Assembly: GCA_016873805.1 (NCBI GenBank)
Contig: VGVZ01000001.1
Location: forward strand, 62,001-126,000
DNA length: 64,000 nt
Direction of reading: 5' to 3'
Origin: Ignavibacteria bacterium
GTDB lineage: Bacteria > Bacteroidota > Ignavibacteria > UBA10030
Below, one piece after another: positions 1 to 64,000 of this stretch. The number at the start of each line of letters is the position of its first letter. Within the stretch, counting starts at the first letter, position 1. Both the position numbers and the translations under genes were made by a program. The notes under the pieces are model-generated. The model had not been told where the DNA came from. It did not search any database and saw only the letters and a program-made list of their open reading frames with translations.

Positions 1-1464
1 ACCGGTCGCGCCGGCGATCAGCAGATGCGGCATCTTTGCGAGATCGTCGATATATACCTCGCCGGAGATTGTCTTCCCCAATGCGAGCGGCAAGGCCGCT
101 TTCGAATCCCGAAATTTCGATGTGTTGATCACGCTTCGAAAACGAACGAGGGCGGGATTGTGATTCGGAATCTCAACCCCGACCGTCCCCTTTCCGGGGA
201 TGGGGGCGATGATCCGAATTCCTTTGGCCTTCAACGCGAGGGCGATGTCGTCCTCGAGACTTTCGATTCGACTGATCTTGACTCCGCTCGCCGGGACAAG
301 TTCATAGAGCGTGACGACCGGTCCCGGAGTCACCGAGACGCTCTCGATTTCGACATCGAAGTCGGCAAGTTTTGCCCGGAGCAGTTCCGCATTGGCTTCG
401 AGTTCTGCCTTATCCACCTGCTCCGAAACGGAGGAATGTTCGAGAAGATCGAGCGAAGGGGGCACATAATCGATCTCTTCATCTTCCGAAATTTCGGCGA
501 TCTGTTCATCCCCCTCTGTTTCTTTTACCCGAATTCCCTTTTTGATGCTCAACGGTACCGAGGGGGGTGAAACCACCTCATCATGATCGTCGAGAGTACC
601 ATCCCGGTCTGCGACACCGTCATCAACAAACACCAGTTTCCGTTTCCCTCCATCCGGAGGAGTGATCTCTTTTGCCGTCCGCGGTCGTTGAATCGGAGGG
701 GACTGAAGCTTCTCCTTCGGTGGCGGGAGTTCTTCACCGCTCTCCTTGATTTCGATACCCCTTGCCTTCGTCTGTATCTTCGCGCTTCTCCATGCGACCC
801 ACCAATCGCCGACGGCGTTCCACGCACGGGAAATCCATTCCCCGACGATTCTCATCCAGTCGCGCATCCTGTCGATCGTTTTCTGAATATCGAGGTCGAC
901 GAGGAGAATCAGTACCAAGGCAAGAGATCCCACCAGCGCAATCAGAGATCCGCTGACTCCGATGAGCTTCTGCAGAACGCTGGAGACAAAATCACCGACA
1001 ACGCCACTCCATTCCGGTGAGATCGAATCGATGCCGACACCAAGTCGCAACAAGCCGAAGATCCCCGAAGTGAGCAGGGCAAGCGCCACGAAATAGCTTG
1101 AGAGGATGACAAGCTTCTGAACATCCTTCTGTCTGAGGAGAATAACGGACCACAAGAGCCCGAGGAAGGGAAGCACGAGAATCGAATACCCGATCGTCGC
1201 ATTGATCAACCAGTTCGAGATGATGGCGCCAAGGAGGCCGAGAAGATTCTGGGTCTGGTGGGCACGGAGTTGGATGCCTTCATCGTTCGTGAAGACCTTC
1301 CAGAGGTCGCCCAGGGGAAGATCTCCGCTCGCCTGATCCTCAGGCGCGTACGAGAAGAGGCTGAGAAGCAGCATGATGGACAGGAGGATTCCGACCAAGC
1401 ATGCAATTTGCTTCTTCTGACTCTTTTTCTTCCGCGACGACGTATTGTTCTTTGCCGCGTCCAT
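1..1464 (-). CDS. ftsK: DNA translocase FtsK/SpoIIIE (3' end beyond window)
   Basis: Septal DNA pump that clears and resolves chromosomes at division. 488 codons are visible. A Lys-rich N-terminus is followed by several hydrophobic segments within about residues 18-175 (the membrane anchor), then a charged linker, then the alpha/beta start of the motor (LRAKLADFDVEIESVSVTPG). The left edge cuts the gene inside the Walker A motif (LLIAGATG), so the ATPase core and gamma domain lie outside. The ATG at 1464 is 17 bases after the comB stop, with only a weak ribosome site, which suggests coupling to comB. It is the last visible gene of the rng-tal-gcvT-comB-ftsK run. Confidence 0.93.
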   Translation of the reverse strand, partial: MDAAKNNTSSRKKKSQKKQIACLVGILLSIMLLLSLFSYAPEDQASGDLPLGDLWKVFTNDEGIQLRAHQTQNLLGLLGAIISNWLINATIGYSILVLPFLGLLWSVILLRQKDVQKLVILSSYFVALALLTSGIFGLLRLGVGIDSISPEWSGVVGDFVSSVLQKLIGVSGSLIALVGSLALVLILLVDLDIQKTIDRMRDWMRIVGEWISRAWNAVGDWWVAWRSAKIQTKARGIEIKESGEELPPPKEKLQSPPIQRPRTAKEITPPDGGKRKLVFVDDGVADRDGTLDDHDEVVSPPSVPLSIKKGIRVKETEGDEQIAEISEDEEIDYVPPSLDLLEHSSVSEQVDKAELEANAELLRAKLADFDVEIESVSVTPGPVVTLYELVPASGVKISRIESLEDDIALALKAKGIRIIAPIPGKGTVGVEIPNHNPALVRFRSVINTSKFRDSKAALPLALGKTISGEVYIDDLAKMPHLLIAGATG

Positions 1465-1481
1465 GGGTCTTGTCCGGCGGG

Positions 1482-2267
1482 TTAGGGAGATGGTTTCGCT
1501 GCGTTTGGCGCACCGTCGTCGGATTCGGTCATTTCTCGCTTGAGTCGAACGTTGTTCCCGGTCCAGATCGGGAGGACAGGAACTGAATCGACCGCGCCGC
1601 AGGTTTTGAGGTCTTCTTTGAATCCGATTTCAATGAGGTACTTCCCGTGCTCCGAATTCTTGAGCATCCTCGGAATCGACCGACCCAGGCTCCTGAACAG
1701 CTTCCGAGCAGCAAGCGCAGCGTCCGTCGTTTCGACAGAGGGATTCTTCGACTCGAGGAGCCGATCGATGATCATCCCTGCGCAGACAGTATCCTCGAGG
1801 CTGAACCCGCCGACAACGGGCGAACGTCCGGCACACAGGATCAGAAAATCTTCGTTGAGCTCCTGAAGAAACTCGACCACCTTTGAGACGTTGTTGAATC
1901 CCCCCACAACCATTTTGCGCGCATGGCGTCCCTTCACGAGGGCCACCGACCCATTGGTGGAACAAAAGATAATGGACTTCCCCTTCACATTTGCCTCACT
2001 GTATTCCGATGGGGAATTTCCCAGATTGAAACCCTGGATCATCCTCCCGTTTCGCTCTCCCCCCCGAAGAGTGACATCCCCGAACAGCGTTCCTGAAACT
2101 TTTGCGGCATTCTCAATGGTCGCGACCGGGATGATTTCCCGTGCTCCATTATGGAGCGCGTGCACGATCGACGAACTTGACCGCAGGACATCGACCATCA
2201 CGAGGTTCTTATCGCGAACCTGAAGTTCATCCAGTTGCAGCGCCGAAAACGTGACATCTGCCTTCAT
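1482..2267 (-). CDS. comB: ComB family 2-phosphosulfolactate phosphatase
   Basis: 261 aa protein matching the ComB family, which hydrolyses 2-phospho-3-sulfolactate to sulfolactate. In methanogens this is a coenzyme M step; bacterial members are often of untested role. Family features are the N-terminal VMVDVLRSSSSIVHAL stretch, LRGGERNGRMIQGFNLGNSP, and IIFCSTNGSVAL (the T/N-G loop). A longer GTG start overlaps gcvT, but the ATG at 2267 has an AGGAG site seven bases upstream and is preferred. It follows the gcvT stop closely, so is probably cotranscribed. No other coenzyme M genes are in view, so the in vivo substrate is uncertain. Confidence 0.85.
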   Translation of the reverse strand: MKADVTFSALQLDELQVRDKNLVMVDVLRSSSSIVHALHNGAREIIPVATIENAAKVSGTLFGDVTLRGGERNGRMIQGFNLGNSPSEYSEANVKGKSIIFCSTNGSVALVKGRHARKMVVGGFNNVSKVVEFLQELNEDFLILCAGRSPVVGGFSLEDTVCAGMIIDRLLESKNPSVETTDAALAARKLFRSLGRSIPRMLKNSEHGKYLIEIGFKEDLKTCGAVDSVPVLPIWTGNNVRLKREMTESDDGAPNAAKPSP

Positions 2268-2281
2268 GTACTCTCCTGTTA

Positions 2282-3376
2282 TCACTTTTTCACAAAGGGC
2301 GGCTTGACGATCGTGGCACCAACCATCTTTCCACGAATGTCGACGAAAATCTTCTCGCCGACACGGGCACGATCCGGGTGAACATATCCCATCCCGATCG
2401 GCTGCTGGAGCACGGGCGAAAAAGTGCCGCTCGTCACATGTCCGATCCGGACGCCGCCCGAGAAAATTCCATAGCCGTGACGCGGCACCGATTTGCCTTC
2501 ACCCACGAAGCCGACGAGGAGTTTCTGCAATCCGGCTGACCGTGCCGCAACAATCGCCTCCCTGCCAATGAAGCCGCCCTTTTCGAGCTTCGTGATCCAG
2601 CCAAGTCCTGCTTCCAACGGATTCGTCGTTAAATCAATGTCGTTTCCATACAGACAGAACCCCATCTCCAGTCGAAGCGTGTCTCGTGCGCCCAATCCGA
2701 CGGGGGCAATGCCGAAATCTTTGCCCGCATCAACGATGGCATCCCAGACCTTCACGCCGATGTCTGCATTCCCACGGATATACAGCTCGAACCCGATCTC
2801 TCCTGTGTATCCTGTCCGGGACACGAGGACCGGAACTCCGGCAATTTTCGTCTGGGTCCACGCATAGTACGCCAGGTCGCTTAATCCGGTCGCACTGATT
2901 GTTGACAACGTCTCGAGAGCCTTCGGGCCTTGAACGGCGAGCAGGATCGTCTCTTCGCTTTCATCTTCGATTTCGACGTCGCCGTTTGCATGGTCCCGAA
3001 TCCATAAAAGATCCTTTTCTGCGTTCGCGGCATTCACCACCATCATGTATGAATCGCCAAGATGGTACAGGAGGAGATCATCGATCATGCCCCCGTCCTC
3101 GTAACACATTGCCGTGTATTGGACACGCCCTGGGTCGAGCCTCGAAACATCGTTGATCGTCACACGCTGGAGAAATGCCGTCGCATCGCTGCCGCGAATC
3201 CGAAACTCCCCCATGTGCGAAACATCGAACAGGCCTACGGCATTTCGCACCGCGAGGTGCTCCTGGACAATACCGCCCGGATACTGGACCGGCATCTCGA
3301 ATCCTGCAAACGGGACGATCCGCGCACCAAGCGCAACATGCTTTTCAAAGAGCGGCGTACGCTTCATCGATTCCAT
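2282..3376 (-). CDS. gcvT: Glycine cleavage system T protein (aminomethyltransferase)
   Basis: Transfers the methylene carbon from aminomethylated lipoyl-GcvH to tetrahydrofolate, releasing ammonia. 364 aa, the usual length. Recognised by the N-terminus RTPLFEKHVALGARIVPFAG, the GLFDVSHMGEF segment and the VSRTGYTGEIGFELY motif. The start is either ATG 3376 or ATG 3367; neither has a strong ribosome site. It lies 12 bases from the transaldolase stop. gcvH is in a separate operon at 52968-53348, and gcvP is not in the window. Confidence 0.95.
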   Translation of the reverse strand: MESMKRTPLFEKHVALGARIVPFAGFEMPVQYPGGIVQEHLAVRNAVGLFDVSHMGEFRIRGSDATAFLQRVTINDVSRLDPGRVQYTAMCYEDGGMIDDLLLYHLGDSYMMVVNAANAEKDLLWIRDHANGDVEIEDESEETILLAVQGPKALETLSTISATGLSDLAYYAWTQTKIAGVPVLVSRTGYTGEIGFELYIRGNADIGVKVWDAIVDAGKDFGIAPVGLGARDTLRLEMGFCLYGNDIDLTTNPLEAGLGWITKLEKGGFIGREAIVAARSAGLQKLLVGFVGEGKSVPRHGYGIFSGGVRIGHVTSGTFSPVLQQPIGMGYVHPDRARVGEKIFVDIRGKMVGATIVKPPFVKK

Positions 3377-3388
3377 CGGCGCCCGCAG

Positions 3389-4039
3389 TTACTTCGACTT
3401 CTCAAACTTTTTCCAATCATCGAGAAACTTCTCGAGTCCCGAGTCCGTGAGTGGATGCTTGACCAGCTGCTGAATGACCTTGAACGGAATCGTGCAGACA
3501 TCCGCGCCGATGAGAGCGGCCTCGACCACGTGCACCGGATGACGGATACTGGCGACCAGAACCTGCGTCTCGAAGTTGTAGTTGCGGTAGATCGTCACGA
3601 CCTGTTCGATCAGCTGCATTCCTTCCTGACTGATGTCATCCAATCGCCCGATGAAGGGGCTGATGAAATACGCACCGGCTTTCGCGGCCAGGAGAGCCTG
3701 ATTCGCGGAAAAGCAGAGCGTCACGTTCGTTCGGATTCCCTCCTCCTTCAGCGCTTTCGTCGCCTTCAATCCGTCGACGATGAGGGGAACTTTGATCACT
3801 ATGTTCTTATGGATCTTCGCGAGCTCACGCCCTTCTTTCATCATTCCGTTGAAATCCGTCGAGACTACTTCGGCACTGACCGGGCCATCCACGACGGCGC
3901 AGATCTCTTCGAGGAGCTGACGGAATGGCTTCCCTTCCTTGGCAACGAGGCTGGGATTGGTGGTCACACCGTCCAGAATCCCCATGCTGGCGGCTTCGCG
4001 AATTTCCTGAATGTTGGCAGTATCGATAAAGAACTTCAT
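3389..4039 (-). CDS. tal: Small (TalC/FSA-subfamily) transaldolase
   Basis: 216 aa TIM-barrel aldolase of the short TalC/FSA/YwjH subfamily, linking the pentose phosphate pathway to glycolysis. The Schiff-base lysine is K83 in NIVIKVPL, and the N-terminal [13 protein letters not shown] and GVTTNPS are typical. At the position that is Tyr in E. coli fructose-6-phosphate aldolase (APYVNRID) this protein has Phe129 (SPFIGRLDD), which in this family goes with transaldolase rather than FSA activity. It sits between rng and gcvT with short gaps. Confidence 0.9.
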
Positions 4040-4054
4040 GGACGATTTCCTTTG

Positions 4055-5662
4055 CTAGGCTTCGAATTGTTGCGTGATATCTTTTTTCTGTTTCACCGAC
4101 ATGAACCGGAATTCATCCACCGGAACAGATTTGTCGGGAATGAGCTTGATTCGAACAAAGAACTTGAATCTCATGCGCGTCAGTCGTGAGATCGTGCCGT
4201 GGGTCAGGAACTCTGCGATGCTCGGATGAACTCGCAGCTCCAAGCGGAATTCTTTTGATTCGGATTTGAAACGGCGGATCCATCGTTCGATGTGATTGAT
4301 GGTCGTTCGTTTCGATTGCACAAGCCCGGTCCCTCCGCACGTCGGGCACGCCTCGCTGAAGCTGAGCATGACGTTCTGCCGAATGCGCTGACGGGTCATT
4401 TGAATCAGGCCGAACTCCGTCATTGGAAGTACCGTGACCTTGGCCCTCTCGCGCTTGAGCTCTTTCCGAATTTCGTCGTACAGTTTCTTCCGGTTCTTCT
4501 CTTCCTCCAAATCGATGAAGTCAATCACAATGATGCCACCCACATCACGAAGCCGGATTTGCCGGCAGATCTCGCGTGCGGCTTCGAGATTCGTCCGCAG
4601 AGAATTCATCTCCTGGTCTTTCTTCGCCGCGTATCTCCCGCTGTTGACATCGATTACCGTCATCGCTTCGGTCTTTTCGATGTAGATGTATCCTCCGCTC
4701 TTGAGCCAGACCTTCGGTTGCATGAGATTCTGAATGTCCTTCTCGATCCCATATTTGTCGAAGATCGGTTCTCTGTCCCGATATTGTTCGGTGCGGCCCA
4801 GCATATCCGGAGAGATCCATTGCAGATACGAGCGAATCTCTTTGAACAGCTTCTTGTCATCAACGACCAACTGTTCGACATCTGCCGAGAGGAGATCGCG
4901 AATAACACTCGCCTTGGTGTCCATATCCTTGTAAATCAGCGTGGGGGCTTCCTCGTTCTTTACCCCTTTCTCGATGCTGCGCCACACGCGAATGAGTTCA
5001 TCGAGATCCTCCTTGACCAGATCTTCCCCTTTCCCATCCGCGACGGTGCGAATGATCGTGCCGAACCCTTCCGGCAGCATCCCGCGGACAATCTTTCGGA
5101 GCCGGCGTCGTTCCTTGAAGTTGCTGAGCTTCTTGGAGACTCCGACTTTTCCGTCAAAGGGGAGAAGAACCAGGAATCTTCCGGCGAGTGAAATCTGCGA
5201 CGTGACACGCACCCCCTTCTTCCCCACCGGCTCTTTGATGACCTGGACGAGGATTTCCTGTCCTTTTTGAAGATCGACGGTGCGGGTCCGGCGGGATTCA
5301 GACTCCTTGCCTCCCCGCTCGCCGTTCCTCCGCTCGGGAGCTTTGTTCGCTTGGGGGGTGGCCGATGAGGCGAGTTTGGATTCTGTATCCTCGTCGTCAT
5401 CCTCCTCGTCAAACATCGCATTGTATTCCGAGAGGGAATCGCCGATGTCGGAGAAATGGAGGAAGGCGTCTTGTTGGAGGCCAATATCGATGAACGCAGC
5501 TCGGATCCCGGGCATCACCTTGGCGACTTTGCCAAGGTAGATGTCGCCGACCATCCGTTCTTTACCGGGAGATTCGACAAACAGTTCGGCGAGGCGCCGA
5601 TCTTCGAGGATGGCGATACGATGTTCGTTCGCCGTAGAGTTGATGATGATTTCTTTCTTCAT
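4055..5662 (-). CDS. rng: Ribonuclease E/G family endoribonuclease (RNase G-like)
   Basis: About 535 aa single-strand-specific endoribonuclease used in rRNA processing and mRNA decay. An N-terminal S1-like domain (GDIYLGKVAKVMPGIRAAFID) is interrupted by an acidic then basic low-complexity insert at about residues 90-130. The DNase I-like catalytic segment carries MTVIDVNSGR, and the Zn-link is CPTCGGTG. No long RNase E-type C-terminal scaffold is present. The ATG at 5662 (MKKEIIINS) fits family N-termini better than the upstream ATG 5680. It is the first gene of the minus-strand operon running to ftsK. Confidence 0.93.
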   Translation of the reverse strand: MKKEIIINSTANEHRIAILEDRRLAELFVESPGKERMVGDIYLGKVAKVMPGIRAAFIDIGLQQDAFLHFSDIGDSLSEYNAMFDEEDDDEDTESKLASSATPQANKAPERRNGERGGKESESRRTRTVDLQKGQEILVQVIKEPVGKKGVRVTSQISLAGRFLVLLPFDGKVGVSKKLSNFKERRRLRKIVRGMLPEGFGTIIRTVADGKGEDLVKEDLDELIRVWRSIEKGVKNEEAPTLIYKDMDTKASVIRDLLSADVEQLVVDDKKLFKEIRSYLQWISPDMLGRTEQYRDREPIFDKYGIEKDIQNLMQPKVWLKSGGYIYIEKTEAMTVIDVNSGRYAAKKDQEMNSLRTNLEAAREICRQIRLRDVGGIIVIDFIDLEEEKNRKKLYDEIRKELKRERAKVTVLPMTEFGLIQMTRQRIRQNVMLSFSEACPTCGGTGLVQSKRTTINHIERWIRRFKSESKEFRLELRVHPSIAEFLTHGTISRLTRMRFKFFVRIKLIPDKSVPVDEFRFMSVKQKKDITQQFEA

Positions 5663-5965
5663 AGGGACACACTTTCCCATTCAGCATGAGCGCGAGCGAC
5701 CCCAAACGCACCGCCTTCCATCGAACTGGAAGTTGTCCCGAAACCATCGGTACGGCGACGGGAGGATACCACAAACCTTTGGAGGGTCTTTCGTTCTTAA
5801 AGAGAACCACCGCGAGACTCTCGACGAGACGAAGTATGGATTGCAGGATCAGCATTCGCGCAAAAATCGGTTTTTGATTTAGTGGTTCGTCTCATGTCCC
5901 GGACGGGACGGCCGACGACCAAGGCCATTGAACTTCAGGACATCCCTGTTGCGACAAAAACAAAA
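5663..5965. other. Gene-free stretch upstream of rng
   Basis: About 300 bases between the rng start and the SRP RNA 3' end. No coding region is convincing on either strand. It should hold the rng promoter and 5' leader on the minus strand and the end of SRP RNA transcription, where a T-rich run follows the RNA's closing stem. No clear -35/-10 pair for rng was found. Confidence 0.5.
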
Positions 5966-6067
5966 GAGGTCAAGCTACCCTGTGTCACACAAAACTCATT
6001 GCCGACCGTTGCTTCCTTCCGGACCTGGCGGAGTTGAGCACTGCTTTGTTGCACAGGACTTGACCTC
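5966..6067 (-). ncRNA. ffs: Signal recognition particle 4.5S-type RNA
   Basis: On the minus strand the diagnostic domain IV core CCAGGTCCGGAAGGAAGCA is present, including the GGAAG apical loop. The outer ends pair: GAGGTCAAG at the 5' end (6067-6059) with CTTGACCTC at the 3' end (5974-5966), giving an RNA of about 102 nt. T-rich sequence (TTTTGTTTTTG) follows and may terminate it. The length fits the small bacterial SRP RNA without an Alu domain; it would bind Ffh. The exact ends are inferred from the pairing. Confidence 0.93.
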
Positions 6068-6212
6068 AGAACACAATCCCTGGACTCAGACAAGTATGAA
6101 ACGCTTTCCGAAAATGATACTCCGTGTCTTTTCCCTGCCTGCAGCATCTTGGATGGATTTCAGGAGGGTCCACCACACGGTTCCACTGGCCAGCATGACG
6201 CTGGTGCTGACG

Positions 6213-6285
6213 TGGAGCTGATCGGATTCGAACCGACGACCCCTTCGTTGCGAACGAAGTGCTCTCCCAGCTGAGCTACAGCCCC
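6213..6285 (-). tRNA. tRNA-Ala (anticodon CGC)
   Basis: 73 nt cloverleaf on the minus strand. The acceptor stem GGGGCTG pairs with CAGCTCC and includes the G3-U70 wobble that identifies alanine tRNAs. The D arm has GCTCAGCTGGGAGAGC, the anticodon stem CTTCG/CGAAG encloses TTCGCAA (anticodon CGC, reading GCG), and the T arm has GGTTCGAATCC. The discriminator is A73. CCA is not encoded, so it must be added by the nucleotidyltransferase. It lies 145 bases upstream of ffs in the same direction. Confidence 0.97.
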
Positions 6286-6457
6286 AATTCGTAGAGAGAT
6301 GCCCAATCTCTTGGCTATGAATTGCTTAGAAGATAATGATAAAGCCAAACAAAAACAATCCGGCTCAGTCAGCTTTTTTTTCAGTGGATTCCCTGTCTCC
6401 TCCCGATTGAATCTCCTCAAAGATTTCCCTATGATGACGCAAAAACTGGAGTGAATT

Positions 6458-7234
6458 GTGAGCAGCCATCGTTCGGAAAATGCGTTTCTCCGTTTTCTTG
6501 AAATCGTCCGTAGAGTTCGAACCGAGTGCCCCTGGGACCGGGATCAGACCCATCAGAGTATCCGGCATAGTCTGATCGAGGAGGCGTACGAAGTCATCGA
6601 GTCGATCGACAACAACGATTTACAGCAGCTGAAAGAGGAACTCGGAGACCTGATGCTCCACGTCGTGCTTCATGCGGTGATGGCCGAGGAGAAGAACGCG
6701 TTCACGATCGACGACGTGATGACCGCCATTTCGGACAAACTGATCCGCCGCCACCCTCACGTGTTTGGCGGGACAGTTGAGGCCGGAACCCCCCACCAGG
6801 TCAAAGCGAACTGGGAGCGCATCAAACTGGATGAGGGGAGAGAGTCTCTGGTGGATGGCGTTCCCAGAGAACTTCCCGCACTGCTCAGAGCATTGCGGAT
6901 TCAGGAAAAAGCGTCGAAAGTCGGGTTCGATTGGAAGAAAAAGGAAGATGTGTGGATGAAAATAGAAGAAGAAATCGGGGAATTCCGACGCGCCGAGGCC
7001 TCCGAAGAAGCCGGGGCAATCGAAGAGGAATTGGGCGACTTTCTGTTTGCTCTCGTGAACTATGCGCGGTTTCTCGCCATCAATCCAGAGTTCGCTCTCA
7101 ACAAATCGACGGAAAAGTTCATCCACCGATTCAAGAAAATCGAGGGGGAGCTGAAGAGGACGGGGAAGGATGTGCGGAATGCCACGCTCGAAGAAATGGA
7201 TGCGCTCTGGAACAGCCACAAGGAACGAAAATAA
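6458..7234 (+). CDS. mazG: Nucleoside triphosphate pyrophosphohydrolase MazG
   Basis: 258 aa all-alpha NTP pyrophosphatase that converts NTPs or dNTPs to NMPs plus PPi, acting in nucleotide-pool cleaning. Two MazG domains are visible: an N-terminal one with the metal-binding EEAYEV...EELGDL pattern and a C-terminal one with EEEIGEF...EEELGDF. CPWDRDQTHQS near residue 25 is typical of full-length MazG. The GTG start at 6458 has GGAG just upstream. It converges tail to tail with phoH, three bases apart. Confidence 0.95.
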   Translation: MSSHRSENAFLRFLEIVRRVRTECPWDRDQTHQSIRHSLIEEAYEVIESIDNNDLQQLKEELGDLMLHVVLHAVMAEEKNAFTIDDVMTAISDKLIRRHPHVFGGTVEAGTPHQVKANWERIKLDEGRESLVDGVPRELPALLRALRIQEKASKVGFDWKKKEDVWMKIEEEIGEFRRAEASEEAGAIEEELGDFLFALVNYARFLAINPEFALNKSTEKFIHRFKKIEGELKRTGKDVRNATLEEMDALWNSHKERK

Positions 7235-7237
7235 TCC

Positions 7238-8242
7238 CTACTTCTCGTTTTCCGATTCTCGTCTCTCACCCGAACCGTTCGTCACGTGGAATCGGTCGTA
7301 TGCGTCGATGATATCCTTGACCAGCCTATGTCTCACAACATCGTTTCGATCGAAATAGACGAATTCCACCCCCTTGATCTGCTTTAATACCTCCCGTATT
7401 TGAACAAGCCCTGATGTCGTCTTCTGAGGAAGGTCGATCTGCGTAATGTCGCCGGTAATGACCGATTTTGAATTCACACCAAGTCGCGTGAGGAACATCT
7501 TCATCTGGAGCGCTGTGGCATTCTGTGCTTCATCAAGGATTACGAAAGCATTGTGCAACGTTCTTCCCCTCATGTACGCAAGGGGGACAATCTCGATGAT
7601 GCGCTTTTCGATGTATGAACGGAGTTTGTCGGATGTCAACATGTCATCCAGCGCGTCGTACAGCGGTCGCAGATATGGATCGACCTTTTCGCGCAGATCA
7701 CCCGGGAGGAAGCCCAGACTTTCACCGGCCTCGACAGCCGGACGGCAGAGGACGATCTTCGTGACGTCACGGTTCTTGAGCGCCGCCACGGCCATTGCGA
7801 CCGCGAGGTACGTTTTTCCCGTCCCCGCCGGACCGATCGCGAACACGATATCGTTTTTCCTCATCGCCTGCAGGTAGTTTCGCTGACCCGGCGTGTGGGC
7901 TTTGATGATCCCGGATTTCGTGAAGAGAATTGCCTGCTCGGCTTCCTCGCTTCCCACCTCTGCGGGGAGATCATGCTGATTCCCGTTGACAGCGACAAGA
8001 TCCACGACGGTACCGACATCCGCGGCGGTCAGATTTCCGTTCTTGTTGAGAATGTAGATCAGTTCTTTGAAGACTTTTTCAAGTCTTCCAACCTCTCCCA
8101 TCGAGCCACGCAGGGTGATTTGATCACCCCGTACGGTGATGGAGGCATCGAACCGTTCTTCGATCATCTGCAGGTTTGCATCATTGAAACCGAGAAGATG
8201 AACGGTATCAACGCCTGTCAATTGGATCTTTTTCTCAACCAA
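7238..8242 (-). CDS. phoH: PhoH-like ATPase
   Basis: 334 aa cytoplasmic P-loop NTPase of the PhoH family, associated with RNA metabolism though the biochemical role remains loosely defined. An N-terminal KH-like region covers about residues 1-70. Walker A is GPAGTGKT (137-144), Walker B is VILDEAQN, and a late GDITQIDLP segment follows. The start is TTG at 8242, supported by AGGGAGA eight bases upstream and by no in-frame ATG nearby. Often such genes neighbour ybeY; none is seen here. Confidence 0.93.
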   Translation of the reverse strand: MVEKKIQLTGVDTVHLLGFNDANLQMIEERFDASITVRGDQITLRGSMGEVGRLEKVFKELIYILNKNGNLTAADVGTVVDLVAVNGNQHDLPAEVGSEEAEQAILFTKSGIIKAHTPGQRNYLQAMRKNDIVFAIGPAGTGKTYLAVAMAVAALKNRDVTKIVLCRPAVEAGESLGFLPGDLREKVDPYLRPLYDALDDMLTSDKLRSYIEKRIIEIVPLAYMRGRTLHNAFVILDEAQNATALQMKMFLTRLGVNSKSVITGDITQIDLPQKTTSGLVQIREVLKQIKGVEFVYFDRNDVVRHRLVKDIIDAYDRFHVTNGSGERRESENEK

Positions 8243-8269
8243 ACGATTGTCTCCCTACGTTGATCAGCG

Positions 8270-8318
8270 CACAAAACAAAACGCCCTTGAGACCCACCGA
8301 GGAGTCCCACGGGCGTTT
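8270..8318 (-). terminator. Rho-independent terminator after the LysM gene
   Basis: On the minus strand AAACGCCC (8318-8311) pairs with GGGCGTTT (8286-8279) across a 24-base loop that can fold further, and is followed by TTTTGTTTTG. It sits after the LysM gene stop and before phoH. Confidence 0.8.
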
Positions 8319-8365
8319 GCCATTCTCTGATAAAAGTTCACGTTGGACGTCTTGGACGAACACTC

Positions 8366-9121
8366 CTACTGAGCTGGGCCCTGCTTCTGCTGCCAGTACG
8401 AGCGCTCAGCGGCCTTTTCTTCTCTGGTCAACGGGGCCTTCGGTGGAATCTTCAGCTTCTGACCAGGCCGGATGATATCTGCGTCTTTAATCTGATCGCG
8501 GTTGGCTTGCCAGATTTTTGGCCACAGAAACGCGTTGCTGTAGATCGTCGGCTTCTTGGCAATGTTCCAGAGGCAATCTCGATCACGCGCCCACGTCCCG
8601 ACCGTGTATGTCTGCGTCAACTGGCCGGATTCGATGAGCTGCTGCAGATTGCGGCGGAGGGCATCCAGCCGACCCTGCGCATCGTTGAGGCGGTTATGGT
8701 ATTTCGTCAGTGCGGAGAGCTTGTTCTTCCGCGCCTCGTCGATCCAGGACTGGACCGTATCGAATTCACCCCGACGACTGTAGAGATCTTGATTCGAGAG
8801 TTTGGAAAGTTCGTTGATCCGACCATCGATCTTGGCCAGTTCGGCCTCGAAGGCGGCAATTGCTTCGGGCGTTCCACCGACCATCGCCATCAACTCATCC
8901 TGACACTTCTTCACGGCAGCTTGCTTGTCGGTATTCTGTTTCTGGAGGTCGGCTGTCTCTTTCTGGAGCGCGGTCAGTTTGTTCGTTAGATCGTTCTTCT
9001 TCGCGGTGAGGGAGGTAATCTCCTGTTGCCACTGTTCTTTTGTCATTTCCTGCGCGAAGCCTGCCGGGACCACAAGGAGGACTATCACAGCGAGAAGTGC
9101 AATTCGTGAAATCACAGTCAT
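8366..9121 (-). CDS. Secreted coiled-coil protein with C-terminal LysM domain
   Basis: 251 aa. A signal peptide of about 23 residues ends at GFAQ. Residues 25-95 are Lys/Gln/Thr-rich heptads predicted to form a coiled coil (TAKKNDLTNKLTALQKETAD). A second helical stretch covers 100-165. A LysM-like peptidoglycan-binding module lies at about 168-225 (LWNIAKKPTIYSN...IIRPGQKLKIPP). It probably acts in the periplasm or at the outer membrane, tethered to the cell wall. It is 29 bases downstream of a small coiled-coil lipoprotein gene and probably in the same operon. No enzyme domain is visible. Confidence 0.8.
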   Translation of the reverse strand: MTVISRIALLAVIVLLVVPAGFAQEMTKEQWQQEITSLTAKKNDLTNKLTALQKETADLQKQNTDKQAAVKKCQDELMAMVGGTPEAIAAFEAELAKIDGRINELSKLSNQDLYSRRGEFDTVQSWIDEARKNKLSALTKYHNRLNDAQGRLDALRRNLQQLIESGQLTQTYTVGTWARDRDCLWNIAKKPTIYSNAFLWPKIWQANRDQIKDADIIRPGQKLKIPPKAPLTREEKAAERSYWQQKQGPAQ

Positions 9122-9150
9122 GGTTCTAATCTCCTAGTTAGTGCTGCTGG

Positions 9151-9411
9151 TTACTTTCCCTTAAGCCGTTCTGCGACAGCCGCCTTCTCCTTCGCGCATT
9201 CGTCCAACTGCGCATTCTTATCGGCAATCGCTTTGAGCAGAGCAGCCTTCTCGGCCTCTCGAGCGGCGACTTCTTTTTCGAGCGATGCGACTTCTGCCCG
9301 GAGAGCTTCCAGCTGTCTCATCTCCGCTTCACTCGGCTTGCTGGAGCATCCCGCCAGGATCATCCCGGCCATTGCCGCTGCCGTGACTGTGAGAGCGAGC
9401 GATTTCTTCAT
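9151..9411 (-). CDS. Small coiled-coil lipoprotein (Lpp-like)
   Basis: 86 aa. A short Lys-Lys N-terminus and hydrophobic stretch end in the lipobox LAGC, with C22 as the lipidation site. The mature part is an Ala/Glu/Lys heptad repeat (LRAEVASLEKEVAAREAEKA) resembling the alanine zipper of Braun lipoprotein, but no identity to Lpp is claimed. The ATG at 9411 has AGGAG eight bases upstream. A strong promoter lies at 9482-9510. With the downstream LysM protein it could form an envelope-spanning pair. Confidence 0.78.
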   Translation of the reverse strand: MKKSLALTVTAAAMAGMILAGCSSKPSEAEMRQLEALRAEVASLEKEVAAREAEKAALLKAIADKNAQLDECAKEKAAVAERLKGK

Positions 9412-9481
9412 GCGAACTTCTCCTCTGTTTGATATGATCGATGAATCGTTTTTCCAAAAATCCCCAATCCAACACGAATCC

Positions 9482-9510
9482 ATGATACAGAGACAACCCA
9501 AAAAAGTCAA
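9482..9510 (-). promoter_or_regulatory. Sigma70-type promoter for the lipoprotein/LysM operon
   Basis: On the minus strand TTGACT (9510-9505), a 17-base spacer and TATCAT (9487-9482) lie about 70 bases upstream of the ATG at 9411. Confidence 0.7.
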
Positions 9511-9609
9511 GTCCATTGCGTCGGATTTCCACTGAATCCGACGATTTCGCCCCCCCGCCGTCCCTCTTCATGATTCTCATCACGCAGATCAACGACCGCC
9601 ATGGATCCC

Positions 9610-10332
9610 CTATAGAAGTCCCCTTTCCGCAAAACTGACATACCGCGAACCGGCGATGATGATATGATCGTGTACCGGGATCCCGAGGATCCTCCCCGAC
9701 TCCACCAGCTGACGCGTGATCGTGATGTCTTCCTGGCTCGGCTCGGCATTCCCGCTCGGGTGGTTGTGCATGAAGACGACTGCCGCGGCCTTCTCCTTGA
9801 GAGCCTCGTGAAAACATTCGCGAGGATGAACAAGCGACGTGTTCAGCGTGCCGACGGTTACCCGGAGCGCTTTGAGGAGTTTGTTTGATGAGGAGAGAAG
9901 CAGCACCCAAAATTCTTCATGCATCAGATCGGTCAACTTCGGGAGAAACCAATGCACGACGTCTTCCGGACTGCTTATCGTCGGCAGTTTGGCCGTATCG
10001 TCCGGCGGGATTCGGCGATGGAGTTCAAATGCCGCGACGATCGTCGCCGCGCGCGCAGGTCCAATCCCTCTCCGGGTGAGATCGGAGACGTTCATTCGGG
10101 CCAATTCTCTCAGTGACCGTGTTTCTGAGAGGAGTTTCTTGGCAACATCGACCGCGGTGGCGCCGCGAGTTCCGGTGCGAATCAGAATGGCGAGAAGTTC
10201 TGCCTCGGTAAGGGAATTCGCGCCATGCCGCGACAATTTTTCGCGGGGCCGCTCCCCTTCCGGCCAGTCTCTGATCTTCGTGTGGTAGTATGAACCTTCC
10301 TTGATGGATCTCCCCTGTTTCCCCTGTTCCAT
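9610..10332 (-). CDS. radC: RadC/JAB-domain protein (UPF0758)
   Basis: 240 aa. An N-terminal helix-hairpin-helix-like region (about 30-110) contains LTEAELLAILIRTGTRG and IGPARAATIVAAFE. A C-terminal MPN/JAB domain has the complete metal motif HNHPSG...PSQED. The family was named for a disputed DNA-repair phenotype; its true role is unsettled. It starts 12 bases after the stop of the LpoA-like gene and is probably translated from the same message. No strong ribosome site is seen. Confidence 0.93.
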   Translation of the reverse strand: MEQGKQGRSIKEGSYYHTKIRDWPEGERPREKLSRHGANSLTEAELLAILIRTGTRGATAVDVAKKLLSETRSLRELARMNVSDLTRRGIGPARAATIVAAFELHRRIPPDDTAKLPTISSPEDVVHWFLPKLTDLMHEEFWVLLLSSSNKLLKALRVTVGTLNTSLVHPRECFHEALKEKAAAVVFMHNHPSGNAEPSQEDITITRQLVESGRILGIPVHDHIIIAGSRYVSFAERGLL

Positions 10333-10344
10333 GCCTGGTCAGTC

Positions 10345-12351
10345 CTATTGTGAAGGATTGCCTCCTGCAAGATCGACTTCGCCGATCTTTCGGATTGTGC
10401 GATTCTTGTATTGCAGAATTGTCAGATAGGAGTTTACCCGCTTCTCGCCAAGCGTGATGATCGAATGCACCCCCGTGAATCTACGTTGGGACGCCATCGC
10501 AGCGGCGAGCGATGGTCGAGTACCGGCCCCCGATCCGATTCCCTGGAGGACAAATCGCATTGCATCGTAACTGAACAATGTATGAGGTATCAACGTACTC
10601 CCAAAATCTCTCTGGTACCGCCGGAAAAGCGACTTGTACGTTTCGCTCTCCTCGTCGATGTAGTAGTCGCTGGAAAACACAACTCCTTCAACGTATTGTC
10701 GATTGTATTCAAGTTCCCCGAGATCGTACCAGTCCCCCGTCCCAAGGTATTGCGTTTGGAAGTTGAAGTACCGCAATTGTGAGGAGACTATTCCGATCTC
10801 ATCGGCATTCGATATGGGAAGAAAGATCGCGTCGATCGTTTTGACTGGGAGGCCGAGGCTGTCGATATTTGCATCAACTCTGTGCACGGGAATCTTCAGT
10901 GAATCTGCAACCCTCTTTCCATCGAATCCGAAAAGCCGCCGCACCGACACCGTCGCTTCGCGTTCAACCAGCGAATCCAGCAATCGAGGTGGAACACCCC
11001 ATTTCAACATGCCGATGAGGTGATTGTTGGTCAGCTTCTTGGCAAAATCGATGTAATAGTCCTCGAGTCGTTCCATCGCCTTCTGGCGCATCATCATCAG
11101 CTGACTGCGCAGATCGGTTGCACCGGCTGGATACCACTGCTGATCGACAACCTCGCCGCCCAGCTGACTCACCTCATCCACAAATGCATCTGCCATTGCT
11201 TTGTTCGCCGGCGATCCCGAAACCGGGGCCAGCACGGCAAACGTGCGGGAGCCAAGTGTCTGGAACGCGTAGCGCGCCATCGCGCGGCCCCGGACGTCGT
11301 AGTCGGGATTCAGCTGATACACAAAGCTTCCAACATTCGCTATCCCATTCGACGTCGCTGTCGGCGAAACGATCGGGACTCCAAGGGCATTGGCAATCCC
11401 TGCAGCGGTGAATGTCTCTGCGCTGAAGAACGGACCGACGATCGCGGCGATGCTCGCATCCATGCACAACTCGGTAACTTCGCGGGCCGCCTTTCCCGGA
11501 TCGCGCTCGGAATCGCGGACATCCAATTCAACGCGCGGAAAATTCGTCTTGTTGTATTCGTCAACCGCGAGTTTCACACCGGAGAGAACTTGCGCCCCCA
11601 GTTCCTTGGCCGCCGGATTGTCTACGTGCAGCATCAGGGGAAGAATCACTCCCACGCGCACCACGTCGCCCGTCTCCATCCTCTCGAGAAGCCGCTTCGC
11701 CTCATCGAGATGTTTCGTCCGCGGCGGAAGCCCCGTCAGCGAGCGGAGGAGGGAACGCGCTTCCTGAATCTCTCCCGACCGATAGAGCCGTTCGGACAAC
11801 CGCATCGAAATCATCACTCTCATTTCGTCCGAGCGCACCTCTCCCAGCAGAATCTGCAGCTCTGCGATCGAGAGATAGGCCAGGACCGTGCCGCCGAGCA
11901 GTTCTTCACTCCGGTTGCGGACCTCGGGATCACCCGACTGCTGACGCACCAAGAGAAACGCCATCGCTGCGTCGTCATACCGTGCCGTGCGCAAATAGTT
12001 GAGGCCGAGCGTATAGAATGCATCGCCGACGTAGAGGGACCCCGGAAAGCTATCGACGAGATGTTTCAGGAGGCGGATGGATTCCCGGAAGTTTCCAAGC
12101 CGGTACTGTGCCTTTCCCGCCATCACATAGGCCCCGGTGATCCGATGTCCGGTCGGGTACTCCCTGATGGCTTGCATGTACAGCGCAAGGGCTTTTTCGT
12201 AGTCACCCGCTTCGAATGCCTTCATCCCGTCTCCAAAGGCCGCTTCCATTTCTGCATGATAGACGACGCGATCCTGCCGTGCGGACGAGGCGGACACACA
12301 CAGCACCAGAAGCACAAATGACAAGAGGGTGAATCTCATGTTCGTATGCAT
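10345..12351 (-). CDS. TPR plus PBP1-fold (LpoA-like/ABC substrate-binding) exported protein
   Basis: 668 aa. A signal peptide of about 24 residues ends at SSARQ. TPR-like helices follow from about 35 to 225 (FEAGDYEKALALYMQAIREY). A periplasmic-binding type 1 fold covers about 230-640 (VRVGVILPLM; VGPFFSAETFTAAGIA; VPIVSPTATSNGIA), as in leucine-binding proteins and in LpoA, the outer-membrane activator of PBP1A. No lipobox is seen, unlike LpoA. It could be a receptor or a peptidoglycan-synthesis regulator. The start overlaps no gene and lies four bases after the upstream TPR gene's stop. Confidence 0.8.
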   Translation of the reverse strand: MHTNMRFTLLSFVLLVLCVSASSARQDRVVYHAEMEAAFGDGMKAFEAGDYEKALALYMQAIREYPTGHRITGAYVMAGKAQYRLGNFRESIRLLKHLVDSFPGSLYVGDAFYTLGLNYLRTARYDDAAMAFLLVRQQSGDPEVRNRSEELLGGTVLAYLSIAELQILLGEVRSDEMRVMISMRLSERLYRSGEIQEARSLLRSLTGLPPRTKHLDEAKRLLERMETGDVVRVGVILPLMLHVDNPAAKELGAQVLSGVKLAVDEYNKTNFPRVELDVRDSERDPGKAAREVTELCMDASIAAIVGPFFSAETFTAAGIANALGVPIVSPTATSNGIANVGSFVYQLNPDYDVRGRAMARYAFQTLGSRTFAVLAPVSGSPANKAMADAFVDEVSQLGGEVVDQQWYPAGATDLRSQLMMMRQKAMERLEDYYIDFAKKLTNNHLIGMLKWGVPPRLLDSLVEREATVSVRRLFGFDGKRVADSLKIPVHRVDANIDSLGLPVKTIDAIFLPISNADEIGIVSSQLRYFNFQTQYLGTGDWYDLGELEYNRQYVEGVVFSSDYYIDEESETYKSLFRRYQRDFGSTLIPHTLFSYDAMRFVLQGIGSGAGTRPSLAAAMASQRRFTGVHSIITLGEKRVNSYLTILQYKNRTIRKIGEVDLAGGNPSQ

Positions 12352-12354
12352 CGA

Positions 12355-13257
12355 TCAGCGCAACGTCCTCTGTCCAACGATGTTGAGCTTCCCCTGTCGA
12401 GCCCTCTCGTTTGCGGGATCAAGTTCAAGGGCGCGATCAAAGAAATCCTCTGCTTGTTCGAGTTCATTGACACGGAGCAACAGCGTACCATAACTTGCGA
12501 TGGCTTCGCTTGAGCGAGGACTGAGCTCGATGGCGCGGCGCAGCGGTCGTTCCGCTTCGGGAATTCGTCCAAGTGCCAGCAACGCTTCGCCGGAATTCAG
12601 CCAGCCGCTCGGGTCATTCGGATTCAGCTCGACGGCTTTTGTCAACTCCCTCAGGGCCGCATCCCACTCTCCTCTTCCCATGAGCGCCATTCCGAGCCAA
12701 TAGCATGCCAGCCATCGGGAAGGGTAGTCGGTCGTCACCTTTCGGAGAACGCGGATGGCCTCTTCGGATGCATTGCGCCGCGTCAGCAACTCACCAAGCA
12801 ATTCGCCGGCACCAAGGAATTCCGGATCGAGCTGGAATACTCTCTGAAGGTGGGATTCTGCCAATCGGTGCTTCTGCAGGCGCCAGTACGCGACCCCAAT
12901 ATTGAAATGAAGGTGTGAGCGGAAGATCTTCGACAGTGTTCGTTCGACAGGAAGAAGTCTCCGAAAGTACAGCAGCGAACGTGCGAAGTGCTCGCGCCTC
13001 AGCTCCAGCAGCCCATGATAGAAGTGCATCTCTCGGGAGTCTTTGAATTGTTCCAGAGCTTTCTGCAGTGTACGCTCCGCTGCGTCGAACTGCTTCAATT
13101 CGCCCTGAACGTGCGACAGGCGGAGCCATGCGATCTGCACCGACGGGTCGGTCATGAGGATCCGATGGTACACCTGAGATGCGTGGAGAAACTTCCCCTC
13201 GGCGTAGAACGTCTCTGCCTGTTCGAGCAAACCCGGAATGGACATACGGTCGGTCAT
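12355..13257 (-). CDS. Tetratricopeptide repeat protein
   Basis: 300 aa cytoplasmic TPR protein without signal peptide or other domain. About seven repeats are visible, with typical WLNSGEALLALGRIPEAERP and ASYGTLLLRVNELEQAEDFF units ending in canonical pro-type loops (LDPANER). The ATG at 13257 (MTDRMSIPG) is chosen because longer starts run into the upstream permease gene. It lies between the ABC permease and the LpoA-like gene and is probably a scaffold for them, by context only. Confidence 0.82.
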   Translation of the reverse strand: MTDRMSIPGLLEQAETFYAEGKFLHASQVYHRILMTDPSVQIAWLRLSHVQGELKQFDAAERTLQKALEQFKDSREMHFYHGLLELRREHFARSLLYFRRLLPVERTLSKIFRSHLHFNIGVAYWRLQKHRLAESHLQRVFQLDPEFLGAGELLGELLTRRNASEEAIRVLRKVTTDYPSRWLACYWLGMALMGRGEWDAALRELTKAVELNPNDPSGWLNSGEALLALGRIPEAERPLRRAIELSPRSSEAIASYGTLLLRVNELEQAEDFFDRALELDPANERARQGKLNIVGQRTLR

Positions 13258-13295
13258 CAATGCATGAAGGTAGCGATCGACGGAACGAAAAGCAA

Positions 13296-14996
13296 TCAGA
13301 AATCTCGACGCAACGACGCGAGACCGGTCGCGATTCCAAATGCGGTAAAGAGTGAGGAAAAGACTGCGACCAACACGACACCCAGGAAGAACCATTGAGG
13401 TGAAAACGTCATGGACTTCCAGAGCGCCTCAAAGTACAACGACACCGGGAACAGAAGACTGATCATGGCAAGCAGGAGAAAGACAAGATTGAGGAGAAAC
13501 GTCAACGTTGCCCCCTGCGAGGACGCAACGCGGATGGGATTCTTTTCCCCGTAGTTCGCGAAATAGCTGCCGAGCCCGAGGTTCACCGAAACAATCCCAA
13601 CGACAAGGAGAAGCGTGCTCACGAGCCCGAACAGCATGAGCGAGAGGTCGTGTCTCACAATCCTCATGAACGGGAGATTCGAAAAAAATGCCACACTTGT
13701 CCCGAGCAGCGCGACGACCGCAACCGCGACCGTAATCTTGAAGAAGAAGAGACGCCGCGAACGCAACGGAGCACTTCTGATCAGCCACATGGTCTTCCCT
13801 TCCAGACTGATCATCGGGAAGACGAATCGAAGTGCGAGGGAGGCTACCAGGAACCCGCCGAACGCAAAGAGGACGAGGTAGATGAACGCAGGCAGATCGG
13901 GCACGTCGAATCGGAATCTTAACCTCCGAACGCTCATGATAAACAACCCAATCAGCACAACCATGACCGTGAGATGAATCCATTGGCTCGGATCGCGAAA
14001 GAATTGGAAATACTCCCTCTTCACAAGCGATTCGATCTGCGTCGAAAAGAGCGAGGCACGGCGAAAATCGAGAAAATGAAGGCGGTTCCCTTGGCTCTCA
14101 TGCGCCGCCTTCGCACGAGGTTGAGCGATGATCCAGCTTCGGTAAAAGAACCTCTGCCCAAGCACAACGACAAAGATGAAAGCCGCGGCGGTCACAAGCA
14201 GAAGCAGTCCGGCGAACGGCAGGGCTCGCCAGAACTCGCCAATCGCCAGAAAATAGAGAAACTCGGACACCCAGTGGTTCGGCAGAAACCTGGAGAACAT
14301 CGGATCAAGGTGCGCAAAATGGAGATTGACATTCGGGTAGTATTGGAATACCTCTTCGACGAGCTTGATCGGATTGGTGAATTTGAAGAAGAGATAGATC
14401 CCCACAAGATAGAGCCCTGCGAGTGCCGCCATGACTCTGCGGAATCCCCACCGACCGGCGATTTTGATGATCGCCATGAGAACCATCACCGCCAGCGAGG
14501 CTGAGAGAAACATGAACGGAATCAGGACAAGTCCCAGCAGAACCCCGATCATGACCCATGAATATCCGAAATACGCTCCGTACCCTCCCAGCACGGCGAG
14601 CGCAACGAGGAAAAGCGTTGTTGAACTGTAGAGGAAGTTGTCGAAGAACTTCAGGATGAAAATGTTGCTGTACGGAATGGGATGGGTGAGCAGATAGCGA
14701 ACCTCCGCGGAGCGGTAGAGTGTCGCATACGAAACGATGATGTTGCCCAGGTTGACCGCAACGAAGAACACGAACAACATCATGGAGATGAACCGATGGT
14801 ACAGAAACAGCCCGGTCTTCGTCTTTTCGAGCACAAACTGCGTCAACTCATGAGCAAACAGGAACGTCACAACGGCAAATCCGCCGAACACAAAAAGAGA
14901 TGCGATCCCGCGCACCATCGGGACGGGACGAAAATCAAATGTCGTCTTGGCAAACGAAAGGACTTTGAACTGGAGTATGTGCGTGAGCAGTCGCAT
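13296..14996 (-). CDS. ABC-2-type exporter permease
   Basis: 566 aa polytopic membrane protein with about 12 or more hydrophobic segments (for example MMLFVFFVAVNLGNIIVSY and FLLNLVFLLLAMISLLFPVS). A soluble stretch near residues 310-345 includes SLVKREYFQFFRDPSQW, typical of large ABC-2 permeases preceding the second half. The ATG is three bases after the stop of its ATPase partner. The substrate is unknown. Confidence 0.85.
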   Translation of the reverse strand: MRLLTHILQFKVLSFAKTTFDFRPVPMVRGIASLFVFGGFAVVTFLFAHELTQFVLEKTKTGLFLYHRFISMMLFVFFVAVNLGNIIVSYATLYRSAEVRYLLTHPIPYSNIFILKFFDNFLYSSTTLFLVALAVLGGYGAYFGYSWVMIGVLLGLVLIPFMFLSASLAVMVLMAIIKIAGRWGFRRVMAALAGLYLVGIYLFFKFTNPIKLVEEVFQYYPNVNLHFAHLDPMFSRFLPNHWVSEFLYFLAIGEFWRALPFAGLLLLVTAAAFIFVVVLGQRFFYRSWIIAQPRAKAAHESQGNRLHFLDFRRASLFSTQIESLVKREYFQFFRDPSQWIHLTVMVVLIGLFIMSVRRLRFRFDVPDLPAFIYLVLFAFGGFLVASLALRFVFPMISLEGKTMWLIRSAPLRSRRLFFFKITVAVAVVALLGTSVAFFSNLPFMRIVRHDLSLMLFGLVSTLLLVVGIVSVNLGLGSYFANYGEKNPIRVASSQGATLTFLLNLVFLLLAMISLLFPVSLYFEALWKSMTFSPQWFFLGVVLVAVFSSLFTAFGIATGLASLRRDF

Positions 14997-14999
14997 GCC

Positions 15000-15719
15000 C
15001 TATTTCGTCAGTTCAAGGAAGAACGACTCGAGATTCCCATCCTGGCCGGATTTGAAGTCCAGAAACTTTTCTTGGCGATCGGCGAAGATCAACCGCCCAT
15101 CCTTGATGATGCCGATCCGATCACAGAGTTCTTCGGCAATCTGAAGACTGTGCGTCGACATGAAGACCGTCACGCCCACACGCGTCTTTCGCTTGAGGAC
15201 ATCCTTGACGATCTTCGCGCTTCGGGGATCGAGTCCGATCATCGGCTCATCGATGATGATCGTCTTCGGACCGTGCAGCAGTGCCGCACAGATGGTGATG
15301 CGCTGGCTCATGCCTTGAGAGTATTCCTCCGTCCGCTTGTCAATCCAGCTGCCGACTTCAAATTCATCGATGAGTTCGGCGATCCTCTCTGTCACCGCCG
15401 ATTTCTTCATGTGATACAATCCTCCGACAAAATAGAGGAACTCTCTTCCCGTCAGCTTGTCGTACAAGAAGGGTTGATCGGGGATGTACGCAAGTGTGCG
15501 CTTGGCTTCAAGCGGATGAGTCTGGGTGTCGTGTCCGTTCACAAGAATGCTTCCGCTGGTCGGCGTGTACAAGCCCGCGATCATTTTGATGGTCGTGGTC
15601 TTCCCCGCACCGTTCGGCCCAAGAAATCCAAAATACTCCCCGTCGGGAACGGTAAGGGTCACATCGTCGACGGCGGTGAAATCACCGAACTTCTTCGTCA
15701 CATGTTTCAAGTCTATCAT
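15000..15719 (-). CDS. ABC transporter ATP-binding protein
   Basis: 239 aa ATPase. Walker A is GPNGAGKTTTIKMIAG, the signature is YSQGMSQRI, Walker B is TIIIDEPMIGLDP and the switch is MSTHSLQIAEELC. The Gln-Gly-Met signature is usual in ABC-2 exporters. The ATG at 15719 has GAGG seven bases upstream; longer readings overlap guaA and are rejected. It powers the adjacent permease. The run continues through TPR, LpoA-like and radC genes with tiny gaps. Confidence 0.93.
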   Translation of the reverse strand: MIDLKHVTKKFGDFTAVDDVTLTVPDGEYFGFLGPNGAGKTTTIKMIAGLYTPTSGSILVNGHDTQTHPLEAKRTLAYIPDQPFLYDKLTGREFLYFVGGLYHMKKSAVTERIAELIDEFEVGSWIDKRTEEYSQGMSQRITICAALLHGPKTIIIDEPMIGLDPRSAKIVKDVLKRKTRVGVTVFMSTHSLQIAEELCDRIGIIKDGRLIFADRQEKFLDFKSGQDGNLESFFLELTK

Positions 15720-15765
15720 CGCATACCCTCTTTTGCGAGACTTCCACACTCCAGAATCAATGTCG

Positions 15766-17328
15766 CTATTCCCATTCGATCGTCGCCGGCGGTTTTGAAC
15801 TGATGTCGTAAACGACGCGATTGATCCCCTTGAGTTCGTTGGTGATTCGACTGGAGACGACCGCAAGGACGTCGTTCGGGATGTGCGCCCAATCCGCTGT
15901 CATCCCATCGACGCTCGTAACCGCACGAAGCGCGATCGTCGATTCATATGTGCGGCTGTCTCCCATAACGCCGACCGAACTCACCGGGAGAAGAACGGCA
16001 AAGGCCTGCCAGATGTTGTCGTACAAGCCCGCGTTCCGAATCTCCTGAATGAAAATCTCGTCTGCTTCCCGAAGCATCTGAAGCTTATCGCTCGTCACAT
16101 CACCGAGAATGCGGACGGCAAGACCCGGTCCGGGAAAGGGGTGGCGTGAAACAACTCCTTCCGGAAGACCGAGCCGCCGACCAACTTCCCGCACCTCATC
16201 TTTGAAGAGTTCCCGAAACGGCTCAAGGAGCTGGAAATTCATTTTTTCCGGCAAGCCCCCGACGTTGTGATGCGTCTTGATGGTCACCGACGGCCCCTTG
16301 AAGGAAACCGATTCAATGACGTCAGGATAAAGCGTTCCCTGGGCGAGGTATTCGAAGCGGGCCTTGGTTTCCAGACTCTGTTCGAGCTTTCGCGATTCTT
16401 CGTCGAACACGTCGATGAAGGTCTTCCCGATGATCTTTCTCTTCTGCTCCGGATCAACCACACCCTTCAGTCGGGAGAGGAAAACACCGGAGGCGTCGAC
16501 ATGCGTGAGGGGAAGTTGAAAGGAGTTGCGAAACATCGCAACAACATCGCGACTCTCATCTTTCCGCATGAGCCCGTTGTCGATATGGAGGCAGTGTAAC
16601 TGAGCTCCGACGGCTCGATGAATGAGAATCGCGACGACCGAGGAATCGACTCCGCCGCTCAATGCGCAGAGCACATGACTCTTTCCGACTCTTTCCCGGA
16701 TGTCTCTGATTGATTTTTCGATGAACGCTGCGGGAGTCCAATCACCTGTTGCCCCGCATACGCGGAAGACGAAATTCGAGAGAATCGTTTTTCCTTCAGC
16801 AGTGTGCACCACCTCAGGATGAAACTGGACGCCGAAAATCTTCTTCTCGCTGTTCCGGATGGAGCAGATCGGAGAATTCTCCGTGTGGGCGATCGGTTCA
16901 AAATCCCGCGGAAGCGTCGCCAGGGCATCGCCATGGCTCATCCACACCGTCGTCGAGGGACCGATGCCGTGGAAAAGATCTGCGTGGTCGTCGATGTTCA
17001 GCTCGGCGCGACCGTACTCTCGTCTCGCTGACGCATCCACCTGGCCTCCAAGCCCGTGCGCGATCAGTTGGAGCCCGTAGCAGATGCCGAGGATGGGGAT
17101 TTGCAGATCAAAGATCTCTTTGGAAAGCTGAGGAGCAGTCCGTTCATACACACTGGAGGGACCCCCGGAAAGGACAATCCCGACGGGACGCATCGCCCGT
17201 ACCTTCTCGAGCGGAAAGTTGAAGGGTTGAATTTCGGAATAGACTCCGAGTTCGCGAATTCTCCGGGCAATGAGTTGCGTGTACTGGGAGCCGAAATCGA
17301 GGATGAGGAAAGTCTCAGAATGCGTCAT
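15766..17328 (-). CDS. guaA: GMP synthase (glutamine-hydrolysing)
   Basis: About 520 aa. It converts XMP to GMP with ATP and glutamine. The N-terminal class I amidotransferase has the nucleophile in GICYGLQ and the His/Glu pair in [11 protein letters not shown]. The ATP-pyrophosphatase domain has the PP-loop [13 protein letters not shown]. The C-terminal dimerisation domain ends at PPATIEWE. The ATG at 17328 lacks a ribosome site and lies eight bases after a TATATT box, so the message may be nearly leaderless. A TTG at 17346 is less likely. Confidence 0.97.
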
Positions 17329-17336
17329 ACGGCAGA

Positions 17337-17365
17337 AATATATCAAAATCTGTTGGGCGATCCAA
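17337..17365 (-). promoter_or_regulatory. Probable guaA promoter
   Basis: On the minus strand TTGGAT (17365-17360), 17 bases, and TATATT (17342-17337). Only eight bases separate the -10 from the guaA ATG, so transcription would begin at or beside the start codon. It abuts the end of the decayed transposase. Confidence 0.55.
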
Positions 17366-17367
17366 AA

Positions 17368-17979
17368 TCACGGCCGCAAGGTTACGGTCAGCGATCTGTT
17401 GTCAATGGCCGCGACGTCGGCGGAGAGTTTCTCAGGCATGTCCAATTGAGCGCCTTCAACAAACTTCTCGTACTCGACAACCGAGCCGAATAGGGACAAG
17501 ATGTCCGATGGTTCTACAGACCCAAATCCTCCAAAACCAAGATAATTTTGATAGCTGCTGTACTTCCACCTGCGACAGCGGTCCACCAGTGACGGTTCGA
17601 CGGGATTTCGGTGGATATATCTTGTCAACCAGATGAGATATTCGTTGCTGTTAACAAGTCTTATCTTGTATTTGGACTCAAAGAGATGTCCGGTGGAGTC
17701 CCGTTGTCGATTGATCGCTTTTGCATATCCATTACACATCTTCCCCATGAGTTCGGAGATTCCCTCCGGCTTCAGTCGCTTGAGGAGGAAATGTAAGTGG
17801 GTCGGCTTCAGTCAGAAACAGTCGATCTACACGCGGTATTCCTCCGATGCAGCCGGCACCGTCGTGAGGAAGTAATCGTAGTTGCGGGGTGAATCAAAGA
17901 TCTTGCTTTTTCTGACCCCTCGATTGTAGACATGGAAAAAGGCATTAGTCAACTGCCTGAACTGCGTCTTGTGTGACAT
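17368..17979 (-). pseudogene. Decayed REP-associated tyrosine transposase (RAYT, Y1/IS200-like)
   Basis: A continuous reading frame from ATG 17979 resembles a RAYT (NAFFHVYNRGVRKSKIF near the start; NGYAKAINRQRDSTGHLFES around the catalytic Tyr; LTRYIHRNPVEPSLV; YKYSSY-like WKYSSYQNYLG). It is broken by in-frame TAG at 17829-17827 and TGA at 17814-17812. The HUH motif, normally NHFHLL-like, reads THLHFLL. RAYTs mobilise REP palindromes; this copy is dead. Its 5' end overlaps the photolyase 3' end, and a REP-like hairpin lies just upstream. About 204 codons in all. Confidence 0.85.
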
Positions 17980-19367
17980 AGATCCCCCTTTGCAGGCTGA
18001 CCGTCACCTCTGAGGTGACGGTCAGCTGTGTAGCGTTGAATGTAGGCGTCAACGTCAAACTTCCGCTTGCATCCGGCGAAGTTCATGTATCGAACCTTGC
18101 CGAACACCGGCCGTTCTCCCCATGCTTGATCATGCACTCCACCGATGCTCCACGCGGCCCCAACATACCCGTTTGGATCTCGACCATCCAATTCATAGCG
18201 GTCGTTGAGATAGATCGTGACGGCGAGGGCTTCCTCCGGAGATGAGGTCCATTCGAGTATCTTCTTCGCCCAGTACATCCTCATAAAGCCATGCATCTTC
18301 CCCGTTGTGATCATCTGCGTCTGCGCGGCATTCCACAGCGGATCGTGGGTCCGCGCAAGTTCAAACTGTTCCAGCGCGTAGATGTACTCACGCTTGTCCT
18401 TTCGGTGTTCGTTCAATGTCTTCTGTGCCCAGGCCGGAAACCCCTCGAACGAATCGTACGCCGGGTTGTAAAAGCAGAAGTTGTCAGAAAGTTCGCGGCG
18501 GACAATGTGCTCTTCAAGGAACGCATCGATAGCGGCGTGAGGTTGTTTCCGTTTCCTTACTTCCAGCGCGACCCGCTGCGGACTAATCTGACCGAAGTGG
18601 AGATAGGGGGAGAGGTTTGACAAGGCCTCTTGTGTCGGATCGTTGCGCCATTCCGCAAATTGTTTGAGATGATTGCTGATGAATGAGTGAAGCGTTTTGC
18701 GCGCCGCGGCCTCGCCTGGTCGAATCCATTCGACTTCCGCGACCCTCGAGTCGACCTGGAGCGACGCACGCGCACCTTTCCAATCGATTGGGGGGAACGA
18801 CTCCTTCCAGTTGTGTTTCTCCGAACGAAGAGGGGGGATTTCAGTCAGGAAGCGAGACAGAAGTCGCTTGATCTTGGGCCGAATCGTATATGCACCGAAT
18901 TCCAGCTTGGAGGAGGCCTCCCAACACGGTACGATGTTGTGTGTGTCGACTTCGTCAAATGGGATGTCGATACGCGCAGCGATTCGTTCCTTCCATGATC
19001 TCGAAATGCGAAGAGGGTTGAAATCGGTGACAAGATGTCCCGCATGATGGGTCGTTACGGAGCGTGGAATCTCTTTGATCGGATCACCGAACAGGAGGAT
19101 GAGCGGGATGTTCTTCCGGCGAAGTGCGGATTCCACTTCTTCGAGGCCACGCACCATGAAACCGTACTGTCGGATCGCCGCGTCAAGAAAGTGGGGAACG
19201 AGACAAAATACCACGGCGAGCGGTTGACGTGTCCGTCGGGCAATGCCCTGCGCGTGAAGGAGCGCCCAATTGTCATGGGCACGCTGGTCGCGGCTCATCC
19301 AGTAGATGACGGGACCTGCTTTCGGTTCTCCCTGCCGGATCGTACGGATGCGGCTCTGGTCAATCAT
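17949..19367 (-). CDS. phr: Class II deoxyribodipyrimidine (CPD) photolyase
   Basis: 472 aa FAD enzyme that splits cyclobutane pyrimidine dimers with blue light. The N-terminal photolyase domain (VIYWMSRDQRAHDNWALL) is followed by the class II FAD domain (LSPYLHFGQISPQRVALEV; LDGRDPNGYVGAAWSIGGVH; AWGERPVFGKVRYMNFAGC). The family normally ends near KFDVDAYIQRY; the last 28 or so residues here are encoded by the REP palindrome and RAYT 5' region, so the C-terminus is chimeric. Conserved residues precede that point, so the enzyme may still work. Confidence 0.93.
   Translation of the reverse strand: MIDQSRIRTIRQGEPKAGPVIYWMSRDQRAHDNWALLHAQGIARRTRQPLAVVFCLVPHFLDAAIRQYGFMVRGLEEVESALRRKNIPLILLFGDPIKEIPRSVTTHHAGHLVTDFNPLRISRSWKERIAARIDIPFDEVDTHNIVPCWEASSKLEFGAYTIRPKIKRLLSRFLTEIPPLRSEKHNWKESFPPIDWKGARASLQVDSRVAEVEWIRPGEAAARKTLHSFISNHLKQFAEWRNDPTQEALSNLSPYLHFGQISPQRVALEVRKRKQPHAAIDAFLEEHIVRRELSDNFCFYNPAYDSFEGFPAWAQKTLNEHRKDKREYIYALEQFELARTHDPLWNAAQTQMITTGKMHGFMRMYWAKKILEWTSSPEEALAVTIYLNDRYELDGRDPNGYVGAAWSIGGVHDQAWGERPVFGKVRYMNFAGCKRKFDVDAYIQRYTADRHLRGDGQPAKGDLCHTRRSSGS
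17996..18026. repeat. REP-like perfect palindrome beside the RAYT
   Basis: Arms 17996-18009 (GCTGACCGTCACCT) and 18013-18026 are perfectly complementary with a 3-base loop. A 13-base piece of one arm recurs with one mismatch at 17380-17392 at the other end of the transposase. These are the expected ends of a REP/RAYT unit. The palindrome is read through by the photolyase gene. Confidence 0.8.
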
Positions 19368-19417
19368 TCACGCACTCGTCGCCCTGAATCTCAAGTCTTC
19401 ATCCAATATCACACTCA

Positions 19418-20920
19418 TCATTGCTCCAGCCTTTTCAACTCTCTTTCCACCCTTTGCTTGAACCATCGTTCGCCGGCAAAATCGCTGAATGTCAGCGCCT
19501 TCTCAAATTCCAGCTTTGCGAGATCTTTTCTTCCATTCTTGCGATGGATCAATCCGCGTTCGTAGTAGCAATTGGGGGGAATGGGAGAATCCTTCGGAAG
19601 TGCGATCGCCAGCGCCGCCTCGAAGGCTTTCAATGCATTTTCCGGATCCTTCAGTTCCCCCCTCGTGCGACCACTCAACAAGAGAAGCCCCGCTCTCCGT
19701 TGGGGAGAGAGGTTCGTAAGCATGAGAAGCGGGTGAAGCCCTTCGACGACTTTCGTATACTCACCCGCGCTATAGAAATTATTCAATTTCTCGATTTCGA
19801 TCTCTTCCTTCGTGAGCGGCGTAGTAATCCTTTGCTCTGTGCCGCGCACGTGAGGGACCGACTTATAGTACGACAGCGCACGCTGTCGATCTCCCATGAG
19901 CTCATAGCAGAAACCGATCCAGTATCGCGCGCGCGATTGAGTGGACGTGTCAGCGTTCTGAACCGCGACGAAAGCCGAGTACCATTTGATTGCTTCGGGA
20001 AAATCATTCCGGTAACGATACACATCGCCGATCTGGTCGATGGCCGCGTTGATGAAATATTCTGCCTCGGCATTCTCGATGGCGGTCGCCCGCTGGTAGC
20101 TCGCAAGCGCCGCATCGGCGCGGCGAAGGCGATAGAGAAGCGAGTTGCCGCGGTAGAGTTCATAGAATGGATTCTGCGGATATGCCGAGGCGAGCTGATC
20201 GATGAGCTGAAATGCCCGCTCATATTCTTCCTCCTGCTGCAGGAACTGAGACAACCATTGACGGGCTTCGTTGCGCGCGTAGAGTCCCTTCGTCGCCGCA
20301 CGCTCGAGTTGCTCAAGCCCCAGCCCCCGATCTCCGCCGAATCCCATCAACTTCACGATCCATCGAAACGACGCCGGAATCTGTGAAATCATGTAGTTGA
20401 ACAGACCGAGTCCCATCTCGGCATCCGCATTCGCAGGATTGTTCTTGACGGCATCTTCCAGATACCCGTACCCTTTGCGGCCGTCCCATACCGCTCTGAC
20501 GAGTTGACCTTCGATCGATCGGACAATTCCGCGATAGCCGTAGATCCCTCCGATGTAGAAGAGGGCAGTCGAATTCTTCTTGTCCCGCTTGAGAATCTCT
20601 CCAGAGACCACGATGACGTTGTCCGACAGCACGATGAATTTATCAAAGTCTTCTCGCTTCCGGAAAAACGCATACCGGTAGCTGTAGATCATGGCTTTGA
20701 AAAAGTGACCGCGCGGGTCCCTTGGCGCGATCCGGATCACCGATTCGAACTTCTGCTCCGCCTCCCGGAATCTGAAATTGTAGAGGAATTCGATTCCCTC
20801 CATCGTCACATCGTGAACGCGTCCCCAGTCAATCGCGGGAGGAGTCTGTGCAGGCAGGCTCTGCAAAACCAGGAGCGTGAAGACAGTGAGGGCCTGACTT
20901 CTTCGTACCACGGCACTCAT
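19418..20920 (-). CDS. Exported tetratricopeptide repeat protein
   Basis: About 500 aa. A signal peptide (LTVFTLLVLQSLPAQ) is followed by TPR-like repeats along the length (FNFREAEQKFE-type units; YQRATAIENAEAEYF; ALSYYKSV; ALKAFEAALAIAL). A Gly/Tyr segment near 140-175 (IYGYRGIVRSIEGQLVRAVW) is conserved-looking. Probably periplasmic. The ATG at 20920 with GGAGGGG upstream is chosen over a GTG that overlaps the DUF885 gene. No enzymatic motif; function unknown. Confidence 0.82.
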   Translation of the reverse strand: MSAVVRRSQALTVFTLLVLQSLPAQTPPAIDWGRVHDVTMEGIEFLYNFRFREAEQKFESVIRIAPRDPRGHFFKAMIYSYRYAFFRKREDFDKFIVLSDNVIVVSGEILKRDKKNSTALFYIGGIYGYRGIVRSIEGQLVRAVWDGRKGYGYLEDAVKNNPANADAEMGLGLFNYMISQIPASFRWIVKLMGFGGDRGLGLEQLERAATKGLYARNEARQWLSQFLQQEEEYERAFQLIDQLASAYPQNPFYELYRGNSLLYRLRRADAALASYQRATAIENAEAEYFINAAIDQIGDVYRYRNDFPEAIKWYSAFVAVQNADTSTQSRARYWIGFCYELMGDRQRALSYYKSVPHVRGTEQRITTPLTKEEIEIEKLNNFYSAGEYTKVVEGLHPLLMLTNLSPQRRAGLLLLSGRTRGELKDPENALKAFEAALAIALPKDSPIPPNCYYERGLIHRKNGRKDLAKLEFEKALTFSDFAGERWFKQRVERELKRLEQ

Positions 20921-20979
20921 CTTCCCCTCCGACGCCAATGCACCTCGATTCCCTTTCGAGTCGACCAGCTCAACATGAT

Positions 20980-22701
20980 TCACTTCCTCCCGTCTGCCAA
21001 ATGAGATTCATAGTGATACATGACCGCACGCTCCAGCAGTTGAAGCGGCAAGGATCCCATGCGAAGGATCGTTTCAACGAAGTCTCGTTCCTCATACCGA
21101 TCGCCCAGTTTCGCTTTCACTTCACGCCTGAGCTTCTCAAGCTCCAACCATCCGATGATATAGCTGGGGGCCTGTGTCGGCCATGTCGTGTATCGGTTCA
21201 CTTCGGCTTCGGCGGCCGATGGCTCCAGACCGACCTCGTCCACCATAAACTGCACCGCCTGTTCATACGTCATGCGTCCGATATGAAGCGACGGATCGAC
21301 GATGACCCTCGCTGTTCGCCAGAGTCGCATCTGCAGCCAAGCCAGACTATCATCGGCATTCTTGTAGAAGCCCTCTCTTGCCATCCACGCTTCGGCAAAG
21401 AGCGCCCACCCTTCTCCGTAATATGTGCTGCCGAGTCGAGAACGTACGACGCTTCTCTGCCTGCGCGTATAGAGAGACTGCAAATGGTGACCCGGATATC
21501 CCTCATGAAGAGCGATCACAGTGATCCAGCCATAGTTCTGCGCACGGAGTTTTTCACGCACCTCCGCGTCCGACATTTCCGGAACGACATCAGTCACAAA
21601 AAACCGCCCGACCGGAACCTCCTCTCGCATCTGGATGCCGCCGTAGCCGGCCCACGCGTAGGTCTCCCGGAGTGCCGGGGGCGTCGGCACGAAGAGCAGA
21701 GTCTCCGGTTCCGGGATCGTCATGAGCTTCTTCGAAACAAGCAGTGCACGCGCCCGATCTGATTCGCGTCGGTACGCCTCGGCGATCGTGCCTCCCGCCG
21801 GATGTCTGGACTTCATCGCCTCCAGAAGTTCAGGAACGGCTCGTGACTCGTCCACCTGCTTCGCCAGTACGGCAAGTGCCTGCTTCGTTTCTTCATGCAT
21901 CCGCCGTCCCTCGGCGATCATCCCTTCGGCATCGTACGGAAGGAAGTGGACTTCTTTGAGAAGCCAGTTGTAGTATGACGAACCAACCGCCCAGGATGAT
22001 TCCTCACCCGCCTTCAGGCTATCGTGCAGAAAATGCCGAAAGCCCGAGAGTGCGGTTCTGGCTGTTTCACCCGACGAAAGCAACAGGTGTTTCAGGGAAT
22101 CGGGGGCGATCGCCGAGACTCTCTCGGGGTATTTTCTGCTGAGGAACTCCTCGTTTCGACGAATCGTGTTTATCGTCAGTCGCACCCACAACGGAGGCGG
22201 TTTGTGCAACTGCCTCTTTCCGAGCTCGACGACTGCCGGAACATCGTTCAGCGTGTTCAGAATCTCATCCCAATCCCTCCCTTGCAGTGTTCGATCTCCG
22301 AGCATCTGCCAGTACAGATTCCCGACAGTGACATACCGTCCCGGAATTCTCTCGGCCTCGCGGAGGAGGGTGTCGATGAGTGTTCGTTTGATCGACGCCT
22401 CGAACTGCAGCCAATCGATGCGAGCATCGATGGAAAGTTTCGTCGTATCAATCGCGTGCAACCGGTTCAAGGTTATTTTCGCGCGCACAACGCGAATCGA
22501 ATCTGATGCCGCACGGAGACGCTCTGCACTCGATACGCGACCATCCCCTGGCTGTCCACGACTTGCGAAATGCTCGCGTACCACACGTTCAAATTTGTCG
22601 GAGTCAGTCGGAGCGAGAACCGAGAGAAGCCCGCATCCGGCAAACGAAAGCAAAGCGCCAAAGAAAACGAAGAATTGTATGAAACGAGCGTATGGTCGCA
22701 T
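20980..22701 (-). CDS. DUF885 family lipoprotein (putative metallopeptidase-like)
   Basis: 573 aa. Signal peptide with lipobox FAGC at about residue 23. The DUF885 body carries HEGYPGHHLQ, a zinc-peptidase-like HExxH variant characteristic of the family, with a downstream YYGEGWALFAEAWM containing the further Glu. The C-terminus has PSYIIGWLELEKLR. Family members are thought to be membrane-anchored carboxypeptidase-like enzymes, mostly uncharacterised. Encoded between the porin-like and TPR genes, and probably co-transcribed. Confidence 0.88.
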   Translation of the reverse strand: MRPYARFIQFFVFFGALLSFAGCGLLSVLAPTDSDKFERVVREHFASRGQPGDGRVSSAERLRAASDSIRVVRAKITLNRLHAIDTTKLSIDARIDWLQFEASIKRTLIDTLLREAERIPGRYVTVGNLYWQMLGDRTLQGRDWDEILNTLNDVPAVVELGKRQLHKPPPLWVRLTINTIRRNEEFLSRKYPERVSAIAPDSLKHLLLSSGETARTALSGFRHFLHDSLKAGEESSWAVGSSYYNWLLKEVHFLPYDAEGMIAEGRRMHEETKQALAVLAKQVDESRAVPELLEAMKSRHPAGGTIAEAYRRESDRARALLVSKKLMTIPEPETLLFVPTPPALRETYAWAGYGGIQMREEVPVGRFFVTDVVPEMSDAEVREKLRAQNYGWITVIALHEGYPGHHLQSLYTRRQRSVVRSRLGSTYYGEGWALFAEAWMAREGFYKNADDSLAWLQMRLWRTARVIVDPSLHIGRMTYEQAVQFMVDEVGLEPSAAEAEVNRYTTWPTQAPSYIIGWLELEKLRREVKAKLGDRYEERDFVETILRMGSLPLQLLERAVMYHYESHLADGRK

Positions 22702-22758
22702 AGTGACTGGGAGAGATTCGAAAAACGGACGATCCTTCCTCTGCTCCCCTCCTACGTG

Positions 22759-23799
22759 CTATTTGTAGACGAAGAAGACTGTTATTCGGGCCACAACATC
22801 CGCGTCCTTTTTCGGAGACCTTCCTTTGGGATCAAATGTGTTGAACCACACATTCGGCATGATGTGGACGTTTGAGACCGGCATGAAATCCAGACCGGCA
22901 ACGGCGAAATGTTCCTTGTATCCCGCCCCGGCGATCTTCCGATCAGGATCTGAGTAATCGTATCGTGCAAACAGGATCACCGGCTTTGCCACCGAGAGCC
23001 ACGCAAACAAGGAGGCTCCTGCCGGAATGATATCACGCCCACCCACCCCTGCCTTCCGTTGCGTCTGTTGAACGTACTCTCCTCCCACGGCAAATTGCTC
23101 AGTTTGGAATCCCACGAATCCTTTGAGGGTCAGCTTGCTCTTTTGAAAGGCAGCAGGTTCGTAGTCTGCATAGGCGTCGAGCACCAATCCCTTCACCGGC
23201 TTCACGATGAACGCACCATAGTATTTTTTGTACTTATTGATCTCGGGGCGTTGACCTGTCCCATTGCCGACCATCGTGACATAACTGAACACCTGGCCCG
23301 CATCAAACGATCCCCGCAAAGCGACGCCGATATCGGAAGCCGAACCAAAGCCCCTCATATCACTGATGGTCTTTTCGATCGACCGGTATCCCCATATCAT
23401 CTCCGATCCTGCCCAGGACCACGTTGGGGTTGGAACGAGCCCGAATGCGAGATTGCTCATCGGGAAGATCTCGCGCCATTCCAAATAGGCGGCCTTGATG
23501 AACATCGTGTGACGTCCGCCTGCTTCGAATGTCTTGTCGTTGCCTTCGAGAAGGAGCTGTGCCGAGAACCGATTCGCGATTTCGTGATCAACGTAGAGAT
23601 GCAACCGGCGGAACTGAAACGCTTGATAGTCCGCAGGAACTTTGGAGTATTGGAGCGCACTGACCTCTTGATCATTCCCCCGAATCTTGTAGAAGTAGTC
23701 TCCGAAGACATAGCCGTGAATCCTTGCGGCGGGCTTGTCTTGAGATGTAAGGAACGAAGCAAGACTGAGGAGAAGAAGGACCAATATTGATAGTCGCAT
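22759..23799 (-). CDS. Porin-like outer-membrane beta-barrel protein
   Basis: About 346 aa. A cleavable signal (ILVLLLLSLASFLTSQ) precedes alternating beta-strand sequence typical of phosphate-selective porin-like (OprP/O) barrels, with RIHGYVFGDYFYKI at the start, FRRLHLYVDHEIANRFSAQL, and an aromatic final strand ending RITVFFVYK. The ATG at 23799 has AGGAG seven bases upstream and beats the ATG at 23817. The permeant is unknown. Confidence 0.82.
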   Translation of the reverse strand: MRLSILVLLLLSLASFLTSQDKPAARIHGYVFGDYFYKIRGNDQEVSALQYSKVPADYQAFQFRRLHLYVDHEIANRFSAQLLLEGNDKTFEAGGRHTMFIKAAYLEWREIFPMSNLAFGLVPTPTWSWAGSEMIWGYRSIEKTISDMRGFGSASDIGVALRGSFDAGQVFSYVTMVGNGTGQRPEINKYKKYYGAFIVKPVKGLVLDAYADYEPAAFQKSKLTLKGFVGFQTEQFAVGGEYVQQTQRKAGVGGRDIIPAGASLFAWLSVAKPVILFARYDYSDPDRKIAGAGYKEHFAVAGLDFMPVSNVHIMPNVWFNTFDPKGRSPKKDADVVARITVFFVYK

Positions 23800-24125
23800 C
23801 GAATTGCTCCTGAACATGTGGGTACCTCTGGTTGATCATCTGGCAACAGCGTGACAAAGATAGTGACTTTTGAAGTGAGATTGATGATGGATTCACCCCT
23901 CCGGTGAACAAATGAGGCAGACGGATTCCGGCGGGCTCAATCGCGCACAAGAGGTCGAATCGGCTCGGAAACTCTACTCGTAGAGATGTGTGCACGGTGT
24001 GGAGGGACTTTAGGACAGCGGTGGTTGTCGGATTTGGCTGAATTTTGACCATTGGGCATGCCTCAGGATGGCATGATGATTGCCTATATTTGACCAGAGA
24101 ACCAAGAATCTCCACGAGGCATCTC
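23800..24125. other. Divergent intergenic region
   Basis: 326 bases between the minus-strand porin-like gene and the plus-strand DUF6600-like gene. It must carry both promoters. A TATATTTG box at 24085-24092 lies 33 bases before the plus-strand ATG; a TATCTTTG box lies about 60 bases before the porin ATG on the minus strand. Both match the Bacteroidota TAnnTTTG -7 element, but neither has a convincing -33 partner. Confidence 0.4.
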
Positions 24126-25361
24126 ATGAAACACGTTCTGATCATCGCAATTCTCGCATTGATGGCCCTTCCTACCGAGATCCGCGCAGCGGAGTCGTCT
24201 GGCGAGTCGCAATTCCACCTTGGGTTTTCGATTTCATTTGGATCACCGGGGCATTTCTATTCTTCACTCCGACCTTATGGTGATTGGATTGAGATCGAGC
24301 GCGGATTCTACGGATGGCGACCGATGCGCATCCGTCGCGGCTGGCGACCGTATGTCTACGGACGGTGGGCGTGGACCGACTATGGGTGGTACTGGCTTTC
24401 CGATGAGCCCTTTGGATGGGCCGTGTACCACTATGGCCGATGGTACTACGATGACTACTACGGATGGATTTGGATTCCTGATCACACGTGGGGTCCGGCG
24501 TGGGTTGAATGGAGGTACGATCATGATTACATCGGCTGGGCGCCTCTCCCGCCGTACGCCCGATTCAGTTTCTCTGTGGGCATTCGCTTCACCACAAGGT
24601 GGCACGCTCCCGTACACTATTGGACGTTCGTGCCTCATCGTCACATGACAACGCAGACGATGTATCGCCATATTGCAGGTGAATCGCATTCCCGCCGGCT
24701 GATTCGGACGACTCGATCGGCAGGCACATACGAAGTCGATCGCGACCGTGTCATCAATCGGGGTGTTGATCGTTCCTATGTCGAGCGACAAGGCAACACG
24801 AGAATCGAGAGGATTGATGTGCGAGACTCACGAGAACGGGGCGAAAGGATTATCCGCGACGGGCGCGGAGAGCGAATCGAGGTCTTCCGTCCGGACCCGG
24901 ATCAGAATCCGACGCGTCCCGAAAGAATCGAGGCACGACAACCCGAGCGACGGCTTTCGATTGACTTTGATCGTCTCGAACTGCCTGAGGGACGTGAGCG
25001 AATAGAGGAAGAATCCAGCCGGCGAGGCGGAGCGACGCGACAGGAAGAAGAAAGACGCCGAATGGAACCTCCCACTCCTCCAGAGGAACCACGTGAGCGA
25101 AGTCGCGAGCTCCGTTCCGCTCCGCCTGCTCCGGAGCGACCCGAGCAACGCCCCCAGGAAACGTGGCGAGTCCGTCCTGAGGTTCAACGCGAGTCCTCGG
25201 CGCCACGTGCCACTCCTCAACCCCCATCGCGCGAGCGTGCAACACCCCAACCGCCGCGACGGGAAACTCCCGCGGCCAAGCCCGAACCGAGACGCGAATC
25301 ATCCCCCTCGAACGAACGATCGCGCTCGAGGGATGGAAGGCGTGGAGGTGGTGGAGGGTAG
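24126..25361 (+). CDS. Exported aromatic-rich protein with Arg/Pro/Glu-rich tail (DUF6600-like)
   Basis: About 411 aa. Signal peptide (IIAILALMALPTEIRA). Residues about 35-145 hold repeated Trp/Tyr/Gly motifs (YVYGRWAWTDYGWYWLSDEP; VYHYGRWYYDDYYGWIWIPD) as in DUF6600 proteins. From about 180 the chain is low-complexity Arg/Glu/Pro, probably disordered, ending in RRGGGGG. The start with GAGG upstream is preferred over an in-frame ATG at 24045. The basic tail could bind polyanions or cell wall; no function is known. Confidence 0.82.
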   Translation: MKHVLIIAILALMALPTEIRAAESSGESQFHLGFSISFGSPGHFYSSLRPYGDWIEIERGFYGWRPMRIRRGWRPYVYGRWAWTDYGWYWLSDEPFGWAVYHYGRWYYDDYYGWIWIPDHTWGPAWVEWRYDHDYIGWAPLPPYARFSFSVGIRFTTRWHAPVHYWTFVPHRHMTTQTMYRHIAGESHSRRLIRTTRSAGTYEVDRDRVINRGVDRSYVERQGNTRIERIDVRDSRERGERIIRDGRGERIEVFRPDPDQNPTRPERIEARQPERRLSIDFDRLELPEGRERIEEESSRRGGATRQEEERRRMEPPTPPEEPRERSRELRSAPPAPERPEQRPQETWRVRPEVQRESSAPRATPQPPSRERATPQPPRRETPAAKPEPRRESSPSNERSRSRDGRRGGGGG

Positions 25362-25419
25362 CGATCGCGTCGAGATCCCCCGATGAATTGTTGGAATCGT
25401 ACCTCCTCCCGCAAAATAG

Positions 25420-25455
25420 AAGCCCGGAGTCATTGTGACTTCGGGCTTTTTGTTT
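25420..25455 (+). terminator. Rho-independent terminator after the DUF6600-like gene
   Basis: AAGCCCG (25420-25426) pairs with CGGGCTT (25442-25448), with further pairing of GAGTCA/TGACTT in the loop, followed by TTTTTGTTTT. Confidence 0.85.
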
Positions 25456-25469
25456 TATGAACGAGCAGA

Positions 25470-25676
25470 CCTTCGGAGGGCCCCTTGGTCCCAGCTTGGC
25501 ATCCTTCCCCCAACGGGGTCCTGCGGACGAAGGTTCTACACACCAGCCCCCTCACCCTTCGGAAGGACGGACAGTCCAGCCCTTCGGAAGGCTTCGTGGA
25601 TTCAACCCAGCATCCTTCCCACAAAGTGGTCCTGCGGACGAAGGTTCTACGCACATGCCCCGCACCCTTCGGAAGG
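25470..25676. repeat. Two-copy direct repeat (period 111 bases) with CCTTCGGAAGG palindromes
   Basis: A segment starting GCATCCTTCCC at 25499-25566 recurs at 25610-25676 with a few substitutions; the shared core is GGTCCTGCGGACGAAGGTTC. The palindrome CCTTCGGAAGG occurs at 25556, 25581 and 25666, with a variant at 25470. The region lies between the terminator and the UPF0173 gene end and is not obviously coding, although the 111-base period keeps reading frames open. Confidence 0.75.
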
Positions 25677-25684
25677 CCGACCTA

Positions 25685-26422
25685 CTACGCCGCAAAACTC
25701 CTCGGCTCTCCGGGCACGAGTTCAAATACCTTCTTTTTCATCGGGGAGGGCAAATGCTTCTTCAACGCCTCCGGAGTCCCCGTGAGAACCGGAAATGTCC
25801 CGTAGTGCATCCCCACGATATACTTCGGATTCACAAGCTGGCATGCGATCGCCGCTTCGCGGGGACCCATCGTGTAGAGATCACCGATCGGGAGAAATGC
25901 AAGATCCGGCTTGTGGAGCTGGCGGATGTACTTCATGTCTCCAAAGACACACGTATCGCCGGCATGATACACTTTGAATCCGTTCTCGAATTCAATGACG
26001 TACGCGGCCGCCTCACCACCCGGCACAACCTTTCCATCGGCGTCAATACCGGAGCTGTGCTTGGCATCAACCATTGTGACCTTGATGCCGTTGACATTCA
26101 TGGTCCCCCCTTTGTTCATCCCCTCCGCATTGGTCACTCCCTGTCCCTGCAGATAGAGAAACACCTCATAGATGCTCAAGACTTTTGCATTCGTTCGTCT
26201 CGCGATTTCGACCGTATTCCCGACGTGGTCTGAGTGACCGTGTGTGATCAGAATGAGATCGACCGGCGCGACCTCTTTGGCCCCCGATGGGGCCTTTGGA
26301 TTTTCCATCCAGGGGTCCACAAGGACCGTCTTTCCCGACGGAGACGCAAGGGAAAACGCCGAATGACCGTACCACGTCACCGTCAGAGCGACTTTTGTCG
26401 ACCGCTTGGTTGAGTTCTTCAT
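25685..26422 (-). CDS. UPF0173 metallo-beta-lactamase-fold hydrolase
   Basis: About 245 aa MBL-fold metal-dependent hydrolase of the UPF0173/YtkL type. It shows VTWYGHSAFSL at the start, the metal motif THGHSDHVG, a HAGDTCVFGDM second metal site and a late GMHYGTFPVLTG His. The substrate is unknown. The ATG at 26422 has AGGAG seven to eight bases upstream. It follows rluD by 29 bases as the last gene of the yggS-to-rluD run. Confidence 0.92.
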   Translation of the reverse strand: MKNSTKRSTKVALTVTWYGHSAFSLASPSGKTVLVDPWMENPKAPSGAKEVAPVDLILITHGHSDHVGNTVEIARRTNAKVLSIYEVFLYLQGQGVTNAEGMNKGGTMNVNGIKVTMVDAKHSSGIDADGKVVPGGEAAAYVIEFENGFKVYHAGDTCVFGDMKYIRQLHKPDLAFLPIGDLYTMGPREAAIACQLVNPKYIVGMHYGTFPVLTGTPEALKKHLPSPMKKKVFELVPGEPRSFAA

Positions 26423-26451
26423 AGTCGTTCTCCTTAAGTATATGCGCGGAA

Positions 26452-27465
26452 TCATGGGGAAAAATCGCCGAATGCTTCGATCACCTGTTGCATATCTTCC
26501 GGCAATTCCGAATCATAACATACGTGTTCTCGTGAAACGGGATGGACAAAGCCAACCGTCTTCGCGTGGAGTGCCTGCCGATTCATCAGCTTGAGCAGAT
26601 TGAGTGCCTGTTGTGATTTCTTCCCTTTCAGTCCACCCCATGTCGCACTTCTCCCGCCGTATGCCGGATCGCCGAACACAGGGTGTCCGATGTGGGAGAG
26701 GTGAACCCGGATCTGATGCGTTCTCCCCGTCTTCAGCTTCAGGCGGACAAGAGAAAGATAATCCAACTTCCGAATCACCTCGTACTCTGTCACCGCATGC
26801 TTTCCCTCCCGCGTGACCGTTACCTTCTTCCGGTCCCGTTTGCTTCGCCCCAGACTTGCTTCGATCGTTCCGCGCGGTTGGCCTAATGTTCCCCAGATGA
26901 TCGCCCAGTACTCCCGATCGATCGTCCTTCGAGAAAACTGACGCGCAATGAGGTGATGAGCAGAATCGGTTTTGGCAATCACCATGAGGCCGCTCGTATC
27001 CTTGTCCAGACGATGAATGATCCCCGGCCGCATTTCCGTATTCACGCCTGAAAGGCGGTTACAATAACTGAGGAGAGCATTGACGAGGGTCCCAGAGTAG
27101 TTGCCGTAGGCCGGGTGCGTCACCATGCCGGCAGGTTTGTTCACAATCAGGAGAACATCGTCTTCAAACACAATATTGAGGGGGATATCTTCAGGCCTGG
27201 CGACGGGACGCGGGGGGCGGGGGAAGGTGATATCGATGACCTCGTGCGGAGAGACGGGGTGACTTGCTTTCGCCGGCTTACCGTCGACAAGCACCAGACC
27301 ATCCTCGATAGCTTTTTGAACTTTGCTGCGGGTAGCGTTTTCAATCTGATGCGTGAGGTAGATATCAAGTCGGACTTTGTGTTGTTTCGGAGCAACAACG
27401 ATACGCCGCTTCTCGCGGAGATCTTCTGACTGACTGGCCAATGCGTCGTGATTCTCCATCAGCAT
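26452..27465 (-). CDS. rluD: RluA/RluD family 23S rRNA pseudouridine synthase
   Basis: 337 aa. An N-terminal S4 RNA-binding domain (RLDIYLTHQIENATRSKVQK) precedes the RluA catalytic domain, with catalytic Asp in RPGIIHRLDKDTSGLMVIAK and the RTHQIRVHLSHIGHPVFGD motif. It probably modifies helix 69 of 23S rRNA like RluD, but the exact target cannot be told from sequence. It sits just after lspA, as ylyB follows lspA in Bacillus. Confidence 0.93.
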   Translation of the reverse strand: MLMENHDALASQSEDLREKRRIVVAPKQHKVRLDIYLTHQIENATRSKVQKAIEDGLVLVDGKPAKASHPVSPHEVIDITFPRPPRPVARPEDIPLNIVFEDDVLLIVNKPAGMVTHPAYGNYSGTLVNALLSYCNRLSGVNTEMRPGIIHRLDKDTSGLMVIAKTDSAHHLIARQFSRRTIDREYWAIIWGTLGQPRGTIEASLGRSKRDRKKVTVTREGKHAVTEYEVIRKLDYLSLVRLKLKTGRTHQIRVHLSHIGHPVFGDPAYGGRSATWGGLKGKKSQQALNLLKLMNRQALHAKTVGFVHPVSREHVCYDSELPEDMQQVIEAFGDFSP

Positions 27466-27500
27466 ATCACCAGTGAGAGGAGGGATTAAACAGGGAGAAG

Positions 27501-28121
27501 TTATGGCGTTCGCGACGTTGCGTCTGCCGGTTCCCTCGCGGCCGGAGGGGGTTGGGAAGATTCTGACGTCCCTGCCGCCGGACTCACATGCGAGAACCGC
27601 TTGTGAAACAGAATCAAGATGACAACCCCGATCGAAACCGACGCATCAGCCACATTGAAGACCGGCCATCGATGCAACTCGTAGCCGAAGAGAGAGATGT
27701 TGAAGAAATCGACGTCAATGAAGTCTACGACACGACCGTAGAACAACGGGGCCTCCCCATACAGAACGCCATAAAACATTCGGTCGATGAGATTCCCGAT
27801 CGCGCCTCCAAGGACGAGGGCTAGGGCGAACCGAAGCACCAACGGTTCGTCTCTGCTCTTCAGCAAGTACCAGAAGATCGCGACGCTCGCGGCGAGGGTG
27901 AACAACGTGAGGAACAGTTTGCCTCCAACATCAATTCCAAACGCGATGCCGGCGTTCTCGATGTACGTGAACCGAATCAGATCTCCAACGATCGGAAAAC
28001 TCGTTCCGATGGCGTACCCCGAGTGGTGCACACCGAGGGCCGGGATGGAGAATCCCTTCACGAGGAGCTTAGAGATTTGATCGACCACGACTACGATGGC
28101 CGAGATGCACAGGATTCGCAT
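27501..28121 (-). CDS. lspA: Lipoprotein signal peptidase (signal peptidase II)
   Basis: 206 aa inner-membrane aspartyl protease that cleaves diacylglyceryl-prolipoproteins. Four membrane segments are visible. Family boxes are VVVDQISKLLVK, YIENAGIAFG, GGAIGNLIDRM, GRVVDFIDV and WPVFNVADASVSIG, with the two catalytic Asp in the last two. The C-terminal 35 residues are Pro/Ser/Ala-rich and likely disordered, longer than usual. Processes the lipoproteins predicted in this window. Confidence 0.96.
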   Translation of the reverse strand: MRILCISAIVVVVDQISKLLVKGFSIPALGVHHSGYAIGTSFPIVGDLIRFTYIENAGIAFGIDVGGKLFLTLFTLAASVAIFWYLLKSRDEPLVLRFALALVLGGAIGNLIDRMFYGVLYGEAPLFYGRVVDFIDVDFFNISLFGYELHRWPVFNVADASVSIGVVILILFHKRFSHVSPAAGTSESSQPPPAAREPADATSRTP

Positions 28122-28167
28122 GGTGTTGGAAGATCGATCTGGTGAATAGGAGGCACAACGCGCTCAG

Positions 28168-28683
28168 CTACTTCGTCCGAGCGAGCTTGCAATCAACACA
28201 TTGCTGGGCATGCGGTACTGCCTCGAGCCGTTCTTTTTCGATCAGTTTTCCGCAGTCTGTGCAGAAGCCGTACTCCCCCCTCTGGATTCTTTTCAGCGCG
28301 TCATCGAGGTAGTTGAGAAACTTCACATCCCGGGAGGCAAACAGAAATGCTTTTTCCCGTTCCATCGTATCCGTTCCCTGCTCCATGTGCAATGAATACG
28401 CGGAATTCTCTGCCTGGTACTCGCCGGTTGTAACGTCCATCATCCGGGAGCGAAGCTGGTCGAGGTCTTCGATGATTTCCTGACGCTTTTCCTGGATGAT
28501 CGACTTGAAGTGCTCAAGGTCTGCCTTGCCGTACCCTTTCCGGGGGACGGCAGGCTTCGGCGCGGGGGCCTTCACGGGCGGTTTGAGCTCGACTTTTGGT
28601 GCCGCTTTCTTCTTCACGACCTTGTTGGCGGCAGGTCTTCCCACCTTTTTCGCTGGTTTCTTGACGCTTTTCCTCGTCGCCAT
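28168..28683 (-). CDS. dksA: DksA/TraR zinc-finger regulator with basic N-terminal tail
   Basis: 171 aa. Residues 1-48 are Lys/Ala/Pro-rich. The coiled-coil region (about 55-125) includes NSAYSLHMEQGTDTMEREKA, the Bacteroidota-type DksA signature. A four-Cys zinc finger follows (CTDCGKLIEKERLEAVP...CVDC). It binds the RNA polymerase secondary channel and modulates transcription with ppGpp in model bacteria. An AAGGAGAG site precedes the ATG. It lies between ileS and lspA, the position of ylyA in Bacillus. Confidence 0.93.
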   Translation of the reverse strand: MATRKSVKKPAKKVGRPAANKVVKKKAAPKVELKPPVKAPAPKPAVPRKGYGKADLEHFKSIIQEKRQEIIEDLDQLRSRMMDVTTGEYQAENSAYSLHMEQGTDTMEREKAFLFASRDVKFLNYLDDALKRIQRGEYGFCTDCGKLIEKERLEAVPHAQQCVDCKLARTK

Positions 28684-28748
28684 AACACTCTCCTTGAATG
28701 ATTCTCCCCCAAATACGAAAAACTCTGATCAAAATCTCCCACAATCGT

Positions 28749-31700
28749 CTACGAGGTTCCCGACTTCAATCGCTCGAGTCCAATCACCGATTGCTCTCCG
28801 TTGATCTCTTCGGCTCTCATCGCAATCTTTTCCTTCAGGGCCGGTGCCGCAACGATCAACTCGACGGCAAGGGTTTCCTGCTTCACATACTCGGCAAGCC
28901 GGCTCAGGGACTTGGCGAGTCGATCGGACGATTCATGATAGATCCGGATGCGGTCCGTGACATCGAATCCCGATTCTTTTCGGATGTTCTGAACGCGGTT
29001 GACGAATTCTCGCGCAAGCCCCTCATCGATGAGCTCATCGTCGAGCGCCGTGTCGAGCGCCACCGTCATCCCGCCATCGGAGTCGACCAGCCATCCCTTA
29101 ATATCTTCGTGAATAATTTCAACATCTTCCAGACTAATCGCGCATTGCGAGCCGTTCACGTTCAGACTCAGACTCCCGGCAGAGGCAAGCTGATGGATTT
29201 CCGGCGCGCTGAACTCACGAATCCGGGCCGCGATCGCCTGCACCGCTTTCCCGTACTTCGGACCGAGTGATTTGAAGTTCGGCTTTGCGGTTTTGTGGAC
29301 AATCTCGGAATCATCATTCACATACTCAATCGATTTCACATTAATTTCTTCGAGAATGACCTCGGCCATCCGTTCGACGCTCTTCCGTTGTTTGTCGCTC
29401 GTCACAGGCAGAATGATCTTTCGCAAGGGCTGGCGAACTTTGAGATTCGATTTCATGCGCATCGATCGGACCAATCCCACAATCCTCATCGCCCGCTCCA
29501 TCCGCTCTTCAAGCTCGGCATCGATCGCCGATTCGTCCACGTCGTCGAACCGCGACGTATGGACAGAGTCCGCCAACTCAAGATTGGTCCCCGCCTTGAT
29601 GTTTCGAAAGAGTTCTTCTGCAATGAACGGAGCAAACGGTGCGATCAGCTTTGAGAGGGAGAGCAGACACTCCGCGAGGGTCTGATACGCGGCCGTCTTG
29701 TCCTTTCCCTGTTCGCTCTTCCAGAATCTTCGTCGATTTCGTCTCACGTACCAGTTCGACAGCATGTCGATCGTGAAATCGCTTACCGCCCGGGCGGCTC
29801 GGGTGACATCGTACTCGCTGAGGTACTGATGATAGTTCTTCGCGAGGGTGTTCAATTCCGATAGAATCCATCTGTCGATCTCCGGACGTTCCCCAACCGG
29901 AATTTTCGGATCCGAATAGCTAAACCCATCAACATTCGCGTAGAGGGCAAAGAAGGCGTACGAATTCAGCAGCGTGCTGAAGAATTTCCGCTGGACCTCG
30001 GCGATCCCCTCGCCGTCAAACAACGTCGGCCGCCAGACAGGACTGTTCGCCACAAGATACCAGCGCGTCGCGTCGGCTCCATACTTGCGAATCAGTTCAA
30101 ACGGATCGACGGTGTTCTTCTTCGACTTCGACATCTTCTGCCCTTGCTTGTCGAGGATCAGCTCATTGACAAGGACATTCTTGAACGCCGGCTCGTCGAA
30201 GAGAAATGTTCCGATGGAATGAAGCGTATAGAACCATCCCCGCGTCTGGTCGATTCCTTCCGAGATGAAATCGGCGGGATACGAGCGCTCGAAGATCTCC
30301 TTGTTCTCAAATGGATAATGCCACTGCGCAAACGGCATTGCACCGGAATCAAACCAGACATCGATCAATTCAGGCGTGCGCCGCATTTCTCCGTGACATG
30401 TTCCGCATTCAAAGGTGACCTCATCGACAAAGGGCTTGTGCAGATCGAGAGGATCGGGGACGTTCCTCCCCTTCCGCAGTTCTTCAACGCCGCCGACACA
30501 CTTCTGCTTTCCACATCCATCACAAATCCAAATCGGGAGCGGCGTTCCCCAGAACCGATCGCGTGAAAGCGCCCAGTCTTTGTTCTCTTCGAGCCAGTTT
30601 CCGAATCTCCCCTCACCCACTTCCGGCGGAATCCAGTTGATGGCTTTGTTCTGCTCGATCATGCGATCGGCGTACGAGGTGGTCCGGATGTACCACGACT
30701 CGCGTGCGTAGTACAGCAGCGGCGAGGTGCATCGCCAACAATGAGGATAGCTGTGGAGGTACGTTTCTTTGCGGAAGAGAAGCCCGCGTCTCTTCAGGTT
30801 CGCGACGATCTCAGGATCCGCATCCTTGACGAACATCCCTGCAAAATCCGTTACTTCGGGTCCAAATTCTCCCGACTGATTTACGGGATGGATCGTCGGA
30901 AGGTTGTAGCGGAGGCCGGCTTGATAGTCATCCTCGCCGTACGCCGGAGCCATATGGACGATACCGGAACCATCTTCGGTCGAAACAAAATCCGCTCCGA
31001 CGAGATACCACCCCTTCTGGTTGGTCTCCTGATAGCGGAAGAGGCGCTCGTATTCCTTGCCGAGGAGTTCGGATCCCTTCATCCGCTGAACTTCTGTGTA
31101 CTCATCACCCAGCAACGAGAGACGAGCTTCCGCCAGGATGAGAAGTTCTCCTTTGGTTTCGACCTTTGCGTACGTCACCTCGGGATGAACGGCGAGTGCG
31201 ACATTTGAGATGAGTGTCCATGGCGTCGTCGTCCAGACGAGGAAGAACGTATTCTCCTCCCCCCGTACTTTCATCTTCACATAGACAGACGGATCCTTGA
31301 CTTCCTTATACCCCAGCGAAACTTCATGAGACGAAAGCGGCGTTTCACATCGCGGACAGTACGGCTGAATCTTGTATCCTTTGTAGATCAACCCCTCATC
31401 AAAATACCGCTTGAGCGCCCACCAGATCGATTCGATGTAGTTATTCTCGAAGGTCACATACGGATGATGGAGATCGACCCAGTATCCCATGAACCGCGTC
31501 ATCTCTTCCCAGTCGGCTTTGTACTTCCACACCGACTTCTTGCACTCCTCGTTGAACCGGGCGATGCCGTACTCGAGGATTTCGTCTTTGTGCTTCATCC
31601 CCAGTTGTTTCTCGACCTCGATCTCTACCGGCAATCCATGGGTATCCCAGCCGGCCTTTCGATGGACCTGGAACCCTTTCATCGTTTTGTATCGGCAGAC

Positions 31701-31901
31701 GAGGTCTTTGAGCGTCCGGCTCATGACATGATGAATTCCGGGTCGACCATTTGCCGTTGGAGGGCCTTCGAAGAACGTATACTGAGGCTCCCCTTCTCGG
31801 CTTGAGATGCTCTTCTCGAAAATGTTCTCGTCATCCCAGAATTTCAGGATGACTTGTTCCAATTCGTGATACTGTATTCTGTCATTCAGCTGTTTGAACA
31901 T
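28749..31901 (-). CDS. ileS: Isoleucyl-tRNA synthetase (IleS2-like)
   Basis: 1050 aa class I aminoacyl-tRNA synthetase that charges and edits tRNA-Ile. The HIGH box is in NGRPGIHHVMSRTLKD (residues 51-66), the form seen in eukaryote-like IleS2 enzymes, which are often less sensitive to mupirocin. AGWDTHGLPVEIEVEK, the CP1 editing domain, GWFYTLHSIGTFLF and KMSKSKKN follow. An anticodon-binding domain and a C-terminal extension from about residue 870 complete it. There are no C-terminal zinc-finger cysteines of the IleS1 type. Confidence 0.97.
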   Translation of the reverse strand: MFKQLNDRIQYHELEQVILKFWDDENIFEKSISSREGEPQYTFFEGPPTANGRPGIHHVMSRTLKDLVCRYKTMKGFQVHRKAGWDTHGLPVEIEVEKQLGMKHKDEILEYGIARFNEECKKSVWKYKADWEEMTRFMGYWVDLHHPYVTFENNYIESIWWALKRYFDEGLIYKGYKIQPYCPRCETPLSSHEVSLGYKEVKDPSVYVKMKVRGEENTFFLVWTTTPWTLISNVALAVHPEVTYAKVETKGELLILAEARLSLLGDEYTEVQRMKGSELLGKEYERLFRYQETNQKGWYLVGADFVSTEDGSGIVHMAPAYGEDDYQAGLRYNLPTIHPVNQSGEFGPEVTDFAGMFVKDADPEIVANLKRRGLLFRKETYLHSYPHCWRCTSPLLYYARESWYIRTTSYADRMIEQNKAINWIPPEVGEGRFGNWLEENKDWALSRDRFWGTPLPIWICDGCGKQKCVGGVEELRKGRNVPDPLDLHKPFVDEVTFECGTCHGEMRRTPELIDVWFDSGAMPFAQWHYPFENKEIFERSYPADFISEGIDQTRGWFYTLHSIGTFLFDEPAFKNVLVNELILDKQGQKMSKSKKNTVDPFELIRKYGADATRWYLVANSPVWRPTLFDGEGIAEVQRKFFSTLLNSYAFFALYANVDGFSYSDPKIPVGERPEIDRWILSELNTLAKNYHQYLSEYDVTRAARAVSDFTIDMLSNWYVRRNRRRFWKSEQGKDKTAAYQTLAECLLSLSKLIAPFAPFIAEELFRNIKAGTNLELADSVHTSRFDDVDESAIDAELEERMERAMRIVGLVRSMRMKSNLKVRQPLRKIILPVTSDKQRKSVERMAEVILEEINVKSIEYVNDDSEIVHKTAKPNFKSLGPKYGKAVQAIAARIREFSAPEIHQLASAGSLSLNVNGSQCAISLEDVEIIHEDIKGWLVDSDGGMTVALDTALDDELIDEGLAREFVNRVQNIRKESGFDVTDRIRIYHESSDRLAKSLSRLAEYVKQETLAVELIVAAPALKEKIAMRAEEINGEQSVIGLERLKSGTS

Positions 31902-31957
31902 CGCGTCTCACCACTCTCCACTCACTTCGACAAAGCGCATGTGCTTCTTCAACGTCA

Positions 31958-32785
31958 TCAGAATTTCAACCGGCGGACCGTTTCCTTCATCACCGCGGTC
32001 ATGCGGGGCTCTGCTTTCTTCGCCACCGCAATTACTTCTTCAAGGGAGACCGGCTTCAGCGAATCGGGAAAACATTCATCCGTCAGAATCGAGAAGCCAA
32101 GGACCTCCATCCCCATGTGTACCGAAACGATGGTCTCCGGAATGGTCGACATTCCAATGGCATCGGCACCGATGGTGCGGAGAAACCGATATTCTGCGCG
32201 CGTCTCCAGGTTTGGGCCCTGCATCGCAGCATAGACACCTTTCTGAACTTTGACCTTCAGATCGAGCGCGACCTCTTCCGCCAGCTTGATCAACCGTTTG
32301 CTGTACGGTTCCGACATATCCGGAAAGCGGGGTCCGAGGCTCTCATCGTTCGGGCCGATCAATGGGTTGTCCCCGAGCAGGTTGATGTGATCGGAGATGA
32401 TCATGATATCTCCGCCGACGAAATGCGGATTCAAGGCTCCGGCCGCATTCGAAATCAACAGCGTGCGTACGCCAAGGAACTTCATCACCCGGACGGGAAA
32501 GGTGATCTGCTGCATTGAATACTTCTCGTAAGAATGGAACCGCCCCTGCATCGCGACAACCTTCTTGCCGGCGAGTCGGCCGAAAATCAGCCGCCCATGG
32601 TGCGATTCTACTGTCGAGATGGGGAAATGCGGAATCCTCTGGTAGTCAACCTCGAGGTCTTTCTTGATTTCTTTGACTAATCCCCCCAGTCCGGTGCCAA
32701 GGATAATCCCGACGGGAGGCACCGACCGGGTATACTTCCGAATGAACGCCGTCGATTCTTCGATCCGTTGTCTCAGCGTCTGCAT
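31958..32785 (-). CDS. punA: Purine nucleoside phosphorylase (trimeric class)
   Basis: 275 aa. It phosphorolyses inosine and guanosine to base plus ribose-1-phosphate. Recognised by GIILGTGLGGL, SHHGRLIFGRL (phosphate site), NAAGALNPHFVGGDIMIISDH, GVYAAMQGPNLETRAEYRF and IGMSTIPETIVS, all typical of the trimeric PNP family. Encoded between divIVA and ileS; it is the one non-syntenic gene in that cluster. Confidence 0.96.
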   Translation of the reverse strand: MQTLRQRIEESTAFIRKYTRSVPPVGIILGTGLGGLVKEIKKDLEVDYQRIPHFPISTVESHHGRLIFGRLAGKKVVAMQGRFHSYEKYSMQQITFPVRVMKFLGVRTLLISNAAGALNPHFVGGDIMIISDHINLLGDNPLIGPNDESLGPRFPDMSEPYSKRLIKLAEEVALDLKVKVQKGVYAAMQGPNLETRAEYRFLRTIGADAIGMSTIPETIVSVHMGMEVLGFSILTDECFPDSLKPVSLEEVIAVAKKAEPRMTAVMKETVRRLKF

Positions 32786-32808
32786 ATGTTCTTCATTGGG
32801 AAAGGTGA

Positions 32809-33339
32809 CTAGAGGTTTTTTACGATTTCATCCACATCGAGATCGCTTCGGCGCTCGCCGGCGCCCGATTCCCTCGACACGAATTCCTCATCATCAATTT
32901 CCAGCGCGCGGATGAGTTCAATTTCCGATGAGAGAAGGACTTTCAGCCGACTCAGCATGCTTTCCTTCCTCGCCCGGAGATTGGAGATCTCTTCCTTTGC
33001 ACGCGCAAAATCAAGACGTGCCTTCTCGACAATCTGACTCGCCTTGAGCTGCGCCTCTTGAACAATCAGCTCCGCTTCCTTCCTCGAATTCTCAATCGAC
33101 TTCCCGCTTGCCTCCTGTGCCTGCATGAGGGTCTGCTGAAGGGTCTTCTCCATGTTCTTGTAGTCCTTCAGCTGAACTTCGAGCTCAATAATCTTGTCAC
33201 TCAGCCCCTTGTTCCGCACGAGGATATCCTCCAGCTCATTCGAAAGCATGTCGAGAAACGTGTCGACTTCCACCGGATCATATCCGCGCATCACTTTCTT
33301 GAATTGCTGGCGTTTGATTTCAAGCGGTGTGATCTTCAT
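32809..33339 (-). CDS. divIVA: DivIVA-domain protein
   Basis: 176 aa. The conserved N-terminal membrane-curvature domain reads MKITPLEIKRQQFKKVMRGY then DPVEVDTFLDML. A long coiled coil spans about residues 35-145, followed by an acidic tail. DivIVA proteins recruit division or growth factors at poles in Gram-positives; in this Gram-negative-type genome the role is open. Adjacent to yggS and upstream of ileS, as in Firmicutes. Confidence 0.9.
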   Translation of the reverse strand: MKITPLEIKRQQFKKVMRGYDPVEVDTFLDMLSNELEDILVRNKGLSDKIIELEVQLKDYKNMEKTLQQTLMQAQEASGKSIENSRKEAELIVQEAQLKASQIVEKARLDFARAKEEISNLRARKESMLSRLKVLLSSEIELIRALEIDDEEFVSRESGAGERRSDLDVDEIVKNL

Positions 33340-33393
33340 GTTTCATACCCTCCCGACACTGCGTCGTTTGATTATTTCAATCGTCTGATTCAA

Positions 33394-34086
33394 TCAGGGC
33401 TTTTCACGCCCTCCAAAAATCGCCGTCCCGATCCGAAGAATCGTGGCGCCTTCTTCAATCGCTACCTCATAGTCATGGGTCATGCCCATCGAGAGTTCAT
33501 CCACCGATACGGCCTCGATCCCCTCCCGTCGAATCGTCTCCTGCAGCTCCCGCAGCGCCCGAAACGAACCGCGTGAATCCTCCGGATCGTCCGAAAACGG
33601 GCCCATCGTCATCAATCCCCGAATCTTTATCCCATCCAGCGGGGCGAGCGTCCTCACCAGCTGGAGCACCTCCCCCGGGGGGACCCCGTATTTGGTCGGT
33701 TCATCCGTGGTGTGGACCTCGATAAGAACATCGAGCACTCTGCCGTGCTGCTTCGCTCTCTTGTGGAGCTCTTCCGCCACGCGGACATTATCCACGGAGT
33801 GCACCAGATGAACAAAACCGGCGATGTACTTGACCTTGTTCGTCTGCAGGTGGCCGATGAAATGCCAGCGCAAGGGAAGCGAGCATAGTTCATCGCGTTT
33901 CCGGTTGAGTTCCTGAACATAGTTCTCGCCGAAATCTCGCAGTCCCGCGGCTGCGGCCGTCTCTACCTCGCGCGCGGATTTCGTCTTCGAAACCGCGACG
34001 ATGAGGATGTTGTTTGGATCGCGCCCGCAACGAGCACACGCCTCGTGAATATGCCGACGTGTTTTTTCTATGTTTTCGGCAATCAT
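33394..34086 (-). CDS. yggS: YggS/PLPBP family pyridoxal-phosphate homeostasis protein
   Basis: About 230 aa alanine-racemase-fold protein that carries PLP without known catalysis and controls vitamin B6 and amino-acid balance. The PLP lysine is in ILIVAVSKTKSAREV. WHFIGHLQTNKVKYI, EVHTTDEPTKYG, GLMTMGPFSDDPE and ELSMGMTHDYEVAIEEGATI are typical. The ATG at 34086 matches family N-termini; the longer reading from 34143 would cross the promoter. First gene of the cluster to rluD. Confidence 0.94.
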   Translation of the reverse strand: MIAENIEKTRRHIHEACARCGRDPNNILIVAVSKTKSAREVETAAAAGLRDFGENYVQELNRKRDELCSLPLRWHFIGHLQTNKVKYIAGFVHLVHSVDNVRVAEELHKRAKQHGRVLDVLIEVHTTDEPTKYGVPPGEVLQLVRTLAPLDGIKIRGLMTMGPFSDDPEDSRGSFRALRELQETIRREGIEAVSVDELSMGMTHDYEVAIEEGATILRIGTAIFGGREKP

Positions 34087-34104
34087 GAGCGTTGGCAAGG
34101 GACA

Positions 34105-34133
34105 AATATACCCGATGATTGATGGAAAATCAA
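34105..34133 (-). promoter_or_regulatory. Promoter for the yggS-divIVA cluster
   Basis: Minus strand: TTGATT (34133-34128), 17 bases, TATATT (34110-34105), 19 bases before the yggS ATG. Divergent from the TPR gene's promoter at 34191-34219. Confidence 0.65.
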
Positions 34134-34190
34134 TTTCTTTCACAAATCATTCGCTCGCTTGGGCTTCTGAGGCATCGGTTGAATCGTTGC

Positions 34191-34219
34191 TTGACTTCAA
34201 CTCCAATTTTTGCTTAATT
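34191..34219 (+). promoter_or_regulatory. Promoter for the large TPR gene
   Basis: TTGACT (34191-34196), 17 bases, TTAATT (34214-34219), about 50 bases before the ATG at 34272. Confidence 0.6.
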
Positions 34220-34271
34220 GGCGTTTGTTGCGCGGCCTCTCACGCAACGTTGCACTAGGAGAGGAAGGACG

Positions 34272-35684
34272 ATGCCGGGTTTTGACCATTTTGACGACGA
34301 TTTCCAACCCCCGAAGCCGAATCGCAATTCGGACGACGATCTGCGACGCTTTCGTGAGCAGTTGAAGAACGGGGAGAAGGATATCAACAGCACGGAGGCG
34401 CTCGAAGAAATCGTCCAATTCTACTTTGAGCACGAACAATTCGACGAGGCGCTCCACTTCATCGACCGGCTTCTCTCCTTTGAGCCGTATAGCTCAGAGG
34501 CCTGGCAGCGCAAGGGCATGATCCTCAATAACCTCCAGCGCTATCAGGAGGCCCTCGAGTGCTACGCCAGGGCGCTCGGACTCAACCCCACCGATCCTGA
34601 TATCTTCGTCAATCAGGGTATCACCCTCGACAACCTCAACCAGGTGAAAGAGGCGCTCGCCTCCTTCGAATCGGCTCTCGGAGTCGATCCTTCCTACGAA
34701 GATGCCCTGCTCCATAAGGGGATCACACTCGAAAAACAGGAGCAATTCGGGGAAGCCGCGCAGGTATTTGAGAGGATGATCTGTCTCAATCCGGATCATC
34801 CCGAGGCATGGTATGAGCTCGGGTATTGCTACGATTTCCTGGACAAACTCGATGAATCGATCCGGTGCTATCAGGAACATCTGAAACATGATCCCTTCAA
34901 CGCAAATGCATGGTACAATTTGGGGATCGTGCTGAGCCGCAAGGGGAATTTTGAGAAGGCGGTCGAGTGCTACGAGTATTCCATCGCCATTAATGAGAAA
35001 TTTCCATCGGCATGGTACAATCTGGGCAACTCGTACGCGAACCTCGGGCGCCTGTTCGATGCTATCGATTGCTATAAGAAAACAATTGAATTTGATTCGG
35101 AAGATGTGCCGGCCTGGCATAATCTGGGCAACGCCTACGAAGAACTGGGGCAGTTTGAGGAGGCCATTGCGGCGTACGGGAAGGCCATCGAGCTCGACCC
35201 CAAGCGACATGAGTCGTATTATGCACGGGGGTGCTGTTACGATGCCCTCGAACAGCCGGCAAAAGCCCTCGCCGACTATCGCAGCGCCATCCGCTTCTGC
35301 AAGGATGACCCGGAGATCTGGTACGCTCGAGCGGACGCGGAATACAATGTCGGCAAGTATCATGATTGCCTCTCAAGCTATCGGATCCTGTTGAAGCTCA
35401 GTCCGAAGAACTCCGAGGCCTGGTTCGACTATGGTGACACGCTGCAGGAACTCGGACAGAGTCGCGAGGCAATCGAAGCCCTGAAACGATCGATCAGTCT
35501 CTCTGCAAACAATCCCCTCGCCTATTACAGTCTCGGGAAGGCCTGCCTGCTCGCACGGAGGAAGGGCCAGGCCATGGAGGCGCTCCGTAAGGCATTTGAG
35601 ATGAAACCCGAGCTCAAAGAGACGTTTGTCATTGAGTTTCCCGTCCTCTCCCTCCAAAGCGATTTCTCCAGTCTGCTGGGGTAG
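34272..35684 (+). CDS. Large tetratricopeptide repeat protein
   Basis: 470 aa with no signal peptide. An acidic, Asn/Pro-rich first 40 residues is followed by about eleven near-canonical TPR units (for example WYNLGIVLSRKGNFEKAVEC and WYNLGNSYANLGRLFDAIDC). Cys-Tyr at the end of helix A/B pairs recurs in several units. A cytoplasmic scaffold is likely. The start has GGAAGG upstream and its own promoter. aroE follows 42 bases later. Confidence 0.88.
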   Translation: MPGFDHFDDDFQPPKPNRNSDDDLRRFREQLKNGEKDINSTEALEEIVQFYFEHEQFDEALHFIDRLLSFEPYSSEAWQRKGMILNNLQRYQEALECYARALGLNPTDPDIFVNQGITLDNLNQVKEALASFESALGVDPSYEDALLHKGITLEKQEQFGEAAQVFERMICLNPDHPEAWYELGYCYDFLDKLDESIRCYQEHLKHDPFNANAWYNLGIVLSRKGNFEKAVECYEYSIAINEKFPSAWYNLGNSYANLGRLFDAIDCYKKTIEFDSEDVPAWHNLGNAYEELGQFEEAIAAYGKAIELDPKRHESYYARGCCYDALEQPAKALADYRSAIRFCKDDPEIWYARADAEYNVGKYHDCLSSYRILLKLSPKNSEAWFDYGDTLQELGQSREAIEALKRSISLSANNPLAYYSLGKACLLARRKGQAMEALRKAFEMKPELKETFVIEFPVLSLQSDFSSLLG

Positions 35685-35726
35685 AACGCCCGGCAATTTG
35701 CACGTCCTTCTTCTCAAGACAACCGT

Positions 35727-36632
35727 ATGATGCCTCGTCCCGATGATGATCGCATGCCATCGATGAAACTTTCAGACCACGTTCACTTGGGAATAATCGG
35801 ATATCCGATCCGCCATGCCCTCTCCCCGCTGATGCATAACACGGCGATCCGCGAATTAGGATTGGACTGCGAATACCACTCCATCGAAATCCGTCCGGAG
35901 AATCTCGCGCGCGATTTTCGAAAGCTCGTGGACGACGGATACACAGGACTGAACGTCACACTCCCCCACAAGCAATCAGTCATTGGACTTCTTGATGAGG
36001 TGGACCCGACGGCGCAGGCAATCGGAGCTGTGAACACGATTCGAATCCGGGAGGGTCTCTCCGTCGGGTACAACACAGACGCACTCGGATTTCTCACCAG
36101 CGTGGAACCCGTCGCGGACGCGTTCGCCTCGCGGAACGTTCTGTTGCTCGGATCGGGAGGAGCGGCACGCGCGGTCCTCTATGGCATCGTAACCAGGTTT
36201 CACCCGTCAGAAATCATCGTGGCCGGCCGAAATCCCTCGAAATGCGAAAAGCTTGTCCGAGACTTTGCCGGTCTCGCTCGCGAGAAGACTTCCTGGCACA
36301 CGATCGGATTGGACGGCCGAGAGATCGACCGGATCGTTCGCGAAGCAACAGTGATCATCAACACGACGCCGGTCGGCATGTCTCCCCATGAAGCCGCCAC
36401 ACCGCTTCCTCATACCACTCGGTTTTTCCCCCATCAGGTGGCGATCGATGTCGTGTACAATCCAATCGAGACGATGTTTCTCCGAACTGCCTCGCTGGGC
36501 GGTGCGCGAACTCTTGACGGCCTCGGCATGTTGATCTATCAGGGAATGGCAGCGTTTGAAATCTTCACCGGTCACACGATGCCCGTTGCGGCCGTGCGCT
36601 CGGCGCTTGAAGGGAAACTGGGAAAGAAGTGA
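35727..36632 (+). CDS. aroE: Shikimate dehydrogenase
   Basis: 301 aa NADPH-dependent enzyme of aromatic amino-acid synthesis (3-dehydroshikimate to shikimate). The substrate domain has IIGYPIRHALSPLMHN and GLNVTLPHKQ with the catalytic Lys. GAVNTIR and GYNTDALGF follow. The nucleotide loop is LLGSGGAARAVLYG, the NADP-selective arginine is in AGRNPSK, and INTTPVGMSP is present. The start is uncertain: ATG 35727, 35754 or 35763 all lack strong ribosome sites. No other aro genes are nearby. Confidence 0.95.
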   Translation: MMPRPDDDRMPSMKLSDHVHLGIIGYPIRHALSPLMHNTAIRELGLDCEYHSIEIRPENLARDFRKLVDDGYTGLNVTLPHKQSVIGLLDEVDPTAQAIGAVNTIRIREGLSVGYNTDALGFLTSVEPVADAFASRNVLLLGSGGAARAVLYGIVTRFHPSEIIVAGRNPSKCEKLVRDFAGLAREKTSWHTIGLDGREIDRIVREATVIINTTPVGMSPHEAATPLPHTTRFFPHQVAIDVVYNPIETMFLRTASLGGARTLDGLGMLIYQGMAAFEIFTGHTMPVAAVRSALEGKLGKK

Positions 36633-36640
36633 AGGAGAGG

Positions 36641-37522
36641 ATGGAAAACAGAGAAATCCAGATACCACGGATGTCTGAGGAACAACTCAAGAAGTATGAT
36701 CGCCTGCGCGACATCCTCCGAGAACTGAGGAGTGTTGCGATTGGATTTTCGGGAGGGATCGACAGCACGGTGCTCGTGCGCGTTGCGACAGATGTGCTCG
36801 GGGAGAACGCGCTGGCAGTGATCGGAAGATCCGAGACGTACCCATCGAGGGAGTTTGAAGAGGCCGTCGCGATGGCCACGTCGTTCGGATCGCGATTCAA
36901 AGTCATCGCCACTGAAGAGACGGACAACATCAAGTTCCAGGAAAATCCAGCGAACCGGTGCTATTTCTGCAAGACCGAACTTTTCGGCAAGCTTGGTTCG
37001 ATCGCCCGTGAGGAGGGCATCGCGTGGATCGCCGACGGAACGATCGCAGATGACCTGGGGGATTTTCGCCCGGGCATGCTTGCCAAAGACGAACAGCACG
37101 TCCGTTCTCCTCTGTTGGAAGCGGGCTTCACCAAGAGCGATGTGCGGAGTCTCGCGTTTCATCTGGGGATTCCAAACTGGGACAAACCTTCGTTCGCCTG
37201 TCTGGCGTCGCGATTTCCATACGGCCACGGCATCACCCGTGAAAATCTCACGCGAGTCGATCAGGCCGAAAGCATGATGCGTGACTTCGGTTTCCGATTC
37301 TTCCGCGTTCGGCATCACGACGACAAAACAGCCCGGTTGGAGGTTGGGGAGCCGGATTTTGACAAGGTGCTGGTTGGTGAGATGCGACAGCGCATTGTTG
37401 AGGGACTGAAAGAACTCGGATATGTCTACGTGACGCTTGACCTGCAGGGGTACAGAACGGGCAGTATGAACGAAGTCCTCAGCGGAATCGAAAAGCAACA
37501 GCTCTCACGGAAGTCCGACTGA
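36641..37522 (+). CDS. larE: LarE-type ATP-dependent sulfur transferase
   Basis: About 293 aa. LarE adenylates pyridinium dicarboxylate mononucleotide and donates sulfur from its own cysteine in making the nickel-pincer cofactor of lactate racemase and relatives. The PP-loop is GFSGGIDSTVL; ANRCYFCKTELF and PSFACLASRFPYGHGIT hold conserved cysteines, the latter at the sacrificial position of characterised LarE. The ATG at 36641 has GGAGAGG just upstream; a GTG at 36629 overlaps the aroE stop. LarA, LarB and LarC are absent here. Confidence 0.9.
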   Translation: MENREIQIPRMSEEQLKKYDRLRDILRELRSVAIGFSGGIDSTVLVRVATDVLGENALAVIGRSETYPSREFEEAVAMATSFGSRFKVIATEETDNIKFQENPANRCYFCKTELFGKLGSIAREEGIAWIADGTIADDLGDFRPGMLAKDEQHVRSPLLEAGFTKSDVRSLAFHLGIPNWDKPSFACLASRFPYGHGITRENLTRVDQAESMMRDFGFRFFRVRHHDDKTARLEVGEPDFDKVLVGEMRQRIVEGLKELGYVYVTLDLQGYRTGSMNEVLSGIEKQQLSRKSD

Positions 37523-37684
37523 CTCACGTGGAGAGCGTTGGACGGAGATGTACTGCATTTTGCGGTTGCTTTTCTGGCACGATTCACATACGTTCGGTTC
37601 AGGATTGAGACACTGATAGGATGTTCGAAGAATCGACGATCGAAGATCAACCATTGACAATCCCACTCATCTCGTGAGAGACTT

Positions 37685-38656
37685 ATGAACAACCATCGCA
37701 AGGAATCGAGGAGAAGCTTCGTGAAGAAGATCGTCGGGGGCGCAGCGGTTGCCGGGCTTGCCTCCAAGATGGTTCCACTCGAGGCCTTCTCAAAGTGGAA
37801 TCCCGAATCGACGGATATGGCGACCAGACCACTCGGAAAAACCGGTCATCATGTTCGTCTTTTCAGTCTGGGGGGGCAGGCCACGCTCGAGAAACCGGGA
37901 ACCGAGGAAGAATCGATCGCAATCATCAACCGCGCCATCGATCTTGGTGTGAACTACATCGATACTGCCGCGGCGTACGGGAGAGGCATCAGTGAGACGT
38001 ATCTTGGCAAGGTCATGAAGGAGCGTCGAAAGGAAGTCTTTCTCGCAACGAAGACGAATGACCGTTCATACGACGGCTCAATGCGACTCCTGGAAAAATC
38101 GCTGGCCCAACTGCAGACCGACAAACTCGATTGCTGGCAGCTCCACAATGTCCGCACGGATGAAGACTTGAAAAAGATTTTCGCGGACGACGGTGCAATC
38201 AAGGCAATGGAGAAGGCAAAGGACGAAAAAATTGTTCGATTCCTCGGAATTAGCGGTCACTACGATCCTCATGTCCTCAGACGCGGAATCGAGCAGTATC
38301 CGTTCGATACCATCCTCATGGCGCTCAACGTCGCCGACCGGCACAACGCCTCGTTCATCGAACATCTCCTCCCGCACGCCGTCCGCAAAGGTATAGGGAT
38401 CATCGGCATGAAGATTCCCGCGAGGGGCCGGATGTTCCGCGAAGGGGGAATCACGAAGATGGAACAGGCGATGCGATACGTTCTCACCCTCCCCGTCAAT
38501 ACGGTCATTGTCGGCATCACGAAGATGGAAGAGCTTGAAGAGAACATTCGGATTGCACAGTCGTTCAGGCCCTACTCTGCCGAAGAGATGGCACACCTCG
38601 AAGATCTCGCGAAGCCGTACTATGCCGATGCGAGCTGGTTCAAGGTCTCCTGGTAG
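37685..38656 (+). CDS. Tat-exported aldo/keto reductase
   Basis: 323 aa. A twin-arginine signal (SRRSFVKKIVGGAAVAGLAS) precedes an AKR barrel with the tetrad Asp/Tyr in NYIDTAAAYGRG, Lys in FLATKTND and His in CWQLHN. The C-terminal NTVIVGITKMEELEENI is typical of the cofactor loop. The signal suggests periplasmic targeting as in other oxidoreductases of this AKR group; tatA is at 63765-63968. The natural substrate is unknown. Confidence 0.9.
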   Translation: MNNHRKESRRSFVKKIVGGAAVAGLASKMVPLEAFSKWNPESTDMATRPLGKTGHHVRLFSLGGQATLEKPGTEEESIAIINRAIDLGVNYIDTAAAYGRGISETYLGKVMKERRKEVFLATKTNDRSYDGSMRLLEKSLAQLQTDKLDCWQLHNVRTDEDLKKIFADDGAIKAMEKAKDEKIVRFLGISGHYDPHVLRRGIEQYPFDTILMALNVADRHNASFIEHLLPHAVRKGIGIIGMKIPARGRMFREGGITKMEQAMRYVLTLPVNTVIVGITKMEELEENIRIAQSFRPYSAEEMAHLEDLAKPYYADASWFKVSW

Positions 38657-38727
38657 CGGCGGATCGACCACGAAGATCTACGAGCGCTCGCCGCGTCGAA
38701 CCGACCACCAGACTGAACAGGTGTACC

Positions 38728-40227
38728 GTGAACATCCTCCTCATCTATCCAGAATATCCGGAAACCTTCTGGAGCTATCGGCACGCATTGAGATTTGTCT
38801 CCAAGAAGGCCGGTTTTCCTCCGCTCGGTCTCTTGACCGTGGCGGCAATGCTCCCTCAGAGCTGGAATAAACGCCTCGTCGACGTCAACACACGCGATCT
38901 GACGGACACAGACATCCGCTGGGCCGACTACATCTTCCTCGGTGCGATGGATATCCAGCGACCATCGGCGGAGCGGATCATCGCGCGCTGCAAATCGCTC
39001 GGAACAAAGGTTGTTGCCGGAGGTCCTCTCTTTACCACCCATCATGACGAGTTCCCCGAGGTTGATCACCTTGTCCTCAACGAAGCGGAGATCACTCTTC
39101 CTCCCTTCCTTGAAGATCTTCGGCGAGGATGCGCGTTGCCGGTCTATTCCTCGCCCGACCACGCCGACGTCCGGAGGACTCCCGTTCCGCTCTGGCAATT
39201 GGCCAGACTCAGAGACTACGGATCGATGAACGTGCAGTATTCACGAGGTTGTCCGTACGATTGCGAGTTTTGCGATATTACGGTTTTGTATGGACGCAAG
39301 CCTCGCATCAAGTCGGTAACGCAATTCCTCACGGAGCTGGAAAGCCTCTATCGGATGAGATGGAGAGGGAATGTCTTCATCGTCGATGATAATTTCATCG
39401 GGAACAAGCGTCTCCTCAAGAACGAGACGCTTCCTGCCCTCGCGAGATGGATGGACTCGCGGCGCCACCCCTTCACCCTGAACACTGAAGCGTCCATCAA
39501 CCTCGCCGATGACGAAGAATTGATGCAGGCGATGGTACGCGCGGGATTCGATGCGGTCTTTGTCGGGATCGAGTCGCCAAATGCGGAGAGCCTGAACGAG
39601 TGCAAAAAGATCCCGAACCGCAACCGCGATCTCGCCGACAGCGTGCGGAAGATTCACCGGGCAGGAATCCAGGTCCAGGGCGGATTTATCGTCGGGTTCG
39701 ACAAGGATCCCCACACGATTTTCGATCGGATGATCGAATTCATCGAGGAGACGGGGATTGTCACGGCGATGGTGGGACTGCTCAACGCCCCGCGCGGGAC
39801 GCGGTTGTACAAAAGATTATTGGAGGAGGGGAGACTGCTGAATCGCATGTCCGGCGACAACACTGATTTCTCCATCAACTTTCTCCCGAAGATGAATCTC
39901 CAAACCCTCCTCGATGGGTACACGAATGTCCTGCGAGCAATCTATGGTCCGAAGGAATACTACAATCGCGTACGTCGGTTTCTCAAGGAGTTCAAGCCCT
40001 CCCAGCCGAAGAGGTTTCAGTTCCGCGTTGGTCACCTGAAGGCCCTCGTGAAATCGTCAGTCCTTCTCGGAGTGATCGGCAAGGAACGAGTTCAGTATTG
40101 GAAGCTCTTTGCCTGGTCGCTGCTCACCAGACCGCGCCTCTTTCCGCTTGCCATTACCCTGGCCATCTACGGCTTTCATTTTCGAAAGGTGTTCGAGAAC
40201 CATCTTCATCAAATCAGCCTTCCCTGA
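38728..40227 (+). CDS. B12-binding-domain radical SAM protein
   Basis: 499 aa. An N-terminal cobalamin-binding-like Rossmann domain (MNILLIYPEYPE; VVAGGPLFTTH) precedes the radical SAM core with the cluster motif RGCPYDCEFCDI (CxxxCxxC) and a GIESPNAESL segment. The C-terminal about 130 residues resemble DUF4070 and end in a hydrophobic helix. Such proteins often methylate unactivated carbons, but the substrate is not readable from sequence. GTG start with AGGTG upstream. Confidence 0.9.
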   Translation: MNILLIYPEYPETFWSYRHALRFVSKKAGFPPLGLLTVAAMLPQSWNKRLVDVNTRDLTDTDIRWADYIFLGAMDIQRPSAERIIARCKSLGTKVVAGGPLFTTHHDEFPEVDHLVLNEAEITLPPFLEDLRRGCALPVYSSPDHADVRRTPVPLWQLARLRDYGSMNVQYSRGCPYDCEFCDITVLYGRKPRIKSVTQFLTELESLYRMRWRGNVFIVDDNFIGNKRLLKNETLPALARWMDSRRHPFTLNTEASINLADDEELMQAMVRAGFDAVFVGIESPNAESLNECKKIPNRNRDLADSVRKIHRAGIQVQGGFIVGFDKDPHTIFDRMIEFIEETGIVTAMVGLLNAPRGTRLYKRLLEEGRLLNRMSGDNTDFSINFLPKMNLQTLLDGYTNVLRAIYGPKEYYNRVRRFLKEFKPSQPKRFQFRVGHLKALVKSSVLLGVIGKERVQYWKLFAWSLLTRPRLFPLAITLAIYGFHFRKVFENHLHQISLP

Positions 40228-40530
40228 CGGATATCGATGCCTCAGAATGGTCTCACCGGGGTTCGACCGCGCCACGCACGAGGCGATTCCTCTCCGGCGC
40301 TCTTGCTCATCGCTATTGCTACTCCGTTGCGCTCCTGGTAGATTTGATGCAGTGTGATGCGACTCCTTCCTCAAACATCCATCAATAACAGAAGGGGCAT
40401 TGTCATGAAGAAATCAATCTTCATCGCGCTTGGATGTTTCCTTTTCCTCCCTATGAAACCTCCGACTGATGCCACCCACCTGCGACCGGGAAGATTGGGA
40501 CATTAGACTCTTCGGCCCCGCCTCTATGCC
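40228..40530. other. Gene-poor boundary of the 40-42 kb accessory patch
   Basis: About 300 bases after the radical SAM gene. The only coding signal is a 33-codon ORF with a signal-peptide start at 40405-40506. No terminator or promoter was recognised. Confidence 0.4.
40405..40506 (+). pseudogene. Truncated ORF with secretion signal
   Basis: 33 codons from ATG with a GAAGGGG ribosome site about seven bases upstream. The start reads MKKSIFIALGCFLFLP, a plausible signal peptide with a Cys, then the frame closes after about 17 further residues. It looks like the surviving 5' end of an exported-protein gene. It could also be a genuine micro-ORF. Confidence 0.4.
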
Positions 40531-41341
40531 TCAGGTGCCTTTTCTCTGTATCGACGCCCGAACGGAGGCCACTGCTTTATTGACGGCTTCTTCAAGCTAT
40601 TTTGGAAAACGCTCCACGCGTTTTGGAAGCTCCAGAAGTTCGTCTTCCTCCGCGACAATAGCGGCTTTCCGCTCCTCCAGTTCGGGTTCAACGCGCCTGC
40701 GTTCCTCATCCATTTCGCGTTGCAGCTCTGACTTACGAAGCTCGTATTCGGCTGCCTCTTTTCGGCGCTCCATGGATGACTTGTACTTGTATTCCTCCTC
40801 GTCGCGCTCACGCTGCCGCTTGACTTGCAGATCGCGCTCCCGAACGCTCTGCTCATGTTCCTGCTGTTCTCGTCTCGACTCTTCACGTTTCGCCGCCATC
40901 TGCGCATCGAAGGTTTCCCGTTGTTCCGCCATCTCCCGTTCAATGGTTGCTTTGCGCCCTGCCTGGGCTTCGATCGACGCGGCAAGCGCATTGACGTTGT
41001 AGTCGATTTCGTGAACCTCTTTGAGCCTGGTAGTTTCCGTATCGATGGCGGCGCGCAGATCGGCCAGTCTGCTGGATTCCGCGATCATTTTCTCGGTCAG
41101 GTCTCTTAAGGCTTTACCATGGAAATCTGGAGGTCGGCTGCACCCTTTATCACGTTCTCATCGGTCTACGTGAGCGCTTTTTCAAGCGCTCGTTGTGACG
41201 CTTCCACAGATGGCTCCGCCGCCTTCTCAGCTGAGAGCTGTTCGATCTTCGGGAGCGCAGCCTCGTACGCCTTCAGAAGATCTTCTCGGCTGGTTCTTGC
41301 AGTCACCTTGGCAGGTGAGCAGCTTTCGTCTCTTCTTCCAT
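40531..41341 (-). pseudogene. Disrupted coiled-coil protein gene
   Basis: Minus-strand coding signal in pieces. A 163-codon open stretch (41088-40597) is Glu/Arg/Lys-rich coiled coil (AAKREESRREQQEHEQSVRE; KREAAEYELRKSE-like). It is interrupted by TAG at 40599-40597, after which the same frame continues (LEEAVNKAVASVRASIQRKG) to TGA at 40533-40531. Upstream, the coding signal shifts frame near 41110 and has another TAG (after RALEKALT), with similar heptads back to about 41320 (REDLLKAYEAALPKIEQL). At least three lesions. Family not identified. Confidence 0.6.
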
Positions 41342-41396
41342 CACAACGTCCGATCTGAAGGTAATCGGTGGTTTAAGGTGGGTGGTATCTCGTCCT

Positions 41397-41627
41397 CTAA
41401 TCTCCGCCCTCGGAATTCCGATGAAGAGCCTGCACTTCCCACACTATCACATCTTTCTTTCCCCCCCACTCAACGGCGAGCATTTGGAGCGTCACAAGGA
41501 TTCTGATCTTCTCCTCAAACGGAAGCCTCGCCTGTTCTCTGCGGGTTTCTCTCTCGCCCTCAAAATATTCACGCAGGGTCACAACGTTGTTGTGTCGTGT
41601 GAGGATCTTCAGGTCGTCATCACTCAT
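41397..41627 (-). CDS. Small hypothetical partner of the nucleotidyltransferase-like gene
   Basis: 76 aa, charged, starting MSDDDLKILTRHN, with FEGERETRREQARLPFEEKI then ILVTLQMLAVEWGGKKDVIVW. The ATG overlaps the upstream gene's stop by eight bases (ATGAGTGA), with GAGGG upstream, so translation is coupled. No family recognised. Paired with an NTase-fold protein it could be the second half of a toxin-antitoxin-like module; that is inference from arrangement. Confidence 0.65.
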   Translation of the reverse strand: MSDDDLKILTRHNNVVTLREYFEGERETRREQARLPFEEKIRILVTLQMLAVEWGGKKDVIVWEVQALHRNSEGGD

Positions 41628-42126
41628 GGTACGAACCCTCGAATCGATCCCATAAACCATGTCTCAGCAGAATATCTCTCAAGTGATCCTTGTCGATTCT
41701 CGCTTGCTCCAGAAGCATGCGGATTTTTATCTTGTCCTTATCCCGTGATGCTTTCAAGAACAGTGCTATCAGATACTCAGCCGACATGACCTTGGTCGGT
41801 ACCCCTTCATACAACGTTTCAACGGCATTCTCCACAGCTTCCTTTGCAACCCCATCAGCGGGAATAAACTCTACAGGGATGCCATCTATCAGGAGCCACT
41901 GACCGGTCCACTTATCGTATCCCTTGTTCTTCAGATAATCGTAAATTGGTGAAAGAACAACGATCTGCTCTTTACCGACTGTCTTCTCTGGTATGATGAA
42001 CAGATCGAGGTCTCGCGTGAAGAACGGCTCAATCCACTTCAGTGCTGCAATGGCCCCACCAATCGCATAGTCTCGAATGATTCCCCGAAGTTTCAGCTCA
42101 TTAATGACTTCGAGTGTCTTCTTCAT
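41620..42126 (-). CDS. Nucleotidyltransferase-fold protein (AbiEii/MNT-like)
   Basis: 168 aa. The N-terminus YAIGGAIAALKWIEPFFTRD then LDLFI matches the GG...(T/R)xDxD pattern of the polymerase-beta NTase superfamily used by AbiEii-like and MNT proteins. MSAEYLIALFLKASRDKDKIK and the LLEQARIDKDHLRDILLRHG helices are typical of that group. Encodes no other domain. By eye the G+C is lower than in flanking housekeeping genes, suggesting acquisition. No strong ribosome site. Could be an uncharacterised toxin or modifying enzyme. Confidence 0.75.
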   Translation of the reverse strand: MKKTLEVINELKLRGIIRDYAIGGAIAALKWIEPFFTRDLDLFIIPEKTVGKEQIVVLSPIYDYLKNKGYDKWTGQWLLIDGIPVEFIPADGVAKEAVENAVETLYEGVPTKVMSAEYLIALFLKASRDKDKIKIRMLLEQARIDKDHLRDILLRHGLWDRFEGSYHE

Positions 42127-42328
42127 GGGTGAATAGGCGTTCTTGCACCGCTGACTTCCATACTTCTTGCCTTCCGCTTCGGTGATTCACGGTTTGCGGG
42201 CTGATGTTTCAATGCTTTTTCGCAGGGTGCTGCCTTTTTCCGTTTGTCTTGAAGCGCCACTACTGCTGTCCATGATAACCAAAAATGCAGCTTTGCGCAA
42301 CACGACCACTCTCTCTGCGTTTTTCCCC

Positions 42329-42375
42329 TTGACTTCAATCAAAATCTTCCGTTCATTCATCTGAACACTTGTTCA
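42329..42375 (+). promoter_or_regulatory. Promoter and SmtB-type operator for the metal-efflux operon
   Basis: A promoter with TTGACT (42329-42334), 17 bases and TTCATT (42352-42357) is followed by a perfect inverted repeat TGAACA-CT-TGTTCA at 42362-42375, at the expected transcription start and 11 bases before the repressor ATG. The repeat matches the ArsR/SmtB operator type (TGAAC-N-GTTCA). Binding of the repressor here would block initiation and be relieved by metal. Confidence 0.78.
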
Positions 42376-42386
42376 AGTATTCCATT

Positions 42387-42725
42387 ATGAAGGCCACCGC
42401 CCACAACCATGACCACGCGATCCGCTCCGCCAGGCGATCCCTGGGATCTGAGAAGACCGTCGTTGCGCTTGCCGAAACATTCAAAGTCCTCAGCGATCCA
42501 ACTCGGCTCAAGATCGTCCTTGCCCTCACTCGGGAGGAGCTCTGTGTCTACGATATCGCCGAAGTCCTCGGGGCCACCGAATCGGCTGTGTCGCATCAAC
42601 TCCGCCTTTTGAAAACCCTGCGACTCGTCAAGCAACGAAAAGAGGGAAAACACGTCTTCTATTCTCTCGACGACGATCACATTGAAGACCTCATCCGCAT
42701 TGCCAGAACACACATCACCGAATGA
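42387..42725 (+). CDS. ArsR/SmtB family metal-responsive repressor
   Basis: 112 aa winged-helix repressor. VLSDPTRLKIVLAL and the recognition helix TESAVSHQLRLLKTLRLVKQ are classic. Metal-ligand candidates are the His-rich N-terminus (HNHDH), Cys in ELCVYDI (the alpha3N region, one Cys rather than CVC), and D..H...H..E in the last helix (DDDHIEDLIRIARTHITE), the alpha5 zinc site of SmtB/CzrA. A TTG reading from 42369 would sit in the operator and is rejected. The stop overlaps the ATPase start by four bases. Confidence 0.92.
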   Translation: MKATAHNHDHAIRSARRSLGSEKTVVALAETFKVLSDPTRLKIVLALTREELCVYDIAEVLGATESAVSHQLRLLKTLRLVKQRKEGKHVFYSLDDDHIEDLIRIARTHITE

Positions 42726-44845
42726 TGAAAACCCCTCCTCACGAAGTTCCCACTCGAGAAACCGTCGCCGTTGTTCCCGGCCTCTGCTGTCCGTCTGAGG
42801 AACAACTCATCCGCGCAAAGCTGGCCGACAAACCCGAGATTCGTTCATGCGAAATCAACCTTGTGACCAAGAGCGTCCACCTTCGTCACGCGGGAACAGA
42901 GAGTCAGATCCTGCAGTGGCTGAAGGAAATCGGATTGCCGGGCCACATTTCCTCATCCGCGTCGCCGCCGCCAATCCGCACAAACCGTGCGTTGCTCTAC
43001 TCGACAGTCGGATCAGGGTTGTTCCTCCTCGCCGGCTTCATCATCGACTGGACGCCGGTACAATCGGTGCCTTCCGCGATCCTCTTTCTCCTCTCCGCAC
43101 TGATCGGAGGGTGGCGAATCGGCGTGCGGGCGTTCCTCGCCGTCCGGAATCTCTCGCTCGAAATGAATTTCTTGATGACGGTTGCCGTGATTGGAGCAAT
43201 GACAATCGACGCGTATTCCGAGGGAGCCGCGGTGGTGTTACTTTTTTCGATCTCTCTCCTGCTCGAATCCATCAGCGTCGATCGCAGCCGGAAGGCAATT
43301 CATTCCCTCATGAAACTGTCGCCGAGCGTGGCAAGTGTCAGACGCGGCGGCAAGGAACACCTCCTGCCCGTCGAGCATGTGGAGATTGGCGAGACAATCA
43401 TCGTGCGACCGGGCGAACGCATTCCCCTCGATGGCGTTGTCATTGCAGGAGGATCGTCCATCGATGAGTCGACCCTGACCGGCGAGTCAGTTCCCGTACC
43501 GAAAGAGGTCAACGATCCTGTCTATGCAGGCACATTTAACCAGCGTGGTTCTCTCGAGGTCCGGACGACGCGAATGTCGGCAGATTCGACCCTCGCCCGC
43601 ATCATTCACCTCGTCGAGGAAGCACAGGGACACAAAGCGCCGAGTCAGATGTTCATCGAGCGGTTCGCCGCGTACTACTCCCCTGCCGTATTCATCCTCG
43701 CGATCCTCGTGGCTGCCGTTCCACCGGTTTTGCTCGGACAGGCATTCGAACCGTGGTTCTATCGAGCGCTCGTTCTCCTTGTGATCGCGTGCCCATGCGC
43801 CCTCGTCATCTCAACGCCGGTTTCGATCGTCAGCGCGGTCACACGCGGTGCACGCCATGGTGTGCTGATCAAAGGGGGAAAACATCTGGAGTTGCTCGCT
43901 CAGATACGGGCAATCGCCTTTGACAAGACCGGTACCCTGACCAAAGGGGAACCGGAGATCACAGACATCATCGCTCTCGATTCGATGGCTCCGCTCGAGC
44001 TTCTGAAAATCGGAACAGCGCTGGAGGATCGATCCGAACATCATCTCGCCGCCGCCTTCGTCAACATGGCACGGGGGCATCAAGTCGACTTCAGTCGAAC
44101 CGCGGTCGACGAATTTCACGCGATTACCGGCCGTGGAATCGAGGGATTTGTCGATGGCAAGAAATACATCCTCGGAAATCATCTCTTGATCGAGGAGCTG
44201 GGACTTTTTACTCCACCGGTCGAGGCGATCTTCGACCAACTGGAACGCGACGGCAAAACCGTCACGGCACTGGCCACTGATGAGCGAATTGTGGGCATCA
44301 TCGCATTGATCGATCCTCCCCGGGATGAGAGCGCCCGAACCGTGCAGGAACTTCGACAGCTGGGGGTGAGATCGATTGCGATGGTGACCGGCGACAACAA
44401 GGGGACGGCAAGGGCGATCGCGGCAACCCTCGATATCGAAGACACCCGGGCCGAACTGCTGCCTCACCAGAAGCTCGAGGCAATTAGACAACTCCGCAAA
44501 GAGCACGGCCCGATCGCGATGGTTGGGGACGGAGTCAATGACGCTCCCGCCCTCGCGGGATCGGACATCGGCATCGCTGTCGGCGGCGTCGCCTCCGATA
44601 CTGCCATTGAGACTTCGGATGTTGTGCTGATGTCCGACGACCTGTCCAAGATTCCTCAAGCCATCAGACTGGGACGCAGAACTCAGACGATTATCCGCCA
44701 GAACATTGCGCTCGCACTCGCTACCAAAGCTGCATTTCTTCTCCTTGGCGTTTTGGGTCTTACCAGCCTGTGGCTTGCGATCCTTGCGGATGATGGCGCA
44801 ACATTGGTTGTTATCGCCAACAGCCTCCGCCTGCTTCGATCGTAG
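42722..44845 (+). CDS. P1B-type Zn/Cd/Pb-translocating ATPase
   Basis: 707 aa metal efflux pump (ZntA/CadA-like). An N-terminal HMA domain has GLCCPSEEQ, a CC variant of the usual metal loop. The membrane motif is CPCALVIS, the phosphorylation site DKTGTLTKGEPE, and the hinge MVGDGVNDAPALAGSD. The last membrane helix ends ILADDGATLVVIANSLRLL, with the Asp typical of Zn/Cd/Pb pumps. TGES is in the actuator domain. It overlaps the repressor by ATGA, so one message is expected. Confidence 0.95.
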   Translation: MMKTPPHEVPTRETVAVVPGLCCPSEEQLIRAKLADKPEIRSCEINLVTKSVHLRHAGTESQILQWLKEIGLPGHISSSASPPPIRTNRALLYSTVGSGLFLLAGFIIDWTPVQSVPSAILFLLSALIGGWRIGVRAFLAVRNLSLEMNFLMTVAVIGAMTIDAYSEGAAVVLLFSISLLLESISVDRSRKAIHSLMKLSPSVASVRRGGKEHLLPVEHVEIGETIIVRPGERIPLDGVVIAGGSSIDESTLTGESVPVPKEVNDPVYAGTFNQRGSLEVRTTRMSADSTLARIIHLVEEAQGHKAPSQMFIERFAAYYSPAVFILAILVAAVPPVLLGQAFEPWFYRALVLLVIACPCALVISTPVSIVSAVTRGARHGVLIKGGKHLELLAQIRAIAFDKTGTLTKGEPEITDIIALDSMAPLELLKIGTALEDRSEHHLAAAFVNMARGHQVDFSRTAVDEFHAITGRGIEGFVDGKKYILGNHLLIEELGLFTPPVEAIFDQLERDGKTVTALATDERIVGIIALIDPPRDESARTVQELRQLGVRSIAMVTGDNKGTARAIAATLDIEDTRAELLPHQKLEAIRQLRKEHGPIAMVGDGVNDAPALAGSDIGIAVGGVASDTAIETSDVVLMSDDLSKIPQAIRLGRRTQTIIRQNIALALATKAAFLLLGVLGLTSLWLAILADDGATLVVIANSLRLLRS

Positions 44846-44900
44846 TCCCGCTGACTCTCGGCTGGTCTCCTTTGTCCGCGTGCGAACATCACAAAACTCG

Positions 44901-44929
44901 TTGACTTTTAGGCCCATATTTGGTAAATT
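44901..44929 (+). promoter_or_regulatory. Promoter for rplU-rpmA
   Basis: TTGACT (44901-44906), 17 bases, TAAATT (44924-44929), about 47 bases before the L21 ATG. Confidence 0.65.
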
Positions 44930-44975
44930 ATTCGCCACCTAAGATGCCATAATTGAATACGTTTAGAGGATTTCA

Positions 44976-45284
44976 ATGTACGCCGTTGTCGACATCGCCG
45001 GAGAACAATTCAAAGTCTCAAAATCTGACAAGATCTTCGTTCCAAAACTTGAAACAGAAGTCGGCTCAAAGCTGACATTCGACAAGGTGTTGCTTCTCTC
45101 GGACGATAAGCAAACGAAGATTGGGACTCCGCACCTCGATGGCGCGTCGGTGCATGCAAAGGTCCTTTCCCATACAAAGGACGACAAGGTGGTGGTTTTC
45201 AAGAAAAAGAAACGGAAGGGCTATCGGGTCAAGCGGGGACATCGGCAACAGTACACAGAGATTGAGATTACGAAGATCGGATAA
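44976..45284 (+). CDS. rplU: Ribosomal protein L21
   Basis: 102 aa protein of the large subunit that binds 23S rRNA. It has the standard MYAVVDIAGEQFKVSKSDKI start and the late basic segment KKKKRKGYRVKRGHRQQYT. AGAGGA precedes the ATG. It forms the usual pair with rpmA, 45 bases apart. Confidence 0.98.
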   Translation: MYAVVDIAGEQFKVSKSDKIFVPKLETEVGSKLTFDKVLLLSDDKQTKIGTPHLDGASVHAKVLSHTKDDKVVVFKKKKRKGYRVKRGHRQQYTEIEITKIG

Positions 45285-45329
45285 GCGAGTTTTTGAAGTC
45301 AGAAACAAGAGAGAAACGGAGTAGGAAGT

Positions 45330-45587
45330 ATGGCTCATAAAAAGGGTGCTGGCAGTACGAAGAATGGTCGCGACAGCAATGCCCAGCGACTGGGGGTGAA
45401 GCGATTCGGCGGCCAGTCGGTCTCGGCGGGAAGCATTCTGGTCCGGCAGCGAGGCACGAAGTTCCATCCCGGGACCAACGTGGGGATCGGGAGCGACGAC
45501 ACGCTCTTTGCCCTTGTCGACGGCGTGGTGCGGTTTGAAAGGGTCGGCAAGACAAAGCAGCGAGTGAGCGTCCATAGCGCAGCGTGA
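45330..45587 (+). CDS. rpmA: Ribosomal protein L27
   Basis: 85 aa. The N-terminal [20 protein letters not shown] reaches the peptidyl-transferase centre in ribosome structures; there is no Firmicutes-type cleavable N-extension. [20 protein letters not shown] follows. Closely followed by a terminator. Confidence 0.98.
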
Positions 45588-45600
45588 TGTAACCTCCCAG

Positions 45601-45630
45601 GCCTCAGAAATGAGGCCTTTTCTTTTTCAC
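45601..45630 (+). terminator. Rho-independent terminator after rpmA
   Basis: AGGCCTCA (45601-45608) pairs with TGAGGCCT (45613-45620), followed by TTTCTTTTTC. Confidence 0.88.
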
Positions 45631-45633
45631 TAA

Positions 45634-46656
<1,023 letters not shown>

Positions 46657-46674
46657 CAGCCTCCGATCGAATCA

Positions 46675-46720
46675 GAAAGGCCCATTCAAAACCTCGGTGT
46701 TGGATGGGCCTTTTCATTTC
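46675..46720 (+). terminator. Rho-independent terminator after mdh
   Basis: AAAGGCCCATTC (from 46676) pairs with the GGATGGGCCTTTT segment ending about 46714, then CATTTC. The A-rich 5' flank could let it work in both directions for the converging operon. Confidence 0.85.
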
Positions 46721-46818
46721 TGCGCTGATTCACCTCAACGCCAATCGTGACAATTCCGGGGGAATGAATGAAGGGCGAGTCTCGGGCTAAGTGCGGAAAG
46801 TGGGGGGAGACATTTCAG

Positions 46819-47280
46819 CTAGAGGGTTTTCGTCAGATCGATCTCCATTTCCACAGTCGTCCCCTCGTTGGTGAAGAAGAAATCCACTCGATCAACCATG
46901 GATCGGATCAGAAAGATCCCCCGGCCGCTTTCCCGGAGGAGGTTGTCATCCTCAATCGGATTTGGGACTGTATTGAGGTCAAAGCCGAGTCCTCGATCCC
47001 GCACTCGTACGACGATGCTCTGAGCCGCAAGATGACATTCGACCTCGACAATTTTCGACGGATCGCGCTTGTTCCCATGAACCATCGCATTGTTTACGGC
47101 CTCGGTCGTTGCAACAAGCAGCCGGTAGAACGTTCCGTCATCAAGCCGTGCGGTCTTGTTCACGCTCAGCAAGAAGTCCTCGATTGTCCCGATTTTCTTC
47201 GGATCGCTCGCGCATCGGTGTGTGAACGATCGCGATCGTGGCCGAGACACTTTCCTTTTTCGCACGCCTCGCTTACCCAT
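46819..47280 (-). CDS. RsbW-like anti-sigma/serine kinase HATPase
   Basis: 153 aa GHKL ATPase. N-box TEAVNNAMVHGNKRDP, G1 RDRGLGFDL and G2 ESGRGIFLIRSMVD are complete, the make-up of RsbW/SpoIIAB anti-sigma kinases. The first 25 residues are Arg/Lys-rich. It would bind a sigma factor or phosphorylate an STAS antagonist in a partner-switching circuit, but no STAS protein or sigma factor is in the window. It starts three bases after the upstream gene's stop. Confidence 0.9.
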   Translation of the reverse strand: MGKRGVRKRKVSRPRSRSFTHRCASDPKKIGTIEDFLLSVNKTARLDDGTFYRLLVATTEAVNNAMVHGNKRDPSKIVEVECHLAAQSIVVRVRDRGLGFDLNTVPNPIEDDNLLRESGRGIFLIRSMVDRVDFFFTNEGTTVEMEIDLTKTL

Positions 47281-47283
47281 CGA

Positions 47284-49206
47284 TTAGATAAGGATTCCCA
47301 CCGTCATCGTTAGATTGGACGTTCTTCGCAATGTGACGTTGTCTTCGGACTGCGTCTCCCGCCAGCCATGAAGGATGAAATGTTGATTCGATCCATTGTC
47401 CCAGATCAGCGCCACGGTCGGTCCGCCGTTATGAAGCCGACGCTCGAAGACACTCACACCTCCTTCCACGCGATACCGATCCTGGAAGAAGACTCGATAA
47501 CCGACCGCAATTCTGATGCCGGGGCCTGCAATGTACGATATTTGAGGCCAATACGCGACCTCCACGATGTAATTCTCCGGTCTCTCTTTAAACTCCTTCC
47601 ACCGGAGGATTCCCCTCTCATAGAGCCGAAGATTGCCCGTCACCGAAAAATCCATCCTGCGATTCAACCGGATCCCGAGTGAATCGGACCAGTACGCTTG
47701 CCGAAATGAAAAACTCCTCACAGACCGAATCTGTTCTTCGAAATCGTATACAGTATAGTTTGCGAGAACCTCGGAAACGGTCACATTGCGGATCCATGAG
47801 CTCGGGGCATACCTCACCTCCGCGCGCAGCCGCACAATGCGGTTCCAGTTGTTGTTTGCGCTCTGAAGTCGACTCAAATACACCAGATGATTGAGAGAGA
47901 CATCGGCAAACAGATCGATCGATAGATGGGAACCAACGACGTGGAGCCAACCGAGACCGGCAGAAACCAAGAGCTCGTCGCGATCGTCCGTGTTCAGCGT
48001 GTCCGGGGTGTCATATCGCAAAACGGACGCCGATCCTCCAAACCGGAGGCGGTCCGACGCTGTGACATCGGCAACGGCATTGGCGGAAACCCCCGTTCGG
48101 CTCGCGATATTCCCAAGTCGACGCGCCGATTTCTCCTGCCGTTCGTAGTCCCCCCGCGGCAGTGACGGATCATCGCGGACCGCATGCTTTTCTTCACGCT
48201 CATCATAGGAAAGGCTCAGCGCCGACATCAGCCAATCGCCGAATTCCTTTTCGAGCGACAGTGATCCGTGCACACTGAATTCACTAATCGAAACATCCAG
48301 AGGCACTGCGGACGGCTGAACTGCGCTCTTGTACTCATACGACCTTCGAATCCCCCGGCTGAGAAGACCTCCGCGGACCGTCAGGCGAAGTGATCGATCG
48401 ACCGCGTAGACCAAGGTATCGGTTATCGAAAGATCGCGCGCCTCTCTCCGGAAGATGTTCCGATCTGTCCGATGTTCCCGCGATATTGCGGTGTCCGCCA
48501 ACGTATAGAATTCCCGCCTCTGGTTCATAGATCGAACGGTCAGCTTGTTCCACGCGAGATCTCCAAATTGTCGTCGGAGCATGAGGGAGAGGCTGTCCGC
48601 CCGGGGCGATCGTCGATCCAGGTACGATGCAATTGATCGGAAGTGCATATCTGCATCAAATTCTTCCACCATCAGCTGATCACCCACAATCTCGGCAATG
48701 TACGAGAAGCCACGGTCCCGCACCCCTTCTTGCGATGCGAACTCGTACCCGCCGAGAAACGAGGCCCGAAGACGGGGTCCAGGACGATACTCCGGGCCGG
48801 CGTAGATTTGGTGCTGGGATAGACTGCTGAGTTCGACCGTACGATTGTCTGAAAGAATCAGAGAGCGGCCTGCGCCGTGCAACGACCATCCTGCCTTCAG
48901 ATCCGACACAACATTAACGGAGAGCGTGAGGTCGTCCTTGATCGACGTTGGGTCGGTCTTTACGATTCGCGATCGGGATTCCTGTGACAGGCGAATGCTC
49001 GTTGACCCGAAATTCCTGTCGAGATACAGCTTTCCGAGCCAAAGGAATGTGTTGAGCGTACGATCGAACTGCAGCATGGAAAACCGTGTTCCATCGGTTG
49101 GAGTTGTGAGGGAGCGTAGAGCAGACTCCTGCGCCCGCCCGCCCCACGTCGTAGCGAGCATGCACGCGAGCCCAATCCACACCCTGCTGCAATACGGTTT
49201 CTTCAT
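47284..49206 (-). CDS. Large outer-membrane beta-barrel-like exported protein
   Basis: About 640 aa. The ATG at 49206 (MKKPYCSRVWIGLACMLATT) starts a signal peptide ending near WGGRAQ. The mature chain is alternating, Arg/Ser/Tyr-rich beta-strand sequence to the end (SNLTMTVGILI), as in TonB-independent barrels of unknown function. The ATG overlaps the nucleoside hydrolase stop by ATGA. A longer frame to 49428 lies inside the hydrolase gene and is rejected. No family named. Confidence 0.72.
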   Translation of the reverse strand: MKKPYCSRVWIGLACMLATTWGGRAQESALRSLTTPTDGTRFSMLQFDRTLNTFLWLGKLYLDRNFGSTSIRLSQESRSRIVKTDPTSIKDDLTLSVNVVSDLKAGWSLHGAGRSLILSDNRTVELSSLSQHQIYAGPEYRPGPRLRASFLGGYEFASQEGVRDRGFSYIAEIVGDQLMVEEFDADMHFRSIASYLDRRSPRADSLSLMLRRQFGDLAWNKLTVRSMNQRREFYTLADTAISREHRTDRNIFRREARDLSITDTLVYAVDRSLRLTVRGGLLSRGIRRSYEYKSAVQPSAVPLDVSISEFSVHGSLSLEKEFGDWLMSALSLSYDEREEKHAVRDDPSLPRGDYERQEKSARRLGNIASRTGVSANAVADVTASDRLRFGGSASVLRYDTPDTLNTDDRDELLVSAGLGWLHVVGSHLSIDLFADVSLNHLVYLSRLQSANNNWNRIVRLRAEVRYAPSSWIRNVTVSEVLANYTVYDFEEQIRSVRSFSFRQAYWSDSLGIRLNRRMDFSVTGNLRLYERGILRWKEFKERPENYIVEVAYWPQISYIAGPGIRIAVGYRVFFQDRYRVEGGVSVFERRLHNGGPTVALIWDNGSNQHFILHGWRETQSEDNVTLRRTSNLTMTVGILI

Positions 49207-50150
49207 CTCCACAGTCGCTCGTGAAACAGTGAGAGGAATCGCTCCCGATCGATTCGATGTGCCACATGTGGATGCGTTTTGCGTCCGGACCGTTGTTCGC
49301 GGGGATAGGCAAGCGTCATCCCTCTGGTGAGCGTGCCTTGTGTCTCCACATCCACAAGTACTTCGCGAGTGGTAACCATCGATGGATCGATCACGGCAGC
49401 CACAGCGATCGGATCGTGCAGGTAGCATCCATCAAACCCTTCCGAACGGCTGTGGTACTCCATGTAGTGGGCTGTCGCATCGGATACGAAATCCAGAAGC
49501 GCCCGATCCACGGACGAAGCCCGTCCCGTTAACTCGCTTCTGAACAACACGACCTGCTCCGTGACATCGAGCGGCACAACGACAACCGGAAGCCCCGATC
49601 GGAGAACTATCCTCGCTGCCTCAGGATCGACGTAGTAATTGAATTCGGCGACCGGACCTGTGTTGCCGGCTACGCGGAAGGCGCCTCCCATTGTCACAAT
49701 CGAACGGACGTTTCTCAGCGCGCGGGGGTTTCTCTTCCACGCGAGGGCAACGTTGGTGAGCGGACCGAGGGCGATAATTGCGAGCTCCCGACCGTACCTC
49801 TCGCATGCTTCCAGCAACACCTCAACGGCATGCGCCGCGTGGCGCCGCTTCGAAACTCTCCGCGAAAGCGATCGATCCCCGAGACCGTCTCTCCCGTGCA
49901 CGTCGCGGGCCGTAACGAGTTCTCTCCGGAGCGGCTTGCCCGCGCCTTGAGCAACAACGACGGGCATCGCATATCCGATCCTGTCAAGAACCGCGAGCAC
50001 ATTTCGGGTACACTTCTCCACCTCCACATTGCCCGCCACAGTCGTGACCGCGTGGATCAGAAGCTCAGGAGACTTCAACGCGATGATCAATGCCAAGGCA
50101 TCATCGACACCCGTGTCCGTATCTATCACGACAGGAATTTGTTTCGACAT
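49203..50150 (-). CDS. Inosine-uridine-type nucleoside hydrolase
   Basis: About 315 aa. It hydrolyses the N-glycosidic bond of ribonucleosides. The calcium-binding DTDTGVDDALAL is near residue 10; ALGPLTNVALAW, MGGAF and EFNYYVDPEAA are present, with the late His in YLHDPIAVA. Substrate preference cannot be set from sequence. The start is ATG 50150 (a GTG lies three bases before). The 3' end overlaps the barrel gene. Confidence 0.93.
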   Translation of the reverse strand: MSKQIPVVIDTDTGVDDALALIIALKSPELLIHAVTTVAGNVEVEKCTRNVLAVLDRIGYAMPVVVAQGAGKPLRRELVTARDVHGRDGLGDRSLSRRVSKRRHAAHAVEVLLEACERYGRELAIIALGPLTNVALAWKRNPRALRNVRSIVTMGGAFRVAGNTGPVAEFNYYVDPEAARIVLRSGLPVVVVPLDVTEQVVLFRSELTGRASSVDRALLDFVSDATAHYMEYHSRSEGFDGCYLHDPIAVAAVIDPSMVTTREVLVDVETQGTLTRGMTLAYPREQRSGRKTHPHVAHRIDRERFLSLFHERLWR

Positions 50151-50190
50151 CACGGCTCAGCCACCACGAATGATGAAGAATGGCGAGGAA

Positions 50191-51039
50191 CTATGAACCG
50201 AGAAGATCGGAAGCCGCGCGGGTCGGTCGATATCCCAGCATCTGCCTGGCCTTGCGGCTGCTGATGAGGGAATCGGTCCCGACGAGATCTCCGACCACGG
50301 TCACTTCCGGAAAGAACTGCTCGATCAGTGCTCGACTGTCGACTCCAACCCAATTATGATCCGCTGTGATAAAGAAAGACTCAAACGGATTGCGGAGATC
50401 GGCCTCAAGTGAATGTCGGATCGCATCGACCAGGTCCGAAACATGGACAAACGCCCAGAGGTTTTTCGACCACCTTTCGTATTCCCGCACGAGGCCTCGA
50501 TAGACGATTCTCTCCCTCTCCTCGGGCACCCACACCCACGGAGGCCTCAACGCGACGATCCGCATTCCGTACCGCACCGCATATCCTGAGCACAGAAGCT
50601 CTGCCGTCGCCTTGCTCAAACCGTACGGATCCTCGGGGCGAAGGGGATGCTCCTCGTTGATAGGGAAATAGGACGGAAGTAATCGACGCGGTGAGAAGGC
50701 AAACCCGAGGGTTGATTCGCTTGACAGAAGAACAAGCTTTTTGATTCGATTGGCCGCACACGCCTCGAGCACGTTGAACGTCCCCAGGGCATTCGTCTGA
50801 TAGACCTTCTCCGGCGGATCATTGAGGGGGTGCGGGATCCCCGCGCAATGGACAACAGCATCAAACCCGGTGATTTCCCGCCGACACTGACCTGCATCCA
50901 GAATATCGACATCATGACGCACGACACCATTTCTTGGATAAGGTTTTACATCCAGCACCTCCACATCCATCCCTACAGAGAGCTCCTGGACGACATATGT
51001 TCCTATCAGACCGCTTCCTCCAGTCACCAGGAGCCTCAT
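50191..51039 (-). CDS. NAD-dependent epimerase/dehydratase (extended SDR)
   Basis: 282 aa. The Rossmann glycine motif is VTGGSGLIGTYVV; the catalytic pair YxxxK is in YGLSKATAELL, with the upstream LLSSEST Ser. The size and motifs fit nucleotide-sugar epimerases or reductases; no exact substrate. The ATG overlaps the upstream hydrolase stop (ATGA). Confidence 0.9.
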   Translation of the reverse strand: MRLLVTGGSGLIGTYVVQELSVGMDVEVLDVKPYPRNGVVRHDVDILDAGQCRREITGFDAVVHCAGIPHPLNDPPEKVYQTNALGTFNVLEACAANRIKKLVLLSSESTLGFAFSPRRLLPSYFPINEEHPLRPEDPYGLSKATAELLCSGYAVRYGMRIVALRPPWVWVPEERERIVYRGLVREYERWSKNLWAFVHVSDLVDAIRHSLEADLRNPFESFFITADHNWVGVDSRALIEQFFPEVTVVGDLVGTDSLISSRKARQMLGYRPTRAASDLLGS

Positions 51040-52430
51040 AGCACCACCTTTTGTCCTCGGACAGGAATAGATACGTTGGAATACCCCTCAGAGTTGAGCC
51101 TCTTGGCAAGCGCTTCAGCGCGATCGAGTTCACCGTGGACAAGAAACACTCCCTTGAGGAGAGCAGGATCCATCGTCTGGACGTAACTCGTGAGCTCGTC
51201 CCCTCCGGCGTGAGCCGAGAACGCGTTCAAAATCTCGACGCGTGCCCGCAGCTGATACGGCTCCCCGAATATCCTCACCTCCGCTTGACGTTCAACGAGA
51301 CGTCGGCCAAGCGTGTGCTCAGCCATGAACCCGACGATGAGCACCGTGTTCCTGGAATCCTGAATGTTGTTGGCGAGATGGTGCAGGATTCTCCCCCCTT
51401 CGCACATCCCTGAGGCGGCAATAATCACGCACGGATCGTGGCGATCATTCAACGCCTTCGAGTCATCGACCGAACGGATATAGGTGAGCCGCCCGAATCC
51501 GAACGGATCCTCGTGTTGCCGGAGATATCTCATCATTTCTTTGTCGAAGCACTCAGAATGCATCCGAAACACGTCGGTTGCATTGACGGCCAGCGGACTA
51601 TCGACGTAGACGGGAATGGGTGGCAGGCGTCCCTCGTCACAAAGCTGGAAGAATTTGTAGATCAGCTCCTGGGTGCGACCGACGCTGAACGACGGAATGA
51701 TGATTTTTCCTCCCTGTTCAACCGCTTCTTTGACCACCCGAAGGAGCGACTCACGCATGCCGGTCGCGGGATCGTGGTTCTTGCCCCCGTACGTGCTCTC
51801 ACAAATGAGATAGTCGACATCGCCGATGGGCTGCGGGTCTCTCAGAATGGGCATATCCTTTCGCCCGAGATCGCCGGTGAAGCCGATCCTCTGCGTCCGG
51901 CCGTTGTGTTCCACTTCAAGGAGCATCGCAGCCGATCCGAGAATATGGCCGGCGTCGAAGAACTGCAGCACGATTCCCGGCGCAACCTGAAATGCCTGGC
52001 GATAGCCGATCGATACGAATTGATCGATTGTCTCGTCCACATCCTCTTCCGTGTAGAGAGGCTCGACAAGCGCTTCGTTTTTCTTCTTGTGCCGTTTGTT
52101 CACGAACTCGACATCACGTTGCTGGAGGAACGCGCTGTCGTACAGCATGATGTTGCAGAGATCGCGTGTCGCGGCCGTTGCGTAGATAGGATCGCGGTAC
52201 CCGCTGCGCACAAGATTGGGGAGATTCCCGGCGTGATCGATGTGGGCATGAGAGAGAATGACAGCATCGATCGAGGGAGCGTCAAACGGAAATGTCTTGT
52301 TTCGGTCGAATGCCTCCGACCGCCTGCCCTGGAAGAGACCGCAATCGAGGAGTATCGTACTTCCGTTGGCGGAAACGAGGTGCATGGATCCCGTGACACT
52401 TCGGGCGGCACCGAGGAATTGGATGGTCAT
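51036..52430 (-). CDS. MBL-fold beta-CASP ribonuclease-like exonuclease
   Basis: About 464 aa. The MBL metal motif is LSHAHIDHAGNLP, followed by GRKDMPILRD, CESTYGG and the beta-CASP segment with SFSVGRTQELIYKF and VIIAASGMCEGGRILHHL, ending with the HAGGDELTSYV and HGELDRAEALA His. This is the RNase J/CPSF-73-like YSH1 group, often annotated as RNA-processing exonuclease. The ATG at 52430 fits homologous starts (MTIQFLGAARSVTGS). First gene of the five-gene operon. Confidence 0.92.
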   Translation of the reverse strand: MTIQFLGAARSVTGSMHLVSANGSTILLDCGLFQGRRSEAFDRNKTFPFDAPSIDAVILSHAHIDHAGNLPNLVRSGYRDPIYATAATRDLCNIMLYDSAFLQQRDVEFVNKRHKKKNEALVEPLYTEEDVDETIDQFVSIGYRQAFQVAPGIVLQFFDAGHILGSAAMLLEVEHNGRTQRIGFTGDLGRKDMPILRDPQPIGDVDYLICESTYGGKNHDPATGMRESLLRVVKEAVEQGGKIIIPSFSVGRTQELIYKFFQLCDEGRLPPIPVYVDSPLAVNATDVFRMHSECFDKEMMRYLRQHEDPFGFGRLTYIRSVDDSKALNDRHDPCVIIAASGMCEGGRILHHLANNIQDSRNTVLIVGFMAEHTLGRRLVERQAEVRIFGEPYQLRARVEILNAFSAHAGGDELTSYVQTMDPALLKGVFLVHGELDRAEALAKRLNSEGYSNVSIPVRGQKVVL

Positions 52431-52967
52431 GCAGGTCGGTGTCGGATAGTGAGTACCAGCCGCGACGTTCGGTCGGCAAAGTAGCCAGAAGTGGAGTGAA
52501 ATGCAACGCGGGGGCGAGCGAGGAAGGATGCGCCGGAAAAGCAAAGGGGCGATGTTCCTGAGAGCATCGCCCCGTTTCTCACTCCGCGTACCCTCCTCCC
52601 AGAGACACGCGTGCATGAGATTTCAGTCTACACGTCACCCGTCTTCGCGGGTAACTTCCTTGCACAGATGCAATCTCTTTTTTTCCGCGGGAAAAAGAAA
52701 GTTAATTTTTGTTCAATCTTTTGCGCCACGCACCGAACGATTTCACGCGCGCGACAGACATCCGTCGACGTCGAACCGCGCGAAGTTCGAACGTCCAGAA
52801 CAGATCGCTTCCGAGAAGAAGTTCCCGGAGTCAACGCTCAAAGGCGAAACAAGATAATCGCAAAATCTTTTGGATGGAAATCGAGAGGAAACGAGATTTG
52901 GCAAAAACCAATGGCTGGACCGAATCCACCAGAACACCGGTCGTACGTGTTCACGCGATCGTGATCA
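52431..52967. other. 537-base gene-free region upstream of the beta-CASP gene
   Basis: No convincing gene. It carries a terminator hairpin at 52535-52573 and, at 52679-52696, a dyad of a T-run, CCGCGG, then GAAAAA. A plus-strand open frame at 52611-52964 is Arg/Lys-rich but lacks a ribosome site and any family features. The region should hold the promoter of the minus-strand operon and the end of the gcvH message. Confidence 0.45.
52535..52573 (-). terminator. Terminator or attenuator hairpin before the beta-CASP operon
   Basis: Nine perfect pairs: GGGGCGATG (52546-52554) with CATCGCCCC (52565-52573), ten-base loop. On the minus strand TTTGCTTTTCC follows. Either it ends the gcvH message or it attenuates the operon starting at 52430, about 105 bases downstream. 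Confidence 0.65.
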
Positions 52968-53348
52968 TCATCCGCCGATCAGCTTCTTGTAGCCGGCCGC
53001 ATCCAGCAACGCGGCAACCTGATCACCGGACTTCATCTTCATCCGGATCATCCAACCTGTCTCGTACGGGCTTTTGTTGATTAGTTCGGGAGTCTCCTTC
53101 AGGGCATCGTTGATCTCGATCACCTCGCCTGAGAGGGGTGCAAAAAGATCGGAGACTGCTTTCACCGCCTCGATCGTCCCAAACGGCTTGCCCTGGTCGG
53201 TGACTTTGCCGACATCGGGAAGTTCAACGAACACAATGTCCCCCAACTCACCCTGGGCGTAGTCTGTTATTCCCACGGTGGCGATCTCCCCCTCGATCTT
53301 CACCCATTCATGGTCTTTTGTATACTTCAACTGTTCAGGGATGTTCAT
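52968..53348 (-). CDS. gcvH: Glycine cleavage system H protein
   Basis: 126 aa lipoyl carrier that shuttles the aminomethyl group between GcvP, GcvT and GcvL. The lipoyl lysine is in GTIEAVKAVSDLFAPLSGEV. KYTKDHEWVKIEG at the start and NKSPYETGWMIRMK near the end are typical. It is the last gene of the efp-accB-accC-gcvH operon, far from gcvT. Confidence 0.97.
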   Translation of the reverse strand: MNIPEQLKYTKDHEWVKIEGEIATVGITDYAQGELGDIVFVELPDVGKVTDQGKPFGTIEAVKAVSDLFAPLSGEVIEINDALKETPELINKSPYETGWMIRMKMKSGDQVAALLDAAGYKKLIGG

Positions 53349-53382
53349 GGTTGGTCGCTCCCAGGTCTTTCGTCAGTTCTCA

Positions 53383-54723
53383 TCACTCTTTGAAATTGAA
53401 AGATTCGATAAACTTCGTGTCGAAGTCGCCGCTTCGGAACTTCTCATCCTCCATCAGTTTCTTGTGGAACGGAATCGTCGTTTCGATTCCTTCGATGATA
53501 AATTCATCCAACATCTGCCTCATCTTATCAATCGCTTCCAAGCGTGTGTGCGCTTTGACTATCAGCTTTGCGACGAGCGAATCATAGTACGGCGGGATTT
53601 GGTACCCTGCATAGATATGTGAATCGACTCGAACGCCGAACCCCCCCGGAAAATGCAGGCTCGTGATCCTGCCCGGCGATGGACGAAAATCGTGATCGGG
53701 ATTCTCGGCGTTGATACGGCATTCGAGGGCATGCCACTGCGGCTTCACTTTCGTCTTTCGCATCCGCTCCCCCGCCACCGCCTCGATCTGCATTTTTACA
53801 AGGTCAATCCCCATCACTTCCTCGGTCACCGGGTGCTCGACCTGAATTCTTGTATTCATCTCCATGAAATAGAAGTTCTTGTCCTTGTCGAGCAGAAACT
53901 CGATTGTCCCTGCGCCGACGTATCCCACCCCCTTGGCTCCACGCACCGCCGCGGCACCCATTGCCTCCCGAATCTCCGGTGTGATGGCGGGTGAGGGCGA
54001 TTCTTCCACAAGCTTCTGATGACGCCGCTGGATCGAGCAATCGCGCTCGCCAAAGTGGACAACGTTTCCGTGCGTATCTCCCATCACCTGGATCTCGACA
54101 TGGCGTGGTTCCTCGAGATACTTTTCAATGTAGACTGCCGGATTGCCGAAGGCTGCTTCCGCTTCGCGTCGCGCCGTGCGAACGGCTTTCTCAAACTCAC
54201 CTTCGCTCCTCACGATCCGCATCCCCTTTCCCCCACCCCCTGCCGTTGCCTTGATGATCACGGGAAAGCCGATCTCATGAGCGAGGTTTCTGGCGGCGTG
54301 AACATCTTCCACTATTCCATCGCTCCCCGGGACGACCGGCACTCCGGTCGCTCGCATGGTCTCCTTGGCCAATGCCTTGTCCCCCATCGCAGAGATCGCC
54401 TCGGGCGACGGGCCGACGAATGTCAGCCCTGAAGATGCACAAATCGACGCAAAATCGGCATTCTCGGCGAGAAATCCATAGCCTGGGTGGACGGCATCCG
54501 CATTCGTGATTTCCGCAGCGGCAATGAGACGGGGAATATTGAGATAGCTTTCCTTGCTTGGGGGGGGACCGATGCAGACGGCTTCATCCGCAAATCGGAC
54601 ATGCAGGGCTTCACGATCGGCTTCCGAGTACACCGCGACGGTCTTGACGCCCAGCTCGCGGCATGCACGAATCACCCGCAGGGCAATTTCACCCCGATTC
54701 GCTACGAGTATTTTTCTGAACAA
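53383..54723 (-). CDS. accC: Acetyl-CoA carboxylase biotin carboxylase subunit
   Basis: 446 aa ATP-grasp enzyme that carboxylates biotin on AccB for malonyl-CoA synthesis. [18 protein letters not shown] at the start, the glycine-rich ATP lid [34 protein letters not shown], and [18 protein letters not shown] with the catalytic Arg are all present. 58 bases after accB. Confidence 0.97.
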
Positions 54724-54780
54724 TGGAAATCCTCTGGTGTGGAAGGAAAGGATGCGAAACGATCGGCGCCATCCAGCCGA

Positions 54781-55257
54781 TTACGACGGCTTTATGAGAA
54801 ACAGCGGCTGATTGTATTCCACCGGCTTCGCGTTTTCGACGAGGATTTTGACAATCTCACCATCAAGATCGGATTCGATTTCATTCATAAGCTTCATTGC
54901 CTCCACGATGCAAAGGACAGAGCCCCGGCGGATCTTGTGGCCAACCTCCACATAGGGATCGGCATCCGGCGAGGGGGCCCGATAGAAGGTGCCCACAATG
55001 GGGGATCGAATCTCATGGTATGACTGCTCTGCTTTCGAAGGGGCGGGTGTCGGCGCTGGTGCGGCGGCAGGGGTTGGAGGGGGCGCAACCGGCATTGCCG
55101 GCGGAGGCGCCTGCGGGAGGGAAATGTGGTGAACCGGGGCCTGCACCGGCTGGTGCTTGGCAATACGGATCTTCTTTCCTTCTTCCTCCACTTCGATCTC
55201 GTCGACACCACTGTTCTCGATGAGCTTGATCAGCTTCTTGATGTACGCCAGTTCCAT
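54781..55257 (-). CDS. accB: Biotin carboxyl carrier protein of acetyl-CoA carboxylase
   Basis: 158 aa. A short helical N-terminus ([20 protein letters not shown]) is followed by a Pro/Ala-rich flexible linker (about 45-75) and the biotinyl domain with the modified Lys in [12 protein letters not shown]. The thumb region is present ([20 protein letters not shown]). Partner of AccC next door; the transcarboxylase subunits are not in the window. Confidence 0.97.
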
Positions 55258-55320
55258 GATAACTCCTTGTAGTGAAAGGGGGAGTCTTTGAGCGATCGTT
55301 CAGCCGCTCGCCGACCTGTC

Positions 55321-55884
55321 CTACATCTTCGCCCGCTCCAGGTATTGGCCCGTTCGAGTGTCCACTTTGATCGTATCCCCCTCATTGATGAACAGCGGCA
55401 CATTGACTATGGCGCCGGTCTCCACCGTTGCCGGCTTCGTTGCCCCGGTGGCGGTATCTCCCTTTACCCCAGGGACTGTTTCGACGACCTTGAGGAGGAC
55501 GTTGAACGGGATTTCCGCCGCGACCACGTCCGTACCGACCATCATCAGTTGGATCGTCTCTCCCTCCTTGATGAATTTCGCCCCGTCTCCGATGATCGAC
55601 TCATCGACCGGGATCTGTTCGTATGTCTCTTTGTCCATCAATTGATAGCTCGAACCGTCATGGTAGAGGAACTGGAATTCTTTCTGCTCCATCCGCACCT
55701 CTTCCACCTCCTCCCCCGATCGAAACCTATTCTCCGTTGTCTTCCCCGTCTTGATATTCCGAAGTTTAGCTTGAACGAATGCCCGGAGATTCCCCGGCGT
55801 GCGATGGATGTATTCGTCAATGCGGTGCAGCTCGCCGTTGAACCTGATCACCATACCAACACGAAAATCAGAAGTTGTCGCCAT
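55321..55884 (-). CDS. efp: Translation elongation factor P with PGN-type tip
   Basis: 187 aa, usual length, three OB-like domains. EF-P enters the E site and rescues ribosomes stalled on proline runs. The domain I loop that normally carries a modified Lys (E. coli K34, PGKGQAF) or Arg (Pseudomonas R32, SGRNAAV) reads TPGNLRAFVQAKLRN, with Asn32 at the tip and Arg34 two residues later. So neither EpmA- nor EarP-type modification is expected. First gene of the operon, with promoter 55949-55977. Confidence 0.96.
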   Translation of the reverse strand: MATTSDFRVGMVIRFNGELHRIDEYIHRTPGNLRAFVQAKLRNIKTGKTTENRFRSGEEVEEVRMEQKEFQFLYHDGSSYQLMDKETYEQIPVDESIIGDGAKFIKEGETIQLMMVGTDVVAAEIPFNVLLKVVETVPGVKGDTATGATKPATVETGAIVNVPLFINEGDTIKVDTRTGQYLERAKM

Positions 55885-55948
55885 AAAACCTCATAGTTTC
55901 TACAACTTTCGATCAAAAAACGCGCACTTTCGAGCAAAATGGGGTCAA

Positions 55949-55977
55949 AAGATAGTGAAAAGAGGGGGGATTGTCAA
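55949..55977 (-). promoter_or_regulatory. Strong sigma70-type promoter for efp-accB-accC-gcvH
   Basis: Minus strand: TTGACA (55977-55972), 17 bases, TATCTT (55954-55949), 65 bases before the efp ATG. Confidence 0.72.
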
Positions 55978-56217
55978 GAATCGTTTTTTCGGTTTGCATG
56001 CCGGCGACCACGAACTTAACAACACCCCCGAGCGCGGGCTCGTCACGATGATTGCCCCCTTCCCGCCGCAGGGGGACGTCGGAGGCTCCGTTGCTCAGCA
56101 CCTTTCGCCTTACCGCATAATGTGCTATATTTTTTCCCCATTCCGCATCAGATGACTTGAGTACTCAATTCTTCCTCCCATCTGTTGCCTCACGTGTCTC
56201 AACGATCAAGGACGATC
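55978..56217. other. Intergenic region upstream of the cystathionine genes
   Basis: With the efp leader this makes a 333-base gap. On the plus strand TATATT at about 56127 has TTTCGC 17 bases upstream, a weak promoter candidate. A GC-rich hairpin-like segment (CCCCCTTCCCGCCGCAGGGGG) lies near 56055-56076. No SAM riboswitch core was recognised. Confidence 0.4.
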
Positions 56218-57603
56218 ATGGCTAAGGATATTTCGAAGATTTCCTATTGCAATACCATCCTTGAAACCATCGGCAATACCCCGCTCGTGAAGCTCTCGAA
56301 GCTCGGGAAAGGGCTCAAACCGCATCTCTTTGTCAAGGTGGAATACTTCAATCCTGGTGGATCGGTGAAAGACCGGATCGGGACAGAGATCATCGAGGAG
56401 GCGGAACGCGAGGGACGTCTCAAACCCGGCGGGACGATCGTCGAGGCGACATCGGGAAATACGGGTATGGGATTGGCAATCGCGGCGGCCTACAAAGGAT
56501 ACCGATGTGTGTTCACGATGCCGGACAAGATGAGCATCGAAAAGATCCGATTGCTGCGCGCATTCGGCGCCGAGGTGATCGTGACACCGACAGCCGTGCC
56601 TCACGATTCCCCCGAGTGCTACACCGAGGTCGCAAAAAAGGTTGTTCGCGAGACTCCCAATTCCATCCTGGCCAACCAGTACTACAACCCGAAGAACCCC
56701 GAGGCGCACTACAAAACCACCGGCCCGGAAATCTGGAACCAGACGGCCGGCCAGGTCGATTATTTTATCGGGGGGATGGGAACCGGAGGGACGCTGAGCG
56801 GTGTCGGCAAATATCTGAAGGAGCAGAATCCCAACGTCAAGATCGTCGCGGTCGATCCCAGGGGTTCGGTCCTCAAAGAGTATTTTCACACGCACAAGAT
56901 GCCCGAAAGTCATCGACCCTATCTGGTCGAGGGGATCGGCCAGGATTTTGTTCCGGGGACGATTCACTGGGAGTTTATTGACGATGTGATCGAGGTAACG
57001 GATCGCGAATCATTTCTTGCCGCGCGTCGGCTCACACGCGAAGAGGGGATTTTTGTCGGAGGTTCCGGAGGCACCGCGCTGGCCGGGGCCCTCAAGCTGG
57101 CCGAGCGACTGACCGACGATGATGTGGTGGTCATCCTGCTTCCGGACACCGGTGAACGATACCTGACCAAGATGTACAATGACGACTGGATGCGCGAGAA
57201 TCGATTCCTGGTGCCCGAGCGAGTGACGCTCCGGTATATTCTTCAGGCGAAGAAGAGCGCGCACCCGTTGATCTCCGTCGAACCCCAATCGACGATCCGG
57301 CAGGCGCTGGACCTCCTCGAGGAGCACAATATTTCTCAGCTCCCGGTTCTCGACCACGGGAAATCGGTCGGGAGCGTAGACGAAAGCGACTTGATGAGCG
57401 CCGTGCTAGACCAACCGTCATTGTTCGATGCAACGATTTCGACTGTCATGAAGAAACCATTTCCGCTCGTCGGCATCGACGATCCGCTTGGAGATGCCGT
57501 TTCCCATCTTTTGAAGAAATATCCGGCGGTGCTCGTTGGAGAGGCGGAAGAGGTCGTCGGCATCGTCACACGATTTGACATCATCGAGCACCTCAGCCGC
57601 TAG
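56218..57603 (+). CDS. Cystathionine beta-synthase with C-terminal CBS pair
   Basis: About 461 aa. It condenses serine and homocysteine to cystathionine (or acts as a cysteine synthase relative). The PLP Lys is in EYFNPGGSVKDRIG; EATSGNTGMGLAIAA and GGMGTGGTLSGVGKYLKEQN are the phosphate-binding loops, and GGSGGTALAGAL follows. From about residue 335 two CBS domains are present (STIRQALDLLEEHNISQLPV), a candidate regulatory module. No heme region. ATG with AAGGA upstream. Followed by the gamma enzyme, completing transsulfuration. Confidence 0.94.
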   Translation: MAKDISKISYCNTILETIGNTPLVKLSKLGKGLKPHLFVKVEYFNPGGSVKDRIGTEIIEEAEREGRLKPGGTIVEATSGNTGMGLAIAAAYKGYRCVFTMPDKMSIEKIRLLRAFGAEVIVTPTAVPHDSPECYTEVAKKVVRETPNSILANQYYNPKNPEAHYKTTGPEIWNQTAGQVDYFIGGMGTGGTLSGVGKYLKEQNPNVKIVAVDPRGSVLKEYFHTHKMPESHRPYLVEGIGQDFVPGTIHWEFIDDVIEVTDRESFLAARRLTREEGIFVGGSGGTALAGALKLAERLTDDDVVVILLPDTGERYLTKMYNDDWMRENRFLVPERVTLRYILQAKKSAHPLISVEPQSTIRQALDLLEEHNISQLPVLDHGKSVGSVDESDLMSAVLDQPSLFDATISTVMKKPFPLVGIDDPLGDAVSHLLKKYPAVLVGEAEEVVGIVTRFDIIEHLSR

Positions 57604-57669
57604 ATCTGGAGATATCGCTGGGCGACACATTGATGTTGTTGTCTCAACAGAACACCTGAGGACCAACCC

Positions 57670-58809
57670 ATGGGATTTTCGACAAAGGCGATTCACGCCG
57701 CCATTGAACCTGATCCGGTGACCGGATCGATTATGACGCCTATTCACCTCACATCAACATACGTGCAGGAGGAATTGGGAAAGCACAAGGGGTATGAGTA
57801 CGCCCGTGTGTCGAACCCGACCCGGACTGTCCTCGAGAAGCAGATCGCAGCGCTCGAGGGGGGAAAGGAAGGTCTTGCGTTCGCTTCGGGAATGGCGGCC
57901 ATTGCAACGATATTTTCCCTTCTGAAATCCGGTGACCATGTTATCGTCTCTCACGACGTGTACGGCGGTACGTACCGTCTCGGAAAACTCGTGCTTGGAA
58001 ATTTCCAGCTGGAGTTCGATTTCGTCGATGCGAGCGAAACCGACAATCTGAAGAAGGCCATCAAGCCGTCGACAAAGATGGTTTTCATCGAAACGCCGAC
58101 GAATCCGACGATGACAATCACAGATCTCACGGCCGTGAGCAGGCTATGCCAAGCAAGGAAACTGATCTCGATCGTCGACAACACATTTGCGACCCCTTAT
58201 TTCCAGACCCCTCTTGATCATGGGATCGATATCGTCGTGCATAGTGCGACGAAATACCTGAACGGACACAGCGATATGTTGGGCGGACTGATCGTGCTGA
58301 ATGATGCGGACCTTACCGAACGGCTTCGGTTCCTCCAGAAGTCGATCGGCGGGATCATGAGTCCATTTGAAGCGTGGATGTGCCTGCGCGGAATGAAGAC
58401 ACTGGCCGTCCGGATGGATCGGCACAACGCGAATGCGATGGAGATCGCGGAATTCCTCCAGAATCATCGCAAGGTGCAGAAGGTGAACTACCCGGGTCTC
58501 ATCTCCCATCCGGAGCATCGATTGGCCAGAAAGCAGATGCGCGGCTATGGTGGGATGATCTCATTTGATCTCGGCTCGCTGGAGAAGGCGAAAGGATTTC
58601 TAAAGAAAGTCCGTCTCTGCGCCCTCGCCGAGAGTCTCGGCGGTGTTGAGACGCTCATCTCTCATCCGGTAACGATGACGCATGCATCAGTCCCGCCGGA
58701 ACAGCGAAAGAAGATCGGCGTGACAGATGGTTTGGTGAGAATTTCGGTGGGGATTGAGGATGTGGAGGATATTATCGCAGACCTCAATCAAGCGCTCAAA
58801 GGGATATAG
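57670..58809 (+). CDS. Cystathionine gamma-synthase/gamma-lyase (Cys/Met metabolism PLP enzyme)
   Basis: 379 aa. The PLP Lys is in HSATKYLNGHSDMLGG; YARVSNPTRTVLEKQIAALE, FASGMAAIATIFSLL and IVDNTFATPYFQTPL are typical. It either forms cystathionine from an activated homoserine and cysteine, or cleaves cystathionine to cysteine; pairing with the beta-synthase favours the cleaving role (reverse transsulfuration). 66 bases separate the two genes. It converges with namZ. Confidence 0.93.
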   Translation: MGFSTKAIHAAIEPDPVTGSIMTPIHLTSTYVQEELGKHKGYEYARVSNPTRTVLEKQIAALEGGKEGLAFASGMAAIATIFSLLKSGDHVIVSHDVYGGTYRLGKLVLGNFQLEFDFVDASETDNLKKAIKPSTKMVFIETPTNPTMTITDLTAVSRLCQARKLISIVDNTFATPYFQTPLDHGIDIVVHSATKYLNGHSDMLGGLIVLNDADLTERLRFLQKSIGGIMSPFEAWMCLRGMKTLAVRMDRHNANAMEIAEFLQNHRKVQKVNYPGLISHPEHRLARKQMRGYGGMISFDLGSLEKAKGFLKKVRLCALAESLGGVETLISHPVTMTHASVPPEQRKKIGVTDGLVRISVGIEDVEDIIADLNQALKGI

Positions 58810-58855
58810 CCGCGGACTACGCGGAAGAGCACGAATCGCTGCGGATCGGTCGGCC

Positions 58856-60106
58856 TCACTCGTACAGCAGATACTTCTTGCGAAGTGGTTTGAACTGATC
58901 CGTGTCGCGACGAGCCTGCAATTCAAGGCTCTTCACGCCGGCTTCCCCCCCCAGTTTCATTCGAACCTCCGAGGTTCCCATCAATCGGTCGATTGATCGC
59001 TCCCTCCATTTGAACTGATCACCCCCCTGATCAATCGCTGTCCGCAACATGACCAGGGCCGTTCGGATCGGATCGAACGCGTTCCGGTCGACAACCTCCG
59101 GCCGAACCCCGTTGCATGTCTCTCCTCGGTACTTCGGATTGGTTGCCACGTTCTCGATATCACGCGGCGTAAAGGTGACCGGATGGAACCGAATGCCGGC
59201 AAGTCCGCTTTTCTGCAGAGCTGCCGCCCACGCGTCTCCATTCAGAAACGGAGCACCGATGAACTCGAAGGGGTGATCAGTTCCCCTCCCTTCCGAGATA
59301 TTCGTCCCCTCAAAATAGCACGTTGCCGGATACACGATCGAGGTCGCCGGCGTCATGATGTTCGGCGACGGCTTGACCCACGGGAGTCCGGTTTCGTCAT
59401 ACCAATGATCGCGTTTCCATCCCTCCATTTTCACGACATGGAGATTTGCCTTCACACCGTTGCGCAGCCACCCCTCCTCATTGAACATCGTCGCGAGTTC
59501 CCCGATCGTCAAGCCGTGCATGATCGGAATCGGATGCAATCCAACGAATGATTTCAGAGTGTCGTGCACCATGAATCCGCCGATTCTCCTCCCCGTGATC
59601 GGATTCGGCCGATCGAGCACCGCAAACGGAATTCCTTGTTCCGCCGCCGCTTCCATCGCATACGACATGGTGCTGATGTACGTAAAGAACCGTACGCCGG
59701 CATCCTGGATATCGAAGAGAAGAACATCGATCCCTTTCAGCATCTCAAGCGTCGGCTTGAAGGTTTGGCCGTAGAGCGAGTGAACAGGAACATCGAGCGC
59801 TGCATCTCGTTCCGTCTGGATTTGTTCCCCCGCGGGAGCCGCTCCCCGGAACCCATGCTCGGGGCTGAAAAGAGCAACGAGCTTGACATTCGGCAGAACT
59901 CTCAAGGCGTCGACCAAATGCCGACCGTCCGGGAGTCTACTGGACTGATTGGCGATCAGTCCGATGCGTTTTCCCTCAATGAGGCGGAGCTGTTCGTCAA
60001 GGAGGATTTCAGCCCCGACACGAACCTGAGAAGGCGCGGATGATGTGATCAACCAAACGAAGACGAGTGCGCCGTATCGTACAGTCTGTTTCATCTGTTT
60101 TCCCAT
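58856..60106 (-). CDS. namZ: NamZ-like exo-beta-N-acetylmuramidase (DUF1343)
   Basis: 416 aa exported protein. The signal peptide ends near SSAPSQ. The body matches DUF1343/GH171: GLIANQSS, LFSPEHGFRGAAPAGEQ, LFDIQDAGVRFFTYISTM, DRPNPI and CYFEGTNISEGRGTDHPFE. Bacillus NamZ releases terminal MurNAc from peptidoglycan fragments, so a cell-wall recycling role is likely. Two bases after the Nudix stop. Confidence 0.9.
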   Translation of the reverse strand: MGKQMKQTVRYGALVFVWLITSSAPSQVRVGAEILLDEQLRLIEGKRIGLIANQSSRLPDGRHLVDALRVLPNVKLVALFSPEHGFRGAAPAGEQIQTERDAALDVPVHSLYGQTFKPTLEMLKGIDVLLFDIQDAGVRFFTYISTMSYAMEAAAEQGIPFAVLDRPNPITGRRIGGFMVHDTLKSFVGLHPIPIMHGLTIGELATMFNEEGWLRNGVKANLHVVKMEGWKRDHWYDETGLPWVKPSPNIMTPATSIVYPATCYFEGTNISEGRGTDHPFEFIGAPFLNGDAWAAALQKSGLAGIRFHPVTFTPRDIENVATNPKYRGETCNGVRPEVVDRNAFDPIRTALVMLRTAIDQGGDQFKWRERSIDRLMGTSEVRMKLGGEAGVKSLELQARRDTDQFKPLRKKYLLYE

Positions 60107-60108
60107 TC

Positions 60109-60651
60109 TTATGGAACATGGATGAACGTTTTGGCAATGGTCCAGCCAGCGATCGTCATTCCGTCCCAGATGACGCCGGAAATAATGCGAGCATCGATTT
60201 CGTCAGGTTGGAGGATGATGCGTTCGAATTCTTCGGTGAGATCCGGGGATTTCTCTGCAGGACTCAAATGCCGGGCGATATAGACACAACAGATTTCATC
60301 AGTAATGCCGTTGAACGGATTGAACTCTCCTGCAATCTGCCACTCCCGCGCAGCATATCCCGCTTCTTCCGCAAGCTCATCGAGGGCCGTTTCGTCGTAG
60401 GAGCATCCCTCTTTCACGCCGCCGCACGGAAATTCGAGGCTTTCCTTCTCACAGAGGTACCGATACTGATTGATCATCACAATCCGGCCGTCGTTCAACA
60501 CAGGGACGATCATGCTGGCGCCGTTCGTATGGACGTAGTGATACTCCCCCTTCAGGTCGTCGGAGAGGCTGAACTCGTCGACTTTATAGGTCCACCACGA
60601 GTTCTTGAATTTCACCGATTCGGAGAGTTTGTTCCATTTCTTGAGGGGCAT
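60109..60651 (-). CDS. Nudix-fold protein with altered Nudix box
   Basis: About 180 aa. The ADP-ribose-pyrophosphatase-like N-terminus (KKWNKLSESVKFKNSWWTYK) and EFPCGGVKEG place it in the Nudix superfamily. The box from Gly77 keeps E92, E95, E96 and G98 but has Cys83 where the first Glu is expected and Asp91 instead of Arg. Metal binding by the EExxEE helix may persist. The start at 60651 matches homologous N-termini; a longer reading to 60714 is less likely. Substrate unknown. Confidence 0.85.
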   Translation of the reverse strand: MPLKKWNKLSESVKFKNSWWTYKVDEFSLSDDLKGEYHYVHTNGASMIVPVLNDGRIVMINQYRYLCEKESLEFPCGGVKEGCSYDETALDELAEEAGYAAREWQIAGEFNPFNGITDEICCVYIARHLSPAEKSPDLTEEFERIILQPDEIDARIISGVIWDGMTIAGWTIAKTFIHVP

Positions 60652-60722
60652 GGACGATTCCCGGGAGAGAAAAGAAAAGGGACTCCCGATGATCACATCG
60701 AGAGCCCCGCGCATCGAGTCAT

Positions 60723-61151
60723 CTACACCAGTTCGCTTTCGGAGAAGAAGAAGGCAACCTCAAGTCTTCCGTTTTCGGGGGAATCCGACCCATGAACGAT
60801 GTTTTCCCCTTTGTTGTCGGCGAAGAGCTTTCGGATCGTTCCATCGGCGGCATCTTTCGGATCAGTCGCGCCGATCAGGGTGCGGAAATCGGCAACCGCG
60901 TTTTCCTTTTCCAACGCGATCGGGACGCACGGTCCGCTCGACATGAATTCCACAAGTCCGTCATAGAACGGTCGGCCTTTGTGGACGGCGTAGAATGCTC
61001 CAGCCTCGACGGCCGTGAGCCGAAGCATCTTCATCGAGAGCACCTTGAAGCCCCCTGTTTGAATTCTTGAAAGGACTTCGCCTTGCAGTCCTTTGCGTAC
61101 GCAATCAGGCTTGAGTATCGCGAGTGTTCGTTCAACTACCATGTACGTCAT
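60723..61151 (-). CDS. ndk: Nucleoside diphosphate kinase
   Basis: About 142 aa. It equilibrates NTPs and NDPs through a phosphohistidine. [32 protein letters not shown] and the active-site His in [10 protein letters not shown] are standard. ATG 61151 has AAGGAG three bases upstream; ATG 61142 is the alternative start. Confidence 0.97.
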
Positions 61152-61202
61152 CAACTCCTTTCGTTTGCTCTTCGCTTCTTACGGATTGATTGCTGATTCA
61201 AA

Positions 61203-62192
61203 TCACTTGGCTCGGCGTTTTGGTTTCCGTGCCGTTCGGCTTTTTCTGGCAGCCGGTCGCGCTGTCGTCCGATGTGACGTTTTCGCTTTCTTCATTCCCC
61301 GCAGTGCTCTGGCCATCGTTTCCCCAAGCAACGCGGGATTGTCCACCACGATGATACCCGCCGCTTTCATCGCCGCGAATTTCTCAGCCGCTGTTCCTTT
61401 TCCACCCGAAATGATCGCTCCGGCGTGCCCCATGCGTCGCCCCGGGGGGGCCGTTTGGCCTGCGATGAAACCGACGACCGGTTTCTTTACATGTTTCTTG
61501 ATGTACTCAGCCGCCTCTTCTTCCGCGGTACCGCCGATCTCGCCGATCATGAGAATCGCATCCGTATTCTTGTCCTCATTGAAGAGCTTCACTGCATCAA
61601 TGAAGCGCGTTCCAATCACCGGATCGCCGCCGATGCCGATGCAGGTCGACTGTCCGATTTCGCGTTCGGTCAGCTGCCAGACCGCCTCATAGGTGAGTGT
61701 TCCGCTGCGCGAGACGAGTCCCACGCGGCCGGGCATGTGAATAAACCCCGGCATGATACCGATCTTGCATTCTCCGGGAGTGATGATTCCAGGGCAATTG
61801 GGACCGATCATGCGGACGCCTCGTTGATTCAGGTAGTTGTATACCTTCACCATGTCGGCAGCCGGTATTCCCTCGGTGATTGCGACAACGAGCTTCACGC
61901 CGGCGTCCGCCGCTTCCATGAGGGCGTCGGCGGCAAATGCGGCAGGGACAAACACGATCGATGTGTCGGCACCCGTCGTCGTCACTGCTTCGGAGACAGT
62001 GTTGAACACCGGAATCGACTTTGCGAATCGATCTTTCTCATTGCCGTTGTACAGGGTTCCTCCTTTACCGGGAGTGACGCCCGCGACAACGTTGGTTCCG
62101 TATTCGATCATTTGTCTCGTGTGGAAAGTCCCCTCCCCGCCGGTAATTCCTTGTACCACGACCTTCGTCTTCTTGTTGACTAGAATGCTCAT
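61203..62192 (-). CDS. sucD: Succinyl-CoA synthetase alpha subunit with basic C-terminal tail
   Basis: 329 aa; usual length is about 290. It makes succinate plus NTP from succinyl-CoA with SucC. The CoA-binding [18 protein letters not shown], the PNCPGIITP loop and the phospho-His in [14 protein letters not shown] are intact. After residue 298 a Lys/Arg/Ala/Thr-rich tail ([16 protein letters not shown]...) resembles histone H1-like tails. sucC is not adjacent. Stop is 52 bases from ndk. Confidence 0.95.
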
Positions 62193-62253
62193 GCCGTTCT
62201 CACCATGAAGTCACGTTCAATATTTCATCGTTGATTTGTCGTTTCGCAAAACG

Positions 62254-63675
62254 TTATGCTCGTGTTTCCAGAAAATCGGCAACGCGGAGAACCGTCTCCT
62301 CGTCAAACTGTTTGCCCATGATCTGCAGACCAATCGGGAGGTTGTTACCGTCTGTCCCGCAGGGAATACTCACAGCCGGAATTCCGGCCAGATTCGCGGA
62401 TGTTGTGTAGATATCTGAGAGATACATTTGGAGCGGATCGTCCGTCTTTTCACCCGCCTTGAAGGATGTGGTCGGCGAAGTCGGACCGATCAGGACATCA
62501 ACCTCGGAAAGTGCCCGTTCGAAATCCGAGCTGATCAACCGACGTACTTTTTGGCCTTTCAGGTAGTACGCATCGTAGTAGCCGGAGGAGAGAACGTAGG
62601 TCCCCAGCATGATCCGCCGCTTTACCTCCTGCCCGAATCCGCGGCTACGGGATTTCGTATAGTTTTCTTTCAGCGTCGATGCGTCGTCGGCCCGGAATCC
62701 ATACCGTGCACCGTCAAATCGAGCGAGATTCGATGATGCTTCCGCCGTAGCGAGGATGTAATACGTGGCGACCGTATAGTCCGCATGCGGGAGCGAGACC
62801 TGCCGCACTTCAGCTCCCGCACTCCGGAGGATATCCAACTGCGTTTCAATTGCCGCGCGAATGTCGTTCCTGAGGGATTCGTCGAAGTATTCTCGCGGCA
62901 CTCCGATCTTCAATCCCTTCACGTCGCGATTCAAAGCCGTGAGGTAGTCGGGAACCGGGACTTTTGCCGTTGTCGAATCCCGTTCGTCATGCCCGGCGAT
63001 GGCCTGGAGGAGACGCGCAGCATCGCGGACTGTGACCGCGAAAGGCCCGATCTGATCAAGCGACGAGGCAAAGGCAACCAATCCGTAGCGCGAAACTCGT
63101 CCGTATGTCGGCTTGAGCCCCACGATTCCGGTGAACGAAGCGGGCTGGCGGATCGATCCGCCGGTGTCGGAACCGAGCGCTGTTGTGCACATTCCGGCGC
63201 TCACCGCCACCGCGGAACCACCGCTGGATCCCCCCGGCACCCTTGATGCATCTACCGGATGTTTCACCCTGCCGAACGCAGAGTTTTCGGTCGACGATCC
63301 CATGGCAAACTCATCCATGTTCGTCTTTCCGATGATGATCGCGTCAGCATCAGAGAGCTTTTCGATCGTCGTCGCATTATAGGGCGCAACGAACTCTTCG
63401 AGAATCTTCGACGCGCAGGTCGTATTCCAGTCTTTGATGCAGATATTGTCTTTGACCGCGACAACCATTCCCGCAAGAGGCCCTGCGTCGCCGCCCATGC
63501 GTTTTTCATCCACCTGTCGAGCCCGCACGAGGGCACGTTCGGCATCGACTGCGAGGAAGGCGTTTAGGTCTCTTCGCGCGTCGATCGTTGCAAGATATTC
63601 CTGGATAATATTTTCGCACGTCGTCGCGTGTTCCGAGAGGGCCGCACTGATGTCGTCAAACGATCTCATTGACAT
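62254..63675 (-). CDS. gatA: Glutamyl-/aspartyl-tRNA amidotransferase subunit A
   Basis: About 473 aa amidase-signature enzyme that supplies ammonia to amidate Glu-tRNA-Gln or Asp-tRNA-Asn. The catalytic Ser-cisSer-Lys set is in VAVKDNICIK, VPGGSSGGSAVAVSAG and GSDTGGSIRQPASFTG. GatB and GatC are elsewhere. The ATG at 63675 is chosen over a TTG at 63705; ATG 63669 is also possible. 61 bases from sucD. Confidence 0.95.
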   Translation of the reverse strand: MSMRSFDDISAALSEHATTCENIIQEYLATIDARRDLNAFLAVDAERALVRARQVDEKRMGGDAGPLAGMVVAVKDNICIKDWNTTCASKILEEFVAPYNATTIEKLSDADAIIIGKTNMDEFAMGSSTENSAFGRVKHPVDASRVPGGSSGGSAVAVSAGMCTTALGSDTGGSIRQPASFTGIVGLKPTYGRVSRYGLVAFASSLDQIGPFAVTVRDAARLLQAIAGHDERDSTTAKVPVPDYLTALNRDVKGLKIGVPREYFDESLRNDIRAAIETQLDILRSAGAEVRQVSLPHADYTVATYYILATAEASSNLARFDGARYGFRADDASTLKENYTKSRSRGFGQEVKRRIMLGTYVLSSGYYDAYYLKGQKVRRLISSDFERALSEVDVLIGPTSPTTSFKAGEKTDDPLQMYLSDIYTTSANLAGIPAVSIPCGTDGNNLPIGLQIMGKQFDEETVLRVADFLETRA

Positions 63676-63764
63676 TCCGGCTTCTCTGACACGCGTTGAA
63701 GGCAACGTTGCAGGTTCGATGAGGCAGGATGCACAGTGATGATTGGAGCCGAATGATCAATCCG

Positions 63765-63968
63765 TTACGATGACTGCTTCTTGTCGCTGTCGTCGATGCG
63801 CTTGGCATCTTTCTCCACATCGTCTTGAATCTCACGAGCGGCCTTCCGGAATTCGCGCAACCCCTTTCCCAGGCCCTGTGCAAGCTCGGGGATTTTCTTT
63901 GCGCCAAAAAAGATCAGAACGACAAGCAGGATGAGAATTATTTCCGTTGCGCCAAGATTGCCCAACAT
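63765..63968 (-). CDS. tatA: Twin-arginine translocase subunit TatA
   Basis: 67 aa. One membrane helix ([16 protein letters not shown]) is followed by the [20 protein letters not shown] amphipathic hinge and a Lys/Asp/Ser-rich tail. It forms the pore of the Tat system, whose predicted client here is the aldo/keto reductase at 37685. AGGAGA precedes the ATG. tatC is not in the window. Confidence 0.95.
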
Positions 63969-64000
63969 GAGAAGAATCTCCTATGAGTGAACTGAAAAGC

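Follow-up and report, generated by a model that had tools for sequence, protein, structure and literature searches.

The window analysed here, a stretch of 64,000 nucleotides of contig VGVZ01000001.1 of an Ignavibacteria bacterium whose genome is 3.2 Mb in size and 99% complete, carries on its minus strand a gene for elongation factor P (EF-P), the factor that gets ribosomes past proline runs. The next gene on the same strand is one that we take to encode an AccB-like biotin carboxyl carrier protein, and the gene after that, again on the same strand, is presumably AccC-like. The features of the locus are as follows, with positions in the loop counted from its tip:

54781-55257, minus strand: AccB-like gene with two PPP runs, an open reading frame next to efp
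55321-55884, minus strand: efp, elongation factor P of the Asn-tip type, 187 amino acids, from the open reading frame with ATG start and its translation
55780-55800, minus strand: beta3-beta4 loop, T29-A35 (TPGNLRA), from the sequence, between two strands of the model
55789-55791, minus strand: codon AAT of Asn32, the loop tip, at the position of E. coli Lys34 by sequence and alignments
55783-55785, minus strand: codon CGG of Arg34, at +2 from the tip, a position that is Arg in 100/100 distinct Asn-type and 1/66 Lys-type proteins

The product of this gene is an EF-P in family and fold. All three Pfam domains of EF-P (EFP_N, EFP and Elong-fact-P_C) were matched, and the protein scored 233.7 bits on the EF-P equivalog model TIGR00038, above its cut-off of 185.8. 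An AlphaFold2 model, for which an alignment of 44 sequences served as input, had a mean pLDDT of 88.9 and matched the fold of ribosome-bound EF-P (4v6a) over 175 residues with a Z score of 19.9 and an rmsd of 1.5; the Z scores for other solved EF-Ps were 20.6 (1ueb) and 17.4 (6enj). In this model, whose strand assignment is numbered one below the protein, a seven-residue loop comprises exactly residues 29-35 with strands on both sides and, since Asn32 is the fourth of these seven residues, it forms the tip. A sequence search of the PDB with the protein returned 12 distinct EF-P sequences, and PGKG was found in all five that were displayed residue by residue.

The tip residue was typed in two samples of EF-Ps, both collected through their similarity to a query of the Asn type, so that the following shares are not natural frequencies: Asn 75, Lys 24, Gln 5 and Arg 2 among 106 EF-Ps from relatives and a survey of the phylum, and Lys 42, Asn 32 and Arg 6 among 80 named loci. 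Loci L003, L004, L005, L026, L031-L033 and L110, which were non-EF-P, duplicate stretches or loop-less, were omitted from the alignment of the relatives and the phylum. The combined set of 186 rows amounts to 179 distinct proteins, 100 of the Asn type and 66 of the Lys type. The block [TN]-P-G-N-[LWK]-R-[AG] is present in every one of the 100 Asn-type proteins, with Pro at -2, Gly at -1 and Arg at +2 invariant (each 100/100), Thr (79) or Asn (21) at -3 and Leu (73), Trp (22) or Lys (5) at +1, and there were 0 cases in this sample of an Asn tip without [LWK]-R after it. Three of the five rows with Lys at +1 (L140, L142 and L189) are positioned outside the main Asn clade. The 66 Lys-type proteins, including two (L187 and L192) whose loop alignment is unsure owing to a gap at -1, have Lys at -3 in 65 cases, Gly at +1 in 64 and Arg at +2 in only one. 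The loop of these two proteins, both from Chloroflexota MAGs, reads VKTKKSAV and is one residue shorter, with two lysines. Outside the loop, the top difference between the types lies at position 53 (Arg in 93/100 Asn-type versus Thr in 54/66 Lys-type proteins) and may reflect ancestry.

At the DNA level, the tip codon was AAC in 57 and AAT in 50 of the 107 Asn-type rows, which held 71 DNA spellings of TPGNLRA and 21 of NPGNWRA. As the codons vary while the amino acids of the loop stay, the loop is under strong constraint. The presence in many genomes, the use of both Asn codons and the 71 spellings of TPGNLRA likewise indicate that Asn32 is neither chance nor a sequencing error, and the Asn tip is kept through the family and the order and much of the phylum. 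The block is common to many uncultured relatives, several of which, in the same family, have EF-Ps identical to those of named MAGs deposited as Ignavibacteria/Ignavibacteriales or Bacteroidia, so that the source is presumably an uncultured member of the Bacteroidota as defined by GTDB. A rough count of patterns in 395 phylum genomes gave 165 with the Asn block and 213 with PGKGxAF, tallies that include some genomes fitting both patterns as well as some chance matches, e.g. a terminator-like AAGCCCGG...TTTT in families f27 and f38. Matches to the Lys pattern in genomes G293, G200 (two), G058 and G304 were rejected on reading as non-EF-P. Outside the Bacteroidota the block was carried by four of the 80 named loci, labelled, according to the record titles of the MAGs, as Acidobacteria (L155 and L189), Auribacterota (L163) and Sumerlaeia (L170).

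A preliminary description of this DNA had pointed to an Asn at the loop tip with Arg34 nearby. The sequence, the model and the alignment with related EF-Ps bear out both: the tip position of the window EF-P holds Asn and no Lys or Arg, and the Arg stands at +2 as in all distinct Asn-type proteins. The description had also framed the tip as a matter of this lineage. The Asn is real, but not peculiar to it, because EF-Ps with this tip belong to an already known minority class, which makes up 2.23% of 1166 EF-Ps and always has Pro at -2 (Volkwein 2019, PMC6544042). The window EF-P has both traits of that class. The same article gives frequency and proline co-occurrence; the present analysis adds that [LWK]-R is coupled to the Asn tip, that Lys is lost from -3 and that the block has switched (see below). 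PMC11611912 lists Asn, Gln, Met, Ser and Gly as tips. In the open-licence literature, a search yielded neither work on the function of an Asn-type EF-P nor any account of the coupled block. What is new here is the block rule, together with the duplicated pair of family f23 (see below), whereas the Asn-tip class itself was already catalogued.

The Lys-type loop KPGKGxA depends on EpmA in E. coli and on YmfI in B. subtilis. Among 21 genomes, i.e. the window genome and 20 relatives, neither EpmA nor EpmB was found above cut-off in any, and the same was true of YmfI, for which the best matches reached 222.8 bits in the window genome and 232.8 in a relative at a cut-off of 238. The best EpmA matches below cut-off, in frames of about 500-590 amino acids, appear to resemble lysyl-tRNA synthetase. 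EarP was found in 0/21 genomes, a weak negative since the control genomes gave no match either. Over the 395 phylum genomes, Lys-type or Asn-type, EpmA again scored above cut-off in none, whereas both controls, E. coli and Caulobacter, gave a match. Since Lys-type genomes of the phylum are also without EpmA, its absence neither singles out nor explains the Asn type. About half of the 395 genomes fit the Lys-tip pattern, yet none has EpmA above cut-off. A KamA-like protein, kept in 21/21 genomes, was considered as EpmB and rejected: it scored 235.4 against 369.3 as EpmB, did better as lysine 2,3-aminomutase (442.8 against 525.4, still below cut-off) and is adjoined by a GNAT gene. At locus L195 (2052-4834, G000:C49) the genes for the KamA-like aminomutase, a GNAT protein and an ATP-grasp ligase are contiguous on one strand and resemble beta-lysine osmolyte genes. 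Because of the best score as aminomutase and the GNAT neighbour, the KamA-like protein fits osmolyte synthesis better.

These searches bear on the possibility that an enzyme not yet known modifies Asn32 or Arg34, with the invariant block as its recognition site. Invariance in 100/100 proteins is what would be expected of an enzyme substrate, and the Lys-type Bacteroidota without EpmA suggest that undescribed EF-P chemistry may exist in the phylum. On the other hand, no candidate emerged among the enzymes searched, the KamA-like protein included, and EarP (0/21, with no match in the controls) targets a tip Arg in loops without a proline at -2 (PMC6544042), the position that is Pro in 100/100 Asn-type proteins. 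We consider modification by such an enzyme unlikely. The preliminary description had set the protein apart from the known Lys- and Arg-modifying systems, which agrees with the results for EpmA, EpmB and YmfI and, more weakly, for EarP, but the absence of EpmA is not distinctive. It had further offered either an unmodified EF-P or modification of another residue such as Arg34; the former is favoured here, and the latter is without support because EarP loops avoid the -2 Pro (PMC6544042) that all Asn-type proteins have.

The window genome encodes a second EF-P (G000:C38, L004 9613-10185, minus strand), a divergent paralogue of 33% identity that passes TIGR00038 narrowly (189.4 versus 185.8). Its loop, RHAGSGQMQGF, has a Gln tip and is one residue longer before the tip; a Gln tip without a -2 Pro accords with the class of Gln-tip EF-Ps in Volkwein 2019 (PMC6544042). 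This second protein is present in 5/21 genomes, namely the window genome and four of the 20 relatives, with differing neighbour genes. The short-chain dehydrogenase gene directly after it was rejected as a YmfI partner, with a score of 147.1 versus 238 and no such adjacency in the four relatives inspected. With regard to the demand for EF-P, a mechanical set of 55 non-overlapping open reading frames of the window contained 50 PP runs, six of them PPP or longer, and two of these six sit in the AccB-like protein beside efp. The DNA pattern for PPPNVTG of ValS had no match in the window genome, where ValS itself is spelled PPPNITG. As the ValS motif and the PPP runs of the window show, polyproline demand persists in this genome.

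Against this background, the Asn-type protein might have lost polyproline rescue and serve another role, with the second EF-P or an ABCF protein rescuing stalled ribosomes. The Gln-tip paralogue would suit such a division, as would the finding that E. coli EF-P with K34N, like that with K34A, K34M or K34Q, is inactive (PMC6544042). The paralogue, however, occurs in only five of the 21 genomes and is itself without a Lys or Arg tip, the Asn-type loop is strongly constrained, and the PPP motifs are still there, so that we regard a loss of rescue as quite improbable.

The history of the two loop types was analysed with trees built without the loop columns and for which no root was inferred. With the Asn label mapped on a FastTree phylogeny of all 186 rows, eight changes were counted, at least four of them forced by starred branches. 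A quick IQ-TREE analysis of 69 of these rows (less than 70% mutual identity, more than 150 residues) gave nine changes, at least two of them forced, and a 79-row tree, from which L207 and the five Gln-tip rows with their long branch were omitted, nine and at least three. The AU test rejected a tree in which a single branch sets the Asn rows apart from the rest, with model-dependent p-values of 1e-56 overall and 1.7e-9 within the Bacteroidota. Families f7, f14 and f17 form a Lys-type clade (97% support) that the 79-row tree nests among Asn-type rows (91% and 91%); since the FastTree phylogeny places it as sister to the Asn clade (99%), its position inside the Asn type is not certain.

Genomes of family f23, in the same phylum, carry efp twice. 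The duplicates are tandem in two of these genomes (L203 and L204) and dispersed in others (L205-L209), with one copy reading HRTPGNLRAFYQ (PGNLRAF) and the other HRTPGKGGAFY. In the 79-row tree, the six Lys copies form a clade (98%) beside the Asn copies (87%), and the pair, joined at 99%, is grouped with Asn-type outgroups (98%). On a parsimony reading of these unrooted trees, the Lys copy would have arisen from an Asn copy after duplication, with N-L-R going to K-G-G as one change. Taken together, there are at least two well-supported switches between Asn-type and Lys-type blocks inside the phylum. A test for coupling by independent pairs yielded just two pairs on starred branches, below what significance needs, and the coupling therefore rests on the 100/100 versus 1/66 for Arg at +2 and on the block switches. 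Neutral drift of the tip, with EF-P modification no longer needed and flanking residues of little weight, might account for searched modification genes that are absent or below cut-off, but would not fix -2, -1 and +2 in 100/100 proteins nor switch the block jointly in duplicates; because the block is conserved, we consider drift very improbable.

Two proteins that branch among the Asn-type rows have other tips: L087 (G143), which reads RTPGKGRAS, has Lys there and Arg at +2, and L086 (G373), which reads RFMGRGSGF, has Arg. One genome encodes both an Arg-tip EF-P, VQTGRGGAY (L073, G210:C26), and an Asn-tip EF-P (L053).

With Lys-type EF-Ps the window protein has in common the domains, the fold, the seven-residue loop, the -2 Pro and the -1 Gly, but Thr/Asn stands in place of Lys at -3, Asn in place of the tip Lys and Leu/Trp/Lys in place of Gly at +1, and Arg is added at +2. 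It thus falls outside the EpmA-dependent Lys type by its Asn32 tip and by EpmA in 0/21 and 0/395 genomes, and outside the EarP-dependent Arg type by its Asn tip and Pro30 at -2; the genome likewise falls outside the YmfI (5-aminopentanol) system (best match 222.8 versus 238). EfpL (YeiP) is excluded by scores of 131.9 versus 216 and 125.9 versus 264.05 and by the loop of seven. An actinobacterial subfamily of EF-P retains the Lys tip and has a Pro after PGKG. Its members are reported to be active unmodified by means of a stiffer loop (Pinheiro 2020 as cited in PMC11611912), and activity without modification is what they would share with the Asn type proposed here. EfpL, whose loop is extended, is active with an Arg that carries no modification (PMC11611912), which is probably a likeness to the window EF-P with its Arg near the tip, although in EfpL the Arg is at the tip and the loop is two residues longer.

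We consider it moderately probable that the Asn-type protein is a working EF-P whose tip stays unmodified and in which Arg34 and Leu/Trp33 take over the tRNA contact. This reading is based on the family and fold match, the invariance of the block, its synonymous spellings and the persisting PPP demand, as well as on EpmA in 0/395 genomes, the switch in the f23 duplicates, the rejection by the AU test and the precedent of EfpL (PMC11611912). The Asn-type EF-P would occupy the ribosomal E site and stabilise the P-site prolyl-tRNA as other EF-Ps do, with a loop built for an unmodified tip, in which the lysines at -3 and the tip have given way to Thr/Asn and Asn and the Asn is followed by a bulky Leu/Trp (sometimes Lys) and the invariant Arg. 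Asn32 would give the turn its shape, and Leu/Trp33 would brace Arg34, which instead of a modified lysine would touch the CCA end of the tRNA; both the unmodified tip and the contact by Arg34 are what we infer. Several points argue against this reading. E. coli K34N is inactive, although this mutant is a tip-only change that keeps G35 and Q36 intact (PMC6544042), Asn32 or Arg34 could be the substrate of some other enzyme, and the +2 Arg could be structural, away from the tRNA. Moreover, the Lys-type genomes of the phylum are also without EpmA, and five Asn-type proteins have a modifiable Lys at +1.

EF-P is usually thought to depend on a costly, lineage-specific modification. The EF-P of this bacterium probably works without the usual one. 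More tentatively, and with a chance that we put at slightly below even, [TN]PGN[LWK]R[AG] may represent a third EF-P solution beside modified Lys and modified Arg, i.e. an encoded, modification-free Asn-Leu/Trp-Arg unit that spans the Bacteroidota, extends to MAGs with the labels of at least three other phyla and has changed places with PGKGG as one unit, also in duplicates within the same cell. As both loop types occur together in f23 genomes, these offer a natural pair for a side-by-side comparison of the loops. If the natural loop suffices, swapping loops in E. coli would put the need for modification to the test, and a full swap would be more telling than K34N, as the Asn of nature always comes with [LWK]-R in this sample. 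An EF-P whose activity is encoded would then also be a possible simple tool for the cell-free synthesis of proline-rich proteins.
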